Shown: positions 1 through 39,277 of the stretch, piece by piece
Position numbering within the stretch: position 1 is the first letter of the stretch
How the letters are laid out: each line of letters begins with the position of its first letter
Assembly: GCA_002695185.1 (NCBI GenBank)
Contig: NZOF01000061.1
Coordinates: 1-39,277 of the forward strand
From: Erythrobacter sp.
Lineage (GTDB): Bacteria; Pseudomonadota; Alphaproteobacteria; Sphingomonadales; Sphingomonadaceae
DNA length: 39,277 nucleotides
Direction of reading: 5' to 3'
Notes under the pieces: generated by a model
The model's database searches: none
Told to the model about the DNA's origin: nothing
The model's input: the letters and a program-made list of their open reading frames with translations, nothing else
Translations under genes and position numbers: made by a program

Positions 1-14
1 AGCGCCACTCGTGT

Positions 15-89
15 GGCCCGTTCGTCTAGCGGTTAGGACGCGGCCCTTTCACGGCTGAAACACGGGTTCGATTCCCGTACGGGTCACCA
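15..89 (+). tRNA. tRNA-Glu (anticodon UUC)
   Basis: Cloverleaf is readable by eye. The 7-bp acceptor stem is 15-21 with 79-85, the anticodon loop holds TTC within CCTTTCACG, and the T arm contains GGTTCGATTCC. The discriminator base is A86 and the CCA end (87-89) is encoded. phoR follows closely with no terminator visible between them. Confidence 0.96.
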
Positions 90-157
90 CTTCTTCCATG
101 ACAATCCGTTCGCCGGGCTGGCGCCCATCGTGCCGCCCCGCTAAGCGCTTGGTTGTA

Positions 158-1327
158 ATGACTTCCCGTCCTTTTCCATGGTCCGGTTTCGCTCTGGCTC
201 TCGCGACTGCCATCGGCCTGATGATACTCGGCCTGCCTGAACTGCCGATCCTGCTCATGCTGCTGGTATGGGCTGGCTCACTCTGGCTCGTTGGCGGCCC
301 ACCGCCACCGCCGGTGGAGAAAAGCAAAACCGGCGGTATTTCTCGCGAAAACATCGGCGAACTGCTCGAGCATTCGGAAAGTCCGGTAATCGTTATAGAG
401 AACGGCCGGGTGGTAATTGCCAACTTAGCTTCCCGCCGTCTTCTCGGCACGCACATTTTGGGTCAGGACGCCCGCATGGCTCTGCGGCAGCCCGAAGCCG
501 TTAGCCTGCTCGAAAGCGGCGAGGACGGGGTGGCTATCGTACGCGGCCTTGCGCGGCGTAAGGACATCTGGCGAATCAACCGGCAAAGCCTGGAAGGTGG
601 CCTTTCGATCGTGGAGTTCGTCAACAAGACAGCCGAAGCCGATATAAGCAGAGCGCATACGGATTTCGTTGCTAACGCAAGTCACGAATTGCGTACTCCC
701 CTCGCCTCCATCCTTGGCTATGTCGAAACGCTGCGCGAAGATATCGATGATCTCGATCCCAAGATGGGCGACAAGTTCCTTGCGACGATCCAGCGTGAAG
801 GCCTTCGCCTCCAGCAATTGATCAGCGATCTCATGTCGCTGTCGCGGATCGAAGCGGAAAAGCATGATCTGCCGGACGAAACTCTGGACTTCGGCAAGCT
901 GGTCGATCGTGCCGCGCGGGATGCAGCTGGCGACCGAGCCGTCCGCCTGGACATGGATTCCCATGGAGAATTCACGGTGGGTGGAGATGAGCAGCAGCTC
1001 GAGCAGATGGTTCGCAATCTGGTCGACAATGCACTCAAATACGGAGCGGAAGACCAGCCGGTCACTGTTCGCTTGCAGCCGCAAGGTGACAAGAGGGTGG
1101 TTCTGTCTGTCCAGGACCGTGGCGATGGTATCGCGCCGGAACACCTGCCCCACTTGACCAGGCGCTTTTATCGCACCGATCCTGGCCGGAGTCGGGCGTC
1201 AGGGGGCACGGGCTTGGGACTGGCTATCGTCAAACACATCGTAGAGCGTCATCGCGGGAAGCTCGCGATCGACAGCGCGCTTGGAGAAGGCACCCGGGTG
1301 AAGATCACCCTGCCCCTCGCCGAATAG
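158..1327 (+). CDS. phoR: Phosphate regulon sensor histidine kinase PhoR
   Basis: Membrane histidine kinase that senses phosphate status, probably through the Pst-PhoU complex, and phosphorylates PhoB. From the 158 start the protein has about 389 residues: a hydrophobic N-terminus of two close membrane segments (about 10-45), a PAS-like linker (about 66-160), the HisKA domain with the phospho-accepting His in SHELRTPL (H176), then HATPase_c with the N box RNLVDNALKYG, DRGDGI and GGTGLGLAIVKH. The frame is open from an ATG at 98, only 8 bases after the tRNA. I prefer the ATG at 158 because residues 1-20 of the longer form are basic and look unlike PhoR, but neither start has a clear ribosome site. 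The pst genes and phoB lie downstream on the same strand, which supports PhoR over other PAS kinases. Confidence 0.9.
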   Translation: MTSRPFPWSGFALALATAIGLMILGLPELPILLMLLVWAGSLWLVGGPPPPPVEKSKTGGISRENIGELLEHSESPVIVIENGRVVIANLASRRLLGTHILGQDARMALRQPEAVSLLESGEDGVAIVRGLARRKDIWRINRQSLEGGLSIVEFVNKTAEADISRAHTDFVANASHELRTPLASILGYVETLREDIDDLDPKMGDKFLATIQREGLRLQQLISDLMSLSRIEAEKHDLPDETLDFGKLVDRAARDAAGDRAVRLDMDSHGEFTVGGDEQQLEQMVRNLVDNALKYGAEDQPVTVRLQPQGDKRVVLSVQDRGDGIAPEHLPHLTRRFYRTDPGRSRASGGTGLGLAIVKHIVERHRGKLAIDSALGEGTRVKITLPLAE

Positions 1328-1390
1328 AAAAATATCAGGAAAACGGGCAACCGCGACGACATTCGTCGTCCGATCCTATGCGCCCATCTC

Positions 1391-1441
1391 ATGTCACAAA
1401 GGCGCAATAAACTGGTCATAGATGCGACGCCGAAACGTCAT
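1391..1441 (+). promoter_or_regulatory. Candidate Pho box array upstream of the porin
   Basis: GTCA cores occur at 1393, 1415 and 1437, exactly 22 bp apart, within ATGTCAC, TGGTCAT and ACGTCAT. The 11-bp-phased position between the first two (1402-1408, GCGCAAT) is a weak half-site. PhoB dimers bind direct repeats of CTGTCAT-like half-sites 11 bp apart, so the phasing fits a PhoB array. Half-sites are degenerate and no -10 element is clear. Confidence 0.5.
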
Positions 1442-1460
1442 GTTGTAAGAGATTCGTCAC

Positions 1461-2813
1461 ATGCAGATCGCTTTTCGCCTATCCGTTCTCGCCGCAGCAT
1501 TGAGCTGCACGGTGGCCACGCCCGTTTTCGCGCAAGAAGCAAATGTTTCGACCGAACAGGAGCTTGCAGCAATGAGAGCGCAGCTTCAGGCACTTACCTC
1601 GCGTATCAATGAACTCGAAGCCGATTTGGCCGAATCGAGAGCCGTCAGTCCCTCCACTGACAGCCCTATCGTCGGCGACACTTCGACTGTCTCGGCTCAG
1701 CAAGAAGCCGCCCCCGCCACTCAACTTGCAACATCCTCTGGCTGGAGCTTCAAACCGCGCGGTCGCCTCATGTTCGATGCGGGCACTGTTTCCGTTCCCG
1801 ATGCGGTCGCACCTGACGATGGCTTTGGAAATGAACTGAGGCGTGCGCGAATTGGTGCGTCGGGCGACCTTCCAGGCGGCTTCGGCTACAAGTTCGAAAT
1901 CGATTTCGCCGGTGATGAAGTGGCAATCTCCGATGCTATCCTCACCTACGCAGATGGGCCGCTGGAAGTTGCGGTTGGACAGCACAACAACTTCCAGTCA
2001 CTCGACGAGCTTACAAGTTCGCTGCACACGAGTTTCATTGAGCGCTCAGCTTTTACCGATGCTTTCGGCTTCGAGCGGCGAATCGGAGCTTCAATCTCCT
2101 ATAGCTCCGGCCTCATCCTCGCTCAGGCAGGCCTATTTACGGATAACTCCGCGGATACCGGTACCGACAATCGCGGGGTGGACGGCCGTGTGGTGGTGAT
2201 GCCTAAAATCGGCGCCGTGCAGATGCACCTTGCCGGCTCAGTGCATTACAATGATCTTGGCCATGAGGATGCAAGCGTACGTTATCGCCAGCGTCCGTTC
2301 GTGCATTTTACTTCCACTCGTTTCGTCGACACCCGCAACCTCGCTGCCGACAACGAATTTGGCATCGGCATCGAAGCGGCAGCGATCGCCGGCCCGTTCC
2401 ACACCGCGGCTGAAGGCTTCTGGCAGAAAGTCGATACGCCGCTCGAAGTTGCAAATCCCAGCTTCTTCGGTGGCTATGTAGAGGCTGGTTATTTTCTCAC
2501 GGCAGGCGATACGCGCGGATATAAGGGCGGCAAGTTCGACCGCGTAAAGCCAGTCAACCCGGTCGGCGAAGGCGGCTTCGGCTCGCTCCAGTTCAATCTG
2601 CGCTACGACTATCTGGACCTTAACGATGCCGGTATCGTCGGCGGAATACAGAACGCCTATGAGGCCTCACTGATCTGGAAGCCGACCGATTATACGCTGT
2701 TCAGCGTGAATTATGGCCGGATGGACTATCGGGACGCCGCTATTCCGATGGAAGATGGTGACCGAGATTACGGTGTCGATGCCCTCGGACTCCGCGCACA
2801 GGTCGATTTCTGA
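1461..2813 (+). CDS. Phosphate-selective porin, OprO/OprP family
   Basis: Outer-membrane beta-barrel expected to admit phosphate or polyphosphate. The 450-residue protein starts with a signal peptide (about 1-24, cleavage after VFA), followed by a heptad-like helical stretch (about 28-60, QELAAMRAQLQALTSRINEL) typical of the N-terminal coiled coil of OprP-type porins. The rest is alternating amphipathic beta strands such as RLMFDAGTVSV and NLRYDYLDLND, and it ends in an aromatic residue (QVDF), the usual C-terminal signature of outer-membrane barrels. A weak AAGAGA ribosome site precedes the ATG. It sits between phoR and pstS behind a candidate Pho box array. Family assignment is from the barrel pattern and context. 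The phosphate selectivity itself is inferred. Confidence 0.86.
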   Translation: MQIAFRLSVLAAALSCTVATPVFAQEANVSTEQELAAMRAQLQALTSRINELEADLAESRAVSPSTDSPIVGDTSTVSAQQEAAPATQLATSSGWSFKPRGRLMFDAGTVSVPDAVAPDDGFGNELRRARIGASGDLPGGFGYKFEIDFAGDEVAISDAILTYADGPLEVAVGQHNNFQSLDELTSSLHTSFIERSAFTDAFGFERRIGASISYSSGLILAQAGLFTDNSADTGTDNRGVDGRVVVMPKIGAVQMHLAGSVHYNDLGHEDASVRYRQRPFVHFTSTRFVDTRNLAADNEFGIGIEAAAIAGPFHTAAEGFWQKVDTPLEVANPSFFGGYVEAGYFLTAGDTRGYKGGKFDRVKPVNPVGEGGFGSLQFNLRYDYLDLNDAGIVGGIQNAYEASLIWKPTDYTLFSVNYGRMDYRDAAIPMEDGDRDYGVDALGLRAQVDF

Positions 2814-2822
2814 TCCCGATGA

Positions 2823-2861
2823 CGCTATGGGCCGCCGAACAGATTCGGCAGCCCGATAGCG
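2823..2861 (+). other. Strong hairpin between porin and pstS
   Basis: An outer 6-bp stem (CGCTAT with ATAGCG, bulged G at 2855) stacks on GGGC/GCCC, one C-A mismatch, and GCCGAA/TTCGGC closing a CAGA tetraloop, 16 pairs in all. There is no T-run afterwards. It may be an RNA 3'-end stabiliser, a weak attenuator or a processing site that sets the porin apart from the pst messages. Confidence 0.7.
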
Positions 2862-2862
2862 A

Positions 2863-2891
2863 AAGTCACACTCTTGTCGTCAACATGTAAC
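2863..2891 (+). promoter_or_regulatory. Pho box upstream of pstS
   Basis: Three direct half-sites, AAGTCAC (2863), TTGTCGT (2874) and ATGTAAC (2885), are spaced exactly 11 bp apart, matching the CTGTCAT-N4-CTGTCAT layout of PhoB sites. It lies 50 bp before the pstS start. This is the better of the two Pho box candidates in the window. Confidence 0.7.
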
Positions 2892-2940
2892 AATTTCGCG
2901 CTTTTGCGCGGCTAGTTGGACACCAATGGGGTTTCTACCA

Positions 2941-3990
2941 ATGACCAAGACTTTCAAATTCGCTCTCGCGGCCGCTTCGGCCCTCTCGCTCACAGCCTGC
3001 GGCGGCAATGATGCCGGCGGTGGAGCTTCACGCGACCAGATCAAAGCTGTCGGTTCGTCGACGGTTTATCCGTTCGCCAAAGCCGTGTCGGAAACCTTCA
3101 CGCGTTCCAATCCTGACTTCAAATCACCGATCATCGAATCGACCGGTACCGGCGGCGGCATGAAGCTGTTCTGCCAGGGTGTGGGTGCGGCAACGCCCGA
3201 TATCGCGAATGCATCGCGCCGCATGAAAGCCAGCGAATTCGAAACCTGTCAGCAGAATGGCGTGACGGACATTATCGAAGTTCAGGTCGGCCTAGACGGA
3301 ATTGCACTTGCATCCTCCAAAGGCGGCATCACGATGAACCTGACGCCGAAGATGGTCTACGAAGCCCTCGCGGCCCGTCCATATGGCCAAGAGCAGACCA
3401 ACCAGACCTGGTCGGACGTCGATCCGTCCCTGCCCGATACGCAGATCCTGGTCTATGGCCCGCCGAGCACCTCCGGCACCCGCGATGCATTAAAGGAACT
3501 GATCCTTGAAGTCGGCTGCGACACCAATGCAGAGATGGAAGCGCTGAAGGACAGCGATAAGGATCGCCACGCACAGCTGTGCACCGAAGTCCGCAGCGAC
3601 GGGAAATACGTCGACCAGGGCGAGCAGGACAATCTGATCGTCCAGAAGATCGAAGGCAATCCGAATGCCGTGGGGATTTTCGGCTATTCCTATCTTGAGG
3701 AAAATGCCGACAAGGTGCAGGGCCTCAACATGAACGGCGTTGCCCCGACTTACGAGAACATCGCCAGCTTCGAATATCCTGGCGCACGTCCTCTCTACAT
3801 CTATGTCAAGAAGGCTCACCTTGATGCTATTCCGGGTCTCAAGGAATTCCTGGCCCAGTGGACACAAATGTGGGACCGCGGCGGCCCGCTCGCGAAGATC
3901 GGGTTGGTTGCCAATCCGGACGACGTGATGGCCCGCTCCATGTCGGCTGCTACCAACTTTGATACGCTCGACTCCTCCGAGCTCAACTAA
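2941..3990 (+). CDS. pstS: Periplasmic phosphate-binding lipoprotein PstS
   Basis: Binds phosphate outside the inner membrane and delivers it to PstCA. The frame opens at an ATG at 2926, but the ATG at 2941 gives a compact signal peptide ending in a lipobox (LTAC, Cys about 20), so the mature protein is probably lipid-anchored. After the signal comes the class-typical AVGSSTVYPFAKAVSETF phosphate loop. STGTGGGMKLFC and GPPSTSGTRDALKEL are the other loops that normally hydrogen-bond phosphate. At about 349 residues it is of normal length for the alphaproteobacterial PstS family. It is the first gene of pstSCAB-phoU-phoB and lies directly behind the Pho box at 2863. Confidence 0.95.
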   Translation: MTKTFKFALAAASALSLTACGGNDAGGGASRDQIKAVGSSTVYPFAKAVSETFTRSNPDFKSPIIESTGTGGGMKLFCQGVGAATPDIANASRRMKASEFETCQQNGVTDIIEVQVGLDGIALASSKGGITMNLTPKMVYEALAARPYGQEQTNQTWSDVDPSLPDTQILVYGPPSTSGTRDALKELILEVGCDTNAEMEALKDSDKDRHAQLCTEVRSDGKYVDQGEQDNLIVQKIEGNPNAVGIFGYSYLEENADKVQGLNMNGVAPTYENIASFEYPGARPLYIYVKKAHLDAIPGLKEFLAQWTQMWDRGGPLAKIGLVANPDDVMARSMSAATNFDTLDSSELN

Positions 3991-4008
3991 GGTTTGAATG
4001 TACCCACG

Positions 4009-5394
4009 ATGTCGCTGACTATCCTGCTCCTCCTGGCCCTCGGGCTCGGGCTCGCCGGGTGGTTGGCGGCTCGTGCGCGTGCATGGACCTTCCGACGCGC
4101 CAGTTCAGACGGACGTATTGCCAGTCTGCCGAGCTATCATGCCTGGTATGTCGCGTTATGGATCGTACTGCCTGTATTGATCTTCGTCGCGATATGGAGC
4201 GCGGTCTCACCGGGTCTGGTTGCACAGTCGGTGTTGGCAAGCCCAGCAGCCGATCAACTTCCGGAATTCGGTTTCCAGCGCCAGACAATTCTCAACGAAG
4301 CCCGTGCAGTAGCCACAGGCGCTTCGCAGGCCGTCTTCAATCCGCTCGCACGTGAGTTCGTCGAACCCTACCGCGAGGCACTTTCGCGGTATAACTGGAT
4401 CGGGATTGTCGTTACGCTGTTGATTGCCTTTCTCGGCGGGGCCTATGCATTTCTGCGATTGAAGCCCGACTTTGCGGCCCGCAACCGCGTTGAAAAGATC
4501 GTAATGGCGATCCTGCTTGGCGCTTCTCTTGTCGCAATCCTGACCACGCTTGGCATCTTCGGTAGCCTGGTATTCGAGACCGTCCGGTTCTTTGGAATGG
4601 TCAATCCTATCGATTTTCTGTTCGGCACCCATTGGGGTCCCGATCCGATGGCTAATGCGGCGAATCCCGACGCGAGCCGCTATGGCGCGATCCCTCTCTT
4701 CTGGGGGACTCTGTTTATCGGCGCTATCATCGCGATGCTGGTCGCCATTCCGCTCGGTCTGATGAGCGCCATCTATCTCACGCAATACGCCAACCCCAAG
4801 CTGCGTGCATGGGTAAAACCGGCGCTCGAAATCCTGGCTGGCGTTCCGACCGTCGTCTACGGGTATTTCGCTGCACTCACCATCGCACCTGCAATTCGAG
4901 ATTTCGCCATCTCTCTCGGTGCCACATCGGCTTCCAGCGAAAGCGCGCTCGCCGCGGGTCTCGTCATGGGTGTGATGATCATCCCGTTCGTGTCATCGAT
5001 GGCCGACGATAGCATTGCCGCTGTTCCCCAGGCCATGCGCGATGGTAGCCTTGCCATGGGCGCAACGAAGAACGAGACGATCCGCCGCGTCCTTGTGCCG
5101 GCGGCCTTGCCGGGTATCGTCGCCGGGGTCATGTTGGCTGTCAGCCGTGCGATCGGCGAAACGATGATCGTCGTTATGGCTGCCTCAACTGCCGCTAATC
5201 TCAGTGCAAACCCTCTGGAGTCCATGACGACCGTGACTGTCCAGATCGTCGCCATGCTGACCGGCGAAGGCAGTTTCGATCACCCGGCCACGTTGAGCGC
5301 GTTTGCCCTGGGGTTTGTACTGTTCCTCGTCACGCTGGCTCTCAACTTCATCGCCCTGCGCGTCGTCAAAAGGTTCCGCGAAGCTTATGAGTGA
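4009..5394 (+). CDS. pstC: Phosphate ABC transporter permease PstC
   Basis: One of the two inner-membrane permeases of the high-affinity phosphate importer. The N-terminus has a membrane segment (LTILLLLALGLGLAGWLAA), then two more hydrophobic stretches flanking a periplasmic loop, which is the long alphaproteobacterial form. The binding-protein-dependent permease domain occupies about residues 230-460 with the EAA-like loop GSLAMGATKNETIRRVLVPAALPG that contacts PstB. The frame can be extended to a TTG at 3994, giving 466 residues. The TAAGG at 3988-3992 is too close to that TTG and far from the ATG at 4009, so the start is not settled. The gene overlaps pstA by 8 bases. Confidence 0.93.
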   Translation: MSLTILLLLALGLGLAGWLAARARAWTFRRASSDGRIASLPSYHAWYVALWIVLPVLIFVAIWSAVSPGLVAQSVLASPAADQLPEFGFQRQTILNEARAVATGASQAVFNPLAREFVEPYREALSRYNWIGIVVTLLIAFLGGAYAFLRLKPDFAARNRVEKIVMAILLGASLVAILTTLGIFGSLVFETVRFFGMVNPIDFLFGTHWGPDPMANAANPDASRYGAIPLFWGTLFIGAIIAMLVAIPLGLMSAIYLTQYANPKLRAWVKPALEILAGVPTVVYGYFAALTIAPAIRDFAISLGATSASSESALAAGLVMGVMIIPFVSSMADDSIAAVPQAMRDGSLAMGATKNETIRRVLVPAALPGIVAGVMLAVSRAIGETMIVVMAASTAANLSANPLESMTTVTVQIVAMLTGEGSFDHPATLSAFALGFVLFLVTLALNFIALRVVKRFREAYE

Positions 5395-6637
5395 GCAGAT
5401 CGCCCCCACGCGCACGCCCGCTTTCGAAGCGCGGCTCAAAAAGCGCTACGCCGCGGAAAAGCGGTTCAAAGCCATGGGCCTTGGCGCAATAGTCTTTTCG
5501 ATTCTCGTGCTGCTTTATTTGCTGGGCACGATGACCATAAACGGCATCGGAGGCTTTCAGCGTGCGGAAGTCGAAGTGCCTATCGACTTCACTCAGGCTG
5601 GCATCTCGATTGACGCCTCATCGACGGATGCAGGTGATGTCCTTCGGTCGCTTGAAGCTCAGGGCTTACCCCAAGTTGTCGAATATTTCGCGCAGCAATC
5701 CCTTGGTAACGAAGGCGCAAGCGAAATTGGCGGACAGGCATGGCGCGATGTCGCTGCGGAAATCGCTGCTGATCCAGCACTACTGCAGCGTCAGGCCACT
5801 TTTTGGCTACCCGCCAGTGCCGACCTTGCGTCGGGACTCGATGGCGAGGGTTCGCAGGAAATGCGCGCGCTGGCGGCGCAGCTTGTCGATACGGGCAAGC
5901 TGGAAAAGAATTTCGATGGGGGTTTCTTTACCCGCGCCGATGCGACCAACCCCCAGCAGGTCGGTATATGGGGGGCGCTCAAGGGCTCGATCCTGACCAT
6001 GATCGTCACACTGGCACTTGCCTTTCCGATTGGCGTTCTCGCAGCTTTGTATCTCGAAGAATATGCTCCGAAAAATCGCTGGACGGACGTGATCGAACTG
6101 TCGATCAACAATCTGGCAGCCGTCCCCTCGATCATTTTCGGCCTGCTTGGTCTCGCCGTCTTCCTGACCATCTTCCCAAGCTACCGATCGGCGCCGTTGA
6201 TCGGCGGGATGACCTTGGCACTGATGACGATGCCGGTGATCGTGATTGCGGGCCGTAACGCGATCAAGGCTGTGCCTCCGAGCATCCGTGACGGCGCGCT
6301 TGCTGTCGGTGCCTCGCCTGTACAGGTCGTCTTCCATCATGTGCTTCCGCTTGCCCTGCCCGGAATTCTTACCGGTACGATCATCGGTATGGCTCGTGCA
6401 TTGGGCGAGACCGCACCGTTGCTGATGATCGGCATGCGCGCTTTCGTAGCGAGCCCGCCCGATAGTTTCACCGCGCCTGCAACCGTGCTGCCGATGCAGA
6501 TCTTCCTCTGGTCAGACGAAATCGACCGCGGCTTTGTAGAGCGCACCAGCGCTGCTATCATTGTCCTCTTGCTGTTCCTCCTGTTGATGAACGGCCTCGC
6601 CATCTACCTGCGCAACAAGTTCGAGAAAAAGTGGTGA
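5387..6637 (+). CDS. pstA: Phosphate ABC transporter permease PstA (with DUF3333-type insert)
   Basis: Second permease subunit, about 416 residues from the ATG at 5387, which lies inside the last codons of pstC (8-base overlap, suggesting translational coupling). After a first membrane segment (about 28-50, [16 protein letters not shown]) a soluble region of roughly 130 residues (about 55-190) matches the DUF3333 insert of alphaproteobacterial PstA, probably periplasmic. The permease core follows, with the coupling loop [24 protein letters not shown] and [12 protein letters not shown]. The longer open frame from 5303 only reads into pstC in another frame and is not the gene start. Confidence 0.94.
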
Positions 6638-7422
6638 CCGTAGTTCACGAAAATTTAGAGAACGTCGACGCCAAGATGAGCGCGCGCGACGTGTCCGTAT
6701 TCTACGGTCAGAAAAAAGCGATCGATGACGTGTCGATCGACATTCCGACCGAATACGTGACTGCCTTCATCGGTCCCTCCGGCTGCGGTAAATCGACTTT
6801 TCTGCGCTCACTCAACCGGATGAACGACACCATTCCTTCGGCGCGTGTCGAAGGTGAAATTACGCTCGACGGCGAGAACATCTACTCGCCGAAGCTCGAT
6901 GTGGTCCAATTGCGCGCGCGTGTGGGCATGGTGTTCCAAAAACCCAACCCGTTCCCTAAGTCCATCTACGAAAACATCGCTTATGGACCAAAAATCCACG
7001 GCCTCGCCGAAGGCAAGGACGAATTGGACGCCGTGGTCGAGAAATCGCTTCGCAGGGCCGGCCTTTGGGAAGAGGTAAAAGACCGCCTGCAGGACAGCGG
7101 AACTGCCCTTTCAGGCGGCCAGCAGCAGCGTCTGTGCATTGCCCGCGCCATCGCGGTCGATCCGGAAGTCATCCTGATGGACGAACCCTGTTCCGCGCTC
7201 GATCCGATTGCGACTGCAAAAATCGAGGAACTCATCGATGATCTCAATGGTCGTTATGCCATTGTCATCGTAACTCACTCCATGCAGCAGGCCGCGCGCG
7301 TCAGCCAGCGGACGGCGTTTTTCCACCTTGGCAAGATGGTGGAATATGGGCGGACTTCCGATATATTCACCAACCCGATCGAACAGCGCACGCAGGATTA
7401 CATTACCGGCCGCTACGGATAA
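6631..7422 (+). CDS. pstB: Phosphate import ATP-binding protein PstB
   Basis: ATPase that drives PstCA. It has Walker [10 protein letters not shown] (48-56), the Q-loop region [11 protein letters not shown], the ABC signature LSGGQQQR (160-167), Walker B VILMDEP with D-loop SALD, and the H-loop VTHSMQQA. The [12 protein letters not shown] stretch is characteristic of PstB rather than other ABC ATPases. The GTG start at 6631 overlaps the pstA stop and gives 263 residues. An ATG at 6676 would give about 248, also within the family range. It is followed 12 bases later by phoU, as in most pst operons. Confidence 0.96.
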
Positions 7423-7434
7423 GGCTCCAAGAGA

Positions 7435-8124
7435 ATGCAAGAACACACAGTAAAGGCCTTTGACGAAGATATTACCCGCCTGCGCGGGCTGATCGCGGAG
7501 ATGGGCGGTCTTGCCGAGGTCGCGATCCAAGAAGCGCTCGACGCGCTGGTCCAGGGCGATGACGAACTCGCCAAGAAGGTCGTCAAGGGCGACAAGAAGA
7601 TCGATGCTCTCGAAAGCGAGATCGACAAGCTTTCCGTGCGAATCATCGCGCTTCGCGCTCCCATGGCAGACGATCTGCGAGAAGTGATCGCTGCTCTGAA
7701 GATTGCCGGTGTCGTGGAACGTATCGGCGATTATTCGAAGAACATCGCCAAGGCGAGCCGAGAGATCGGCGACCATCGCAAGCAGTTCGAACCACTCACC
7801 CTTCTTCCGGCCATGGCCGAAGTCGCCAGCGAGATGGTGCATGATGTCCTGACCGCTTATGCCGCGCGCGATGCGGAATTGGCACGCGAAGTCATTGCTG
7901 CCGATGAAAAGGTAGATGCCTTCTACAATTCGATCTTCCGCAACCTCGTCAGTCATATGGTTGAAAATCCGGCTACGATCTCGAGCGCGGCACAATTGCT
8001 GTTCGTTGCCCGTAATCTGGAGCGGATCGGTGACCATGCGACTAACGTGGCGGAAATGGTGCATTTCGCTGCAACCGGAACCTATCCCGTAGATGAGGAC
8101 GGTTGGCACAATTCTGTAGCTTGA
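7435..8124 (+). CDS. phoU: Phosphate transport system regulator PhoU
   Basis: Cytoplasmic negative regulator that links Pst transport to PhoR signalling. The 229-residue all-helical protein contains two PhoU repeats: about 15-105 with EVAIQEALDALVQGDDELAKKVVKGDKKIDALESEID, and about 115-210 with AYAARDAELAREVIAADEKVDAFYN. Each carries the E/DxxxD-type metal-binding signature, and the second ends with ARNLERIGDHATNVAE. Length and motifs are normal. It lies 12 bases after pstB and just before phoB, so it is presumably co-transcribed. Confidence 0.96.
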   Translation: MQEHTVKAFDEDITRLRGLIAEMGGLAEVAIQEALDALVQGDDELAKKVVKGDKKIDALESEIDKLSVRIIALRAPMADDLREVIAALKIAGVVERIGDYSKNIAKASREIGDHRKQFEPLTLLPAMAEVASEMVHDVLTAYAARDAELAREVIAADEKVDAFYNSIFRNLVSHMVENPATISSAAQLLFVARNLERIGDHATNVAEMVHFAATGTYPVDEDGWHNSVA

Positions 8125-8153
8125 GGGTCATACTGCCGTGACAAAGAAACTGC

Positions 8154-8160
8154 AGGAAGG
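8154..8160 (+). promoter_or_regulatory. Ribosome binding site deciding the phoB start
   Basis: AGGAAGG lies 7 bases before the GTG at 8168. It is stronger than anything before the upstream GTG at 8138 and favours the 229-residue PhoB. Confidence 0.6.
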
Positions 8161-8167
8161 CGCCAAG

Positions 8168-8857
8168 GTGAAGGCAGGTAAGTTATTGCTGGTAGAGGAC
8201 GACCCCGCTCTCTCCGAACTACTCGAATACCGATTCTCCAACGAAGGCTACGATGTCCGCACCACTGCGGACGGTGACGATGCTCTGCTACTCGCAGCCG
8301 AAGACGTGCCCGATCTCGTCATATTGGACTGGATGATCGAGGGCACCAGCGGGATTGAGGTCTGCCGTCGCCTGCGGCGCGACAAGACAACAGCCCATGT
8401 GCCGATCATCATGCTAACGGCGCGCGAAGCCGAAGACGACCGTATCCGTGGCCTCGAAACAGGCGCTGACGATTACCTCACCAAGCCCTTCTCACCGCGC
8501 GAGCTTCTAGCCCGTGTTGCAGCGGTAATGCGCCGCATCCGCCCGGTTCTGGCTGGCGAATCTATCGAGGTGGGCGATCTAACGCTTGATCCCGTTGCCC
8601 ATAAGGTGATGCGGCGGGGCACGGCTCTCAAGCTGGGGCCGACCGAATACCGCCTGCTCAAATTCTTCATGGAAAGCCCTGGCCGGGTGTTCAGTCGCAA
8701 CCAGTTGCTGGACGGCGTATGGGGCACGGAAAGCGATATCGAACTGCGCACCGTCGACGTGCATATCCGCCGGCTCCGCAAGGCGCTGGAAATCGAAGGG
8801 GCGAAGGATCCGGTTCGCACGGTCCGCAGCGCTGGATATTCACTCGAAGCGGCCTGA
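8168..8857 (+). CDS. phoB: Phosphate regulon response regulator PhoB
   Basis: OmpR-family transcription factor that binds Pho boxes when phosphorylated by PhoR. The receiver domain (about 4-120) has the acidic pair DD in VEDDPAL, the phospho-acceptor D54 in VILDWMIEG and the conserved Lys in LTKPFSPREL. A winged helix follows (about 130-229) with GPTEYRLLKFFMESPGRVFSRNQLLDGVWG and the recognition helix VDVHIRRLRKAL. The GTG at 8168 has a good ribosome site and gives 229 residues with D54, the same length and numbering as E. coli PhoB. A GTG at 8138 would add 10 residues. The stop abuts the stop of the opposing extensin-like gene with no base between. Confidence 0.96.
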   Translation: MKAGKLLLVEDDPALSELLEYRFSNEGYDVRTTADGDDALLLAAEDVPDLVILDWMIEGTSGIEVCRRLRRDKTTAHVPIIMLTAREAEDDRIRGLETGADDYLTKPFSPRELLARVAAVMRRIRPVLAGESIEVGDLTLDPVAHKVMRRGTALKLGPTEYRLLKFFMESPGRVFSRNQLLDGVWGTESDIELRTVDVHIRRLRKALEIEGAKDPVRTVRSAGYSLEAA

Positions 8858-9583
8858 TCAGCGGCAGACGCTGGTCCAGCGGCTATCCATGTCGAGATGA
8901 AAATGATCAGCGTGGGCGCTATTATAGTCAGGTGAAAGCACTGTGGAGAACGCGCTGCACGCCCCATCTCGGATTTCGTGCAGAAAACGTGGCTTGTCGC
9001 CCTCGCCTCCCCAATCACCCAGTACGCTGATCCGCGTGCCGTCTTTCAGGAGGAAGCCTGCAATGTCTAGCGCATTTGCGGTCGCATGCTCGCTCCATGC
9101 GCCTTCATCGCGGCCGTATATCCGGCGGCACGAATAGGCACCGAGATGTTCGATCCGCGCGATGCCACTGCCAAAAATTTCCTCGGCTTTGGGATCAAGT
9201 GTGTCACGCTTCCATAGTTCCATGGCTAGGGCGACCGGACAGGTCGTCGCCGGCGCATCGGGGCTCAGGGGATAGTTTGACAGCTGTGTCCGGTCTTCGC
9301 GTAGGCATTCCCCGTCCCCCGCCGGATCAAGCAAGTTGAACTCTACATCGCTACGCTCCAGAACCGCACGGCAGGCGGGGACGTCATCGCGCAGGGCGAG
9401 CAATTTCTGCTGGGTCGCCCAGCCTTTGGGATCATCCAGTGAGAGTGGCGCCCATGGATTGTGCTCCGGGTGCTCAGCCAGCCACGCGCGACCCGCGACG
9501 AACAGGCTTGCTAATACGAGCAGCATCAGCACGCGCCGGTCGAACAGGAATTTCCCGATATGACGCGAGAGGGTGTGGTTCAA
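8858..9583 (-). CDS. Extensin-like family protein (predicted zinc peptidase fold)
   Basis: Probable secreted or membrane-anchored cell-envelope protein. After a basic N-terminus there is one hydrophobic segment (MLLVLASLFVAG), then the extensin-like C-terminal domain (Pfam 06904). Its conserved features are Cys-rich spacing (VPACRAVL, GECLRED, TTCPVAL, YSCRRIYG), SEHATANALDI and HADHFHLD. The HxxxxxxD and HxH pattern matches the zinc site of the LAS (M15/MepA-like) peptidase fold, but activity is unproven. The TTG at 9583 overlaps the stop of the LysE gene (TTTGA), giving about 241 residues. A GTG at 9532 or ATG at 9526 is also possible. No terminator can fit between its stop and phoB. Confidence 0.82.
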   Translation of the reverse strand: MNHTLSRHIGKFLFDRRVLMLLVLASLFVAGRAWLAEHPEHNPWAPLSLDDPKGWATQQKLLALRDDVPACRAVLERSDVEFNLLDPAGDGECLREDRTQLSNYPLSPDAPATTCPVALAMELWKRDTLDPKAEEIFGSGIARIEHLGAYSCRRIYGRDEGAWSEHATANALDIAGFLLKDGTRISVLGDWGGEGDKPRFLHEIRDGACSAFSTVLSPDYNSAHADHFHLDMDSRWTSVCR

Positions 9584-10215
9584 AGCTGTGTACCGTAAAG
9601 ATCGACCGCGATGGCCAAGGCTATCAGGATGAATACGCAGCCGATGCCACGATCGATCCAGCGCCGCGTTGCGGCCCGTTCCATCGCGCGGGCCAGTCGC
9701 TTTCCTGCGGAGATATACATCCAGCCTACGATGAGATCGAGCACGAGCGCGATCAATGCCAACGTGACGATCTGCCACCCCACGGGCAATTCGGGATCCA
9801 CGAAGGGCGGAATGATCGCGACCATGTAGACCAGCGACTTGGGATTGCCGATCGCCACTGCAATTCCATCGCGAAATGCATGGGCAGACGGCCTGCGGGC
9901 CGGTTCGGTGCCTTCTTCGCTCGCATGAAAGGAATGCCAGATGGCTCTCGCACCAAGCCATGCGAGGTAGACCACGCCAGCGATCGCCAGCAGACGGAAT
10001 GCCAGCGGATAGGCCCGGGCCAGCGTACCAAGGCCGAACGCCGCAGCCATCCACCATACGATATAGCCGATCTGCATGCCCGACAGGGCGGCCCACCCCG
10101 ACCGAGGCCCGCGCCAAATCGCCTGGCCCATGACGAACATCATCGAAGGTCCTGGCACGATGCTGGTAGTGGCGGTGATCAGGGCAAATGCCAGCAAGCG
10201 CTCAGCGTCGAACAT
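9580..10215 (-). CDS. LysE family exporter
   Basis: Inner-membrane exporter of the LysE/RhtB superfamily, substrate unknown (amino acids or related small molecules in characterised members). The 211-residue protein has about six hydrophobic segments and the family signature near the N-terminus, ATTSIVPGPSMMFVMGQAI, followed by GMQIGYIVWWMAAAFGLG and AGVVYLAWLGARAIW. It starts 23 bases after the stop of dnaE2 and its stop overlaps the TTG start of the extensin-like gene, so it could be read from the dnaE2 transcript. No clear ribosome site is visible before the ATG. Confidence 0.85.
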   Translation of the reverse strand: MFDAERLLAFALITATTSIVPGPSMMFVMGQAIWRGPRSGWAALSGMQIGYIVWWMAAAFGLGTLARAYPLAFRLLAIAGVVYLAWLGARAIWHSFHASEEGTEPARRPSAHAFRDGIAVAIGNPKSLVYMVAIIPPFVDPELPVGWQIVTLALIALVLDLIVGWMYISAGKRLARAMERAATRRWIDRGIGCVFILIALAIAVDLYGTQL

Positions 10216-10238
10216 GCGAGTGACGACTAGCGCGGCGC

Positions 10239-13200
10239 TTAATGAAAGTCGCGCGATTTCGGAATGATGCGCACATCACGCGGGTGTCCCTGATGCCATC
10301 CGCATTCGCGGTTGCCTGGCGGAGGCTCCTGCCATGGTTCCACAGGCTGATAGGGATCCTCATTGCCTTCCCGTAGATTGTCCCGTGGATTGAACTTGTC
10401 CGGCAGGGGCGATGCCACGTGGTCGGCACGCGCAAGCGGGGCGTTGAGCATATCATCGGAAAGCTTGTGCAGATCGGCTGTCGCATCGGTCATGTGCTGC
10501 GCGATCACATGGATTACTTCGTCGTCATACTCCACGCGGCCTCTCACTTCCATCAGCCTTGCCCCCATCACCACGCGCCGCTGCCTTTCTTTCAGGTCCG
10601 GCCAGATCACAAGGTTGATGACGCCCGTCTCGTCCTCCAGCGTGATGAAGCATACGCCTTTCGCACTGCCCGGTCGCTGGCGGATCAGCACTACGCCTGC
10701 AACATGGACCATACTGCGAAATTTCCTCTCGCGAAGGTCGCAGGCACGGACAAAGCCGCGATCAGCCAGGCTGGCACGTAAGAAAGCCATCGGGTGTGCC
10801 TTGAGGCTGAGACGCGTGGTCTGGTAATCGGCGACCACTTCCTCGGACAGCGGCATCTGTGGCAAGCGCGTGGGATGCTTTTCGGCGCCTTCATCATGCG
10901 CGGCAGCAGCAGCGAAGAGCGGCAGGTCCGGCCCACCGATGAGGCTTCTTGCATCCCACAGCGCCTGCCTGCGCGACAGGTTCATCGACCCGAAGCCGTC
11001 GGCACTGGCGAGCCGTTCGACGTGCGATGGCCCGATCCGTGCCCGATCGCGCAAGGCCCGCACATCCTCGTAGATGCCGTTCTCCTCACGCTCGGACACC
11101 AGCTGTGCCGCGACTGCTTCGGGCAAACCGTCGATCTGTCGCAAGCCAAGCCGCAAGGCGAAACCATTATCGAAGCGGCCTTGCCCCTTTGGGGCGGAAG
11201 ACTCCACCCTTTCCAGAGTACAATCCCATTGCGAATGGTTCACATCCGCAGGCAGCACCCGTACCCCGTGTTCCGCCGCATCGCGCACGATCTGCGCCGG
11301 GGCGTAAAAGCCCATCGGTTGCGAGTTGAGCAGCGCACAGCCAAAGGCGGCAGGGAAGTGGCATTTGAGCCAGCTCGACACATAGACGAGGTGCGCAAAG
11401 CTTGCCGCGTGGCTTTCGGGAAAGCCATATTCACCAAAGCCGCGGATCTGGTTGAAACAGCGCTGCGCGAACTCGCGGTCGTAGCCGCGGTCGACCATGC
11501 GTTCGACCATCATGTCCTGCAATTCGTCCACCATGCCGCGGCTGCGGAAGGTCGCCATGGCCTTGCGCAACCGGTTCGCTTCCTTGGACGAGAACTTGGC
11601 CGCATCGAGCGCAATCTTCATGGCCTGCTCCTGGAAGATCGGTACGCCCAACGTACGTTCGAGAATGCTCGACAATTCGTCAGGTGGGCCGTGATGCGGA
11701 CTTGGTGCGGGTATCTCCACCTTCTCGGCCCCGCGCCTTCGTTTAAGATAGGGATGGACCATGTCGCCCTGGATCGGGCCGGGCCGAACGATAGCGACCT
11801 GAATCACGAGATCGTAAAATTCGCGCGGACGCAGCCTTGGCAGCATGTTCATCTGCGCGCGGCTTTCGACCTGGAATACGCCGAGCGAATCCCCCTTGCG
11901 CAGCATGGCGTAAGTGTCGGGATCTTCACGCGGGACGGTTGCCAGAGTGAGAGTCCGGCTGTGATGATCGTCAATCAGGTCGAGGCATTTCCTGATGCAA
12001 CTCAGCATTCCCAGCGCCAGAACATCGACCTTGAGGATGCCCAGTGCTTCGATATCGTCCTTGTCCCATTCGATGAAACTGCGGTCGGGCATGGCACCGT
12101 TGCCCACCGGTACCGTTTCGGTCAGCGCATTTTCGGTTAAAATGAAACCGCCTACGTGTTGTGACAGATGCCTCGGCATTCCAATCATTTGCTCGGTCAG
12201 CTTAAGAACCCGCCTCAGATGCGGATCTTTCACATTCATGCCAGTTTCCGCGGCATGTTTCTCGCTAATCTCGCGGCCCCACCCGCCCCATACCGTCTTG
12301 GCGAGCGCTGACGTGACGTCTTCGCTCAATCCCATGGCCTTACCCACTTCGCGGATGGCCATGCGCGGACGATAGTGAATCACTGTGGCGCACAGCCCTG
12401 CCCGGTGACGGCCATATTTGCGATAGAGGTACTGGATCACCTCCTCGCGCCGCTCATGCTCGAAATCGACATCGATATCGGGCGGCTCCTTGCGATCCTC
12501 GGAGATGAAGCGGTCGAACAAAAGCTGGTGCTTCGAAGGATCGACATTGGTGATGCCGAGACAATAGCATACCGCAGAGTTGGCCGCACTGCCGCGCCCC
12601 TGGCACAGGATCGGCGGATCGACCTTGTTGCGCGCGAAATCGACAATGTCCTTGATGGTCAGGAAATAGCGCGCAAGATCCATCTTGCCGATCAGCGCCA
12701 GTTCTTTGCGCAGCGTTTCGGTCACGCCATCCGGCACCCCGTCGGGATAGCGCCAGCCAGCTCCCTTCCAGGTCTCTTTTTCGAGATAGTCCTGCGGTTC
12801 GGCGCCGCCGGGATACAGTTCTTCGGGATACTCATATTGCAGCTGATCGAGGCTGAAATCACAGGCGTCGGCCACGGCGCGCGCGGCTTCGATCGCATGG
12901 GGCCATGGTTCGAACAGATGGCACATGGTCTCTGGCGGCTTCAGATATCGCTCGGCATTACTCTGAAGCAGATAGCCCGCCCGCGCCACAGTAGTCTTAT
13001 GGCGGATCGCGGTCATTACGTCCTGTAGCGGCCGGCGCTCCGGCGCGTGATACTGCACATCATTGGTGGCGAGGATGGAAAGATCATGATCCTTGGCCAG
13101 CGCGTCGAGCCGGGCAATCCGGGCGAGGTCGTTCCCAGCGTAAAAGAAAGTCGCAGCGATATGGTGTAGCGCCGGTAGTCCGGCGGCAAGATGCGGCACG

Positions 13201-13772
13201 ATTTCCACAAAGGGTGCCGTGACCGCCATTTCTCTCTGTTCGCTTTCCGCTGTGCCGTCTGGCGTGGCCCAGGCTGGAACGGTGAACTCGCATGCCAGAT
13301 CGGGTGGCGGAATTAGAATCAGTTGCACGTCTTTGCTGTGCCCGGCCAGCATCGCTAACGAGATATCGCACACGCCCTTCTCCTGCCACTCGTTGTCGAG
13401 CGTGCGCATCCGGCCCGCGGAAATCAGGCGGCACAAACGACCATAGGCCTCACGGTTTTTGGGATAGGCGAGGAAGGCCAGCCCCTCGACCGTTTCGATC
13501 CGGCAACCGATACAAGGCTTGAGCTTGAGCGTTTTCGCCTCTGTGTGCACCCGCACCACGCCCGCCATGCTGTTGGCATCGGCGATCCCGATCGCGTCAT
13601 ACCCCAGCCTGCGCGCTTCCATTACCAAGTCTACCGCATCGCTCGCTCCGCGCAGGAAGCTGAAACACGAGACGAGACCGAGTTCGACGAACGGCGCGCG
13701 CGCTGGTGCGTCTATTTCATCGGGATCAAGGTCGATAGTGCGCTTGGGTATCTGCTGGTCATTCTCGGGCAT
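10239..13772 (-). CDS. dnaE2: Error-prone DNA polymerase DnaE2 (ImuC)
   Basis: C-family polymerase of the ImuA-ImuB-DnaE2 mutasome, which carries out mutagenic translesion synthesis after DNA damage. The 1177-residue protein has a PHP domain at the N-terminus starting FVELGLVSCFSFLRGAS, where the first metal-binding His motif of replicative DnaE is not conserved, as is usual in DnaE2. The polymerase core contains CQGRGSAANSAVCY (about 390) and PDIDVDFEHERR with catalytic D434 and D436. A helix-hairpin-helix region follows, then a C-terminal OB fold (about 1030-1100, VAGVVLIRQRPGSAKGVCFITLEDETG). DnaE2-specific wording such as GFGEYGFPESHAASFA distinguishes it from DnaE1. It starts 21 bases after the udgX stop, so it belongs to the operon behind the LexA box at 16489. 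Confidence 0.96.
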   Translation of the reverse strand: MPENDQQIPKRTIDLDPDEIDAPARAPFVELGLVSCFSFLRGASDAVDLVMEARRLGYDAIGIADANSMAGVVRVHTEAKTLKLKPCIGCRIETVEGLAFLAYPKNREAYGRLCRLISAGRMRTLDNEWQEKGVCDISLAMLAGHSKDVQLILIPPPDLACEFTVPAWATPDGTAESEQREMAVTAPFVEIVPHLAAGLPALHHIAATFFYAGNDLARIARLDALAKDHDLSILATNDVQYHAPERRPLQDVMTAIRHKTTVARAGYLLQSNAERYLKPPETMCHLFEPWPHAIEAARAVADACDFSLDQLQYEYPEELYPGGAEPQDYLEKETWKGAGWRYPDGVPDGVTETLRKELALIGKMDLARYFLTIKDIVDFARNKVDPPILCQGRGSAANSAVCYCLGITNVDPSKHQLLFDRFISEDRKEPPDIDVDFEHERREEVIQYLYRKYGRHRAGLCATVIHYRPRMAIREVGKAMGLSEDVTSALAKTVWGGWGREISEKHAAETGMNVKDPHLRRVLKLTEQMIGMPRHLSQHVGGFILTENALTETVPVGNGAMPDRSFIEWDKDDIEALGILKVDVLALGMLSCIRKCLDLIDDHHSRTLTLATVPREDPDTYAMLRKGDSLGVFQVESRAQMNMLPRLRPREFYDLVIQVAIVRPGPIQGDMVHPYLKRRRGAEKVEIPAPSPHHGPPDELSSILERTLGVPIFQEQAMKIALDAAKFSSKEANRLRKAMATFRSRGMVDELQDMMVERMVDRGYDREFAQRCFNQIRGFGEYGFPESHAASFAHLVYVSSWLKCHFPAAFGCALLNSQPMGFYAPAQIVRDAAEHGVRVLPADVNHSQWDCTLERVESSAPKGQGRFDNGFALRLGLRQIDGLPEAVAAQLVSEREENGIYEDVRALRDRARIGPSHVERLASADGFGSMNLSRRQALWDARSLIGGPDLPLFAAAAAHDEGAEKHPTRLPQMPLSEEVVADYQTTRLSLKAHPMAFLRASLADRGFVRACDLRERKFRSMVHVAGVVLIRQRPGSAKGVCFITLEDETGVINLVIWPDLKERQRRVVMGARLMEVRGRVEYDDEVIHVIAQHMTDATADLHKLSDDMLNAPLARADHVASPLPDKFNPRDNLREGNEDPYQPVEPWQEPPPGNRECGWHQGHPRDVRIIPKSRDFH

Positions 13773-13793
13773 GACACCAGCTTTGAAAAGTCA

Positions 13794-15248
13794 TTATGCC
13801 AACTCCTCGAGCCGCTCCTTCACTGCGGCGAGATCGGCATCGAACAGCCGCTCCTGCTCCTCGCGCGCGGGACCATCAAGGCGAAGGAGATAGGACGGGT
13901 GGGAGGTGATCCACAGCTCGCTGCCGTCTTCCAGCGGAATGGGCGTGCCCCGAGCCTTGGAGATGCTCACTGTCTTTCCCAGCATGCCGCGCGCCGCGCT
14001 CGCCCCCATGGCGAGTATCAGCTTGGGCTGGACGATCGCGCGCTCGCTCTCGATCCACCAGCGGCAGGTATCGATTTCCTTTGCACCGGGATTTTGGTGC
14101 AGCCTCCGCTTGCCGCGCTGGACATATTTGAAATGCTTCACCGTATTCGTGACATAGGCCGCCTTCCGGTCGATACCGGCCCGATCAAGATGGTGTTCGA
14201 GCAGTTTTCCGGCCGGTCCGACAAAGGGACGGCCAGCCAAATCCTCTTGATCGCCCGGCTGTTCGCCCACAATCATCAGCGCAGCATCCTGCGGTCCCTC
14301 GCCCATAACAGCTTGATTATCGAGGCTGCCGATCGGGCATTTGCGGCAGGCGTGAATTGCCTTGTCGATCGCTGCCAGCGTATCGGGCCGCTCTTCGAAT
14401 TCCAGCGTTCCCTTTTCGACCATAGCACTTTCCCGCTTCTGCGCGCCCGCCACCAATTCGGGAATGAGCGTGGCTTCGGGCATGTTTTTCCAGTATTTTT
14501 TCGGCATCTCCTTGAGCATGGCGCCAATCTTCAGCCGCGCCGGATTGAAGATAGAGGCGTAGTAAGTGCGCCAGAGATCCTCCATCGGATCGCCCTGAGG
14601 CGCGTCGTGACGTTCAGCTGGCGGCCCCTCCGCCATGGTTTCGCCATCCCAGTGAAGCGAGCCGCGCGGCGTCAGGATCGACCAGCGCATGTTCGAAAAA
14701 CGCCGCATGAAGAACCCTGCATTGGCCCGAAGAATATGATGCTCCGGCTCGAACCAGGCAACGTAATGCTCACCCCCCTCGCCATCTTCGCCACCGGAAC
14801 GATCGGGGCTTTCGACCAGCCGAAAGCGCACAAAAGCATGCATCTTGTGGCTGTCACGCCTCACGCTCTTGTCGAGTTCCTCCAGCTTTCTGACATCTGG
14901 ATCAGCCTTGTCTTCCATCATCCGCGGCTTGCCTTGTAGCCTCCAGAGCAGGCGGTAGAGCAGCGCAAACCGTTCAGGGTCCGAATGAAGGATGGCATTA
15001 CGCGCAAGTTGTACAAAGCGTCGGTTGGCCCGTACCGGCCTCGCTCCCTTGGGAGGGACAGGCATACGCCGTTCTCCATGGGCGAAGAGGTCCCCGCTAC
15101 CGCCGGGTTCGGCCCATGCGATACGGTCCGGTGGCACATCGCATTGGACGAAAGCCCGCGCCCGCTCGCGCCAGAAATCGAAATCATCCGCATCAGGCAG
15201 TTGGACAACGTAGTAGGTGCCGAGTTTGACGTGTTGGAGCGCAGTCAC
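13794..15248 (-). CDS. DUF4130 - UdgX fusion protein (uracil-DNA binding)
   Basis: Two-part DNA metabolism protein of 484 residues. Residues 1 to about 270 match the DUF4130/TIGR03915 domain (for example FALLYRLLWRLQGKPR, DSHKMHAFVRFR, WSILTPRGSLHWDG), function unknown. Residues about 285-484 are a UDG-superfamily domain of the UdgX type: CRKC (301/304), motif A GEQPGDQEDLAGRPFVGPAG (328-347), the insert KRRLHQNP (380-387) with H384, and HPS (450-452). In mycobacterial UdgX the matching His attacks C1' and leaves the protein covalently bound to DNA at the excised uracil. Cys 301, 304 and 395 fit iron-sulfur ligands. The start overlaps the radical-SAM gene stop by 4 bases and dnaE2 follows, so all three are probably SOS-induced together. 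Confidence 0.92.
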   Translation of the reverse strand: MTALQHVKLGTYYVVQLPDADDFDFWRERARAFVQCDVPPDRIAWAEPGGSGDLFAHGERRMPVPPKGARPVRANRRFVQLARNAILHSDPERFALLYRLLWRLQGKPRMMEDKADPDVRKLEELDKSVRRDSHKMHAFVRFRLVESPDRSGGEDGEGGEHYVAWFEPEHHILRANAGFFMRRFSNMRWSILTPRGSLHWDGETMAEGPPAERHDAPQGDPMEDLWRTYYASIFNPARLKIGAMLKEMPKKYWKNMPEATLIPELVAGAQKRESAMVEKGTLEFEERPDTLAAIDKAIHACRKCPIGSLDNQAVMGEGPQDAALMIVGEQPGDQEDLAGRPFVGPAGKLLEHHLDRAGIDRKAAYVTNTVKHFKYVQRGKRRLHQNPGAKEIDTCRWWIESERAIVQPKLILAMGASAARGMLGKTVSISKARGTPIPLEDGSELWITSHPSYLLRLDGPAREEQERLFDADLAAVKERLEELA

Positions 15249-16486
15249 ACGAACAGCTCCAGCTGCTCGGTTTTCGGGGCGAGCAGGCTGCGCAGGTCGG
15301 CGCGATCGGTGAGAGTGATCGGCCGCCAGTCGATAGTACAGATGAAAGGTCGAACCTTGGTGATGGACTGAGTCAGCAGCGACACATCGTCCAACCGTAG
15401 GCCGCGATGACGGCGACTTGCCAAGATCTTGCCAACCGCCTTCACGCCTAAGCCCGGCACACGCAGCAATTGCTCCTTGGTCGCGCGGTTCACATCAACT
15501 GGAAAGGCTTCACGAAACTTCAAAGCCCAAGCAAGTTTGGGATCGATATCAAGCGGCAAATTCCCGTCTGCTTCTGTCGCATGCATGACGTCCGAAGGCT
15601 TGTAACCGTAAAAGCGCATCAACCAGTCAGATTGGTAAAGCCTGTGCTCGCGGATCAAAGGTGGACGCTTCAGCGGCAGCACCGCGCTCGCATCTGGGAT
15701 TGGCGAGAACGCGCTGTAATAGACACGGCGCAGGCGGAAATTATCGTAAAGCCGGCTTGCCTTGCCCACAATATCTGCGTCAGTCGCTGCATCGGCGCCC
15801 ACGATCATTTGCGTAGACTGGCCGGCGGGCGCAAACCGGGGGGCATGCCTGAACCGCTTGCGGGCATCCTTGGCCTCCACCAGATCCTCTTTCACCTTGC
15901 CCATCGCGCCCTCGATCTGGCGCGCATCCTTGTCCGGCGCGAGACGTGTTAGGCCGCTGTCAGTCGGCAGTTCGACATTGATGGAGACCCGATCAGCATA
16001 AAGCCCCGCCTGATGGACTATTTCTGCATCTGCTTCCGGGATGGTCTTCAAGTGAATGTAGCCGCGAAAATCATGTTCTTCGCGCAAGATCCGGGCAACC
16101 TCCACGATCTGCTCCATCGTGTGGTTGGAATTCTTCACAATACCCGAGGAAAGGAACAGCCCTTCGATATAATTGCGCCGGTAGAAAGCGAGCGTGAGAT
16201 CGACCACTTCTTGCGGTGTGAAACGCGCGCGAGCCACGTTCGAGCTCTTACGATTCACACAATAATGACAATCAAACACACAGTGGTTGGTCAGTAAAAT
16301 CTTGAGCAGCGAGATGCAGCGTCCATCTGGCGCATAGGCATGGCAGATCCCCATCCCTTCGGTCGATCCAATGCCCTTACCGCCCAGGCTGTTCTTCTTC
16401 GCGGTACCGGAGGACGCGCAGGAAGCATCGTACTTCGCTGCGTCGGCGAGGATCTCGAGTTTTTGAAGGACGGTTTGCAGAGTCAT
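15245..16486 (-). CDS. Putative DNA modification/repair radical SAM protein with helix-hairpin-helix
   Basis: Member of the TIGR03916-type radical SAM family, reaction unknown. The [4Fe-4S]/SAM motif is C69xxxC73xxC76 (NHCVFDCHYC), preceded by the family opening EILADAAKYDASCASSG. The barrel continues through GLFLSSGIVKNSNHTMEQ and RVSINVELPTD. A helix-hairpin-helix segment (about 330-360, VDVNRATKEQLLRVPGLGVKAVGKIL) indicates DNA binding. The last residues, EQLELFV (407-413), contain QLELF, which fits the QL[S/D]LF sliding-clamp-binding consensus. The gene heads the radical SAM, udgX, dnaE2 unit, and its ATG lies only 2 bases from a LexA box, so the transcript may have a very short or no leader, or a downstream start may be used. 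Confidence 0.9.
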   Translation of the reverse strand: MTLQTVLQKLEILADAAKYDASCASSGTAKKNSLGGKGIGSTEGMGICHAYAPDGRCISLLKILLTNHCVFDCHYCVNRKSSNVARARFTPQEVVDLTLAFYRRNYIEGLFLSSGIVKNSNHTMEQIVEVARILREEHDFRGYIHLKTIPEADAEIVHQAGLYADRVSINVELPTDSGLTRLAPDKDARQIEGAMGKVKEDLVEAKDARKRFRHAPRFAPAGQSTQMIVGADAATDADIVGKASRLYDNFRLRRVYYSAFSPIPDASAVLPLKRPPLIREHRLYQSDWLMRFYGYKPSDVMHATEADGNLPLDIDPKLAWALKFREAFPVDVNRATKEQLLRVPGLGVKAVGKILASRRHRGLRLDDVSLLTQSITKVRPFICTIDWRPITLTDRADLRSLLAPKTEQLELFV

Positions 16487-16785
16487 ATGTTCTATATATG
16501 TTCCGCTCCAGCATTCGCCAATAACAAAAGGTAATTGGTTTGTTTGCGAGAAGTGGGCATGTGAGGTTCATGCTCGCTACGCCCATCGGAGTTGTATGGA
16601 GCGAGGTGTAGCCGAAGGTCTGCGGCCTCACTCCTCGAATACGAAGGGGATCCGCTGCGGCCTTATTCACTCAACCGGGAAACGGATGACGATATTCTGG
16701 AGTTATCATTATTGGAGCGCCAAGCATGATAACCCAAAATTAACCAGGTTCGTGTAAAAATCGATTAACAAGAGGGACTTGCCGA
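16487..16785. other. 299-bp intergenic region between radical-SAM and PilZ genes
   Basis: Divergent promoter region. It contains the LexA box (16489-16503). The middle (about 16550-16665) can form local stems, for example CTCGCT at 16573 with AGCGAG at 16600, and holds a direct repeat of TGCGGCC (16621 and 16656). I cannot match this to a known RNA or repeat family. Two TTAAC words (16740, 16765) precede the PilZ gene but are not in CtrA-box spacing. Confidence 0.4.
16489..16503 (-). promoter_or_regulatory. LexA (SOS) box of the radical SAM-udgX-dnaE2 unit
   Basis: The sequence GTTC-TATATAT-GTTC (GAAC-N7-GAAC on the coding strand) is an exact match to the alphaproteobacterial LexA operator. 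It is 13/15 identical to the box before imuA. It ends 2 bases from the ATG of the radical-SAM gene. Confidence 0.9.
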
Positions 16786-17184
16786 GTGGCACTTTTCCAG
16801 AAAAAATCTGGCCAGAAATCCGATGAGCGCAGGACCGTACAGCGCTATTCTGTCGACTGTACCAGTCGGCTCAAAATGCCTGGCGGCAACCGGGACGGAC
16901 GCCTGTCGGATCTTTCACAAACCGGTGCGCGGTTCGAGACGGCCAATCCGCCGCAACAGGGCGTTTCAGGCTTGTTGTCGTGGGGTGAGCACGAATTCTT
17001 CGGCAAGATCGTATGGACGCGCGATAGCAGTTGCGGATTTCTTTTCGAACGCCCGATACCGGCATCGGTCGTTGAAGAGACCTGTGATGTGGTGGAAGTC
17101 GAATCCGGCCCGGTGGCAAAGTTCGATAATATTCCCGTCGCCAAGCGGGGCCGCCGTGCGTCGCTTGTGTCGCGCGACAGTTGA
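16786..17184 (+). CDS. PilZ domain protein (predicted c-di-GMP receptor)
   Basis: Stand-alone PilZ protein of 132 residues. The two c-di-GMP-binding motifs are intact: RxxxR in RRTVQRYSV (about 16-24) and DxSxxG in LSDLSQTGARF (about 42-52). The barrel continues with GLLSWGEHEFFGKIVW and CGFLFERP. The C-terminal 30 residues are basic (AKRGRRASLVSRDS). It starts with GTG behind AGAGGGA (16771-16777). It is transcribed against imuB (31-base gap between the two stops) and away from the radical-SAM gene, so it is flanked on both sides by SOS mutagenesis units. Target process (motility, exopolysaccharide or other) cannot be told from the sequence. Confidence 0.85.
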   Translation: MALFQKKSGQKSDERRTVQRYSVDCTSRLKMPGGNRDGRLSDLSQTGARFETANPPQQGVSGLLSWGEHEFFGKIVWTRDSSCGFLFERPIPASVVEETCDVVEVESGPVAKFDNIPVAKRGRRASLVSRDS

Positions 17185-17190
17185 GTTTTG

Positions 17191-17215
17191 CGAGGAGCCC
17201 CCTCGTCATTGTTTA
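17191..17215 (+). terminator. Weak hairpin between PilZ and imuB
   Basis: CGAGG-AGCCC-CCTCG followed by TCATTGTTTAT lies in the short gap between the convergent PilZ and imuB genes. The stem is only 5 bp and the T-rich tail is interrupted, so this is a tentative call. Confidence 0.3.
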
Positions 17216-18766
17216 TCAGGTGAACAATCCCTGCAGGTACCACTTTGGCTTACCACCTCGTCCATCTCCGATGATGCCGAGCCGATAGATCCAGTAGCGC
17301 CTCCCTCTCTGATCCTCAATCCGGTAATAATCGCGTAGTCGGGTACCACCGCGCTCACGCCACCATTCAGGGGCGATACGTTCGGGGCCTTCGACACGTT
17401 TGATATCGTGTACCTCGTCGCGCCAGCGGAAACGCTTGGGATATCCATCGGGAGTGGCGTAGAGCACAGCAATCTGCTCGGCCTTGTCGAGCAGTTTCAA
17501 AGGGCGTTGATGGAAGACAAACTGACCTTGGTTGGCCGGTTCGGGCTCTAAAGGCGGTTGGCCCCGCTGCGCACGCTCGGGGATGTGGCTGGCTGAAGGC
17601 ACGAGCCGTGTGACGGCACGGGGCCCAAGGCGCACGGTGAGCCGATCGACCAAGGTGGAAAGCGCGATGCCATGGTTTTTCGAAGCCGTCTCGATATCGC
17701 TTTGGTCCAATGCCAAGGCTTCTGACCAACTGGCACGCAAACGCAGCATTTCGATCCCGAACCCTGCATCTACATCATCTAGCTTGCTGACAAAAAGGCG
17801 TACAAAATGCGCGGCCTCTCGGGTTGCTGCAGCAAGTTCGATATGCCGCACAACCACTTCACCATCGACGCGCCACAAGCCGAGTTCCAGCCTGCGGGCG
17901 CCCTGCCCCTTGCCCTCCAGTTCGCGCACCATATCATCCGCCAGATCGTTCACCACCTGATCGAGCAAGTGGCGGTGTCGGATCGGCTCCAGCAGGCGGC
18001 GCTGTACCATCGGAATTTGTTGCGGAATGACTGGCAGCAGCGGTTCCGGTATCCGGCCGAGCAGCTGGTCCAGCCGGATTAGCGGGTTGGCAGAGGGAGA
18101 GTTCCGGTTGCGAAACCGTCTATTGATTCCATCGCGATCGACCGCCCAAAGCTCGCTCAGTTTCTTGAGCCCTAGCCGTCGAAGAACAGTGACGACATCC
18201 TGATCGAGCCTTAGTGCCGCCACGGGAAGCTCGCCCAGCCGTGTTTCCATTTCCTCATTTTTGCGCAGGATCGTACCCGATGCAGCATAATGGGCCAGTG
18301 CCCAAGCTGCCCCGGCAGTCGGAGCTATGGCACAACGCATAGCGATGTCGCGCTGTGCAAACACCGCAGCTACATCGGCAAGCAACTTTTCCTCGCCTCC
18401 GAAGAGATGCGGCACTGCGGTTACATCCACCAAAAGCCCATCCGGTACATCCATCGCCGACCAAGGTCCCCAGCGTCGTGCCCAGGCAGCAAGCTTTTCC
18501 AAGAAAACGAGATCGCCTTCAGGGTCGGACAGTGCCGTAGTAATTTCAGGGCAAAGCGAATGTGCATCAGCCAACATCATCCCTGCCCTGGCCCCGGCAG
18601 CAGCGCTTGTGCGGTTGGTCGCTTCGATCCGCGGCCCATGCGCTGTATCAGCGGTCAGGACAAACGGCTTGTCATCTAGCTCCCGTCTCTCCGCCGCGCC
18701 CATACGCCAGCGGTCCATGGCCATGGACGGGAGCCAGATAGAAAGGATACGGCGCGGCTGATCCAT
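17216..18766 (-). CDS. imuB: ImuB, Y-family polymerase-like mutasome subunit
   Basis: Catalytically inactive Y-family polymerase relative that in Caulobacter and Mycobacterium bridges ImuA, DnaE2 and the sliding clamp. The 516-residue protein starts with ILSIWLPSMAMDRW, where active Y polymerases have the first catalytic Asp pair. The second site (PWSAMDVPDGLLVDV, about 101-115) lacks the catalytic Glu of the usual SxDE motif, so polymerase activity is not expected. The C-terminal region (NQGQFVFHQRPLKLLDKAEQI, WWRE...RLRDYYRIEDQRGRRYWIYRLG) is the typical ImuB extension. I find no clear QL[S/D]LF-type clamp motif, although QGQFVF is a loose candidate. It follows imuA by 14 bases. Confidence 0.93.
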   Translation of the reverse strand: MDQPRRILSIWLPSMAMDRWRMGAAERRELDDKPFVLTADTAHGPRIEATNRTSAAAGARAGMMLADAHSLCPEITTALSDPEGDLVFLEKLAAWARRWGPWSAMDVPDGLLVDVTAVPHLFGGEEKLLADVAAVFAQRDIAMRCAIAPTAGAAWALAHYAASGTILRKNEEMETRLGELPVAALRLDQDVVTVLRRLGLKKLSELWAVDRDGINRRFRNRNSPSANPLIRLDQLLGRIPEPLLPVIPQQIPMVQRRLLEPIRHRHLLDQVVNDLADDMVRELEGKGQGARRLELGLWRVDGEVVVRHIELAAATREAAHFVRLFVSKLDDVDAGFGIEMLRLRASWSEALALDQSDIETASKNHGIALSTLVDRLTVRLGPRAVTRLVPSASHIPERAQRGQPPLEPEPANQGQFVFHQRPLKLLDKAEQIAVLYATPDGYPKRFRWRDEVHDIKRVEGPERIAPEWWRERGGTRLRDYYRIEDQRGRRYWIYRLGIIGDGRGGKPKWYLQGLFT

Positions 18767-18780
18767 GGCAGACCAACAAG

Positions 18781-19668
18781 CTAGCGCCGCTTGCCTTGGA
18801 CTTGTCGGAAACGAGACTGTTCCGAAAGCACAACGGATCTATCTTCGATTGCTGTGCTCGACGGCTTGAAAAACGCTCTTTCGGCGAGCCCGAAACGTGG
18901 CCCGATATGCTGAACGATAGAGAATGGCTTGCCGGTGGGTGGCGAAGAGACCTGCGGCGCTTCACGACGAGCCTCCAGCCGCTTCCCGAACTCTTCGAAA
19001 ACCCATTCGCCCGGTGGATGCGAGCGGGCACGGAAGAGCTCACCCCGCCACGACGGATTGCCTGGTGCTTGCGCGTTCCATTCGGGTGCGGTGGATGGAG
19101 CCGAAGTCACTTGCCAGCGCATCCGGGCCGAAGACAGGTCACGCGCCGCATCGACCCGCAACAGGAACAAAGGTACCTCGTGTTTCTGCGCAGTCAGCGT
19201 CAGCCGACGCGAAGCTGTGAAGTCCAACGCCTTTGGATTGCCGGCAATTTCCCCGATAACAAAGGATAGCTCACGACAGCGCAACCCTTCCTCCATCGCA
19301 AAAAGCGCATCTTCCGCCTTGTGGGCCAGCACATGAATGACGCGCGACTGCAAATCCTGCGGTAGCCCGGCACGATACGGTTTACCTCCCAAGCGCGCCG
19401 CCTCACGCGTCTGCACCCAGAGTATGCTGCGTTGATCGCTCATCTCCCGGCCTTCTTTCGGCGACGCGTTACGCCAATCGTCAAGTGCCAGCGCCAGCAC
19501 TGCACCAGCACCTGCCGCTTCTCTCGAGGAGGCGAACACTTCGCTGTGCAGAGCTTTTCCATGTAGGCGAGCCAACCCAGGCCTCCAGCGCTCACTATGA
19601 CGCTCAGGTAGTGTGGCGACATCTTCAGAGGCGGTCGTCGGCAAGGAGGAGAGAGCTAGTTGGATCAT
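18781..19668 (-). CDS. imuA: ImuA, mutasome accessory protein
   Basis: SOS-induced partner of ImuB and DnaE2, distantly related to RecA and SulA. The 295-residue protein has the family pattern LHGKALHSEVFASSREAAGAGAVLALAL, where ordinary RecA-fold ATPases carry Walker A; no intact P-loop is seen. It then has SILWVQTREAARLGGKPYRAGL, DALFAMEEGLRCRELSFVIGEI and LDFTASRRLTLTAQKHEVPLFLLR. The C-terminal part (about 225-295) is basic and disordered-looking. The ATG is 17 bases from the LexA box at 19686-19700, and imuB follows after 14 bases. Identification rests on these motifs plus the imuB and dnaE2 context. Confidence 0.9.
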   Translation of the reverse strand: MIQLALSSLPTTASEDVATLPERHSERWRPGLARLHGKALHSEVFASSREAAGAGAVLALALDDWRNASPKEGREMSDQRSILWVQTREAARLGGKPYRAGLPQDLQSRVIHVLAHKAEDALFAMEEGLRCRELSFVIGEIAGNPKALDFTASRRLTLTAQKHEVPLFLLRVDAARDLSSARMRWQVTSAPSTAPEWNAQAPGNPSWRGELFRARSHPPGEWVFEEFGKRLEARREAPQVSSPPTGKPFSIVQHIGPRFGLAERAFFKPSSTAIEDRSVVLSEQSRFRQVQGKRR

Positions 19669-19685
19669 ATGGAACCGAATCGTCT

Positions 19686-19700
19686 GTTCTCTTTATGTTC
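19686..19700 (-). promoter_or_regulatory. LexA (SOS) box of imuA-imuB
   Basis: GTTC-TCTTTAT-GTTC (GAAC-N7-GAAC on the imuA strand) fits the alphaproteobacterial LexA operator exactly, 17 bases before the imuA ATG. It lies between imuA and the divergent general stress gene, so it might also affect the latter. Confidence 0.9.
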
Positions 19701-19805
19701 CAATATTTATCTATTAGCAATTCCTGCTCTATCTTTTCCTCTACTGGCTTGGGACCAAACCTGCCCTTCGGTCATTGAGCAAATGAACCAATCTTGGAGA
19801 CCAAA

Positions 19806-20291
19806 ATGAAACATGCCGAAGGCAATCCCGACGAACTCAAAACCAAGTTCTGGAAAGCTCTGGCCGACAGCCCATTCCTATTCCTTCAGCTGGGCGGTGA
19901 CAGCTCAAGCGCCGTTCCGATGAGCCCCCAACTGGACAAGGACGCGAACAGCTCGATCTGGTTTTTCACGCACACGAAAAGCGATTTCTGCAAGCTTGGA
20001 CCAGTCACTGCAACATTCGCCGGCAAGGGCCACGAAATGTTCGCTCGCTTCAACGGAAACCTCGTAAAGGAAACCAGTCAGGAGCGCTTCGACCAATTCT
20101 GGAACAACTTCGTCGAAGCTTGGTACGATGGCGGCAAAAACGATCCGGATATCTTCTTCATGCGGATGGACCTAGGCGATGCAGAAATCTGGAGCGGAGA
20201 TCTGGGACTTCTCAATACCGCGAAGATGGCCTTGGGCATGACTGTGCAAGACGAAGCCGAAGAACAACATGTAAAGTCTGCCGACCTTTGA
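19806..20291 (+). CDS. General stress protein, pyridoxamine 5'-phosphate oxidase-like fold
   Basis: Small soluble protein of about 161 residues with the flavin-binding split-barrel pattern of the general stress protein 26 / Pyridox_ox_3 family: KFWKALADSPFLFLQLGG, then PMSPQLDKDANSSIWFFTHTKSDFCKLG, FARFNGNLVKETSQERFDQFWN, WYDGGKNDPDIFFMRMDLGDAEIWSG. Members bind FMN or F420-like cofactors, but substrates are largely unknown. The ATG at 19806 has GGAGA at 19796-19800. The TTG at 19794 is less likely. It is divergent from imuA, and a perfect terminator follows. A degenerate EcfG-like promoter (GGGAC-N17-CATT, from 19751) may be present upstream. Confidence 0.83.
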   Translation: MKHAEGNPDELKTKFWKALADSPFLFLQLGGDSSSAVPMSPQLDKDANSSIWFFTHTKSDFCKLGPVTATFAGKGHEMFARFNGNLVKETSQERFDQFWNNFVEAWYDGGKNDPDIFFMRMDLGDAEIWSGDLGLLNTAKMALGMTVQDEAEEQHVKSADL

Positions 20292-20310
20292 TTTAATCGG
20301 CAAAAGCAAA

Positions 20311-20340
20311 AGGGGCCGTCAAAGGGACGGCCCCTTTTTT
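20311..20340. terminator. Bidirectional rho-independent terminator
   Basis: Perfect 9-bp stem GGGGCCGTC/GACGGCCCC (20312-20320 and 20326-20334) with a 5-base loop. TTTTTT follows on the plus strand. On the minus strand the stem is followed by TTTTGCTTTTG. It can end both the stress gene (+) and the amino-acid permease (-). Confidence 0.92.
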
Positions 20341-20348
20341 CTATGTTT

Positions 20349-21923
20349 CTACCCATGCGGATGAATGGGAACGGCTGTTTCTTCACCCGCCACATCGTCG
20401 ACCACTTCCACGATCCCCTGCCCCAACCGACTGTGGTTCCTGCTGTACCCGAAATACACCAGCAAACCGATTATGCTCCACACTGGAAGCACCAGCATCG
20501 CCGCACTTGGCAGGTTGAGGAACAGGAAGGCACACCCAAAGATCGTCGCCGGTCCTACCAGCCAGAGCATGGGGGTCCGGAAATCTCTCTTACGCTCCGG
20601 CGCCGTACGCCGAAGAACCATGACCGCAACTGCCACCATCAAGAAAGCATATAGCGTTCCTGCATTGGCAATATCGGCCAGCTGACCCACAGGGAAGAAT
20701 GCTGCGCCGACAGCGACGATCACTCCGGTAATGGCGGTTACCACGTATGGCGTCTTCCACCGCGGATGCACTCTCGAAAGCCCATCTGGCAGCAGACCAT
20801 CCCGGCTCATTACAAAGAAGATGCGGGTCTGTGCGAAAAGCAGGACGAGAATGACCGATGGCAAGGCCAAGAACGCCGCTATTCCAAGGATATTGCCAAT
20901 TCCCGAAAAGCCGATCTGGCGAAGGACGTGTGCCAAGGCTTCATTGGAGCAGACCAACGCTTCCACGTGTTGCGGAAGAGCGCACTGCCGCGCCAATTCC
21001 TCGGATCCTGCTGGGAAAGGAATACCGCCGGGCCCTATGATCGGCTGCCCGCCGATCGTCCCGATCGCTCCCGCCGCCACGAGAATATAGAAGATCGTGC
21101 AGAATATGAGTGAACCGACGAGACCGATCGGCACATTGCGCTGCGGGTTCTTAGTTTCCTCCGCGGCGGTGGAAACCGCGTCGAATCCTACATAAGCAAA
21201 AAAGATAGTCGCTGCCGCACCTACTGCGCCGACTCCCGAACCGAAGCCTCCGAATAGGCCAGCGGGAAGGAATGGGTTGAATTTGTCTGGATCGAAATAG
21301 GCGCTGCTCAGCGTAAGGCCAATAAAGGCGGTTAAAGCAATAACCTTGATGGCGACCAAAATGGCGTTGACCTTGGCGCTCTCGCTTGTGCCGATCATCA
21401 ACAACCAAGTGACCAGTAGGGCGATGATCATGGCAGGAAGATTGATAAATCCGCCTGCCTCTCCACCCAGCGCAAGCGGGCCCGCGGACAACCATCGCGG
21501 CAAACCTATACCCAGGAACTCATTTAGGATGGTACCGCTGAAGTAACCCGACCATCCTACGGACACTGCCGATGCTGCAATTGCGTATTCAAGGATAAGT
21601 GCCCACCCCACGGTCCAGGCAATCAATTCCCCCACCGTGGCATAGCTGTAGGTATAAGCGGATCCAGCCACCGGAATCATAGAGGCAATCTCTGCATAAC
21701 AAAGCGCTGCGACTATGCAGACGGCACCCGCAATCACAAAGGCCAGCATGAGGCCTGGGCCAGCCTTTTGCGCTCCTGCAGCGGTCAGCACGAATATTCC
21801 GGTACCTATAATACAACCGATACCGAACAGCATTAGCTGCAGCGCGCCCAAGGAACGGTGCAGCGACTTCCTTTGCGCCGCGGCCAGAATGGCATCGAGC
21901 GGCTTAACCCTGTCGAAGATCAT
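20349..21923 (-). CDS. APC family amino acid permease
   Basis: Inner-membrane amino-acid transporter of the cationic-amino-acid-transporter (YfnA/CAT-like) branch. The 524-residue protein has about 12-14 hydrophobic segments. The N-terminal motif is LHRSLGALQLMLFGIGCIIGTGIFVLTAAGAQKAGPG, with the GxGIIGTGIFV-type unwound helix 1 of APC carriers, followed by CYAEIASMIPVAGSAYTYSYATVGELIAW and FFAYVGFDAVSTAAEETKNPQRNVPIG. A soluble stretch with two Cys (RQCALPQHVEALVCSNEAL, about 305-325) is inserted before a later membrane segment. Substrate cannot be told from sequence. The nearest gene upstream on the same strand is the NSS transporter, 105 bp away with a hairpin between them. Confidence 0.9.
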   Translation of the reverse strand: MIFDRVKPLDAILAAAQRKSLHRSLGALQLMLFGIGCIIGTGIFVLTAAGAQKAGPGLMLAFVIAGAVCIVAALCYAEIASMIPVAGSAYTYSYATVGELIAWTVGWALILEYAIAASAVSVGWSGYFSGTILNEFLGIGLPRWLSAGPLALGGEAGGFINLPAMIIALLVTWLLMIGTSESAKVNAILVAIKVIALTAFIGLTLSSAYFDPDKFNPFLPAGLFGGFGSGVGAVGAAATIFFAYVGFDAVSTAAEETKNPQRNVPIGLVGSLIFCTIFYILVAAGAIGTIGGQPIIGPGGIPFPAGSEELARQCALPQHVEALVCSNEALAHVLRQIGFSGIGNILGIAAFLALPSVILVLLFAQTRIFFVMSRDGLLPDGLSRVHPRWKTPYVVTAITGVIVAVGAAFFPVGQLADIANAGTLYAFLMVAVAVMVLRRTAPERKRDFRTPMLWLVGPATIFGCAFLFLNLPSAAMLVLPVWSIIGLLVYFGYSRNHSRLGQGIVEVVDDVAGEETAVPIHPHG

Positions 21924-21974
21924 ATACGGCCAGCAGCCTCCACCGGCCCGCCGCGGGACAGCCCCGCTCCGCCA

Positions 21975-22009
21975 TCCGGAAGTTCGTCATTTACTCGCGA
22001 ACTTCCGGA
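21975..22009 (-). other. Perfect inverted repeat between two transporter genes
   Basis: Arms TCCGGAAGTTCG (21975-21986) and CGAACTTCCGGA (21998-22009), 12 bp, with an 11-base loop, directly downstream of the NSS transporter. There is no T-run on either strand, so it may be a transcript-end stabiliser, a weak terminator or a protein-binding palindrome. Confidence 0.6.
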
Positions 22010-22027
22010 CGGAAAAGAGGATTTTGC

Positions 22028-23458
22028 TTAGGCTCCCAGAATGCTGGGAAACAGGCCCGTTACCAGGATGATCGTCACGGCGATCGGACACAACCAGGCA
22101 ATCAGGAACCGCCACAAGCCAAACGCGATTGGAGAAAGGCCTGTGGTAGTACGGAGGAGGTTCTTGTCTGCCTTCCAACCGATGAAGAGCGAAGTCAGCA
22201 GCGCCCCAAGCGGGAGCATGATTTTCCCGGTAAAGGCGTCGATCGTATCTAGAATATCTGTTTCGGCGAAGAGCGACCAGAAGCCGAGCGGGCGTACATC
22301 CGAAAGGACGTTGTAGCCCAAAAGACAGAAAATACCGATCAGGAAAGCGCCGATACCAAAGACAAGAGCGGACTTGGGACGGCTCCAACCAAGTTCACCG
22401 ATGCCCCATGCCGTCGGGACCTCTAGGAGTGAAATTGAACTTGTCACCGCTGCAACGAGAATGAGCAGGAAGAACAGGAAGCCGAACAGTGCGCCTCCAG
22501 GCATAGTCTGGAATGCAAAAGGTAGGGTCTGGAAAACCAACGTCGGTCCAGCGGCCGGGTCGAGGCCGACAGCAAAGACGATCGGGAAGATCATCAACCC
22601 TGCAAGCAACGCGACGCAGGTGTCGGCGATTGCGATCATTGCAGCCGTGCCGCCGAGATTGCTTTTTTCCTTGATGTACGAACCGTAGGTGATGAGGCCA
22701 GCGACACCGAGGGATAGTGAAAAAAGAGCCTGTCCCAGCGCTGAATTCATCACTTCTGGAGTGAGCTTCGACCAATCAGGCGTAAACAGGAAGGAAGCGG
22801 CTTCTCCAATGTCTCCTTCCACTGCTCCGTAGAGCACGAGACCAATCAACAATACGAAGAAAGCTGGCATGAGATAGGTTGCAGCCTTCTCGATGCCTGA
22901 ACTCACTCCTCTTGCCACGATGTAGAGCGTAAGGCCCATGAAGCCCAAATGCATGACGAGAAGCAGCGGCCAGGAGGCAAACATATCTCCCAGCCTCTGC
23001 TGGATCTGCGCTTCGCTTTCTCCTGCTAGTGCCCCCCGAAAAAGGTCACCGGAGCCGATTGCCTGCAGGAGGTCCCAGCCCATCACACCGCCGTAATACA
23101 GAACCCAGCCGGCCACGACCGAATAGAAAGAGACGATTAGAAACGCTGCCACCGCGCCGATCCCGCCAAAGATCGACCACTTGGCCGATGCTTGGGAGCC
23201 TTGCGCTACCTTGCGGATCGAACCGACAGCGTCAGTCTGACCAACGCGGCCAATGAAGATCTCTGATAGAACCAGCGGCAGCCCGAGCAGAAACACGCAC
23301 GCTATATAGAATATGACGAAGGCGCCGCCTCCGCTCTCACCCGCGAGCGTCGGGAAACGCCAAATGTTGCCGAGGCCGACGGCGGCGCCGACTGCAGCAA
23401 GGATAAAGGCAGAGCGTGAGGACCAACCCTCACCCGTAGTTTTTCCGGCAGCGACCAT
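22028..23458 (-). CDS. Sodium-dependent transporter, NSS/SNF family
   Basis: Sodium symporter of the neurotransmitter:sodium symporter family; the bacterial members carry amino acids. From the ATG at 23458 it has about 476 residues. It opens WSSRSAFILAAVGAAVGLGNIWRFPTLAGESGGGAFVIFYIACVFLLGLPLVLSEIFIGR, the hallmark helix 1-2 region with sodium and substrate contacts. About 11-12 membrane segments follow, including LFSLSLGVAGLITYGSYIKEKSNL and SISLLEVPTAWGIGELGWSR. The frame remains open to 23557, but the upstream residues are not hydrophobic or conserved, and GGAGAGGGAA lies before the ATG at 23458. Substrate unknown. It is divergent from panB. Confidence 0.92.
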   Translation of the reverse strand: MVAAGKTTGEGWSSRSAFILAAVGAAVGLGNIWRFPTLAGESGGGAFVIFYIACVFLLGLPLVLSEIFIGRVGQTDAVGSIRKVAQGSQASAKWSIFGGIGAVAAFLIVSFYSVVAGWVLYYGGVMGWDLLQAIGSGDLFRGALAGESEAQIQQRLGDMFASWPLLLVMHLGFMGLTLYIVARGVSSGIEKAATYLMPAFFVLLIGLVLYGAVEGDIGEAASFLFTPDWSKLTPEVMNSALGQALFSLSLGVAGLITYGSYIKEKSNLGGTAAMIAIADTCVALLAGLMIFPIVFAVGLDPAAGPTLVFQTLPFAFQTMPGGALFGFLFFLLILVAAVTSSISLLEVPTAWGIGELGWSRPKSALVFGIGAFLIGIFCLLGYNVLSDVRPLGFWSLFAETDILDTIDAFTGKIMLPLGALLTSLFIGWKADKNLLRTTTGLSPIAFGLWRFLIAWLCPIAVTIILVTGLFPSILGA

Positions 23459-23587
23459 TCTCGTGTAATTCCCTCTCCGACAAACGATGCCTCCCGCATC
23501 GCAGATGTGCGCGGCTTTAAGCATGGAATTCAAACCCTGTCCAAGCCTCGCTTCCAACTGTCGACAACGCTTGCTAGGGCATTCGCC

Positions 23588-24460
23588 ATGTCAACGACCT
23601 TCCAGCTCGACACCAGCACCAGCCGCGCCAATCCAACCCCGCAGCCTATGAAGAGGCTCACGGTCCCGAAGATCCGCGCTCGTAAGACCGAAGGACACAG
23701 CCACGACCCACTGGTCATGCTTACGGCATATACGGCTAGGCAGGCCCAGTTGCTCGATGCTCACTGCGATATGTTGCTGGTCGGTGATTCGTTGGGGCAA
23801 GTCATTTATGGGCTACCGTCGACCATTCCAGTAACAATGGAGATGATGGCAAACCATGCCGCCGCAGTTGTCCGTGGCAGTTATCACGCCGTGGTAGTAG
23901 TCGATATGCCTTTCGGATCTTACGAAAGCTCCAAAGAGCAGGCATTCGAAAGCGCCGCTCGTCTCCTGAAGGAAAGCGGCGCCGCGGCGGTCAAGCTCGA
24001 AGGGGGCGAACCGATGGCCGAGACGGTCGCATTCCTCAATCAGCGAGGCATCCCTGTCATGGGGCATGTCGGTCTGACGCCTCAGGCGGTCAACGTACTG
24101 GGCGGCTATATGGCGCGTGGGCGCGACCATGCGGAAGCCGAGAAAATAATCGGTGATGCCAAAGCGCTGGACGAAGCGGGGGCATTCGCTGTGGTGCTTG
24201 AAGGCGTGCTAGAACCGATTGCAATTGAAGCGACCAAAGCCTTGTCCTGCCCGACGATCGGCATAGGGGCGTCAGCTCAATGCGATGGCCAGGTTCTGGT
24301 TACCGAGGACATGCTCGGTATGTTTGATCGCGTACCACGGTTCGTGAAAAAGTACGAAAATATTGCCGAGGTGATCGAGAAGACGGTTGCGCAATACGCC
24401 GAGGAAGTGCGTGAGCGCAGCTTCCCTTCGTCTGACCAGACCTACCAGACAAAGGGCTGA
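23588..24460 (+). CDS. panB: 3-methyl-2-oxobutanoate hydroxymethyltransferase PanB
   Basis: First step of pantothenate biosynthesis: transfers a hydroxymethyl group from 5,10-methylene-THF to 2-oxoisovalerate to make ketopantoate. The TIM-barrel sequence shows LVMLTAYTARQAQLLDAHCDMLLVGDSLGQVIYG (metal-binding Asp in VGDSLG), VVVVDMPFGSY, AVKLEGG, PVMGHVGLTPQ, and GIGASAQCDGQVLVTEDMLG. The ATG at 23588 gives 290 residues beginning MSTTFQLDTSTSRANPTPQP, the usual sphingomonad start. The open frame from 23507 adds an unlikely basic leader. It is followed 12 bases later by the DUF475 gene, suggesting co-transcription. No panC is in the window. Confidence 0.95.
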   Translation: MSTTFQLDTSTSRANPTPQPMKRLTVPKIRARKTEGHSHDPLVMLTAYTARQAQLLDAHCDMLLVGDSLGQVIYGLPSTIPVTMEMMANHAAAVVRGSYHAVVVVDMPFGSYESSKEQAFESAARLLKESGAAAVKLEGGEPMAETVAFLNQRGIPVMGHVGLTPQAVNVLGGYMARGRDHAEAEKIIGDAKALDEAGAFAVVLEGVLEPIAIEATKALSCPTIGIGASAQCDGQVLVTEDMLGMFDRVPRFVKKYENIAEVIEKTVAQYAEEVRERSFPSSDQTYQTKG

Positions 24461-24472
24461 GGAACCCCGCAC

Positions 24473-25540
24473 ATGAAAACCATCCGCGAGTATTACACTT
24501 TCTCGTTCGTCTTCACGGCGATCTGTTTCGCTTTGGCTGCCTGGTATGGCTGGTCCAGCACCGGTTCCTTTACCGCCACTCTAGGCATTCTATGGATCGT
24601 GCTGGTGCTTTCCATTCTCGAGGTTTCGCTGAGTTTCGACAATGCTGTTGTCAATGCGACCGTTCTAAGAGACATGGACCCGGTCTGGCAGAGACGGTTT
24701 CTTACTATCGGCATTCTTATCGCTGTATTCGGGATGCGAATTATATTCCCGATTGCTATCGTAGCAATCGCGGCGCAGGTCGGGCCACTCGAAGCTATCA
24801 GTCTCTCTTTGAATAATCCCAGCGAATACGAACGTATCGTTTCCGATGCCCATGTAGGTATCGCAGGCTTTGGCGGCGCATTTCTTGCAATGGTCGGCCT
24901 GACTTTCTTCTTCGACCATGAGAAGGAGGTGCACTGGATCCGCGTCGTGGAGCGGACGATCAATAAATTCTCGAATGTTCCCGCCGTAGAGATCGGCTTG
25001 GTTCTGGTACTTATCTATTTCGTTTCAACGCTCCTGCCCCCTGCTGACGATGTCACGTTCCTGACTGCGGCGATTCTAGGCTTGGTGACTTTCATCGCAG
25101 TCCACGCGATCGCGGCTATGATCGAGGAGCGAGAAGCACGAAAAAAGGCAGTCGGAGAATTGGTGAAGTCCGGGCTTGGAGGCTTCCTCTATCTTGAGGT
25201 GCTTGATGCAAGCTTCAGTTTCGACGGCGTAATCGGCGCATTCGCGCTATCGAATAATATGATCATCATCGCACTGGGCCTCTCGGTGGGCGCGATGTTT
25301 GTTCGCTCAATGACAATCCATCTGGTGAAAACCGGTACTCTGGCGCAATATCGTTATCTCGAACATGGAGCGTTCTGGGCGATCATCGTGCTCGGCATGA
25401 TCATGCTTCTGTCAGCACGCTATCATATACCAGAAACGATCACCGGCCTTCTGGGAGCAGTCCTGATTGGCCTCAGTTTCCTGTGGTCGGTGCGGTACAA
25501 TCGTCGCTATCCGGACGAGGCGACAACCTCAGCCGACTAG
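24473..25540 (+). CDS. DUF475 / TerC-like integral membrane protein
   Basis: Multi-pass inner-membrane protein of 355 residues, related to the TerC superfamily linked to metal homeostasis or tellurite resistance. About nine hydrophobic segments are seen. Two matched acidic signatures, LEVSLSFDNAVVNATVL (about 50-66) and LEVLDASFSFDGVIGAFAL (about 240-258), lie within membrane segments and resemble the metal-site Asp motifs of TerC. A charged loop (EEREARKKAVGELVKSG) separates the halves. Substrate is unknown. It follows panB by 12 bases. Its last 68 bases overlap the end of the opposing BASS-type gene. Confidence 0.85.
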   Translation: MKTIREYYTFSFVFTAICFALAAWYGWSSTGSFTATLGILWIVLVLSILEVSLSFDNAVVNATVLRDMDPVWQRRFLTIGILIAVFGMRIIFPIAIVAIAAQVGPLEAISLSLNNPSEYERIVSDAHVGIAGFGGAFLAMVGLTFFFDHEKEVHWIRVVERTINKFSNVPAVEIGLVLVLIYFVSTLLPPADDVTFLTAAILGLVTFIAVHAIAAMIEEREARKKAVGELVKSGLGGFLYLEVLDASFSFDGVIGAFALSNNMIIIALGLSVGAMFVRSMTIHLVKTGTLAQYRYLEHGAFWAIIVLGMIMLLSARYHIPETITGLLGAVLIGLSFLWSVRYNRRYPDEATTSAD

Positions 25541-26471
25541 CAAGCGGAGCAGCCAGTACCAGCTGATACAGATGATAGAGCAGCAGAGGCAGTACGATAA
25601 ATCCTGCCATCGACGGCTTAAACAGAATGGTTGCCAGTGGCGCGCCAAGGGCAGCCGACTTCTGTCCGCCGGCGAAAAGAAACGAGATGCGATCTTCGAA
25701 GGACAAGCCGAGAGCCTTTGCTGCCAGCCAAGCTCCTATATGCCCCATTGTGATTAGCGCCAGAACCAACGCCGCAGTCCACAGCCAGCCCTCCGGATCA
25801 ATGCGCGTCCAGATACCCTGCTCTACTGCGCCGGAAAATGCCACGTAGACGGCAAGAGCGATTACACCGCGGTCAAGCCAAATGATCTTCGGCTTGTGGG
25901 CGGAAATGAAGCCCCGGGTTCGCATTTGAACGACCTGCCCGATCGCGAAGGGGACTATCAAGATCATAATTATCTTGATCACGGCGTAGCTGCCGACTGC
26001 TCCGTCGCCAGTACCGCCCAAGGCGATGAAGAGTGGCACGCTGATGAAAACCCCGAGAATGCTTAGAAGAGCGGCAGCGATAACTGAAAGTGCCACATTC
26101 CCGTTGGCAAGCGAACTATATGACGTGGACGACTGTATCGTCGTAGGAAGCACACCCAAATACAAGAAGCCAATCGCGACTAGCGGAGGAATGCTCGCTG
26201 GAGCAGCGCGGTAAAAGCACAGCCCAAGAAGGGCCATCGCTCCGAAGCACCACAATATCAAAGGACCGATGAATCTGAGGTTGGCTGCCCCTGCTAGGAT
26301 TTCCCTCCGAGCGATCCGCATTCCGTTAAGCAGAAAGAGAACGAATATCCCGACATTCGCCGCCATCTGCAGAATAGAGCGTGCATGCCCGGTAGCAGGA
26401 AGCGCTGCCGCCAGAGCGACTGCGACAACCAGCATTCGAAGCATTGGGTCGGATATTAGTGTGCGTACCAT
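25473..26471 (-). CDS. Bile acid:sodium symporter-like transporter (SBF-like)
   Basis: Inner-membrane transporter of the BASS superfamily, SBF-like branch (Pfam 13593, YfeH type), 332 residues. It has about nine to ten hydrophobic segments. Family motifs are LFLLNGMRIARREILAGAANLRF, GFLYLGVLPTTIQSSTSYSSLANGNVALSVIAAALLSILGVFISVP and SFLFAGGQKSAALGAPLATILF, the last two probably holding the sodium and substrate sites. Substrate cannot be predicted. It starts 34 bases after prsR on the same strand, so some read-through from the prsK-prsR message is possible. Its 3' end overlaps that of the DUF475 gene. Confidence 0.88.
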   Translation of the reverse strand: MVRTLISDPMLRMLVVAVALAAALPATGHARSILQMAANVGIFVLFLLNGMRIARREILAGAANLRFIGPLILWCFGAMALLGLCFYRAAPASIPPLVAIGFLYLGVLPTTIQSSTSYSSLANGNVALSVIAAALLSILGVFISVPLFIALGGTGDGAVGSYAVIKIIMILIVPFAIGQVVQMRTRGFISAHKPKIIWLDRGVIALAVYVAFSGAVEQGIWTRIDPEGWLWTAALVLALITMGHIGAWLAAKALGLSFEDRISFLFAGGQKSAALGAPLATILFKPSMAGFIVLPLLLYHLYQLVLAAPLASRLRLSPRPDSDDCTAPTTGN

Positions 26472-26505
26472 GATGCCGGAGGCCTAGGCGTGATCCGGTA
26501 ATCTG

Positions 26506-27870
26506 TCAGTCCTGTAAATCGTACTGCTTCAGCAGGTCGTAAAGGGTCGGGCGACTGATGCCCAACAGCTTTGCCGTCATCGAAATGTTACCTTGACTAC
26601 GAGCCATCGCCTGCCGGATCATTCGTCGATCCGCAGCCTCTCGCGCTTGCTTGAGGTTTAGCGGTTGCTCACCTCCCTCGCAGCGTTGCTCAAGATCGAG
26701 ATCCTCCGCAGTGACGAGCTTGCCATCGGCCATAATAACCGCGCGTTTGACCCTGTTCTCTAACTCGCGAACATTACCAGGCCACTTCCAACCATCAATC
26801 GCTTCTAGCGCATCGGGCGCGAAGCCTTTGACCTGAGGATTCATTTCCCCGGCAAATCTAGTCAGGAAATGTTTGGCCAAGAGGACGCTGTCACCCGGGC
26901 GTTCGGTTAATGCAGGCACCCTGATTACCACCTCGGCCAATCGGTAGAACAGATCCTCGCGAAACGTATTGTCGCCGATCATTTCTTCGAGGTTTTGATG
27001 AGTCGCGCATACGATGCGGGTATCAACCGCGATTTGTTTACGCCCCCCTAGGCGTTCAATAACCCGCTCCTGCAGAAAGCGCAGTAATTTGACCTGGAGC
27101 GCGAGCGGGATATCACCTACTTCATCGAGAAAGAGAGTGCCACCGTTAGCCATCTCAATCTTACCTTCGGTGGTTTTTACCGCTCCAGTAAATGCTCCCT
27201 TTTCATGTCCGAAAAGTTCGCTTTCAAGAAGGCTTTCTGGAATTGCGGCACAATTGATTGCTACGAAGGCGCCCTTTCTACGGTCGCTTGCCTCATGTAC
27301 GCCCTTGGCAAGCAGTTCTTTTCCAGTTCCGCTCGCACCGAGAAGCATAACCGAAATGTTGGTAGGCGCCACTCGTTCGATCGTTCGCGCAACCTTAGCC
27401 ATTTCAGGTGCGGTAGTAATCATCCTACCCAGAACCGTTTTGTCTTCGCCAATCTTGGCGGAAAGTCGGCGGTTCTCAATTTCGATCTGGCTAAGTTTGA
27501 AAGCGCGACCGACGATAAGCCCGAGGTTCTCGATATCGACCGGTTTTTGATAGAAGTCGTAAGCGCCCCGTTCAATGGCCTGCAAAGCGCTTTCGCGTGC
27601 GCCATGGCCCGAGGCAACGACCACTTTAGTATCTGGCTTCATCGCCATTATCGCATCCAGCACGGCGAAACCTTCACTCGTTCCGTCAGGGTCAGGCGGT
27701 AAACCCAGGTCGAGAGTTACTACAGCAGGCTCTTGACTGCGAATGGCTGCCAGCGCCTGATCTCGGTTACCGGCAATAATGACATCATAGTCATCGTAGG
27801 CCCATTTCAGTTGTGCCTGCAGCCCTTCATCATCCTCAACGATAAGCAATCTCGGCTTGGTTTGCGCCAT
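26506..27870 (-). CDS. prsR: PrsR-type sigma-54-dependent response regulator (PEP-CTERM system)
   Basis: Two-component activator of exopolysaccharide and PEP-CTERM target genes in organisms with XrtA exosortase. The receiver domain (1-125) has the phospho-acceptor D54 in VVTLDLGLPPDPDGTSEGF. The AAA+ domain has Walker A GASGTGKE (178-185), the sigma-54 contact loop GAFTGA (225-230), Walker B TLFLDE (245-250) and an arginine-finger region FREDLFYRL. The C-terminal Fis-type HTH reads ISMTAKLLGISRPTLYDLLKQYDLQD. The 454 residues match the PrsR subfamily. The ATG shares one base with the prsK stop (TGATG), so translation is coupled. No exosortase or EPS genes are in the window. Confidence 0.92.
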   Translation of the reverse strand: MAQTKPRLLIVEDDEGLQAQLKWAYDDYDVIIAGNRDQALAAIRSQEPAVVTLDLGLPPDPDGTSEGFAVLDAIMAMKPDTKVVVASGHGARESALQAIERGAYDFYQKPVDIENLGLIVGRAFKLSQIEIENRRLSAKIGEDKTVLGRMITTAPEMAKVARTIERVAPTNISVMLLGASGTGKELLAKGVHEASDRRKGAFVAINCAAIPESLLESELFGHEKGAFTGAVKTTEGKIEMANGGTLFLDEVGDIPLALQVKLLRFLQERVIERLGGRKQIAVDTRIVCATHQNLEEMIGDNTFREDLFYRLAEVVIRVPALTERPGDSVLLAKHFLTRFAGEMNPQVKGFAPDALEAIDGWKWPGNVRELENRVKRAVIMADGKLVTAEDLDLEQRCEGGEQPLNLKQAREAADRRMIRQAMARSQGNISMTAKLLGISRPTLYDLLKQYDLQD

Positions 27871-29975
27871 CAGGCCGCTTCCTTCCTCGTGATTGCCTTT
27901 GCACCCAAGAGCGCGTGAGCGGAAGCGAGCGGCAAACTAATGGTAAAACGAGTACCGAGACCCTCGCGGGACTCTACATCCAGTCTGCCACCCATGGACC
28001 GGATCAATTCGCGAGCTTCATAGGCGCCAATACCAAAACCACCGTCTTTGGAAGAAACGAAAGGAGTAAACAGACCACTTCGAATGAAACTGGGGCTCAT
28101 ACCCTTGCCGCTGTCTACAATTTGCACGATGCCAGATAGTCCGTCGCTGAAAATCTCAAGCATCACAGCGGATTCAGGATCACTGGCTTCGATCGCATTC
28201 TGCAAAATATGCGCTGCAGCCTGTTCGAAACCTTCTGGATTTCCGCTCACCTGCAGCGGTTCCGACCGAAGTAAGGTTATGGTATGCAAGGCCGAATAAC
28301 GATCGATCAAAGCTCCCATATGACTCGTAATATCGAAGTCGCGGCCTTGCTCTTGGCCAGCCGTTCCATATCGCCCTAGCCGGGCCAGCATCGTGTTTAA
28401 CTTGTCGGCACTGTTACGAAGGGTGATAAGCATGTCTTTACGAAATTCCGGCTTTTCGGCATGCTTCTCAGCGTTTCTGAGCAGCAGGGACATCTGGCTG
28501 GATAGGTTCTTGATGTCATGCATCACGAAAGCCATTCGCCGATTGAATTCGTCAAATCTCGTCGCTTCGGACAACGCTTCCTGGCCCGCTTGTTCGGAAA
28601 GGTAACTCGCCAGTTGCTGTCCCACGACGCCAAGTAGGTCGAAATCCTCCCAGTCGAGCTTTCGGTCGATGAGAGGTCGCGAGAGTACGATCAATCCTAT
28701 CAAACGCTCGAAATGCAACAGTGGAACGACTGCCCATACCCGATCGTCTTCGAGAAACCACTGAGGAAGGTGATCGAGTTCTCCCTGATGCTCTACTCCT
28801 GCACGGCTTTCGTCCAAGTCTAGGATCAGACCTGTCTTCTCGAATATTTGCGCGAGTTCCGGTGAAATGGCGTTGCCCGGGATCCTCAGGTCTGGCCATC
28901 TCCAATGCCCGCCAGGCTGCAATGTCCCATCCTCATCGGATAAAAGCAAAGCCCCTGAAGGACTCTCGGTAATTTCCGCGAGCGCCTTCACCGCTCGCTC
29001 CTGCAACGGACTATCTCCGTTCGTCGATCGGCCCATTGTGTGAGTGAAGCGAATCCACTCATTGCGATAGTCATAACGATATTTGAAGAGATGCTTGATC
29101 GCGGTGACCTTGGCCCAACCGCGCAGCTTGTCTGAAGGTAGCCAGATCAGCGCCAAGGCTGCGGCGCCAACAAGGAGGCCTACCTGAGTAAGCCTTCCAG
29201 CATTCTCTTCGAAAAGACTCAGCCAGCTTGCAAAGAGAAGCATGGCGGCGAGGTAAGTCCCGATAACCATCAGCGAGAGAAACCGGAATGTTACTGTGCG
29301 CGATGGACTAAACGTTAATCCTGCAGCTTTTTGATTGAAGCCAATGGCAAAGGGGATGGCGACCATGGCCACTGCAAGGCCCCTCGTCGCTACTAGTTCA
29401 GCTGGATATGAACCAGATAGCCAGGCGACATTGTAAAAATTCAGAGTGAAAGCCCAGAAGCCAGCCATCGCCGCGGCATTCCACCGCAATATTTGGCGTG
29501 AACGCGGCGATGCTCCGACATACAAATTATGCACCATGACCAGCGACCCTGTAGCCACGAGCATACGAAACATCGCCGACGTCTCAAAAACGGTTGCCGT
29601 TGTCCCGTTAGGCCATCCGGCATTATAAGCCAGTAATATGAGGGCCAATTGAAGCGCTTCTACAAATCCCAGAGCTAACGCGACCGGACGTACCATTCGG
29701 ACGCTTTCGTCACGGCCATCATTTGCGAAATGCCGCAGAAGAGTAGCAAGCCAAGCTACATTCGCGGCCACTTCCGTCAGTAACAAAATTGAATGGTCTG
29801 GGTCGAAACTCGCTGCCGCGACACACCAGTTCGCAGTCAGCGCAAGCGCTACGACGGCCGACCAGCGATCAGACCTTTCGGGATCTCCAAAACGAGCGAT
29901 CCACACCGCACATATCCCGGCAATAATCGCGCCAACGGAATACGAAAGATAAGAGACGTGTGCTGCCCAATCCAT
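27870..29975 (-). CDS. prsK: PrsK-type membrane sensor histidine kinase (XrtA/PEP-CTERM system)
   Basis: Cognate kinase of PrsR, 701 residues. The N-terminal 280 or so residues hold about ten membrane segments (from YLSYSVGAIIAGICAVWIARFG to VGLLVGAAALALIWLPSDKLRG). A GAF-like domain spans about 310-480 (GALLLSDEDGTLQPGGHWRW, VWAVVPLLHFERLIGLIVLSRPL). The kinase core has the His in FVMHDIKNLSSQMSLLLRNAEKH rather than a standard HisKA helix, then HATPase_c with ILQNAIEASD, DSGKGMS and GGFGIGAYEARELIRSMGG. This unusual H box and layout are characteristic of PrsK. The signal it senses is unknown. The ribosome site is AGAAGG, 11 bases before the ATG. Confidence 0.92.
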   Translation of the reverse strand: MDWAAHVSYLSYSVGAIIAGICAVWIARFGDPERSDRWSAVVALALTANWCVAAASFDPDHSILLLTEVAANVAWLATLLRHFANDGRDESVRMVRPVALALGFVEALQLALILLAYNAGWPNGTTATVFETSAMFRMLVATGSLVMVHNLYVGASPRSRQILRWNAAAMAGFWAFTLNFYNVAWLSGSYPAELVATRGLAVAMVAIPFAIGFNQKAAGLTFSPSRTVTFRFLSLMVIGTYLAAMLLFASWLSLFEENAGRLTQVGLLVGAAALALIWLPSDKLRGWAKVTAIKHLFKYRYDYRNEWIRFTHTMGRSTNGDSPLQERAVKALAEITESPSGALLLSDEDGTLQPGGHWRWPDLRIPGNAISPELAQIFEKTGLILDLDESRAGVEHQGELDHLPQWFLEDDRVWAVVPLLHFERLIGLIVLSRPLIDRKLDWEDFDLLGVVGQQLASYLSEQAGQEALSEATRFDEFNRRMAFVMHDIKNLSSQMSLLLRNAEKHAEKPEFRKDMLITLRNSADKLNTMLARLGRYGTAGQEQGRDFDITSHMGALIDRYSALHTITLLRSEPLQVSGNPEGFEQAAAHILQNAIEASDPESAVMLEIFSDGLSGIVQIVDSGKGMSPSFIRSGLFTPFVSSKDGGFGIGAYEARELIRSMGGRLDVESREGLGTRFTISLPLASAHALLGAKAITRKEAA

Positions 29976-30110
29976 CAGGGTTGAGCCTTCTCACCAATCT
30001 TTCCCAAGACGGACATAAGACCGCTAGACCCCATTTGCTCTGCCAAAGTTATTGAGCAGCAGTATGGCGCAATGATGAATTGTCGGTAAACTTTACAGTT
30101 AAGAAATAGC

Positions 30111-30142
30111 AAAAAACGGCGCGCCTTCGAAGGATGCGCCGT
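30111..30142 (-). terminator. Rho-independent terminator of the small membrane protein gene
   Basis: On the minus strand CGGCGC-A-TCCTTCGAAGG-C-GCGCCG forms a long stem around TTCG, followed by TTTTTT. It lies 28 bases downstream of the 97-residue gene and upstream of prsK, insulating the two. Confidence 0.88.
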
Positions 30143-30169
30143 CGCTCTTTGCCCGAAGATTTAGGTTTA

Positions 30170-30463
30170 TCAATCTTCAACTGCATCTTGAACTGCGGTC
30201 CCCGCATTCTGTGCTGCATCGCCCACCTGTCCTGCGGCCTCACCAACTTCAGAGGCAGCACCAGCCACCGCATTGTCCTTCGCTACTTCCGCTCCACTCA
30301 TTTGCGAGAAGAAGAAGATAGCCGCGATCGCAATTACCAATACAATGATTGCGATTAGCCAGCCTGCCCCGCCGCGACGGCTCTCACCATCAGTGATCAC
30401 CGTATGTGTCGTGTGCGTATCTCCCGATGGACTGCGCGTCTCGGTAATGCGTTCTTCGGTCAT
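30170..30463 (-). CDS. Small single-pass membrane protein, predicted general-stress gene
   Basis: Hypothetical protein of 97 residues. Residues 1-33 are polar (TEERITETRSPSGDTHTTHT, ending SRRGG). One strong membrane segment follows (about 34-55, WLIAIIVLVIAIAAIFFF). The C-terminal 40 residues are an Ala/Gly/Asp/Glu-rich amphipathic helix (AAGQVGDAAQNAGTAVQDAVED), reminiscent of LEA-like or stress-tolerance tails. I do not recognise a named family. The upstream GGAAC-N17-CGTT element argues for control by the EcfG general stress sigma factor, and a strong terminator follows, so it is a single-gene transcript. Confidence 0.82.
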   Translation of the reverse strand: MTEERITETRSPSGDTHTTHTVITDGESRRGGAGWLIAIIVLVIAIAAIFFFSQMSGAEVAKDNAVAGAASEVGEAAGQVGDAAQNAGTAVQDAVED

Positions 30464-30498
30464 GGATTTTCCTCAGCTGACCCATTGAATGTGGCAAA

Positions 30499-30524
30499 AA
30501 CGCGGCTACCGCTCGAGCGGTTCC
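30499..30524 (-). promoter_or_regulatory. EcfG (general stress sigma factor) promoter
   Basis: On the minus strand GGAAC (30524-30520), a 17-base spacer and CGTT (30502-30499), about 36 bases before the ATG at 30463. This is the consensus of the alphaproteobacterial EcfG sigma factor under PhyR-NepR. The spacer contains the palindrome CCGCTCGAGCGG. Confidence 0.75.
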
Positions 30525-30536
30525 GCATAAAGAGGG

Positions 30537-31934
30537 TTAACGCGCTGATTTTTCTCCATCGCCAAACTCGAATGGAGAAATGCCTCGCCGCATGCGATCG
30601 AAGCGCAGGCGGCGTCCCCGAGGGGGCAGAGAGCGCTGAGAGCACCTTTCCCGATAGCATAGTGCACACCCAGGACCAATTATCTGAGCTTCGGATGGAC
30701 GAAGAGAAATACCCCGTGCCTGGGCCAAGTCGCCGGCAAGAACCGCCTCGATGCCTAGTATAACGACAAAGCGCGCTTCGCCTGGAACACCGCTACCCTC
30801 GACACTTCGCATAATAGTGAACCATCCGCCCTGAGACTCGTCGCCTTGTTCAAGGCTAACGAACTGGGCAACCAATTCGCCACCGCGCTCGAAGGCCCGG
30901 TGAGCATCCCATAGCGGGCAAGACACATCTTCGCTCGCGAACCGCGCCGAACTAGCTCCAAGGAAACGTTTGGAGAATTGGCCCGCCCTGTCGAGACGAG
31001 CCATGAAAAAGGGCAAACCGCGCTGACCGACCCGTTGTAGTGTAGTTAACCGGTGCGCGAGTTGTTCAAAGCTCACGCTAAACCTGCGCTCGAGAACAGC
31101 CAGGTCGTATCCGGTACCTTCGCAGGCGCGCAGGAAACGGCCGTAGGGCATTATCAGCGCAGCCGCGAAATAGCCCTCGAGGTGGCGGCTGAAAAGCGCC
31201 CGCGCTTCCTCATCGTCAAATTGAGCACCCTGCGCAATGTTCGCAATTTCGTCCTTCATCTCCAATTGAGCGATTTTGATTGCGAGTTGGCAATTGCGCG
31301 ACGCCGGAGCGAGTAATTCCGAAAGCTGAACCTGACGGGCATGTAGATCCAGTCTGCTGAGGCTATCGGGCAAAACGTCGCGCGGGAGAATACGCACGGA
31401 AAGCTGGTGACGTTCTCTCAATCTCTCCGTCAAAGCCAGTCCGATGTCGCCGCGAGAAAGACGCATCTCGTCCGCCAGTTCCTCGGCAGCATGGTCGAGA
31501 TCTGCAAAATGATTTCGCCAGCGCTCCACTTCACGGCGTGATGCTACGAGAGGAGAGTCTTCCACAGCCGCTCCTGCCCGAGCATTGTCGAAAAGCTGCG
31601 CAAATGCAGCCGCTACGTTTGGAGCCGTAGCAAGGAAATCGTCGACCTCATCGCGATCTATCGGGAAGGCAGCAAAGCGCTCATCGGCGAACCTTCGCAT
31701 CAAACCTTCGAGCCCTCCGATTGCCTCATCCTCACGAATGCTGCGCGGATCGAAGTCGAATTGTTCTACCAACGCCATTACAACGCGGGCACTTACAGGG
31801 CGCTGATTTCTCTCGATAAGATTAAGATAGCTTGGCGAGATTGCCAGACGGCTAGCCATTGCGGCCTGCGTCAGGTTCTCCCGTTTCCGTAAACGGCGAA
31901 TAGCGGGACCGGCCTGAAGCGCAGGATCAGCCAT
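30537..31934 (-). CDS. XRE-type regulator, RamB/ScfR short-chain fatty acyl family
   Basis: Transcription factor of 465 residues. The N-terminal XRE helix-turn-helix (about 8-62) reads IRRLRKRENLTQAAMASRLAISPSYLNLIERNQRPVS. The middle is an IrrE-like (DUF955) domain (about 195-330), where the Zn-peptidase HExxH is replaced by DDEEARALFSRHLEGYFAAALIMPYGRF. The C-terminal DUF2083 region carries the conserved cysteine cluster GCALCYRERCSQRSLP. Characterised relatives (RamB of Corynebacterium, the short-chain fatty acyl regulators) control acetate, propionate and glyoxylate-cycle genes and may sense acyl-CoA. The gene is divergent from aceA, and a perfect palindrome touches its start codon, so autoregulation and control of aceA are likely. 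Confidence 0.87.
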   Translation of the reverse strand: MADPALQAGPAIRRLRKRENLTQAAMASRLAISPSYLNLIERNQRPVSARVVMALVEQFDFDPRSIREDEAIGGLEGLMRRFADERFAAFPIDRDEVDDFLATAPNVAAAFAQLFDNARAGAAVEDSPLVASRREVERWRNHFADLDHAAEELADEMRLSRGDIGLALTERLRERHQLSVRILPRDVLPDSLSRLDLHARQVQLSELLAPASRNCQLAIKIAQLEMKDEIANIAQGAQFDDEEARALFSRHLEGYFAAALIMPYGRFLRACEGTGYDLAVLERRFSVSFEQLAHRLTTLQRVGQRGLPFFMARLDRAGQFSKRFLGASSARFASEDVSCPLWDAHRAFERGGELVAQFVSLEQGDESQGGWFTIMRSVEGSGVPGEARFVVILGIEAVLAGDLAQARGISLRPSEAQIIGPGCALCYRERCSQRSLPPRGRRLRFDRMRRGISPFEFGDGEKSAR

Positions 31935-31952
31935 TTGTAAAGTCCTTTACAA
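31935..31952. promoter_or_regulatory. Palindromic operator abutting the regulator start codon
   Basis: TTGTAAAG-TC-CTTTACAA is a perfect palindrome with 8-bp arms, immediately before the regulator ATG at 31934. Further related words follow toward aceA: TTACATGTAA (31955-31964), TTGTACAA (31985-31992) and TGTAAA (32000-32005). Probably binding sites for the adjacent XRE regulator. Confidence 0.65.
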
Positions 31953-32086
31953 CGTTACATGTAATTTTTGCGCATAATGGCATTTTGTACAAGTTATTCT
32001 GTAAATTTTCCTGCCGGAGCGCGGGTGTTTAGGCCATAACCATCTCAAGGCCACACACGCCACCCGGACGGACAGGAGATACCGCA

Positions 32087-33685
32087 ATGACCTACCAGAG
32101 CCGCATTGCCCAAATGAACGAAACCATTAGCCAGAACGGTGACAGCTGGGCAGCCATCGATAGCGCAAGCGCCGCGCGGATGGCTGTGCAGAACCGCTTC
32201 CCCACCGGACTCGACATTGCGCGCTACACTGCGAAAATCATGCGCGAAGATATGGAAGCCTATGATGTTGACCCGGCGAACTACACCCAATCGCTGGGCA
32301 CGTGGCACGGCTTCATTGCTCAACAAAAGATGATTTCGATCAAGAAGCATTTTGGCAGCACCAAACGACGCTACCTTTATTTGTCAGGATGGATGGTTGC
32401 CGCGCTGCGTAGCGACTTTGGGCCCCTTCCCGATCAATCCATGCACGAGAAGACAAGCGTCCCCGCACTGATCGAAGAGATTTACACCTTCCTCAAGCAG
32501 GCTGATGCCCGCGAACTGGGTGGTATGTTCCGCGAACTGGACGATGCAAAGGAAATGGGCGACGCTGTTAACACCCATCGTATTCTTCGGGAAATTGACG
32601 AGCATCAGACGCATGTTGTTCCGATCATTGCGGACATCGATGCCGGTTTCGGCAATGCTGAGGCGACCTATCTTCTCGCTAAGAAGATGATCGAGGCCGG
32701 TGCCTGCGCGCTCCAGATCGAGAACCAAGTTTCGGACGAGAAGCAGTGTGGCCACCAGGACGGTAAGGTCACCGTTCCGCACGAGGACTTCCTTCAGAAG
32801 ATCCGCGCGATCCGATATGCCTTTCTTGAGCTTGGTGTACCCGACGGTGTCATCGTGGCTCGCACCGACAGCCTCGGTGCAGGCCTGACCAAGCAGATCG
32901 CCTTCTCGAAAGAAGCGGGTGACCTGGGCGATCAGTATAACGCCTTCCTCGATTGCGACGAGGTCGATCCGTCCGACATCAAGAATGGCCAGGTCTTCAT
33001 CAGCCGCGACGGCAAGCTGCTGGCGCCCAAGCGCCTGCCCTCGAACCTCTATCAGTTCCGCGCCGGAACCGGCGAGGACCGCTGCGTGCTCGACTGCATC
33101 ACTGCCCTCCAGCACGGCGCAGACCTGCTGTGGATCGAGACTGAGAAGCCGCACATCGGGCAGATCGGTGGCATGGTGAACCGCATCCGCGAAGTGATCC
33201 CCAACGCCAAGCTGGTCTACAACAACTCACCCAGCTTCAACTGGACACTCAACTTCCGCCAGCAGGTTTTCGATGCCTGGGAAGCGGACGGCAAGGAGGT
33301 GTCGGGCTTCGACCGCGCCAGGCTCATGAGCGTGGATTACGACGGCACCGAACTGGCGGCAGAGGCAGATGAGCGCATCCGCACCTTTCAGAGGGACGCG
33401 GCGCGAGAGGCAGGCATCTTCCACCATCTGATCACCCTGCCGACCTACCATACGGCGGCGCTGAGCACCGACAATCTGGCGAAGGAATACTTCGGCGATG
33501 CGGGCATGCTCGGCTACGTCAAGAACGTCCAGCGCGAGGAAATCCGTCAGGGTATCGCCTGCGTGAAGCACCAGAGCATGGCCGGCAGCGACATCGGCGA
33601 TGATCACAAGGAGTACTTTGCCGGTGAAGCGGCCTTGAAGGCCGGCGGCAAGGACAACACCATGAACCAGTTCGCAGCCGCGTAA
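32087..33685 (+). CDS. aceA: Isocitrate lyase
   Basis: Key glyoxylate-shunt enzyme, splitting isocitrate to glyoxylate and succinate, needed for growth on acetate and fatty acids. The 532-residue protein is the longer isocitrate lyase form. The active-site loop is EKQCGHQDGK with catalytic C221 (the E. coli version is KKCGH). Other marks are GTWHGF, LYLSGWMVAALRS, ADIDAGFGN with the Mg-binding Asp, LQIENQVSDEKQ, VARTDSLGAG, WIETEKPHI and NNSPSFNWTL. AGGAG at 32074-32078 is 8 bases before the ATG. It is divergent from the RamB-like regulator and followed at 11 bases by a small gene. Confidence 0.97.
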   Translation: MTYQSRIAQMNETISQNGDSWAAIDSASAARMAVQNRFPTGLDIARYTAKIMREDMEAYDVDPANYTQSLGTWHGFIAQQKMISIKKHFGSTKRRYLYLSGWMVAALRSDFGPLPDQSMHEKTSVPALIEEIYTFLKQADARELGGMFRELDDAKEMGDAVNTHRILREIDEHQTHVVPIIADIDAGFGNAEATYLLAKKMIEAGACALQIENQVSDEKQCGHQDGKVTVPHEDFLQKIRAIRYAFLELGVPDGVIVARTDSLGAGLTKQIAFSKEAGDLGDQYNAFLDCDEVDPSDIKNGQVFISRDGKLLAPKRLPSNLYQFRAGTGEDRCVLDCITALQHGADLLWIETEKPHIGQIGGMVNRIREVIPNAKLVYNNSPSFNWTLNFRQQVFDAWEADGKEVSGFDRARLMSVDYDGTELAAEADERIRTFQRDAAREAGIFHHLITLPTYHTAALSTDNLAKEYFGDAGMLGYVKNVQREEIRQGIACVKHQSMAGSDIGDDHKEYFAGEAALKAGGKDNTMNQFAAA

Positions 33686-33696
33686 GGAGAGGAAGG

Positions 33697-33888
33697 ATGA
33701 CTACGATGACCGAAGACACCCCCAAGACCGAGCCCGGACGCGCGCGCGCCCTGTTCTCGACCGCCGATTTCCGCCTGCTGCGCACCGCTCTGACCAGCTA
33801 TGCCCGCCAGACAAACGACCGCGAGGAGCTGGCGAAGATCAACGCCCTGCACCATCGCCTTGGCACTTACGTACCCTCGGACGGCTAA
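33697..33888 (+). CDS. Small protein downstream of aceA
   Basis: Protein of 63 residues (60 if the ATG at 33706 is used), no family recognised. It is polar at the N-terminus (TEDTPKTEPGR), then mostly helical and basic (ARALFSTADFRLLRTALTSYARQTNDREELAKINALHHRLGTYV). It lies 11 bases after aceA with a strong ribosome site (AAGGAGAGGAAGG) and is closed by a terminator, so it is translated from the aceA message. Good ribosome site, tight spacing and terminator support a real gene. A role tied to glyoxylate metabolism is inference. Confidence 0.75.
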   Translation: MTTMTEDTPKTEPGRARALFSTADFRLLRTALTSYARQTNDREELAKINALHHRLGTYVPSDG

Positions 33889-33920
33889 CCTCCAATACAG
33901 TTCTCCTGGGGAGGAGAAGC

Positions 33921-33961
33921 GGCCACCGGAGCGACCCCCGAAAGCTCCGGTGGCCGTCATT
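33921..33961 (+). terminator. Rho-independent terminator of the aceA operon
   Basis: Perfect 12-bp stem GGCCACCGGAGC (33921-33932) with GCTCCGGTGGCC (33944-33955), 11-base loop, followed by GTCATTTT. The tail is short but the stem is strong. It lies right at the 3' end of the convergent amidohydrolase gene. Confidence 0.82.
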
Positions 33962-35299
33962 TTATCCGCCGTTGGCGGGCATCAGATCGAGCGCAGCGCC
34001 TGCGAGCGCTTCCGCACCGGTTCGCACCACGGCTTCCGCATCGGGCGCCCAGTAGGGTGAATGAAGCGAGGGCAGCGGCTTGCCCTCTTCCTTCAGAGCA
34101 GTGAGCATGTCGGCGGGCGTACCGCTAATCCAGAAGATCATGCTCTTTACGTCCTCCGGCGCGGCGCGGCGGAACTGGCTGAAATCTTCGCCGCCCATGA
34201 CTGCCGGTGTGGCGAACACGCCCTGATCGCCGAACCGTTCGCGAAACGTTGCCGCCATTTCTTCGGTGAAGTGGGGATCGTTGAAGGTGGAGGGAGTATA
34301 GGGATCCTCTACCGTGACTACGGGATAGAGCTCTTCCGGCAGGCCCGCGGTAATGGCTTCGCCCCGAGCCACGCGGCGGATGCCGTCGAGAAGCAGTTTG
34401 CGACTTTCATCGGAATAGCTGCGGACCGTCAGCTGAAGCTTCGCCTCATCCGAGATGATGTTGTGCTTGGCCCCCGAATGGAAGCTACCCACTGTTATCA
34501 CGGCGGGGTCCAATGGCGACGAATTACGGCTCACCACCGTCTGCAGTTTCATCACGATCGCACTGGCGAGCACGATAGGATCGCGGGTGGTGTGCGGATA
34601 GGCCCCATGGCCACCCACGCCCTTTACCTGAATGTCCACGCTATCGACATTGGCCAGCGCATAGCCGGAGGTGTAGCCGATGGTCCCGGCGGGCATGGGT
34701 GCTGCTGCATCGTGAAAGGCGAGCGCGTAATCCGGCTTGGGGAACCGCGCGTAAAGTCCATCTTCCAGCATGGCGAGCGCACCCAGCCCCAGTTCCTCGG
34801 CTGGCTGGAGCACCATGACCAGCGTGCCCTGCCATTCATCCTTGCGCTCTGCCAGCAGCTGCGCCGCTCCGATGAAGCCGGCCATATGGGTATCGTGGCC
34901 GCAGGCATGCATAACGCCGGTCGTCACGCCGCTTGCGGGCGTGGCAGTAACCGTGCTCGCATAGGGCAGGCCCGTCTGCTCCACGACAGGGAGCCCGTCC
35001 ATGTCGGCGCGAAGGAGGACCGTGGGGCCGTCGCCATTCTTCATGACCGACACCACGCCGGTCTTGCCGACGCCTTCAGTCACGTCGAACCCAAGCGCCC
35101 GCATCCTCTTCGCCAGCTTTGCCGCCGTCTGGTGTTCTTCGAAGCTGAGTTCGGGATGAGCATGGAGGTCGCGATAGAGCTCCATCAGCTCGGGCATGTC
35201 TTCGTTCAGCGATGCGCGAAGGTCCTGAGCGGCGGCAGATGTTGAGCACGCAAGCGCGGCACAGGCCGCCGCGAGCATCGGTTTGCGGATGTTGGACAT
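33962..35299 (-). CDS. Secreted M20 family amidohydrolase
   Basis: Metallo-amidohydrolase/carboxypeptidase of the M20D branch (relatives cleave N-acyl amino acids or hippurate-like substrates). From the ATG at 35299 it has about 445 residues with a signal peptide (IRKPMLAAACAALACSTSAAA), so it acts in the periplasm or outside. Metal and catalytic motifs: HAHPELSFEEHQTA, LLRADMDGLP, HACGHDTHMAGF (Zn ligands), LQPAEELGLGAL (catalytic Glu) and VMGGEDFSQF. The dimerisation domain has VKGVGGHGAYPHTTRDP. The open frame reaches 35338, adding 13 residues before the signal peptide. Substrate is unknown. Confidence 0.9.
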   Translation of the reverse strand: MSNIRKPMLAAACAALACSTSAAAQDLRASLNEDMPELMELYRDLHAHPELSFEEHQTAAKLAKRMRALGFDVTEGVGKTGVVSVMKNGDGPTVLLRADMDGLPVVEQTGLPYASTVTATPASGVTTGVMHACGHDTHMAGFIGAAQLLAERKDEWQGTLVMVLQPAEELGLGALAMLEDGLYARFPKPDYALAFHDAAAPMPAGTIGYTSGYALANVDSVDIQVKGVGGHGAYPHTTRDPIVLASAIVMKLQTVVSRNSSPLDPAVITVGSFHSGAKHNIISDEAKLQLTVRSYSDESRKLLLDGIRRVARGEAITAGLPEELYPVVTVEDPYTPSTFNDPHFTEEMAATFRERFGDQGVFATPAVMGGEDFSQFRRAAPEDVKSMIFWISGTPADMLTALKEEGKPLPSLHSPYWAPDAEAVVRTGAEALAGAALDLMPANGG

Positions 35300-35424
35300 A
35301 CGGAGGGGGACTCCTACAGGATGGAACACATGGAGCACGGTCCTAGAGAAGGAATCGCCCTACCCAAAACCGCCAGGCTTTCGATGAGGCAGACTGGCAG
35401 AGCGAACGCGATTAGGAAAGCGCG

Positions 35425-37215
35425 CTACAGGCTGTAGGTTAGGACGAGGCCGATCGAGAGCGAGGCAACCATGATGATAACCAGCGGCACCCCGGTCTTC
35501 ACGTAATCGCCGAACTGATAGCTGCCCTCCGCCATGATCAGCATATTGGTCTGATAGGCAATCGGCGTCGCGTAGGAGAGGTTGCAGCCGAACAGCACGG
35601 CCAGCACCAGCGGTTCGGCAGGAAGCCCCAATTGCGAAGCGATGGCGAAAGCGATCGGTGTACCGACCGTTGCGGCAGTGGCATTCGAAGCGAAATTGGT
35701 AAGGAAGGTGACGAAGACCATGATCGCGGCGAGCACGAATGCGGGCGGCAGGTACTGCAGGCCATAGGACATAGCTTCGCCCAGCCACGCCGCTGCCCCG
35801 CTTTCGTCGATGATTCGGCCGATGGCGATGCTCGCCGCAACCAGCACGATGACCTGTGCGGAAAGCGCACGGCCTACCCGGTCGAATTTTACACAGCCGG
35901 TCAGGAACATCAGGATCGCCCCGCCGAGAGCGGCGATGGCAATGGGAAGGAAACCGAAAGACGCAAGCGCCACGGATCCGGCCATGATGCCGGCAGCCAG
36001 CCATGCCTTGGACCGGCGCGGCAGTTCCCGCTTACCCTCGAGCTGCAACAAACTGTCGCCATTGGCAAAGGCTTCCAGATCATTCTGGAGGCCCATCACC
36101 AGAAGGACATCGCCCTCCCTGATGCGCATATCGCCGACGTCGCTGAATTCGTCCTTCTGCCCGATCAGCGTGTCAGGACGGTGGAGGCCGACGACAGCCA
36201 CCCCGTAGAGGTCTGCTATGCCCGAGGTGGGTAGCGTGCGACCGGAGAGGCGACTGTCCGCCGTCACGGTCATCTCGACGACTTGGATATCTTCGCCGGT
36301 CTCGCTGTGCTGACGCTGGATGCGCTCCAGAACCCACCCCGGGGCTGCTTCGCCCCGCAAGACTGCGATAGCTTCTTCGATGGCGACGTGCGTCCCCGAA
36401 ACCCGGAGCCGTTGACCAGGACGGAATAGGCCGGGCTTCACATCATGAAATTCGATGTCATTCGGCAGCCGCGAACTGATTTGCGCCATTTCGCGACCGT
36501 TGAGCAGGCTGTCCTCAGTAACCCTCAGCCGTGTGAAGAACCGCCGCTGTTCAAGGGTCTGCTCCACCCGGTTGTCGCTCAACATCCTGGGCATGACCAA
36601 CCACAGATATGGCAGCGCCACGATGGCCGCCCCAAGCACGATGGGGGTGTAATGAAACACGCTCATCATCGGCATGCCCAAGTCCACCGCGATCGAGACA
36701 ACAAGGATATTGGTCGACGTCCCGATGGTCGTAGCCAGTCCGCCGATGAGCGAAGCAGCATTGAGAGGCATCAGAGTTTTCGACGCGGGCATGGCGCCGC
36801 GTGCCGCCAGCGTCACGAAGATGGGAATCAACAATACGAGGACTGGGGTATTGTTAACGAACATCGACAGGAAAAACGCGAGAAACAGCGATAGCAACAG
36901 GCCGAGATGGGTGTTGAACTTGAACACCCGCTCCAGAAAGCGGGCAGCTGGGTCCAGTGCGCCAGTCACGATCAGGCCGCGCCCGAGGATCATCAGGGCG
37001 CAGATGGTTATAAGGGCGTAATGGCCGAAACCGCCGAATGCGATGGCAAGGCCATCGGTTGGCGATTGACCGTCGAGCGGGAAGAAATACAGGCCCACTG
37101 CGATCACAGCGATCGTCAGCAGCGAGATGATCTCGATCGACATGCGTCCGCGCGCAAAGGCGATGAACATCGCGACAGTCACGCCCATCGCGGCAAGAGC
37201 GTGGTATGATGGCAT
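35425..37215 (-). CDS. SLC13 family transporter with two TrkA-C domains
   Basis: Inner-membrane sodium-coupled anion transporter of the SLC13/DASS type (sulfate, dicarboxylate or similar), about 596 residues from the ATG at 37215. The N-terminal membrane half includes GRGLIVTGALDPAARFLERVFK and LSMFVNNTPVLVLLIPI. Two cytoplasmic TrkA-C (RCK C) domains follow at about 200-280 (DVKPGLFRPGQRLRVSGTHVAIEEAIAVLRG) and 290-370 (LSGRTLPTSGIADLYGVAVVGLHR, IREGDVLLVMGLQNDLEAF). The second membrane half carries TNFASNATAATVGTPIAFAIA and CNLSYATPIAYQTNMLI. The frame stays open to 37290 and an ATG at 37224 is also possible, so the start is uncertain. The substrate is not predictable. Confidence 0.88.
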   Translation of the reverse strand: MPSYHALAAMGVTVAMFIAFARGRMSIEIISLLTIAVIAVGLYFFPLDGQSPTDGLAIAFGGFGHYALITICALMILGRGLIVTGALDPAARFLERVFKFNTHLGLLLSLFLAFFLSMFVNNTPVLVLLIPIFVTLAARGAMPASKTLMPLNAASLIGGLATTIGTSTNILVVSIAVDLGMPMMSVFHYTPIVLGAAIVALPYLWLVMPRMLSDNRVEQTLEQRRFFTRLRVTEDSLLNGREMAQISSRLPNDIEFHDVKPGLFRPGQRLRVSGTHVAIEEAIAVLRGEAAPGWVLERIQRQHSETGEDIQVVEMTVTADSRLSGRTLPTSGIADLYGVAVVGLHRPDTLIGQKDEFSDVGDMRIREGDVLLVMGLQNDLEAFANGDSLLQLEGKRELPRRSKAWLAAGIMAGSVALASFGFLPIAIAALGGAILMFLTGCVKFDRVGRALSAQVIVLVAASIAIGRIIDESGAAAWLGEAMSYGLQYLPPAFVLAAIMVFVTFLTNFASNATAATVGTPIAFAIASQLGLPAEPLVLAVLFGCNLSYATPIAYQTNMLIMAEGSYQFGDYVKTGVPLVIIMVASLSIGLVLTYSL

Positions 37216-37407
37216 TCCGATCATTCGGTATTCGAAGTCCCAAACCACCAGAGCGAATGCAAGCAATTGTTTGCTTTCATCGTGCCCCAACCCGGCACCG
37301 TATCATTGCGGGAAGCGGAAAACCGTCTTCGCGATCCTTCTAACACGAGATGCGATTCGCCGAGCACCGCTGGTCGGCGCACGAGATGAAATTGTTGCGG
37401 AAAATTG

Positions 37408-37492
37408 TGGTACCTCCGGCCGGACTCGAACCGGCACTTCGTAAGAAACTCGATTTTGAGTCGAGCGCGTCTACCAATTCCGCCACGGAGGC
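37408..37492 (-). tRNA. tRNA-Leu (anticodon CAA)
   Basis: 85-base type II tRNA on the minus strand. The acceptor stem GCCTCCG pairs with CGGAGGT (one G-U), the D arm contains GGAATTGGTAGACGC, and the anticodon stem CTCGA/TCGAG encloses CTCAAAA, giving CAA. A long variable arm follows, then the T arm GCCGG-TTCGAGT-CCGGC and an encoded CCA (37410-37408). Confidence 0.95.
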
Positions 37493-37499
37493 ACGTGTT

Positions 37500-37524
37500 G
37501 GAGCGCGGGGGTTAGCCGCGCTCC
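37500..37524 (-). other. Hairpin between suhB-like gene and tRNA-Leu
   Basis: Perfect 9-bp stem GGAGCGCGG (37500-37508) with CCGCGCTCC (37516-37524), 7-base loop, 8 bases upstream of the mature tRNA 5' end and 9 bases after the suhB stop. There is no T-run. It may end the upstream message, or mark a processing site if tRNA-Leu is co-transcribed. Confidence 0.6.
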
Positions 37525-37533
37525 GAAGCGGCA

Positions 37534-38355
37534 TCAAGCCTTCAAAGCGTTCACGAGCATTTTATGCAGTTTTGAATGCAGCTGATCGTTCGCCGCCAGC
37601 ACCTGCTTGGAGTGGATCGGCTGCGACCGGCCGCGGTAATCCGAGACGAAACCGCCTGCTTCACGCACGATCAGGCAGCCTGCTGCGGTATCCCAATCGT
37701 TGAGCCCGCTTTCCCAGAAACCGTCATATCGACCGGCGGCGAGCCAGGCGAGATCAAGCGAAGCCGCACCGAAGCGGCGGATACCCGCCACGTTCGGGCC
37801 GATGGCGTTGAAAATCTTCGACCATTCGCCGAAATCGCCATGCCCGGCGAAAGGAATGCCGGTGGCGATCAGGGCTTCGGACGGGTTGCGGCGCGAGGAA
37901 ACGCGAAGGCGTGCATCTTGCAGCCATGCACCGCGGCTCTTCTCTGCCCAGAAGGTCTCGTCGGTCACGGGATTGTAGACGACAGCGGCAGTAACGTCGC
38001 CCCAATCGTCGCTACCCAGCTTGCGCTCCTGCACCGCGATGCTGATCGCGAAGTGCGGGATGCCGTGCAGGAAATTGCTGGTGCCGTCGAGCGGATCGAC
38101 GATCCAGCGCGGCATGCCGTCCTTGCCTTCGATCGTGCCGGCTTCTTCCATTTCGAAGCCCCAGTCGGGCCTCGCCAGAAGCAGCTCGTCATAGATCGCG
38201 CGTTCGGCGCGCATGTCGGCCTTGGATACGAAATCGGCAGGACCCTTTCGGCTAACCTGCAGATGCTCGATCTCGCCGAAGTCGCGGCGAAGGCGGCCAC
38301 CCGCCTTGCGCGCGGCTTTCTCCATCACGCGGATCAGTCCGGAAATTGCGGCCAT
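37534..38355 (-). CDS. suhB: Inositol monophosphatase family protein
   Basis: Magnesium- or lithium-sensitive phosphatase fold (SuhB/IMPase/CysQ superfamily), 273 residues. Metal-site motifs: EMEEAG (the Glu ligand), WIVDPLDGTSNFLHGIPHFAISIAV and the C-terminal WDTAAGCLIVREAGG. VSKADMRAERAI near the N-terminus is also typical. In E. coli SuhB also binds transcription-antitermination complexes; whether this protein does so is unknown. It follows the 117-residue gene by 9 bases and is third after efp, an order I recall from related genomes. The gene symbol is assigned from family similarity only. Confidence 0.87.
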   Translation of the reverse strand: MAAISGLIRVMEKAARKAGGRLRRDFGEIEHLQVSRKGPADFVSKADMRAERAIYDELLLARPDWGFEMEEAGTIEGKDGMPRWIVDPLDGTSNFLHGIPHFAISIAVQERKLGSDDWGDVTAAVVYNPVTDETFWAEKSRGAWLQDARLRVSSRRNPSEALIATGIPFAGHGDFGEWSKIFNAIGPNVAGIRRFGAASLDLAWLAAGRYDGFWESGLNDWDTAAGCLIVREAGGFVSDYRGRSQPIHSKQVLAANDQLHSKLHKMLVNALKA

Positions 38356-38364
38356 TGTTATCTC

Positions 38365-38718
38365 TTATTCGGTAAGGACGCGGATCGAGCGCGCCTGCAG
38401 ATGAATGTTGCCCCACTCGCAGGCCATGTCGAACTTCGTGCCCTCGATGTGAAAAGTCTCGATCGCGAAACGGCGCTGCATGCCATCGCCGGCATTGTCG
38501 CGTCGGTCGAGCTGGAGCTTGCTGATGCCCGCGAATTTCAGAAGGCCGGGGTGGAAACAGCAATCGTCCCCCTCGCCCGGCGCTTCATAATCGGGGTGCG
38601 CCGGCTCGAGGCAGAAATCCATCTCCAGCGTCAGCTCGTCATCGTTGATGATGACAGCACGCAGGGTGCTTTTCTCGATGTCGATATTGTCGAAACGGCT
38701 GGCGATCGATTTACCCAT
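38365..38718 (-). CDS. Conserved hypothetical protein between efp and suhB
   Basis: Protein of 117 residues, no family recognised. It is acidic with a beta-rich pattern: AVIINDDELTLEMDFCLEP, then HPDYEAPGEGDDCCFHPGLLKFAGISKLQLDRRDNAG, RRFAIETFHIEGTKFDMACEWG and IHLQARSIRVLTE. There is a Cys pair (DDCC) and no signal peptide or membrane segment. AAGGAG at 38727-38732 sits 8 bases before the ATG, so the start at 38718 is well supported. The open frame continues upstream into efp in another frame and is not coding there. It lies 23 bases after efp and 9 before suhB, probably one operon. Confidence 0.8.
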   Translation of the reverse strand: MGKSIASRFDNIDIEKSTLRAVIINDDELTLEMDFCLEPAHPDYEAPGEGDDCCFHPGLLKFAGISKLQLDRRDNAGDGMQRRFAIETFHIEGTKFDMACEWGNIHLQARSIRVLTE

Positions 38719-38741
38719 GAGAGCGACTCCTTGACTTGCCC

Positions 38742-39277
38742 TTAGCTCGCCTTGCCGACGTAGCTCTGCTCGTACACGTCGACCACGATGCGCGTACCGC
38801 TTTCGATGTGCGGCGGGACCATGATGCGAACGCCATTGTCGAGCACGGCGGGCTTGTAGCTGGAGGAAGCAGTCTGGCCTTTGACCACGGCATCGGCCTC
38901 GACGATTTCGGCTTCGATGTGCTGCGGCAGTTCGACCGAGATGGGCTTTTCTTCCCACAGTTCGAGCTTCACTTCCATGCCGTCCTGGAGAAATGGACGA
39001 GCATCGCCAAGCAGGTCGGACGGCAGGGTGATCTGTTCGTAAGTACCCTGATCCATGAATACGAGCATGTCGCCGTCTTCGTAAAGGAACTGGTATTCCT
39101 GCGTATCGAGGCGCACCTTCTCGACCGTGTCGGCGCTGCGGAAGCGGACGTTGGTCTTGCGGCCATCCTGCAGGTTCTTCATTTCGACCTGCATGTAGGC
39201 GCCGCCCTTGCCGGGCTGGGTGTGCTGGATCTTGGCGACCTTCCAGATGCCGCCTTCATATTCGATGATATTGCCCG
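38742..39277 (-). CDS. efp: Elongation factor P (5' end beyond the window)
   Basis: Translation factor that relieves ribosome stalling at polyproline. About 178 codons are present. The gene is cut at the window edge; it enters at [29 protein letters not shown], close to the normal N-terminus, so about 10 codons are missing. The conserved PGKGGA loop carries the Lys modified in many bacteria. The KOW-like domain is followed by two OB-like domains ([35 protein letters not shown]) and the C-terminal [25 protein letters not shown]. No modification enzyme genes (epmA/epmB or earP) are in the window. Confidence 0.96.

What the first reader, a model, noticed from the sequence alone, without database searches (positions are those of the whole stretch)
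13794..19700. SOS-controlled cluster joining translesion mutasome with a radical-SAM/UdgX pathway of unknown chemistry
imuA-imuB and a radical SAM (TIGR03916-like), DUF4130-UdgX, dnaE2 unit lie side by side on the minus strand, each behind its own GTTC-N7-GTTC LexA box (13/15 identical). ImuA/ImuB/DnaE2 are a known mutasome. The radical-SAM protein and the DUF4130 domain have no assigned reaction. UdgX relatives trap uracil sites covalently. Placing them in the same SOS response and, by spacing (4-base overlap, 21-base gap), on one message with the polymerase suggests a lesion-processing step that feeds or blocks mutagenic bypass.
Basis: partly seen in the sequence, partly recalled or inferred. 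Interest (0 to 1): 0.82.

Follow-up and report, generated by a model that had tools for sequence, protein, structure and literature searches.

The report
SOS-controlled radical-SAM/UdgX genes beside mutasome
A bacterial DNA-damage gene cluster joins a well-known error-prone polymerase with a conserved but biochemically unexplored pair of repair-like proteins, and the damage-response switch in front of that pair has been kept across distantly related bacteria.

Summary
In detail: imuA-imuB and rSAM-(DUF4130-UdgX)-dnaE2 lie as described, each behind an exact GTTC-N7-GTTC box. Comparison supports SOS control: an exact box precedes the rSAM gene in 78 of 80 Sphingomonadales loci and 74 of 84 Pseudomonadota genomes, alpha- or gamma-type by clade, against 15 of 1192 other ORF starts. 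In Sphingomonadales the box holds the likely -10 element and ends 2 nt before ATG in 62 of 78: probably a leaderless message. The constant core is rSAM plus DUF4130 (same 22 of 150 genomes; same-strand downstream in 84 of 84); UdgX is optional but here keeps the known crosslinking residues. dnaE2 is correlated (72 of 84 against 98 of 314, uncorrected), not required; it is physically linked in two separate clades. Prior art: the DUF4130/rSAM/UDG association (2013) and predicted SOS control of a UDG-COG4277 operon (2021). The rSAM reaction and DUF4130's role remain unknown. Most likely (inferred): a damage-induced DNA-lesion processor, with UdgX shielding uracil/abasic sites in gaps that DnaE2 fills.

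The parts
18781..19668 (-). imuA (mutasome subunit)
   Evidence: ORF; weak NF033429 hit; found behind a LexA box in relatives
19686..19700 (.). LexA box of the imuA-imuB unit, GTTCTCTTTATGTTC
   Evidence: box present in 24 of 24 relatives with a usable imuA start
17216..18766 (-). imuB (Y-family-like, PF00817/DUF6504)
16786..17184 (+). PilZ-domain ORF on the opposite strand between imuB and rSAM; separates the two units
   Evidence: PF07238
16516..16521 (-). likely -35 element TTGGCG
   Evidence: conserved T and G at these positions in the 79 aligned sequences (window plus 78 loci)
16489..16503 (.). LexA box of the rSAM unit, GTTCTATATATGTTC; ends 2 nt before the rSAM ATG
   Evidence: 78 of 80 loci; 74 of 84 genomes (either box type)
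16493..16498 (-). likely -10 element TATATA inside the LexA box; implies a leaderless start at the ATG
15245..16486 (-). radical-SAM protein TIGR03916 with C-terminal HhH
16316..16420 (-). region holding conserved C23, C48-H49 and C57, possible extra metal site
   Evidence: each conserved in 171 of 172 sequences
16259..16282 (-). CX3CX2C radical-SAM cluster motif (C69, C73, C76)
   Evidence: 172 of 172
15401..15502 (-). helix-hairpin-helix (DNA-binding-like), residues 329-362
   Evidence: PF12836 (23.6 bits, below the gathering score of 27); ComEA-like hits
13794..15248 (-). DUF4130-UdgX fusion protein
14475..14978 (-). DUF4130 domain, residues 91-258
   Evidence: PF13566
13821..14468 (-). UdgX domain, residues 261-476; KRRLH loop 380-384 at 14097-14111
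10239..13772 (-). dnaE2, error-prone polymerase
   Evidence: NF004225 1371.3 bits

Best explanation
The downstream unit is a LexA-repressed lesion-processing operon. Shown by sequence: an operator that covers the likely -10 element of a probably leaderless promoter; a constant rSAM-DUF4130 pair; an optional fused UdgX with its catalytic residues; dnaE2 as last gene. Inferred: rSAM and DUF4130 form one enzyme that acts on damaged DNA (HhH for DNA binding, SAM radical for the chemistry, DUF4130 as DNA- or partner-binding subunit). UdgX captures uracils in the single-stranded gaps made during damage repair and shields the resulting abasic site by a covalent bond, as HMCES/YedK does for abasic sites, while ImuA-ImuB-DnaE2 fills the gaps. 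Putting dnaE2 in the same message would keep lesion processing, gap protection and gap filling in step.
For: LexA boxes. Box type follows clade with 2 changes on the rSAM tree (7 if loci without an exact box are a third state), so SOS control was kept or refitted when the LexA motif changed. Core pair: rSAM and DUF4130 above cut-off in the same 22 of 150 genomes; same-strand DUF4130 downstream in 84 of 84, within 100 nt in 77; also downstream in 4 of the 5 fetched loci from Acinetobacter or from outside Pseudomonadota (profile hits for L134, L135, L136; L081 by tblastn only; not L084). The window's UdgX has all residues matching E52, Q53, D56, D59, F65, N91, K94, R107, H109, H178 and R184 (roles). 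dnaE2 linked in two separate clades, 5 co-oriented and 7 divergent genomes, the latter with one exact box between the two units. dnaE2 co-occurs with rSAM in 72 of 84 against 98 of 314. DnaE2 fills NER-made gaps in Caulobacter (passages of PMC8102061); UdgX is proposed to protect abasic sites, with RecA-dependent or proteolytic resolution (passages of PMC10359453).
Against: 12 of 84 rSAM genomes have no called dnaE2 (one of these, G082, has a split dnaE2), and in 72 of 84 no dnaE2 was found in the fetched stretch. The dnaE2 association is not corrected for phylogeny. UdgX and dnaE2 correlate raw (58 of 72 against 4 of 12) but not in independent pairs. Ten of 84 rSAM genes have no exact box. 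In the 5 fetched loci from Acinetobacter or outside Pseudomonadota no alpha-, gamma- or GAAC-N4-GTTC-type box was found; one low-information GGA-N5-TCC match lies 191 nt upstream in L136. No substrate or activity of rSAM or DUF4130 came from these tools; the rSAM model is of middling quality (pLDDT 74.6), weakest around the N-terminal cysteines and the cluster motif. DUF4130 shows invariant Arg and aromatic residues but no obvious catalytic set.
Confidence: 0.45

Rival explanations
1. rSAM-DUF4130(-UdgX) is an independent SOS repair module. Its place next to dnaE2 is convenience: SOS genes gather under shared LexA boxes, without a biochemical step in common with the mutasome.
For: LexA boxes persist in 9 of the 12 genomes where dnaE2 was not called and where it is not adjacent; linkage is confined to two clades; even close relatives differ: L009 (96% rSAM identity) has dnaE2 adjacent, L001 (95%) does not. 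Of 28 genomes picked from the 56 loci without dnaE2 in the stretch, 26 have it over cut-off elsewhere in the genome; the other two are G007 and a fragmentary MAG, G017.
Against: Two separate linkages, one through a shared operator, and strong raw co-occurrence.
Confidence: 0.35
2. The rSAM protein is a spore-photoproduct-lyase-like enzyme reversing a UV thymine lesion, with DUF4130 and UdgX handling thymine or uracil products.
For: Aravind and others 2013 call the associated rSAM proteins SplB-like and suggest thymine modification (passages and figure legend); rSAM core fold; HhH.
Confidence: 0.15
3. The rSAM enzyme modifies its partner protein (DUF4130 or the fusion) rather than DNA, for example by activating or crosslinking it.
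For: Constant pairing of rSAM and DUF4130, as for rSAM enzymes and their target peptides (recalled).
Against: HhH domain, SOS control and UdgX fusion point to DNA; TIGR03915 is a 243-position domain, not a short peptide.
Confidence: 0.08
4. The unit makes mutations: it creates or exposes uracil-like or abasic sites for DnaE2 to bypass.
For: Probably the same message as dnaE2, and SOS control.
Against: Module common without adjacent dnaE2 and present where dnaE2 was not called; UdgX is proposed to protect abasic sites.
Confidence: 0.07

Closest known systems
UdgX of Mycobacterium smegmatis
   Different: Here fused to DUF4130 and encoded after a radical-SAM gene under a LexA box; the solved chains cover the glycosylase part only
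COG1573-COG4277 two-gene UDG operon in LexA networks (Bacteroidetes; said to be reported also in Verrucomicrobia and Alphaproteobacteria)
   Same: UDG plus partner under LexA (PMC8565304 passages); COG4277 as this HhH/rSAM family is recalled
   Different: Described there as a base-excision system; the radical-SAM nature of the partner, DUF4130 and adjacency to dnaE2 are not mentioned in the passages seen
imuA-imuB-dnaE2 mutasome (Caulobacter, mycobacteria)
   Same: Same three genes under LexA boxes
   Different: Split here into imuA-imuB and rSAM-DUF4130-UdgX-dnaE2 units, each with its own box
SRAP/HMCES/YedK abasic-site shield
   Same: Works alike by inference: covalent capture of an abasic site in DNA, SOS-associated in bacteria (start of abstract of PMC9436759 in the listing; passages of PMC3765255)
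   Different: A different protein family; UdgX starts from uracil
Spore photoproduct lyase
   Same: Radical-SAM DNA-repair enzyme, reported as SOS-regulated in several species
   Different: No family-level match seen for the protein here

Membership tests
TIGR03916 rSAM_link_UDG | score above the curated cut-off | tested here: met
   570.7 against 343.5 bits
TIGR03916 rSAM_link_UDG | CX3CX2C motif | tested here: met
   C69, C73, C76 in 172 of 172 sequences
TIGR03916 rSAM_link_UDG | DUF4130 (TIGR03915) partner | tested here: met
   same 22 of 150 genomes; same-strand downstream in 84 of 84; in the window itself
UdgX | GEQPG motif, KRRxH R-loop with crosslinking His, HPS...R motif | tested here: met
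   alignment; among 135 related UdgX-bearing sequences the His is kept in 131, E329 in 132, R382 in 133, D336 in 121, R381 in 111
UdgX | covalent bond with uracil DNA | not testable with these tools
   needs protein
imuA-imuB-dnaE2 mutasome | all three genes, behind LexA boxes | tested here: met
   the ImuA family score is well below its cut-off
imuA-imuB-dnaE2 mutasome | ImuB without catalytic acidic residues | not tested
   no residue-level test run
alphaproteobacterial LexA regulon | GTTC-N7-GTTC operator at the promoter | tested here: met
alphaproteobacterial LexA regulon | induction by damage, derepression without LexA | not testable with these tools
   needs RNA data
spore photoproduct lyase | family profile or specific fold match | tested here: inconclusive
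   no SPL named among NCBIfam hits or among the 50 fold rows shown; absence excludes nothing

The most novel reading that the evidence does not exclude
rSAM-DUF4130 is a new SOS-induced radical DNA-repair enzyme acting on a lesion not handled by known direct-reversal enzymes, using a second metal site built from C23, C48 (H49) and C57 next to the SAM cluster; UdgX is an optional add-on that turns the module into a gap-protection partner of the DnaE2 mutasome.
Probability: 0.35. Interest if true: 0.88.

Novelty: new variant of a known kind. Interest (0 to 1): 0.62.

Why it matters
A repair-like radical-SAM/DUF4130 pair, for which the papers searched give no reaction, stands behind LexA boxes in most of the sampled Pseudomonadota genomes that carry it (74 of 84). 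That makes the open questions of what it repairs, and what UdgX is for in the cell, directly testable: damage agent by deletion, and epistasis with dnaE2 in a laboratory Sphingomonadales or Caulobacter strain.

Tried and rejected
Motif count alone as evidence: rejected, since three exact boxes in the window are near chance. Anti-phage defence reading: no PADLOC match for rSAM or DUF4130-UdgX at E up to 0.01. Phage origin: 10 of 50,697 phage records hold an rSAM relative, all under 60% identity (whether these records are truly phage was not checked); in PHROGs the rSAM protein has one weak hit (E 3e-4) and the other three proteins tried have none. DUF4130 fold: no credible solved relative by sequence (best E 0.059 and 0.26) and no other Pfam family for the window domain; the fold searches with the fusion model were filled by the UDG domain, so the DUF4130 fold is untested. 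SPL did not appear among the fold rows shown, which excludes nothing. A UdgX-dnaE2 functional tie was suggested by raw counts but not borne out by independent pairs (5 pairs on starred branches, too few to reach 0.05). One-mismatch boxes in L184, L195-L198, L047 and L069 were read by eye without a control and are not in the 74 or the 78. Papers PMC4951493 and PMC2238201 are not held; no SOS listing of this operon was seen in the passages found in PMC6120978, PMC6473078 and PMC13384398. A mechanism built on a lipoyl-synthase-like auxiliary cluster was considered because lipoyl synthases head the fold list; the model is poor in that region, so it is left as an idea.
Full report
What is there. 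The window carries, on the minus strand, imuA (18781-19668), imuB (17216-18766), a radical-SAM gene (15245-16486), a DUF4130-UdgX fusion (13794-15248) and dnaE2 (10239-13772). The radical-SAM protein scores 570.7 bits to TIGR03916 (cut-off 343.5), the fusion 230.8 to TIGR03915 and 319.1 to TIGR03914, and the polymerase 1371.3 to the error-prone polymerase family. The host looks like an Erythrobacteraceae member (named nearest proteins are from Qipengyuania and Erythrobacter); its genome is not held.

Is SOS control real? In the window the exact motif GTTC-N7-GTTC occurs three times against 1.05 expected, which proves nothing; the third copy is inside a response-regulator ORF. In 80 related loci (the best 80 of at least 596 confirmed; those with informative titles are Sphingomonadales) an exact copy stands before the rSAM gene in 78 of 80; the two misses, L047 and L069, show one-mismatch copies by eye. 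The box ends 2 nt before the predicted start codon in 62 of these 78. In 79 aligned sequences (the window and 78 loci), T (0.92) at -18 and G (0.96) at -16 from the box start fit a -35 element, and T5 and A6 (1.00) with T7 (0.70) and A8 (0.82) inside the box fit a -10 element 17 nt further on. Transcription would then start at the ATG, i.e. a leaderless message with the operator over the -10 (inference from spacing). imuA has a box in 24 of 24 loci with a usable imuA start (L002 excluded as cut off).

Beyond this order. Of 398 genomes drawn from the phylum of G001 (the genome of L001, Qipengyuania vulgaris, hence Pseudomonadota), 84 have TIGR03916 above cut-off. In 74 of 84 an exact box lies in a 330-nt window at the rSAM start: 55 of the alpha type and 19 of the CTGT-N8-ACAG type, none with both; control windows from the same loci have either type in 22 of 2045. 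All 74 lie within 95 nt of the start, whereas 15 of 1192 other ORF starts in these loci (mechanical ORFs of 200 aa or more) have a box within 100 nt upstream. On a quick rSAM tree the two box types need 2 changes, or 7 if 'no exact box' is a third state, so the operator follows lineage, as expected if LexA specificity does. Of the ten without an exact box, five (L184, L195-L198) have a one-mismatch gamma box by eye, three (L123, L164, L167) have another inverted repeat, and L114 and L160 show neither. Six of six named plasmid-collection Pseudomonadota loci also have an exact box. Of the five fetched loci from Acinetobacter or outside Pseudomonadota none has an alpha-, gamma- or GAAC-N4-GTTC-type box; L136 has one GGA-N5-TCC match 191 nt upstream.

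What is the core? In a 150-genome draw the rSAM and DUF4130 profiles pass their cut-offs in exactly the same 22 genomes. The UdgX profile passes in 21 of 150, of which 17 are rSAM genomes. All 84 rSAM loci have DUF4130 downstream on the same strand, within 100 nt in 77, 101-700 nt in 5 and 2.8-3.0 kb in 2; 62 of 84 show a UdgX domain, and two of the 22 without (L161, L162) are cut by the contig end or the fetched stretch. Of the five loci from Acinetobacter or outside Pseudomonadota, L134, L135 and L136 have a DUF4130 protein without UdgX directly downstream by profile and L081 by tblastn only; L084, whose rSAM scores 303.3 bits and so below the TIGR03916 cut-off, has no match. So rSAM-DUF4130 is the constant pair and UdgX an optional addition.

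Link to the mutasome. dnaE2 is called in 72 of 84 rSAM genomes and 98 of 314 others (Fisher 7e-20, not corrected for kinship). It lay in the fetched stretch in 12 of 84: 5 co-oriented downstream as in the window, 7 divergent with imuA-imuB-dnaE2 reading away from the rSAM gene and one GTTCATGATATGTTC box between; imuB is seen in 11 of these 12, the twelfth (L150) lying near a contig end. The two arrangements sit in separate clades. Among the 80 Sphingomonadales loci 24 have dnaE2 in the stretch. Against a strict dependence: 12 of 84 have no called dnaE2 (one split), 9 of them with an exact box; and close relatives differ, L009 having dnaE2 adjacent and L001 not. UdgX presence follows dnaE2 in raw counts (58 of 72 against 4 of 12), not in independent pairs.

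What was known. Aravind and others (2013, PMC3765255; passages and a figure legend) describe DUF4130 as a predicted mutagenesis-related enzyme associated with SplB-like radical-SAM proteins and UDGs. A 2021 study (PMC8565304; passages) predicts LexA control of a COG1573-COG4277 operon in Bacteroidetes and cites earlier reports in Verrucomicrobia and Alphaproteobacteria; those two papers were not readable, and that COG4277 is this radical-SAM family is recalled. In S. venezuelae a radical-SAM gene is a LexA target induced 20-fold by mitomycin C (PMC9380542, Table 1 in a passage); whether it is this family was not checked. A search for papers holding two of UdgX, radical SAM and DUF4130 found only PMC3765255; one for DUF4130 or the TIGR names found that paper and PMC13212565, which names TIGR03914 once and was not opened. 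I therefore know of no published reaction for rSAM or DUF4130 in the library held; most subscription journals are not in it.

Verdict. It is a new variant (module joined to dnaE2) of a known but uncharacterised kind.

Noticed in passing
L041:9314-9799 and 15 other loci: A hemerythrin-like ORF sits on the same strand between rSAM and udgX in 16 of 76 loci with a udgX match (4 of 4 tested by profile are PF01814); it might protect or repair the radical-SAM iron-sulfur cluster.
   Followed up: partly
L123, L164, L167 upstream of rSAM: Instead of a LexA box L123 and L167 have an inverted repeat GGTCTCATCCAATGAGACC, and L164 its core TCTCATCCAATGAGA with a mismatch outside (by eye); another regulator may be at work.
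   Followed up: no
L084:5989-7254 (Gemmatirosa plasmid): A diverged rSAM relative below the TIGR03916 cut-off lacks C23, C48, H49 and C57 together, and no DUF4130 match by tblastn was found in its locus.
   Followed up: partly
L136 upstream of rSAM (record labelled Bacteriophage sp.): Two one-mismatch copies of a GAAC-N4-GTTC-type box lie close before the rSAM gene, by eye; no exact one.
   Followed up: no
G079, G083, G099, G167: UdgX above cut-off in genomes without the rSAM gene, in short reading frames of 212-310 aa; G099 keeps only a DUF4130 remnant with a stop.
   Followed up: no
window 27315-27329: Third exact GTTC-N7-GTTC copy, inside a sigma-54 response-regulator ORF; probably chance.
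   Followed up: yes
Acinetobacter phage MD-2021a records (hits H42, H43): rSAM relatives of 53% identity in two records named as phage of about 240 kb; whether they are truly phage was not checked.
   Followed up: no
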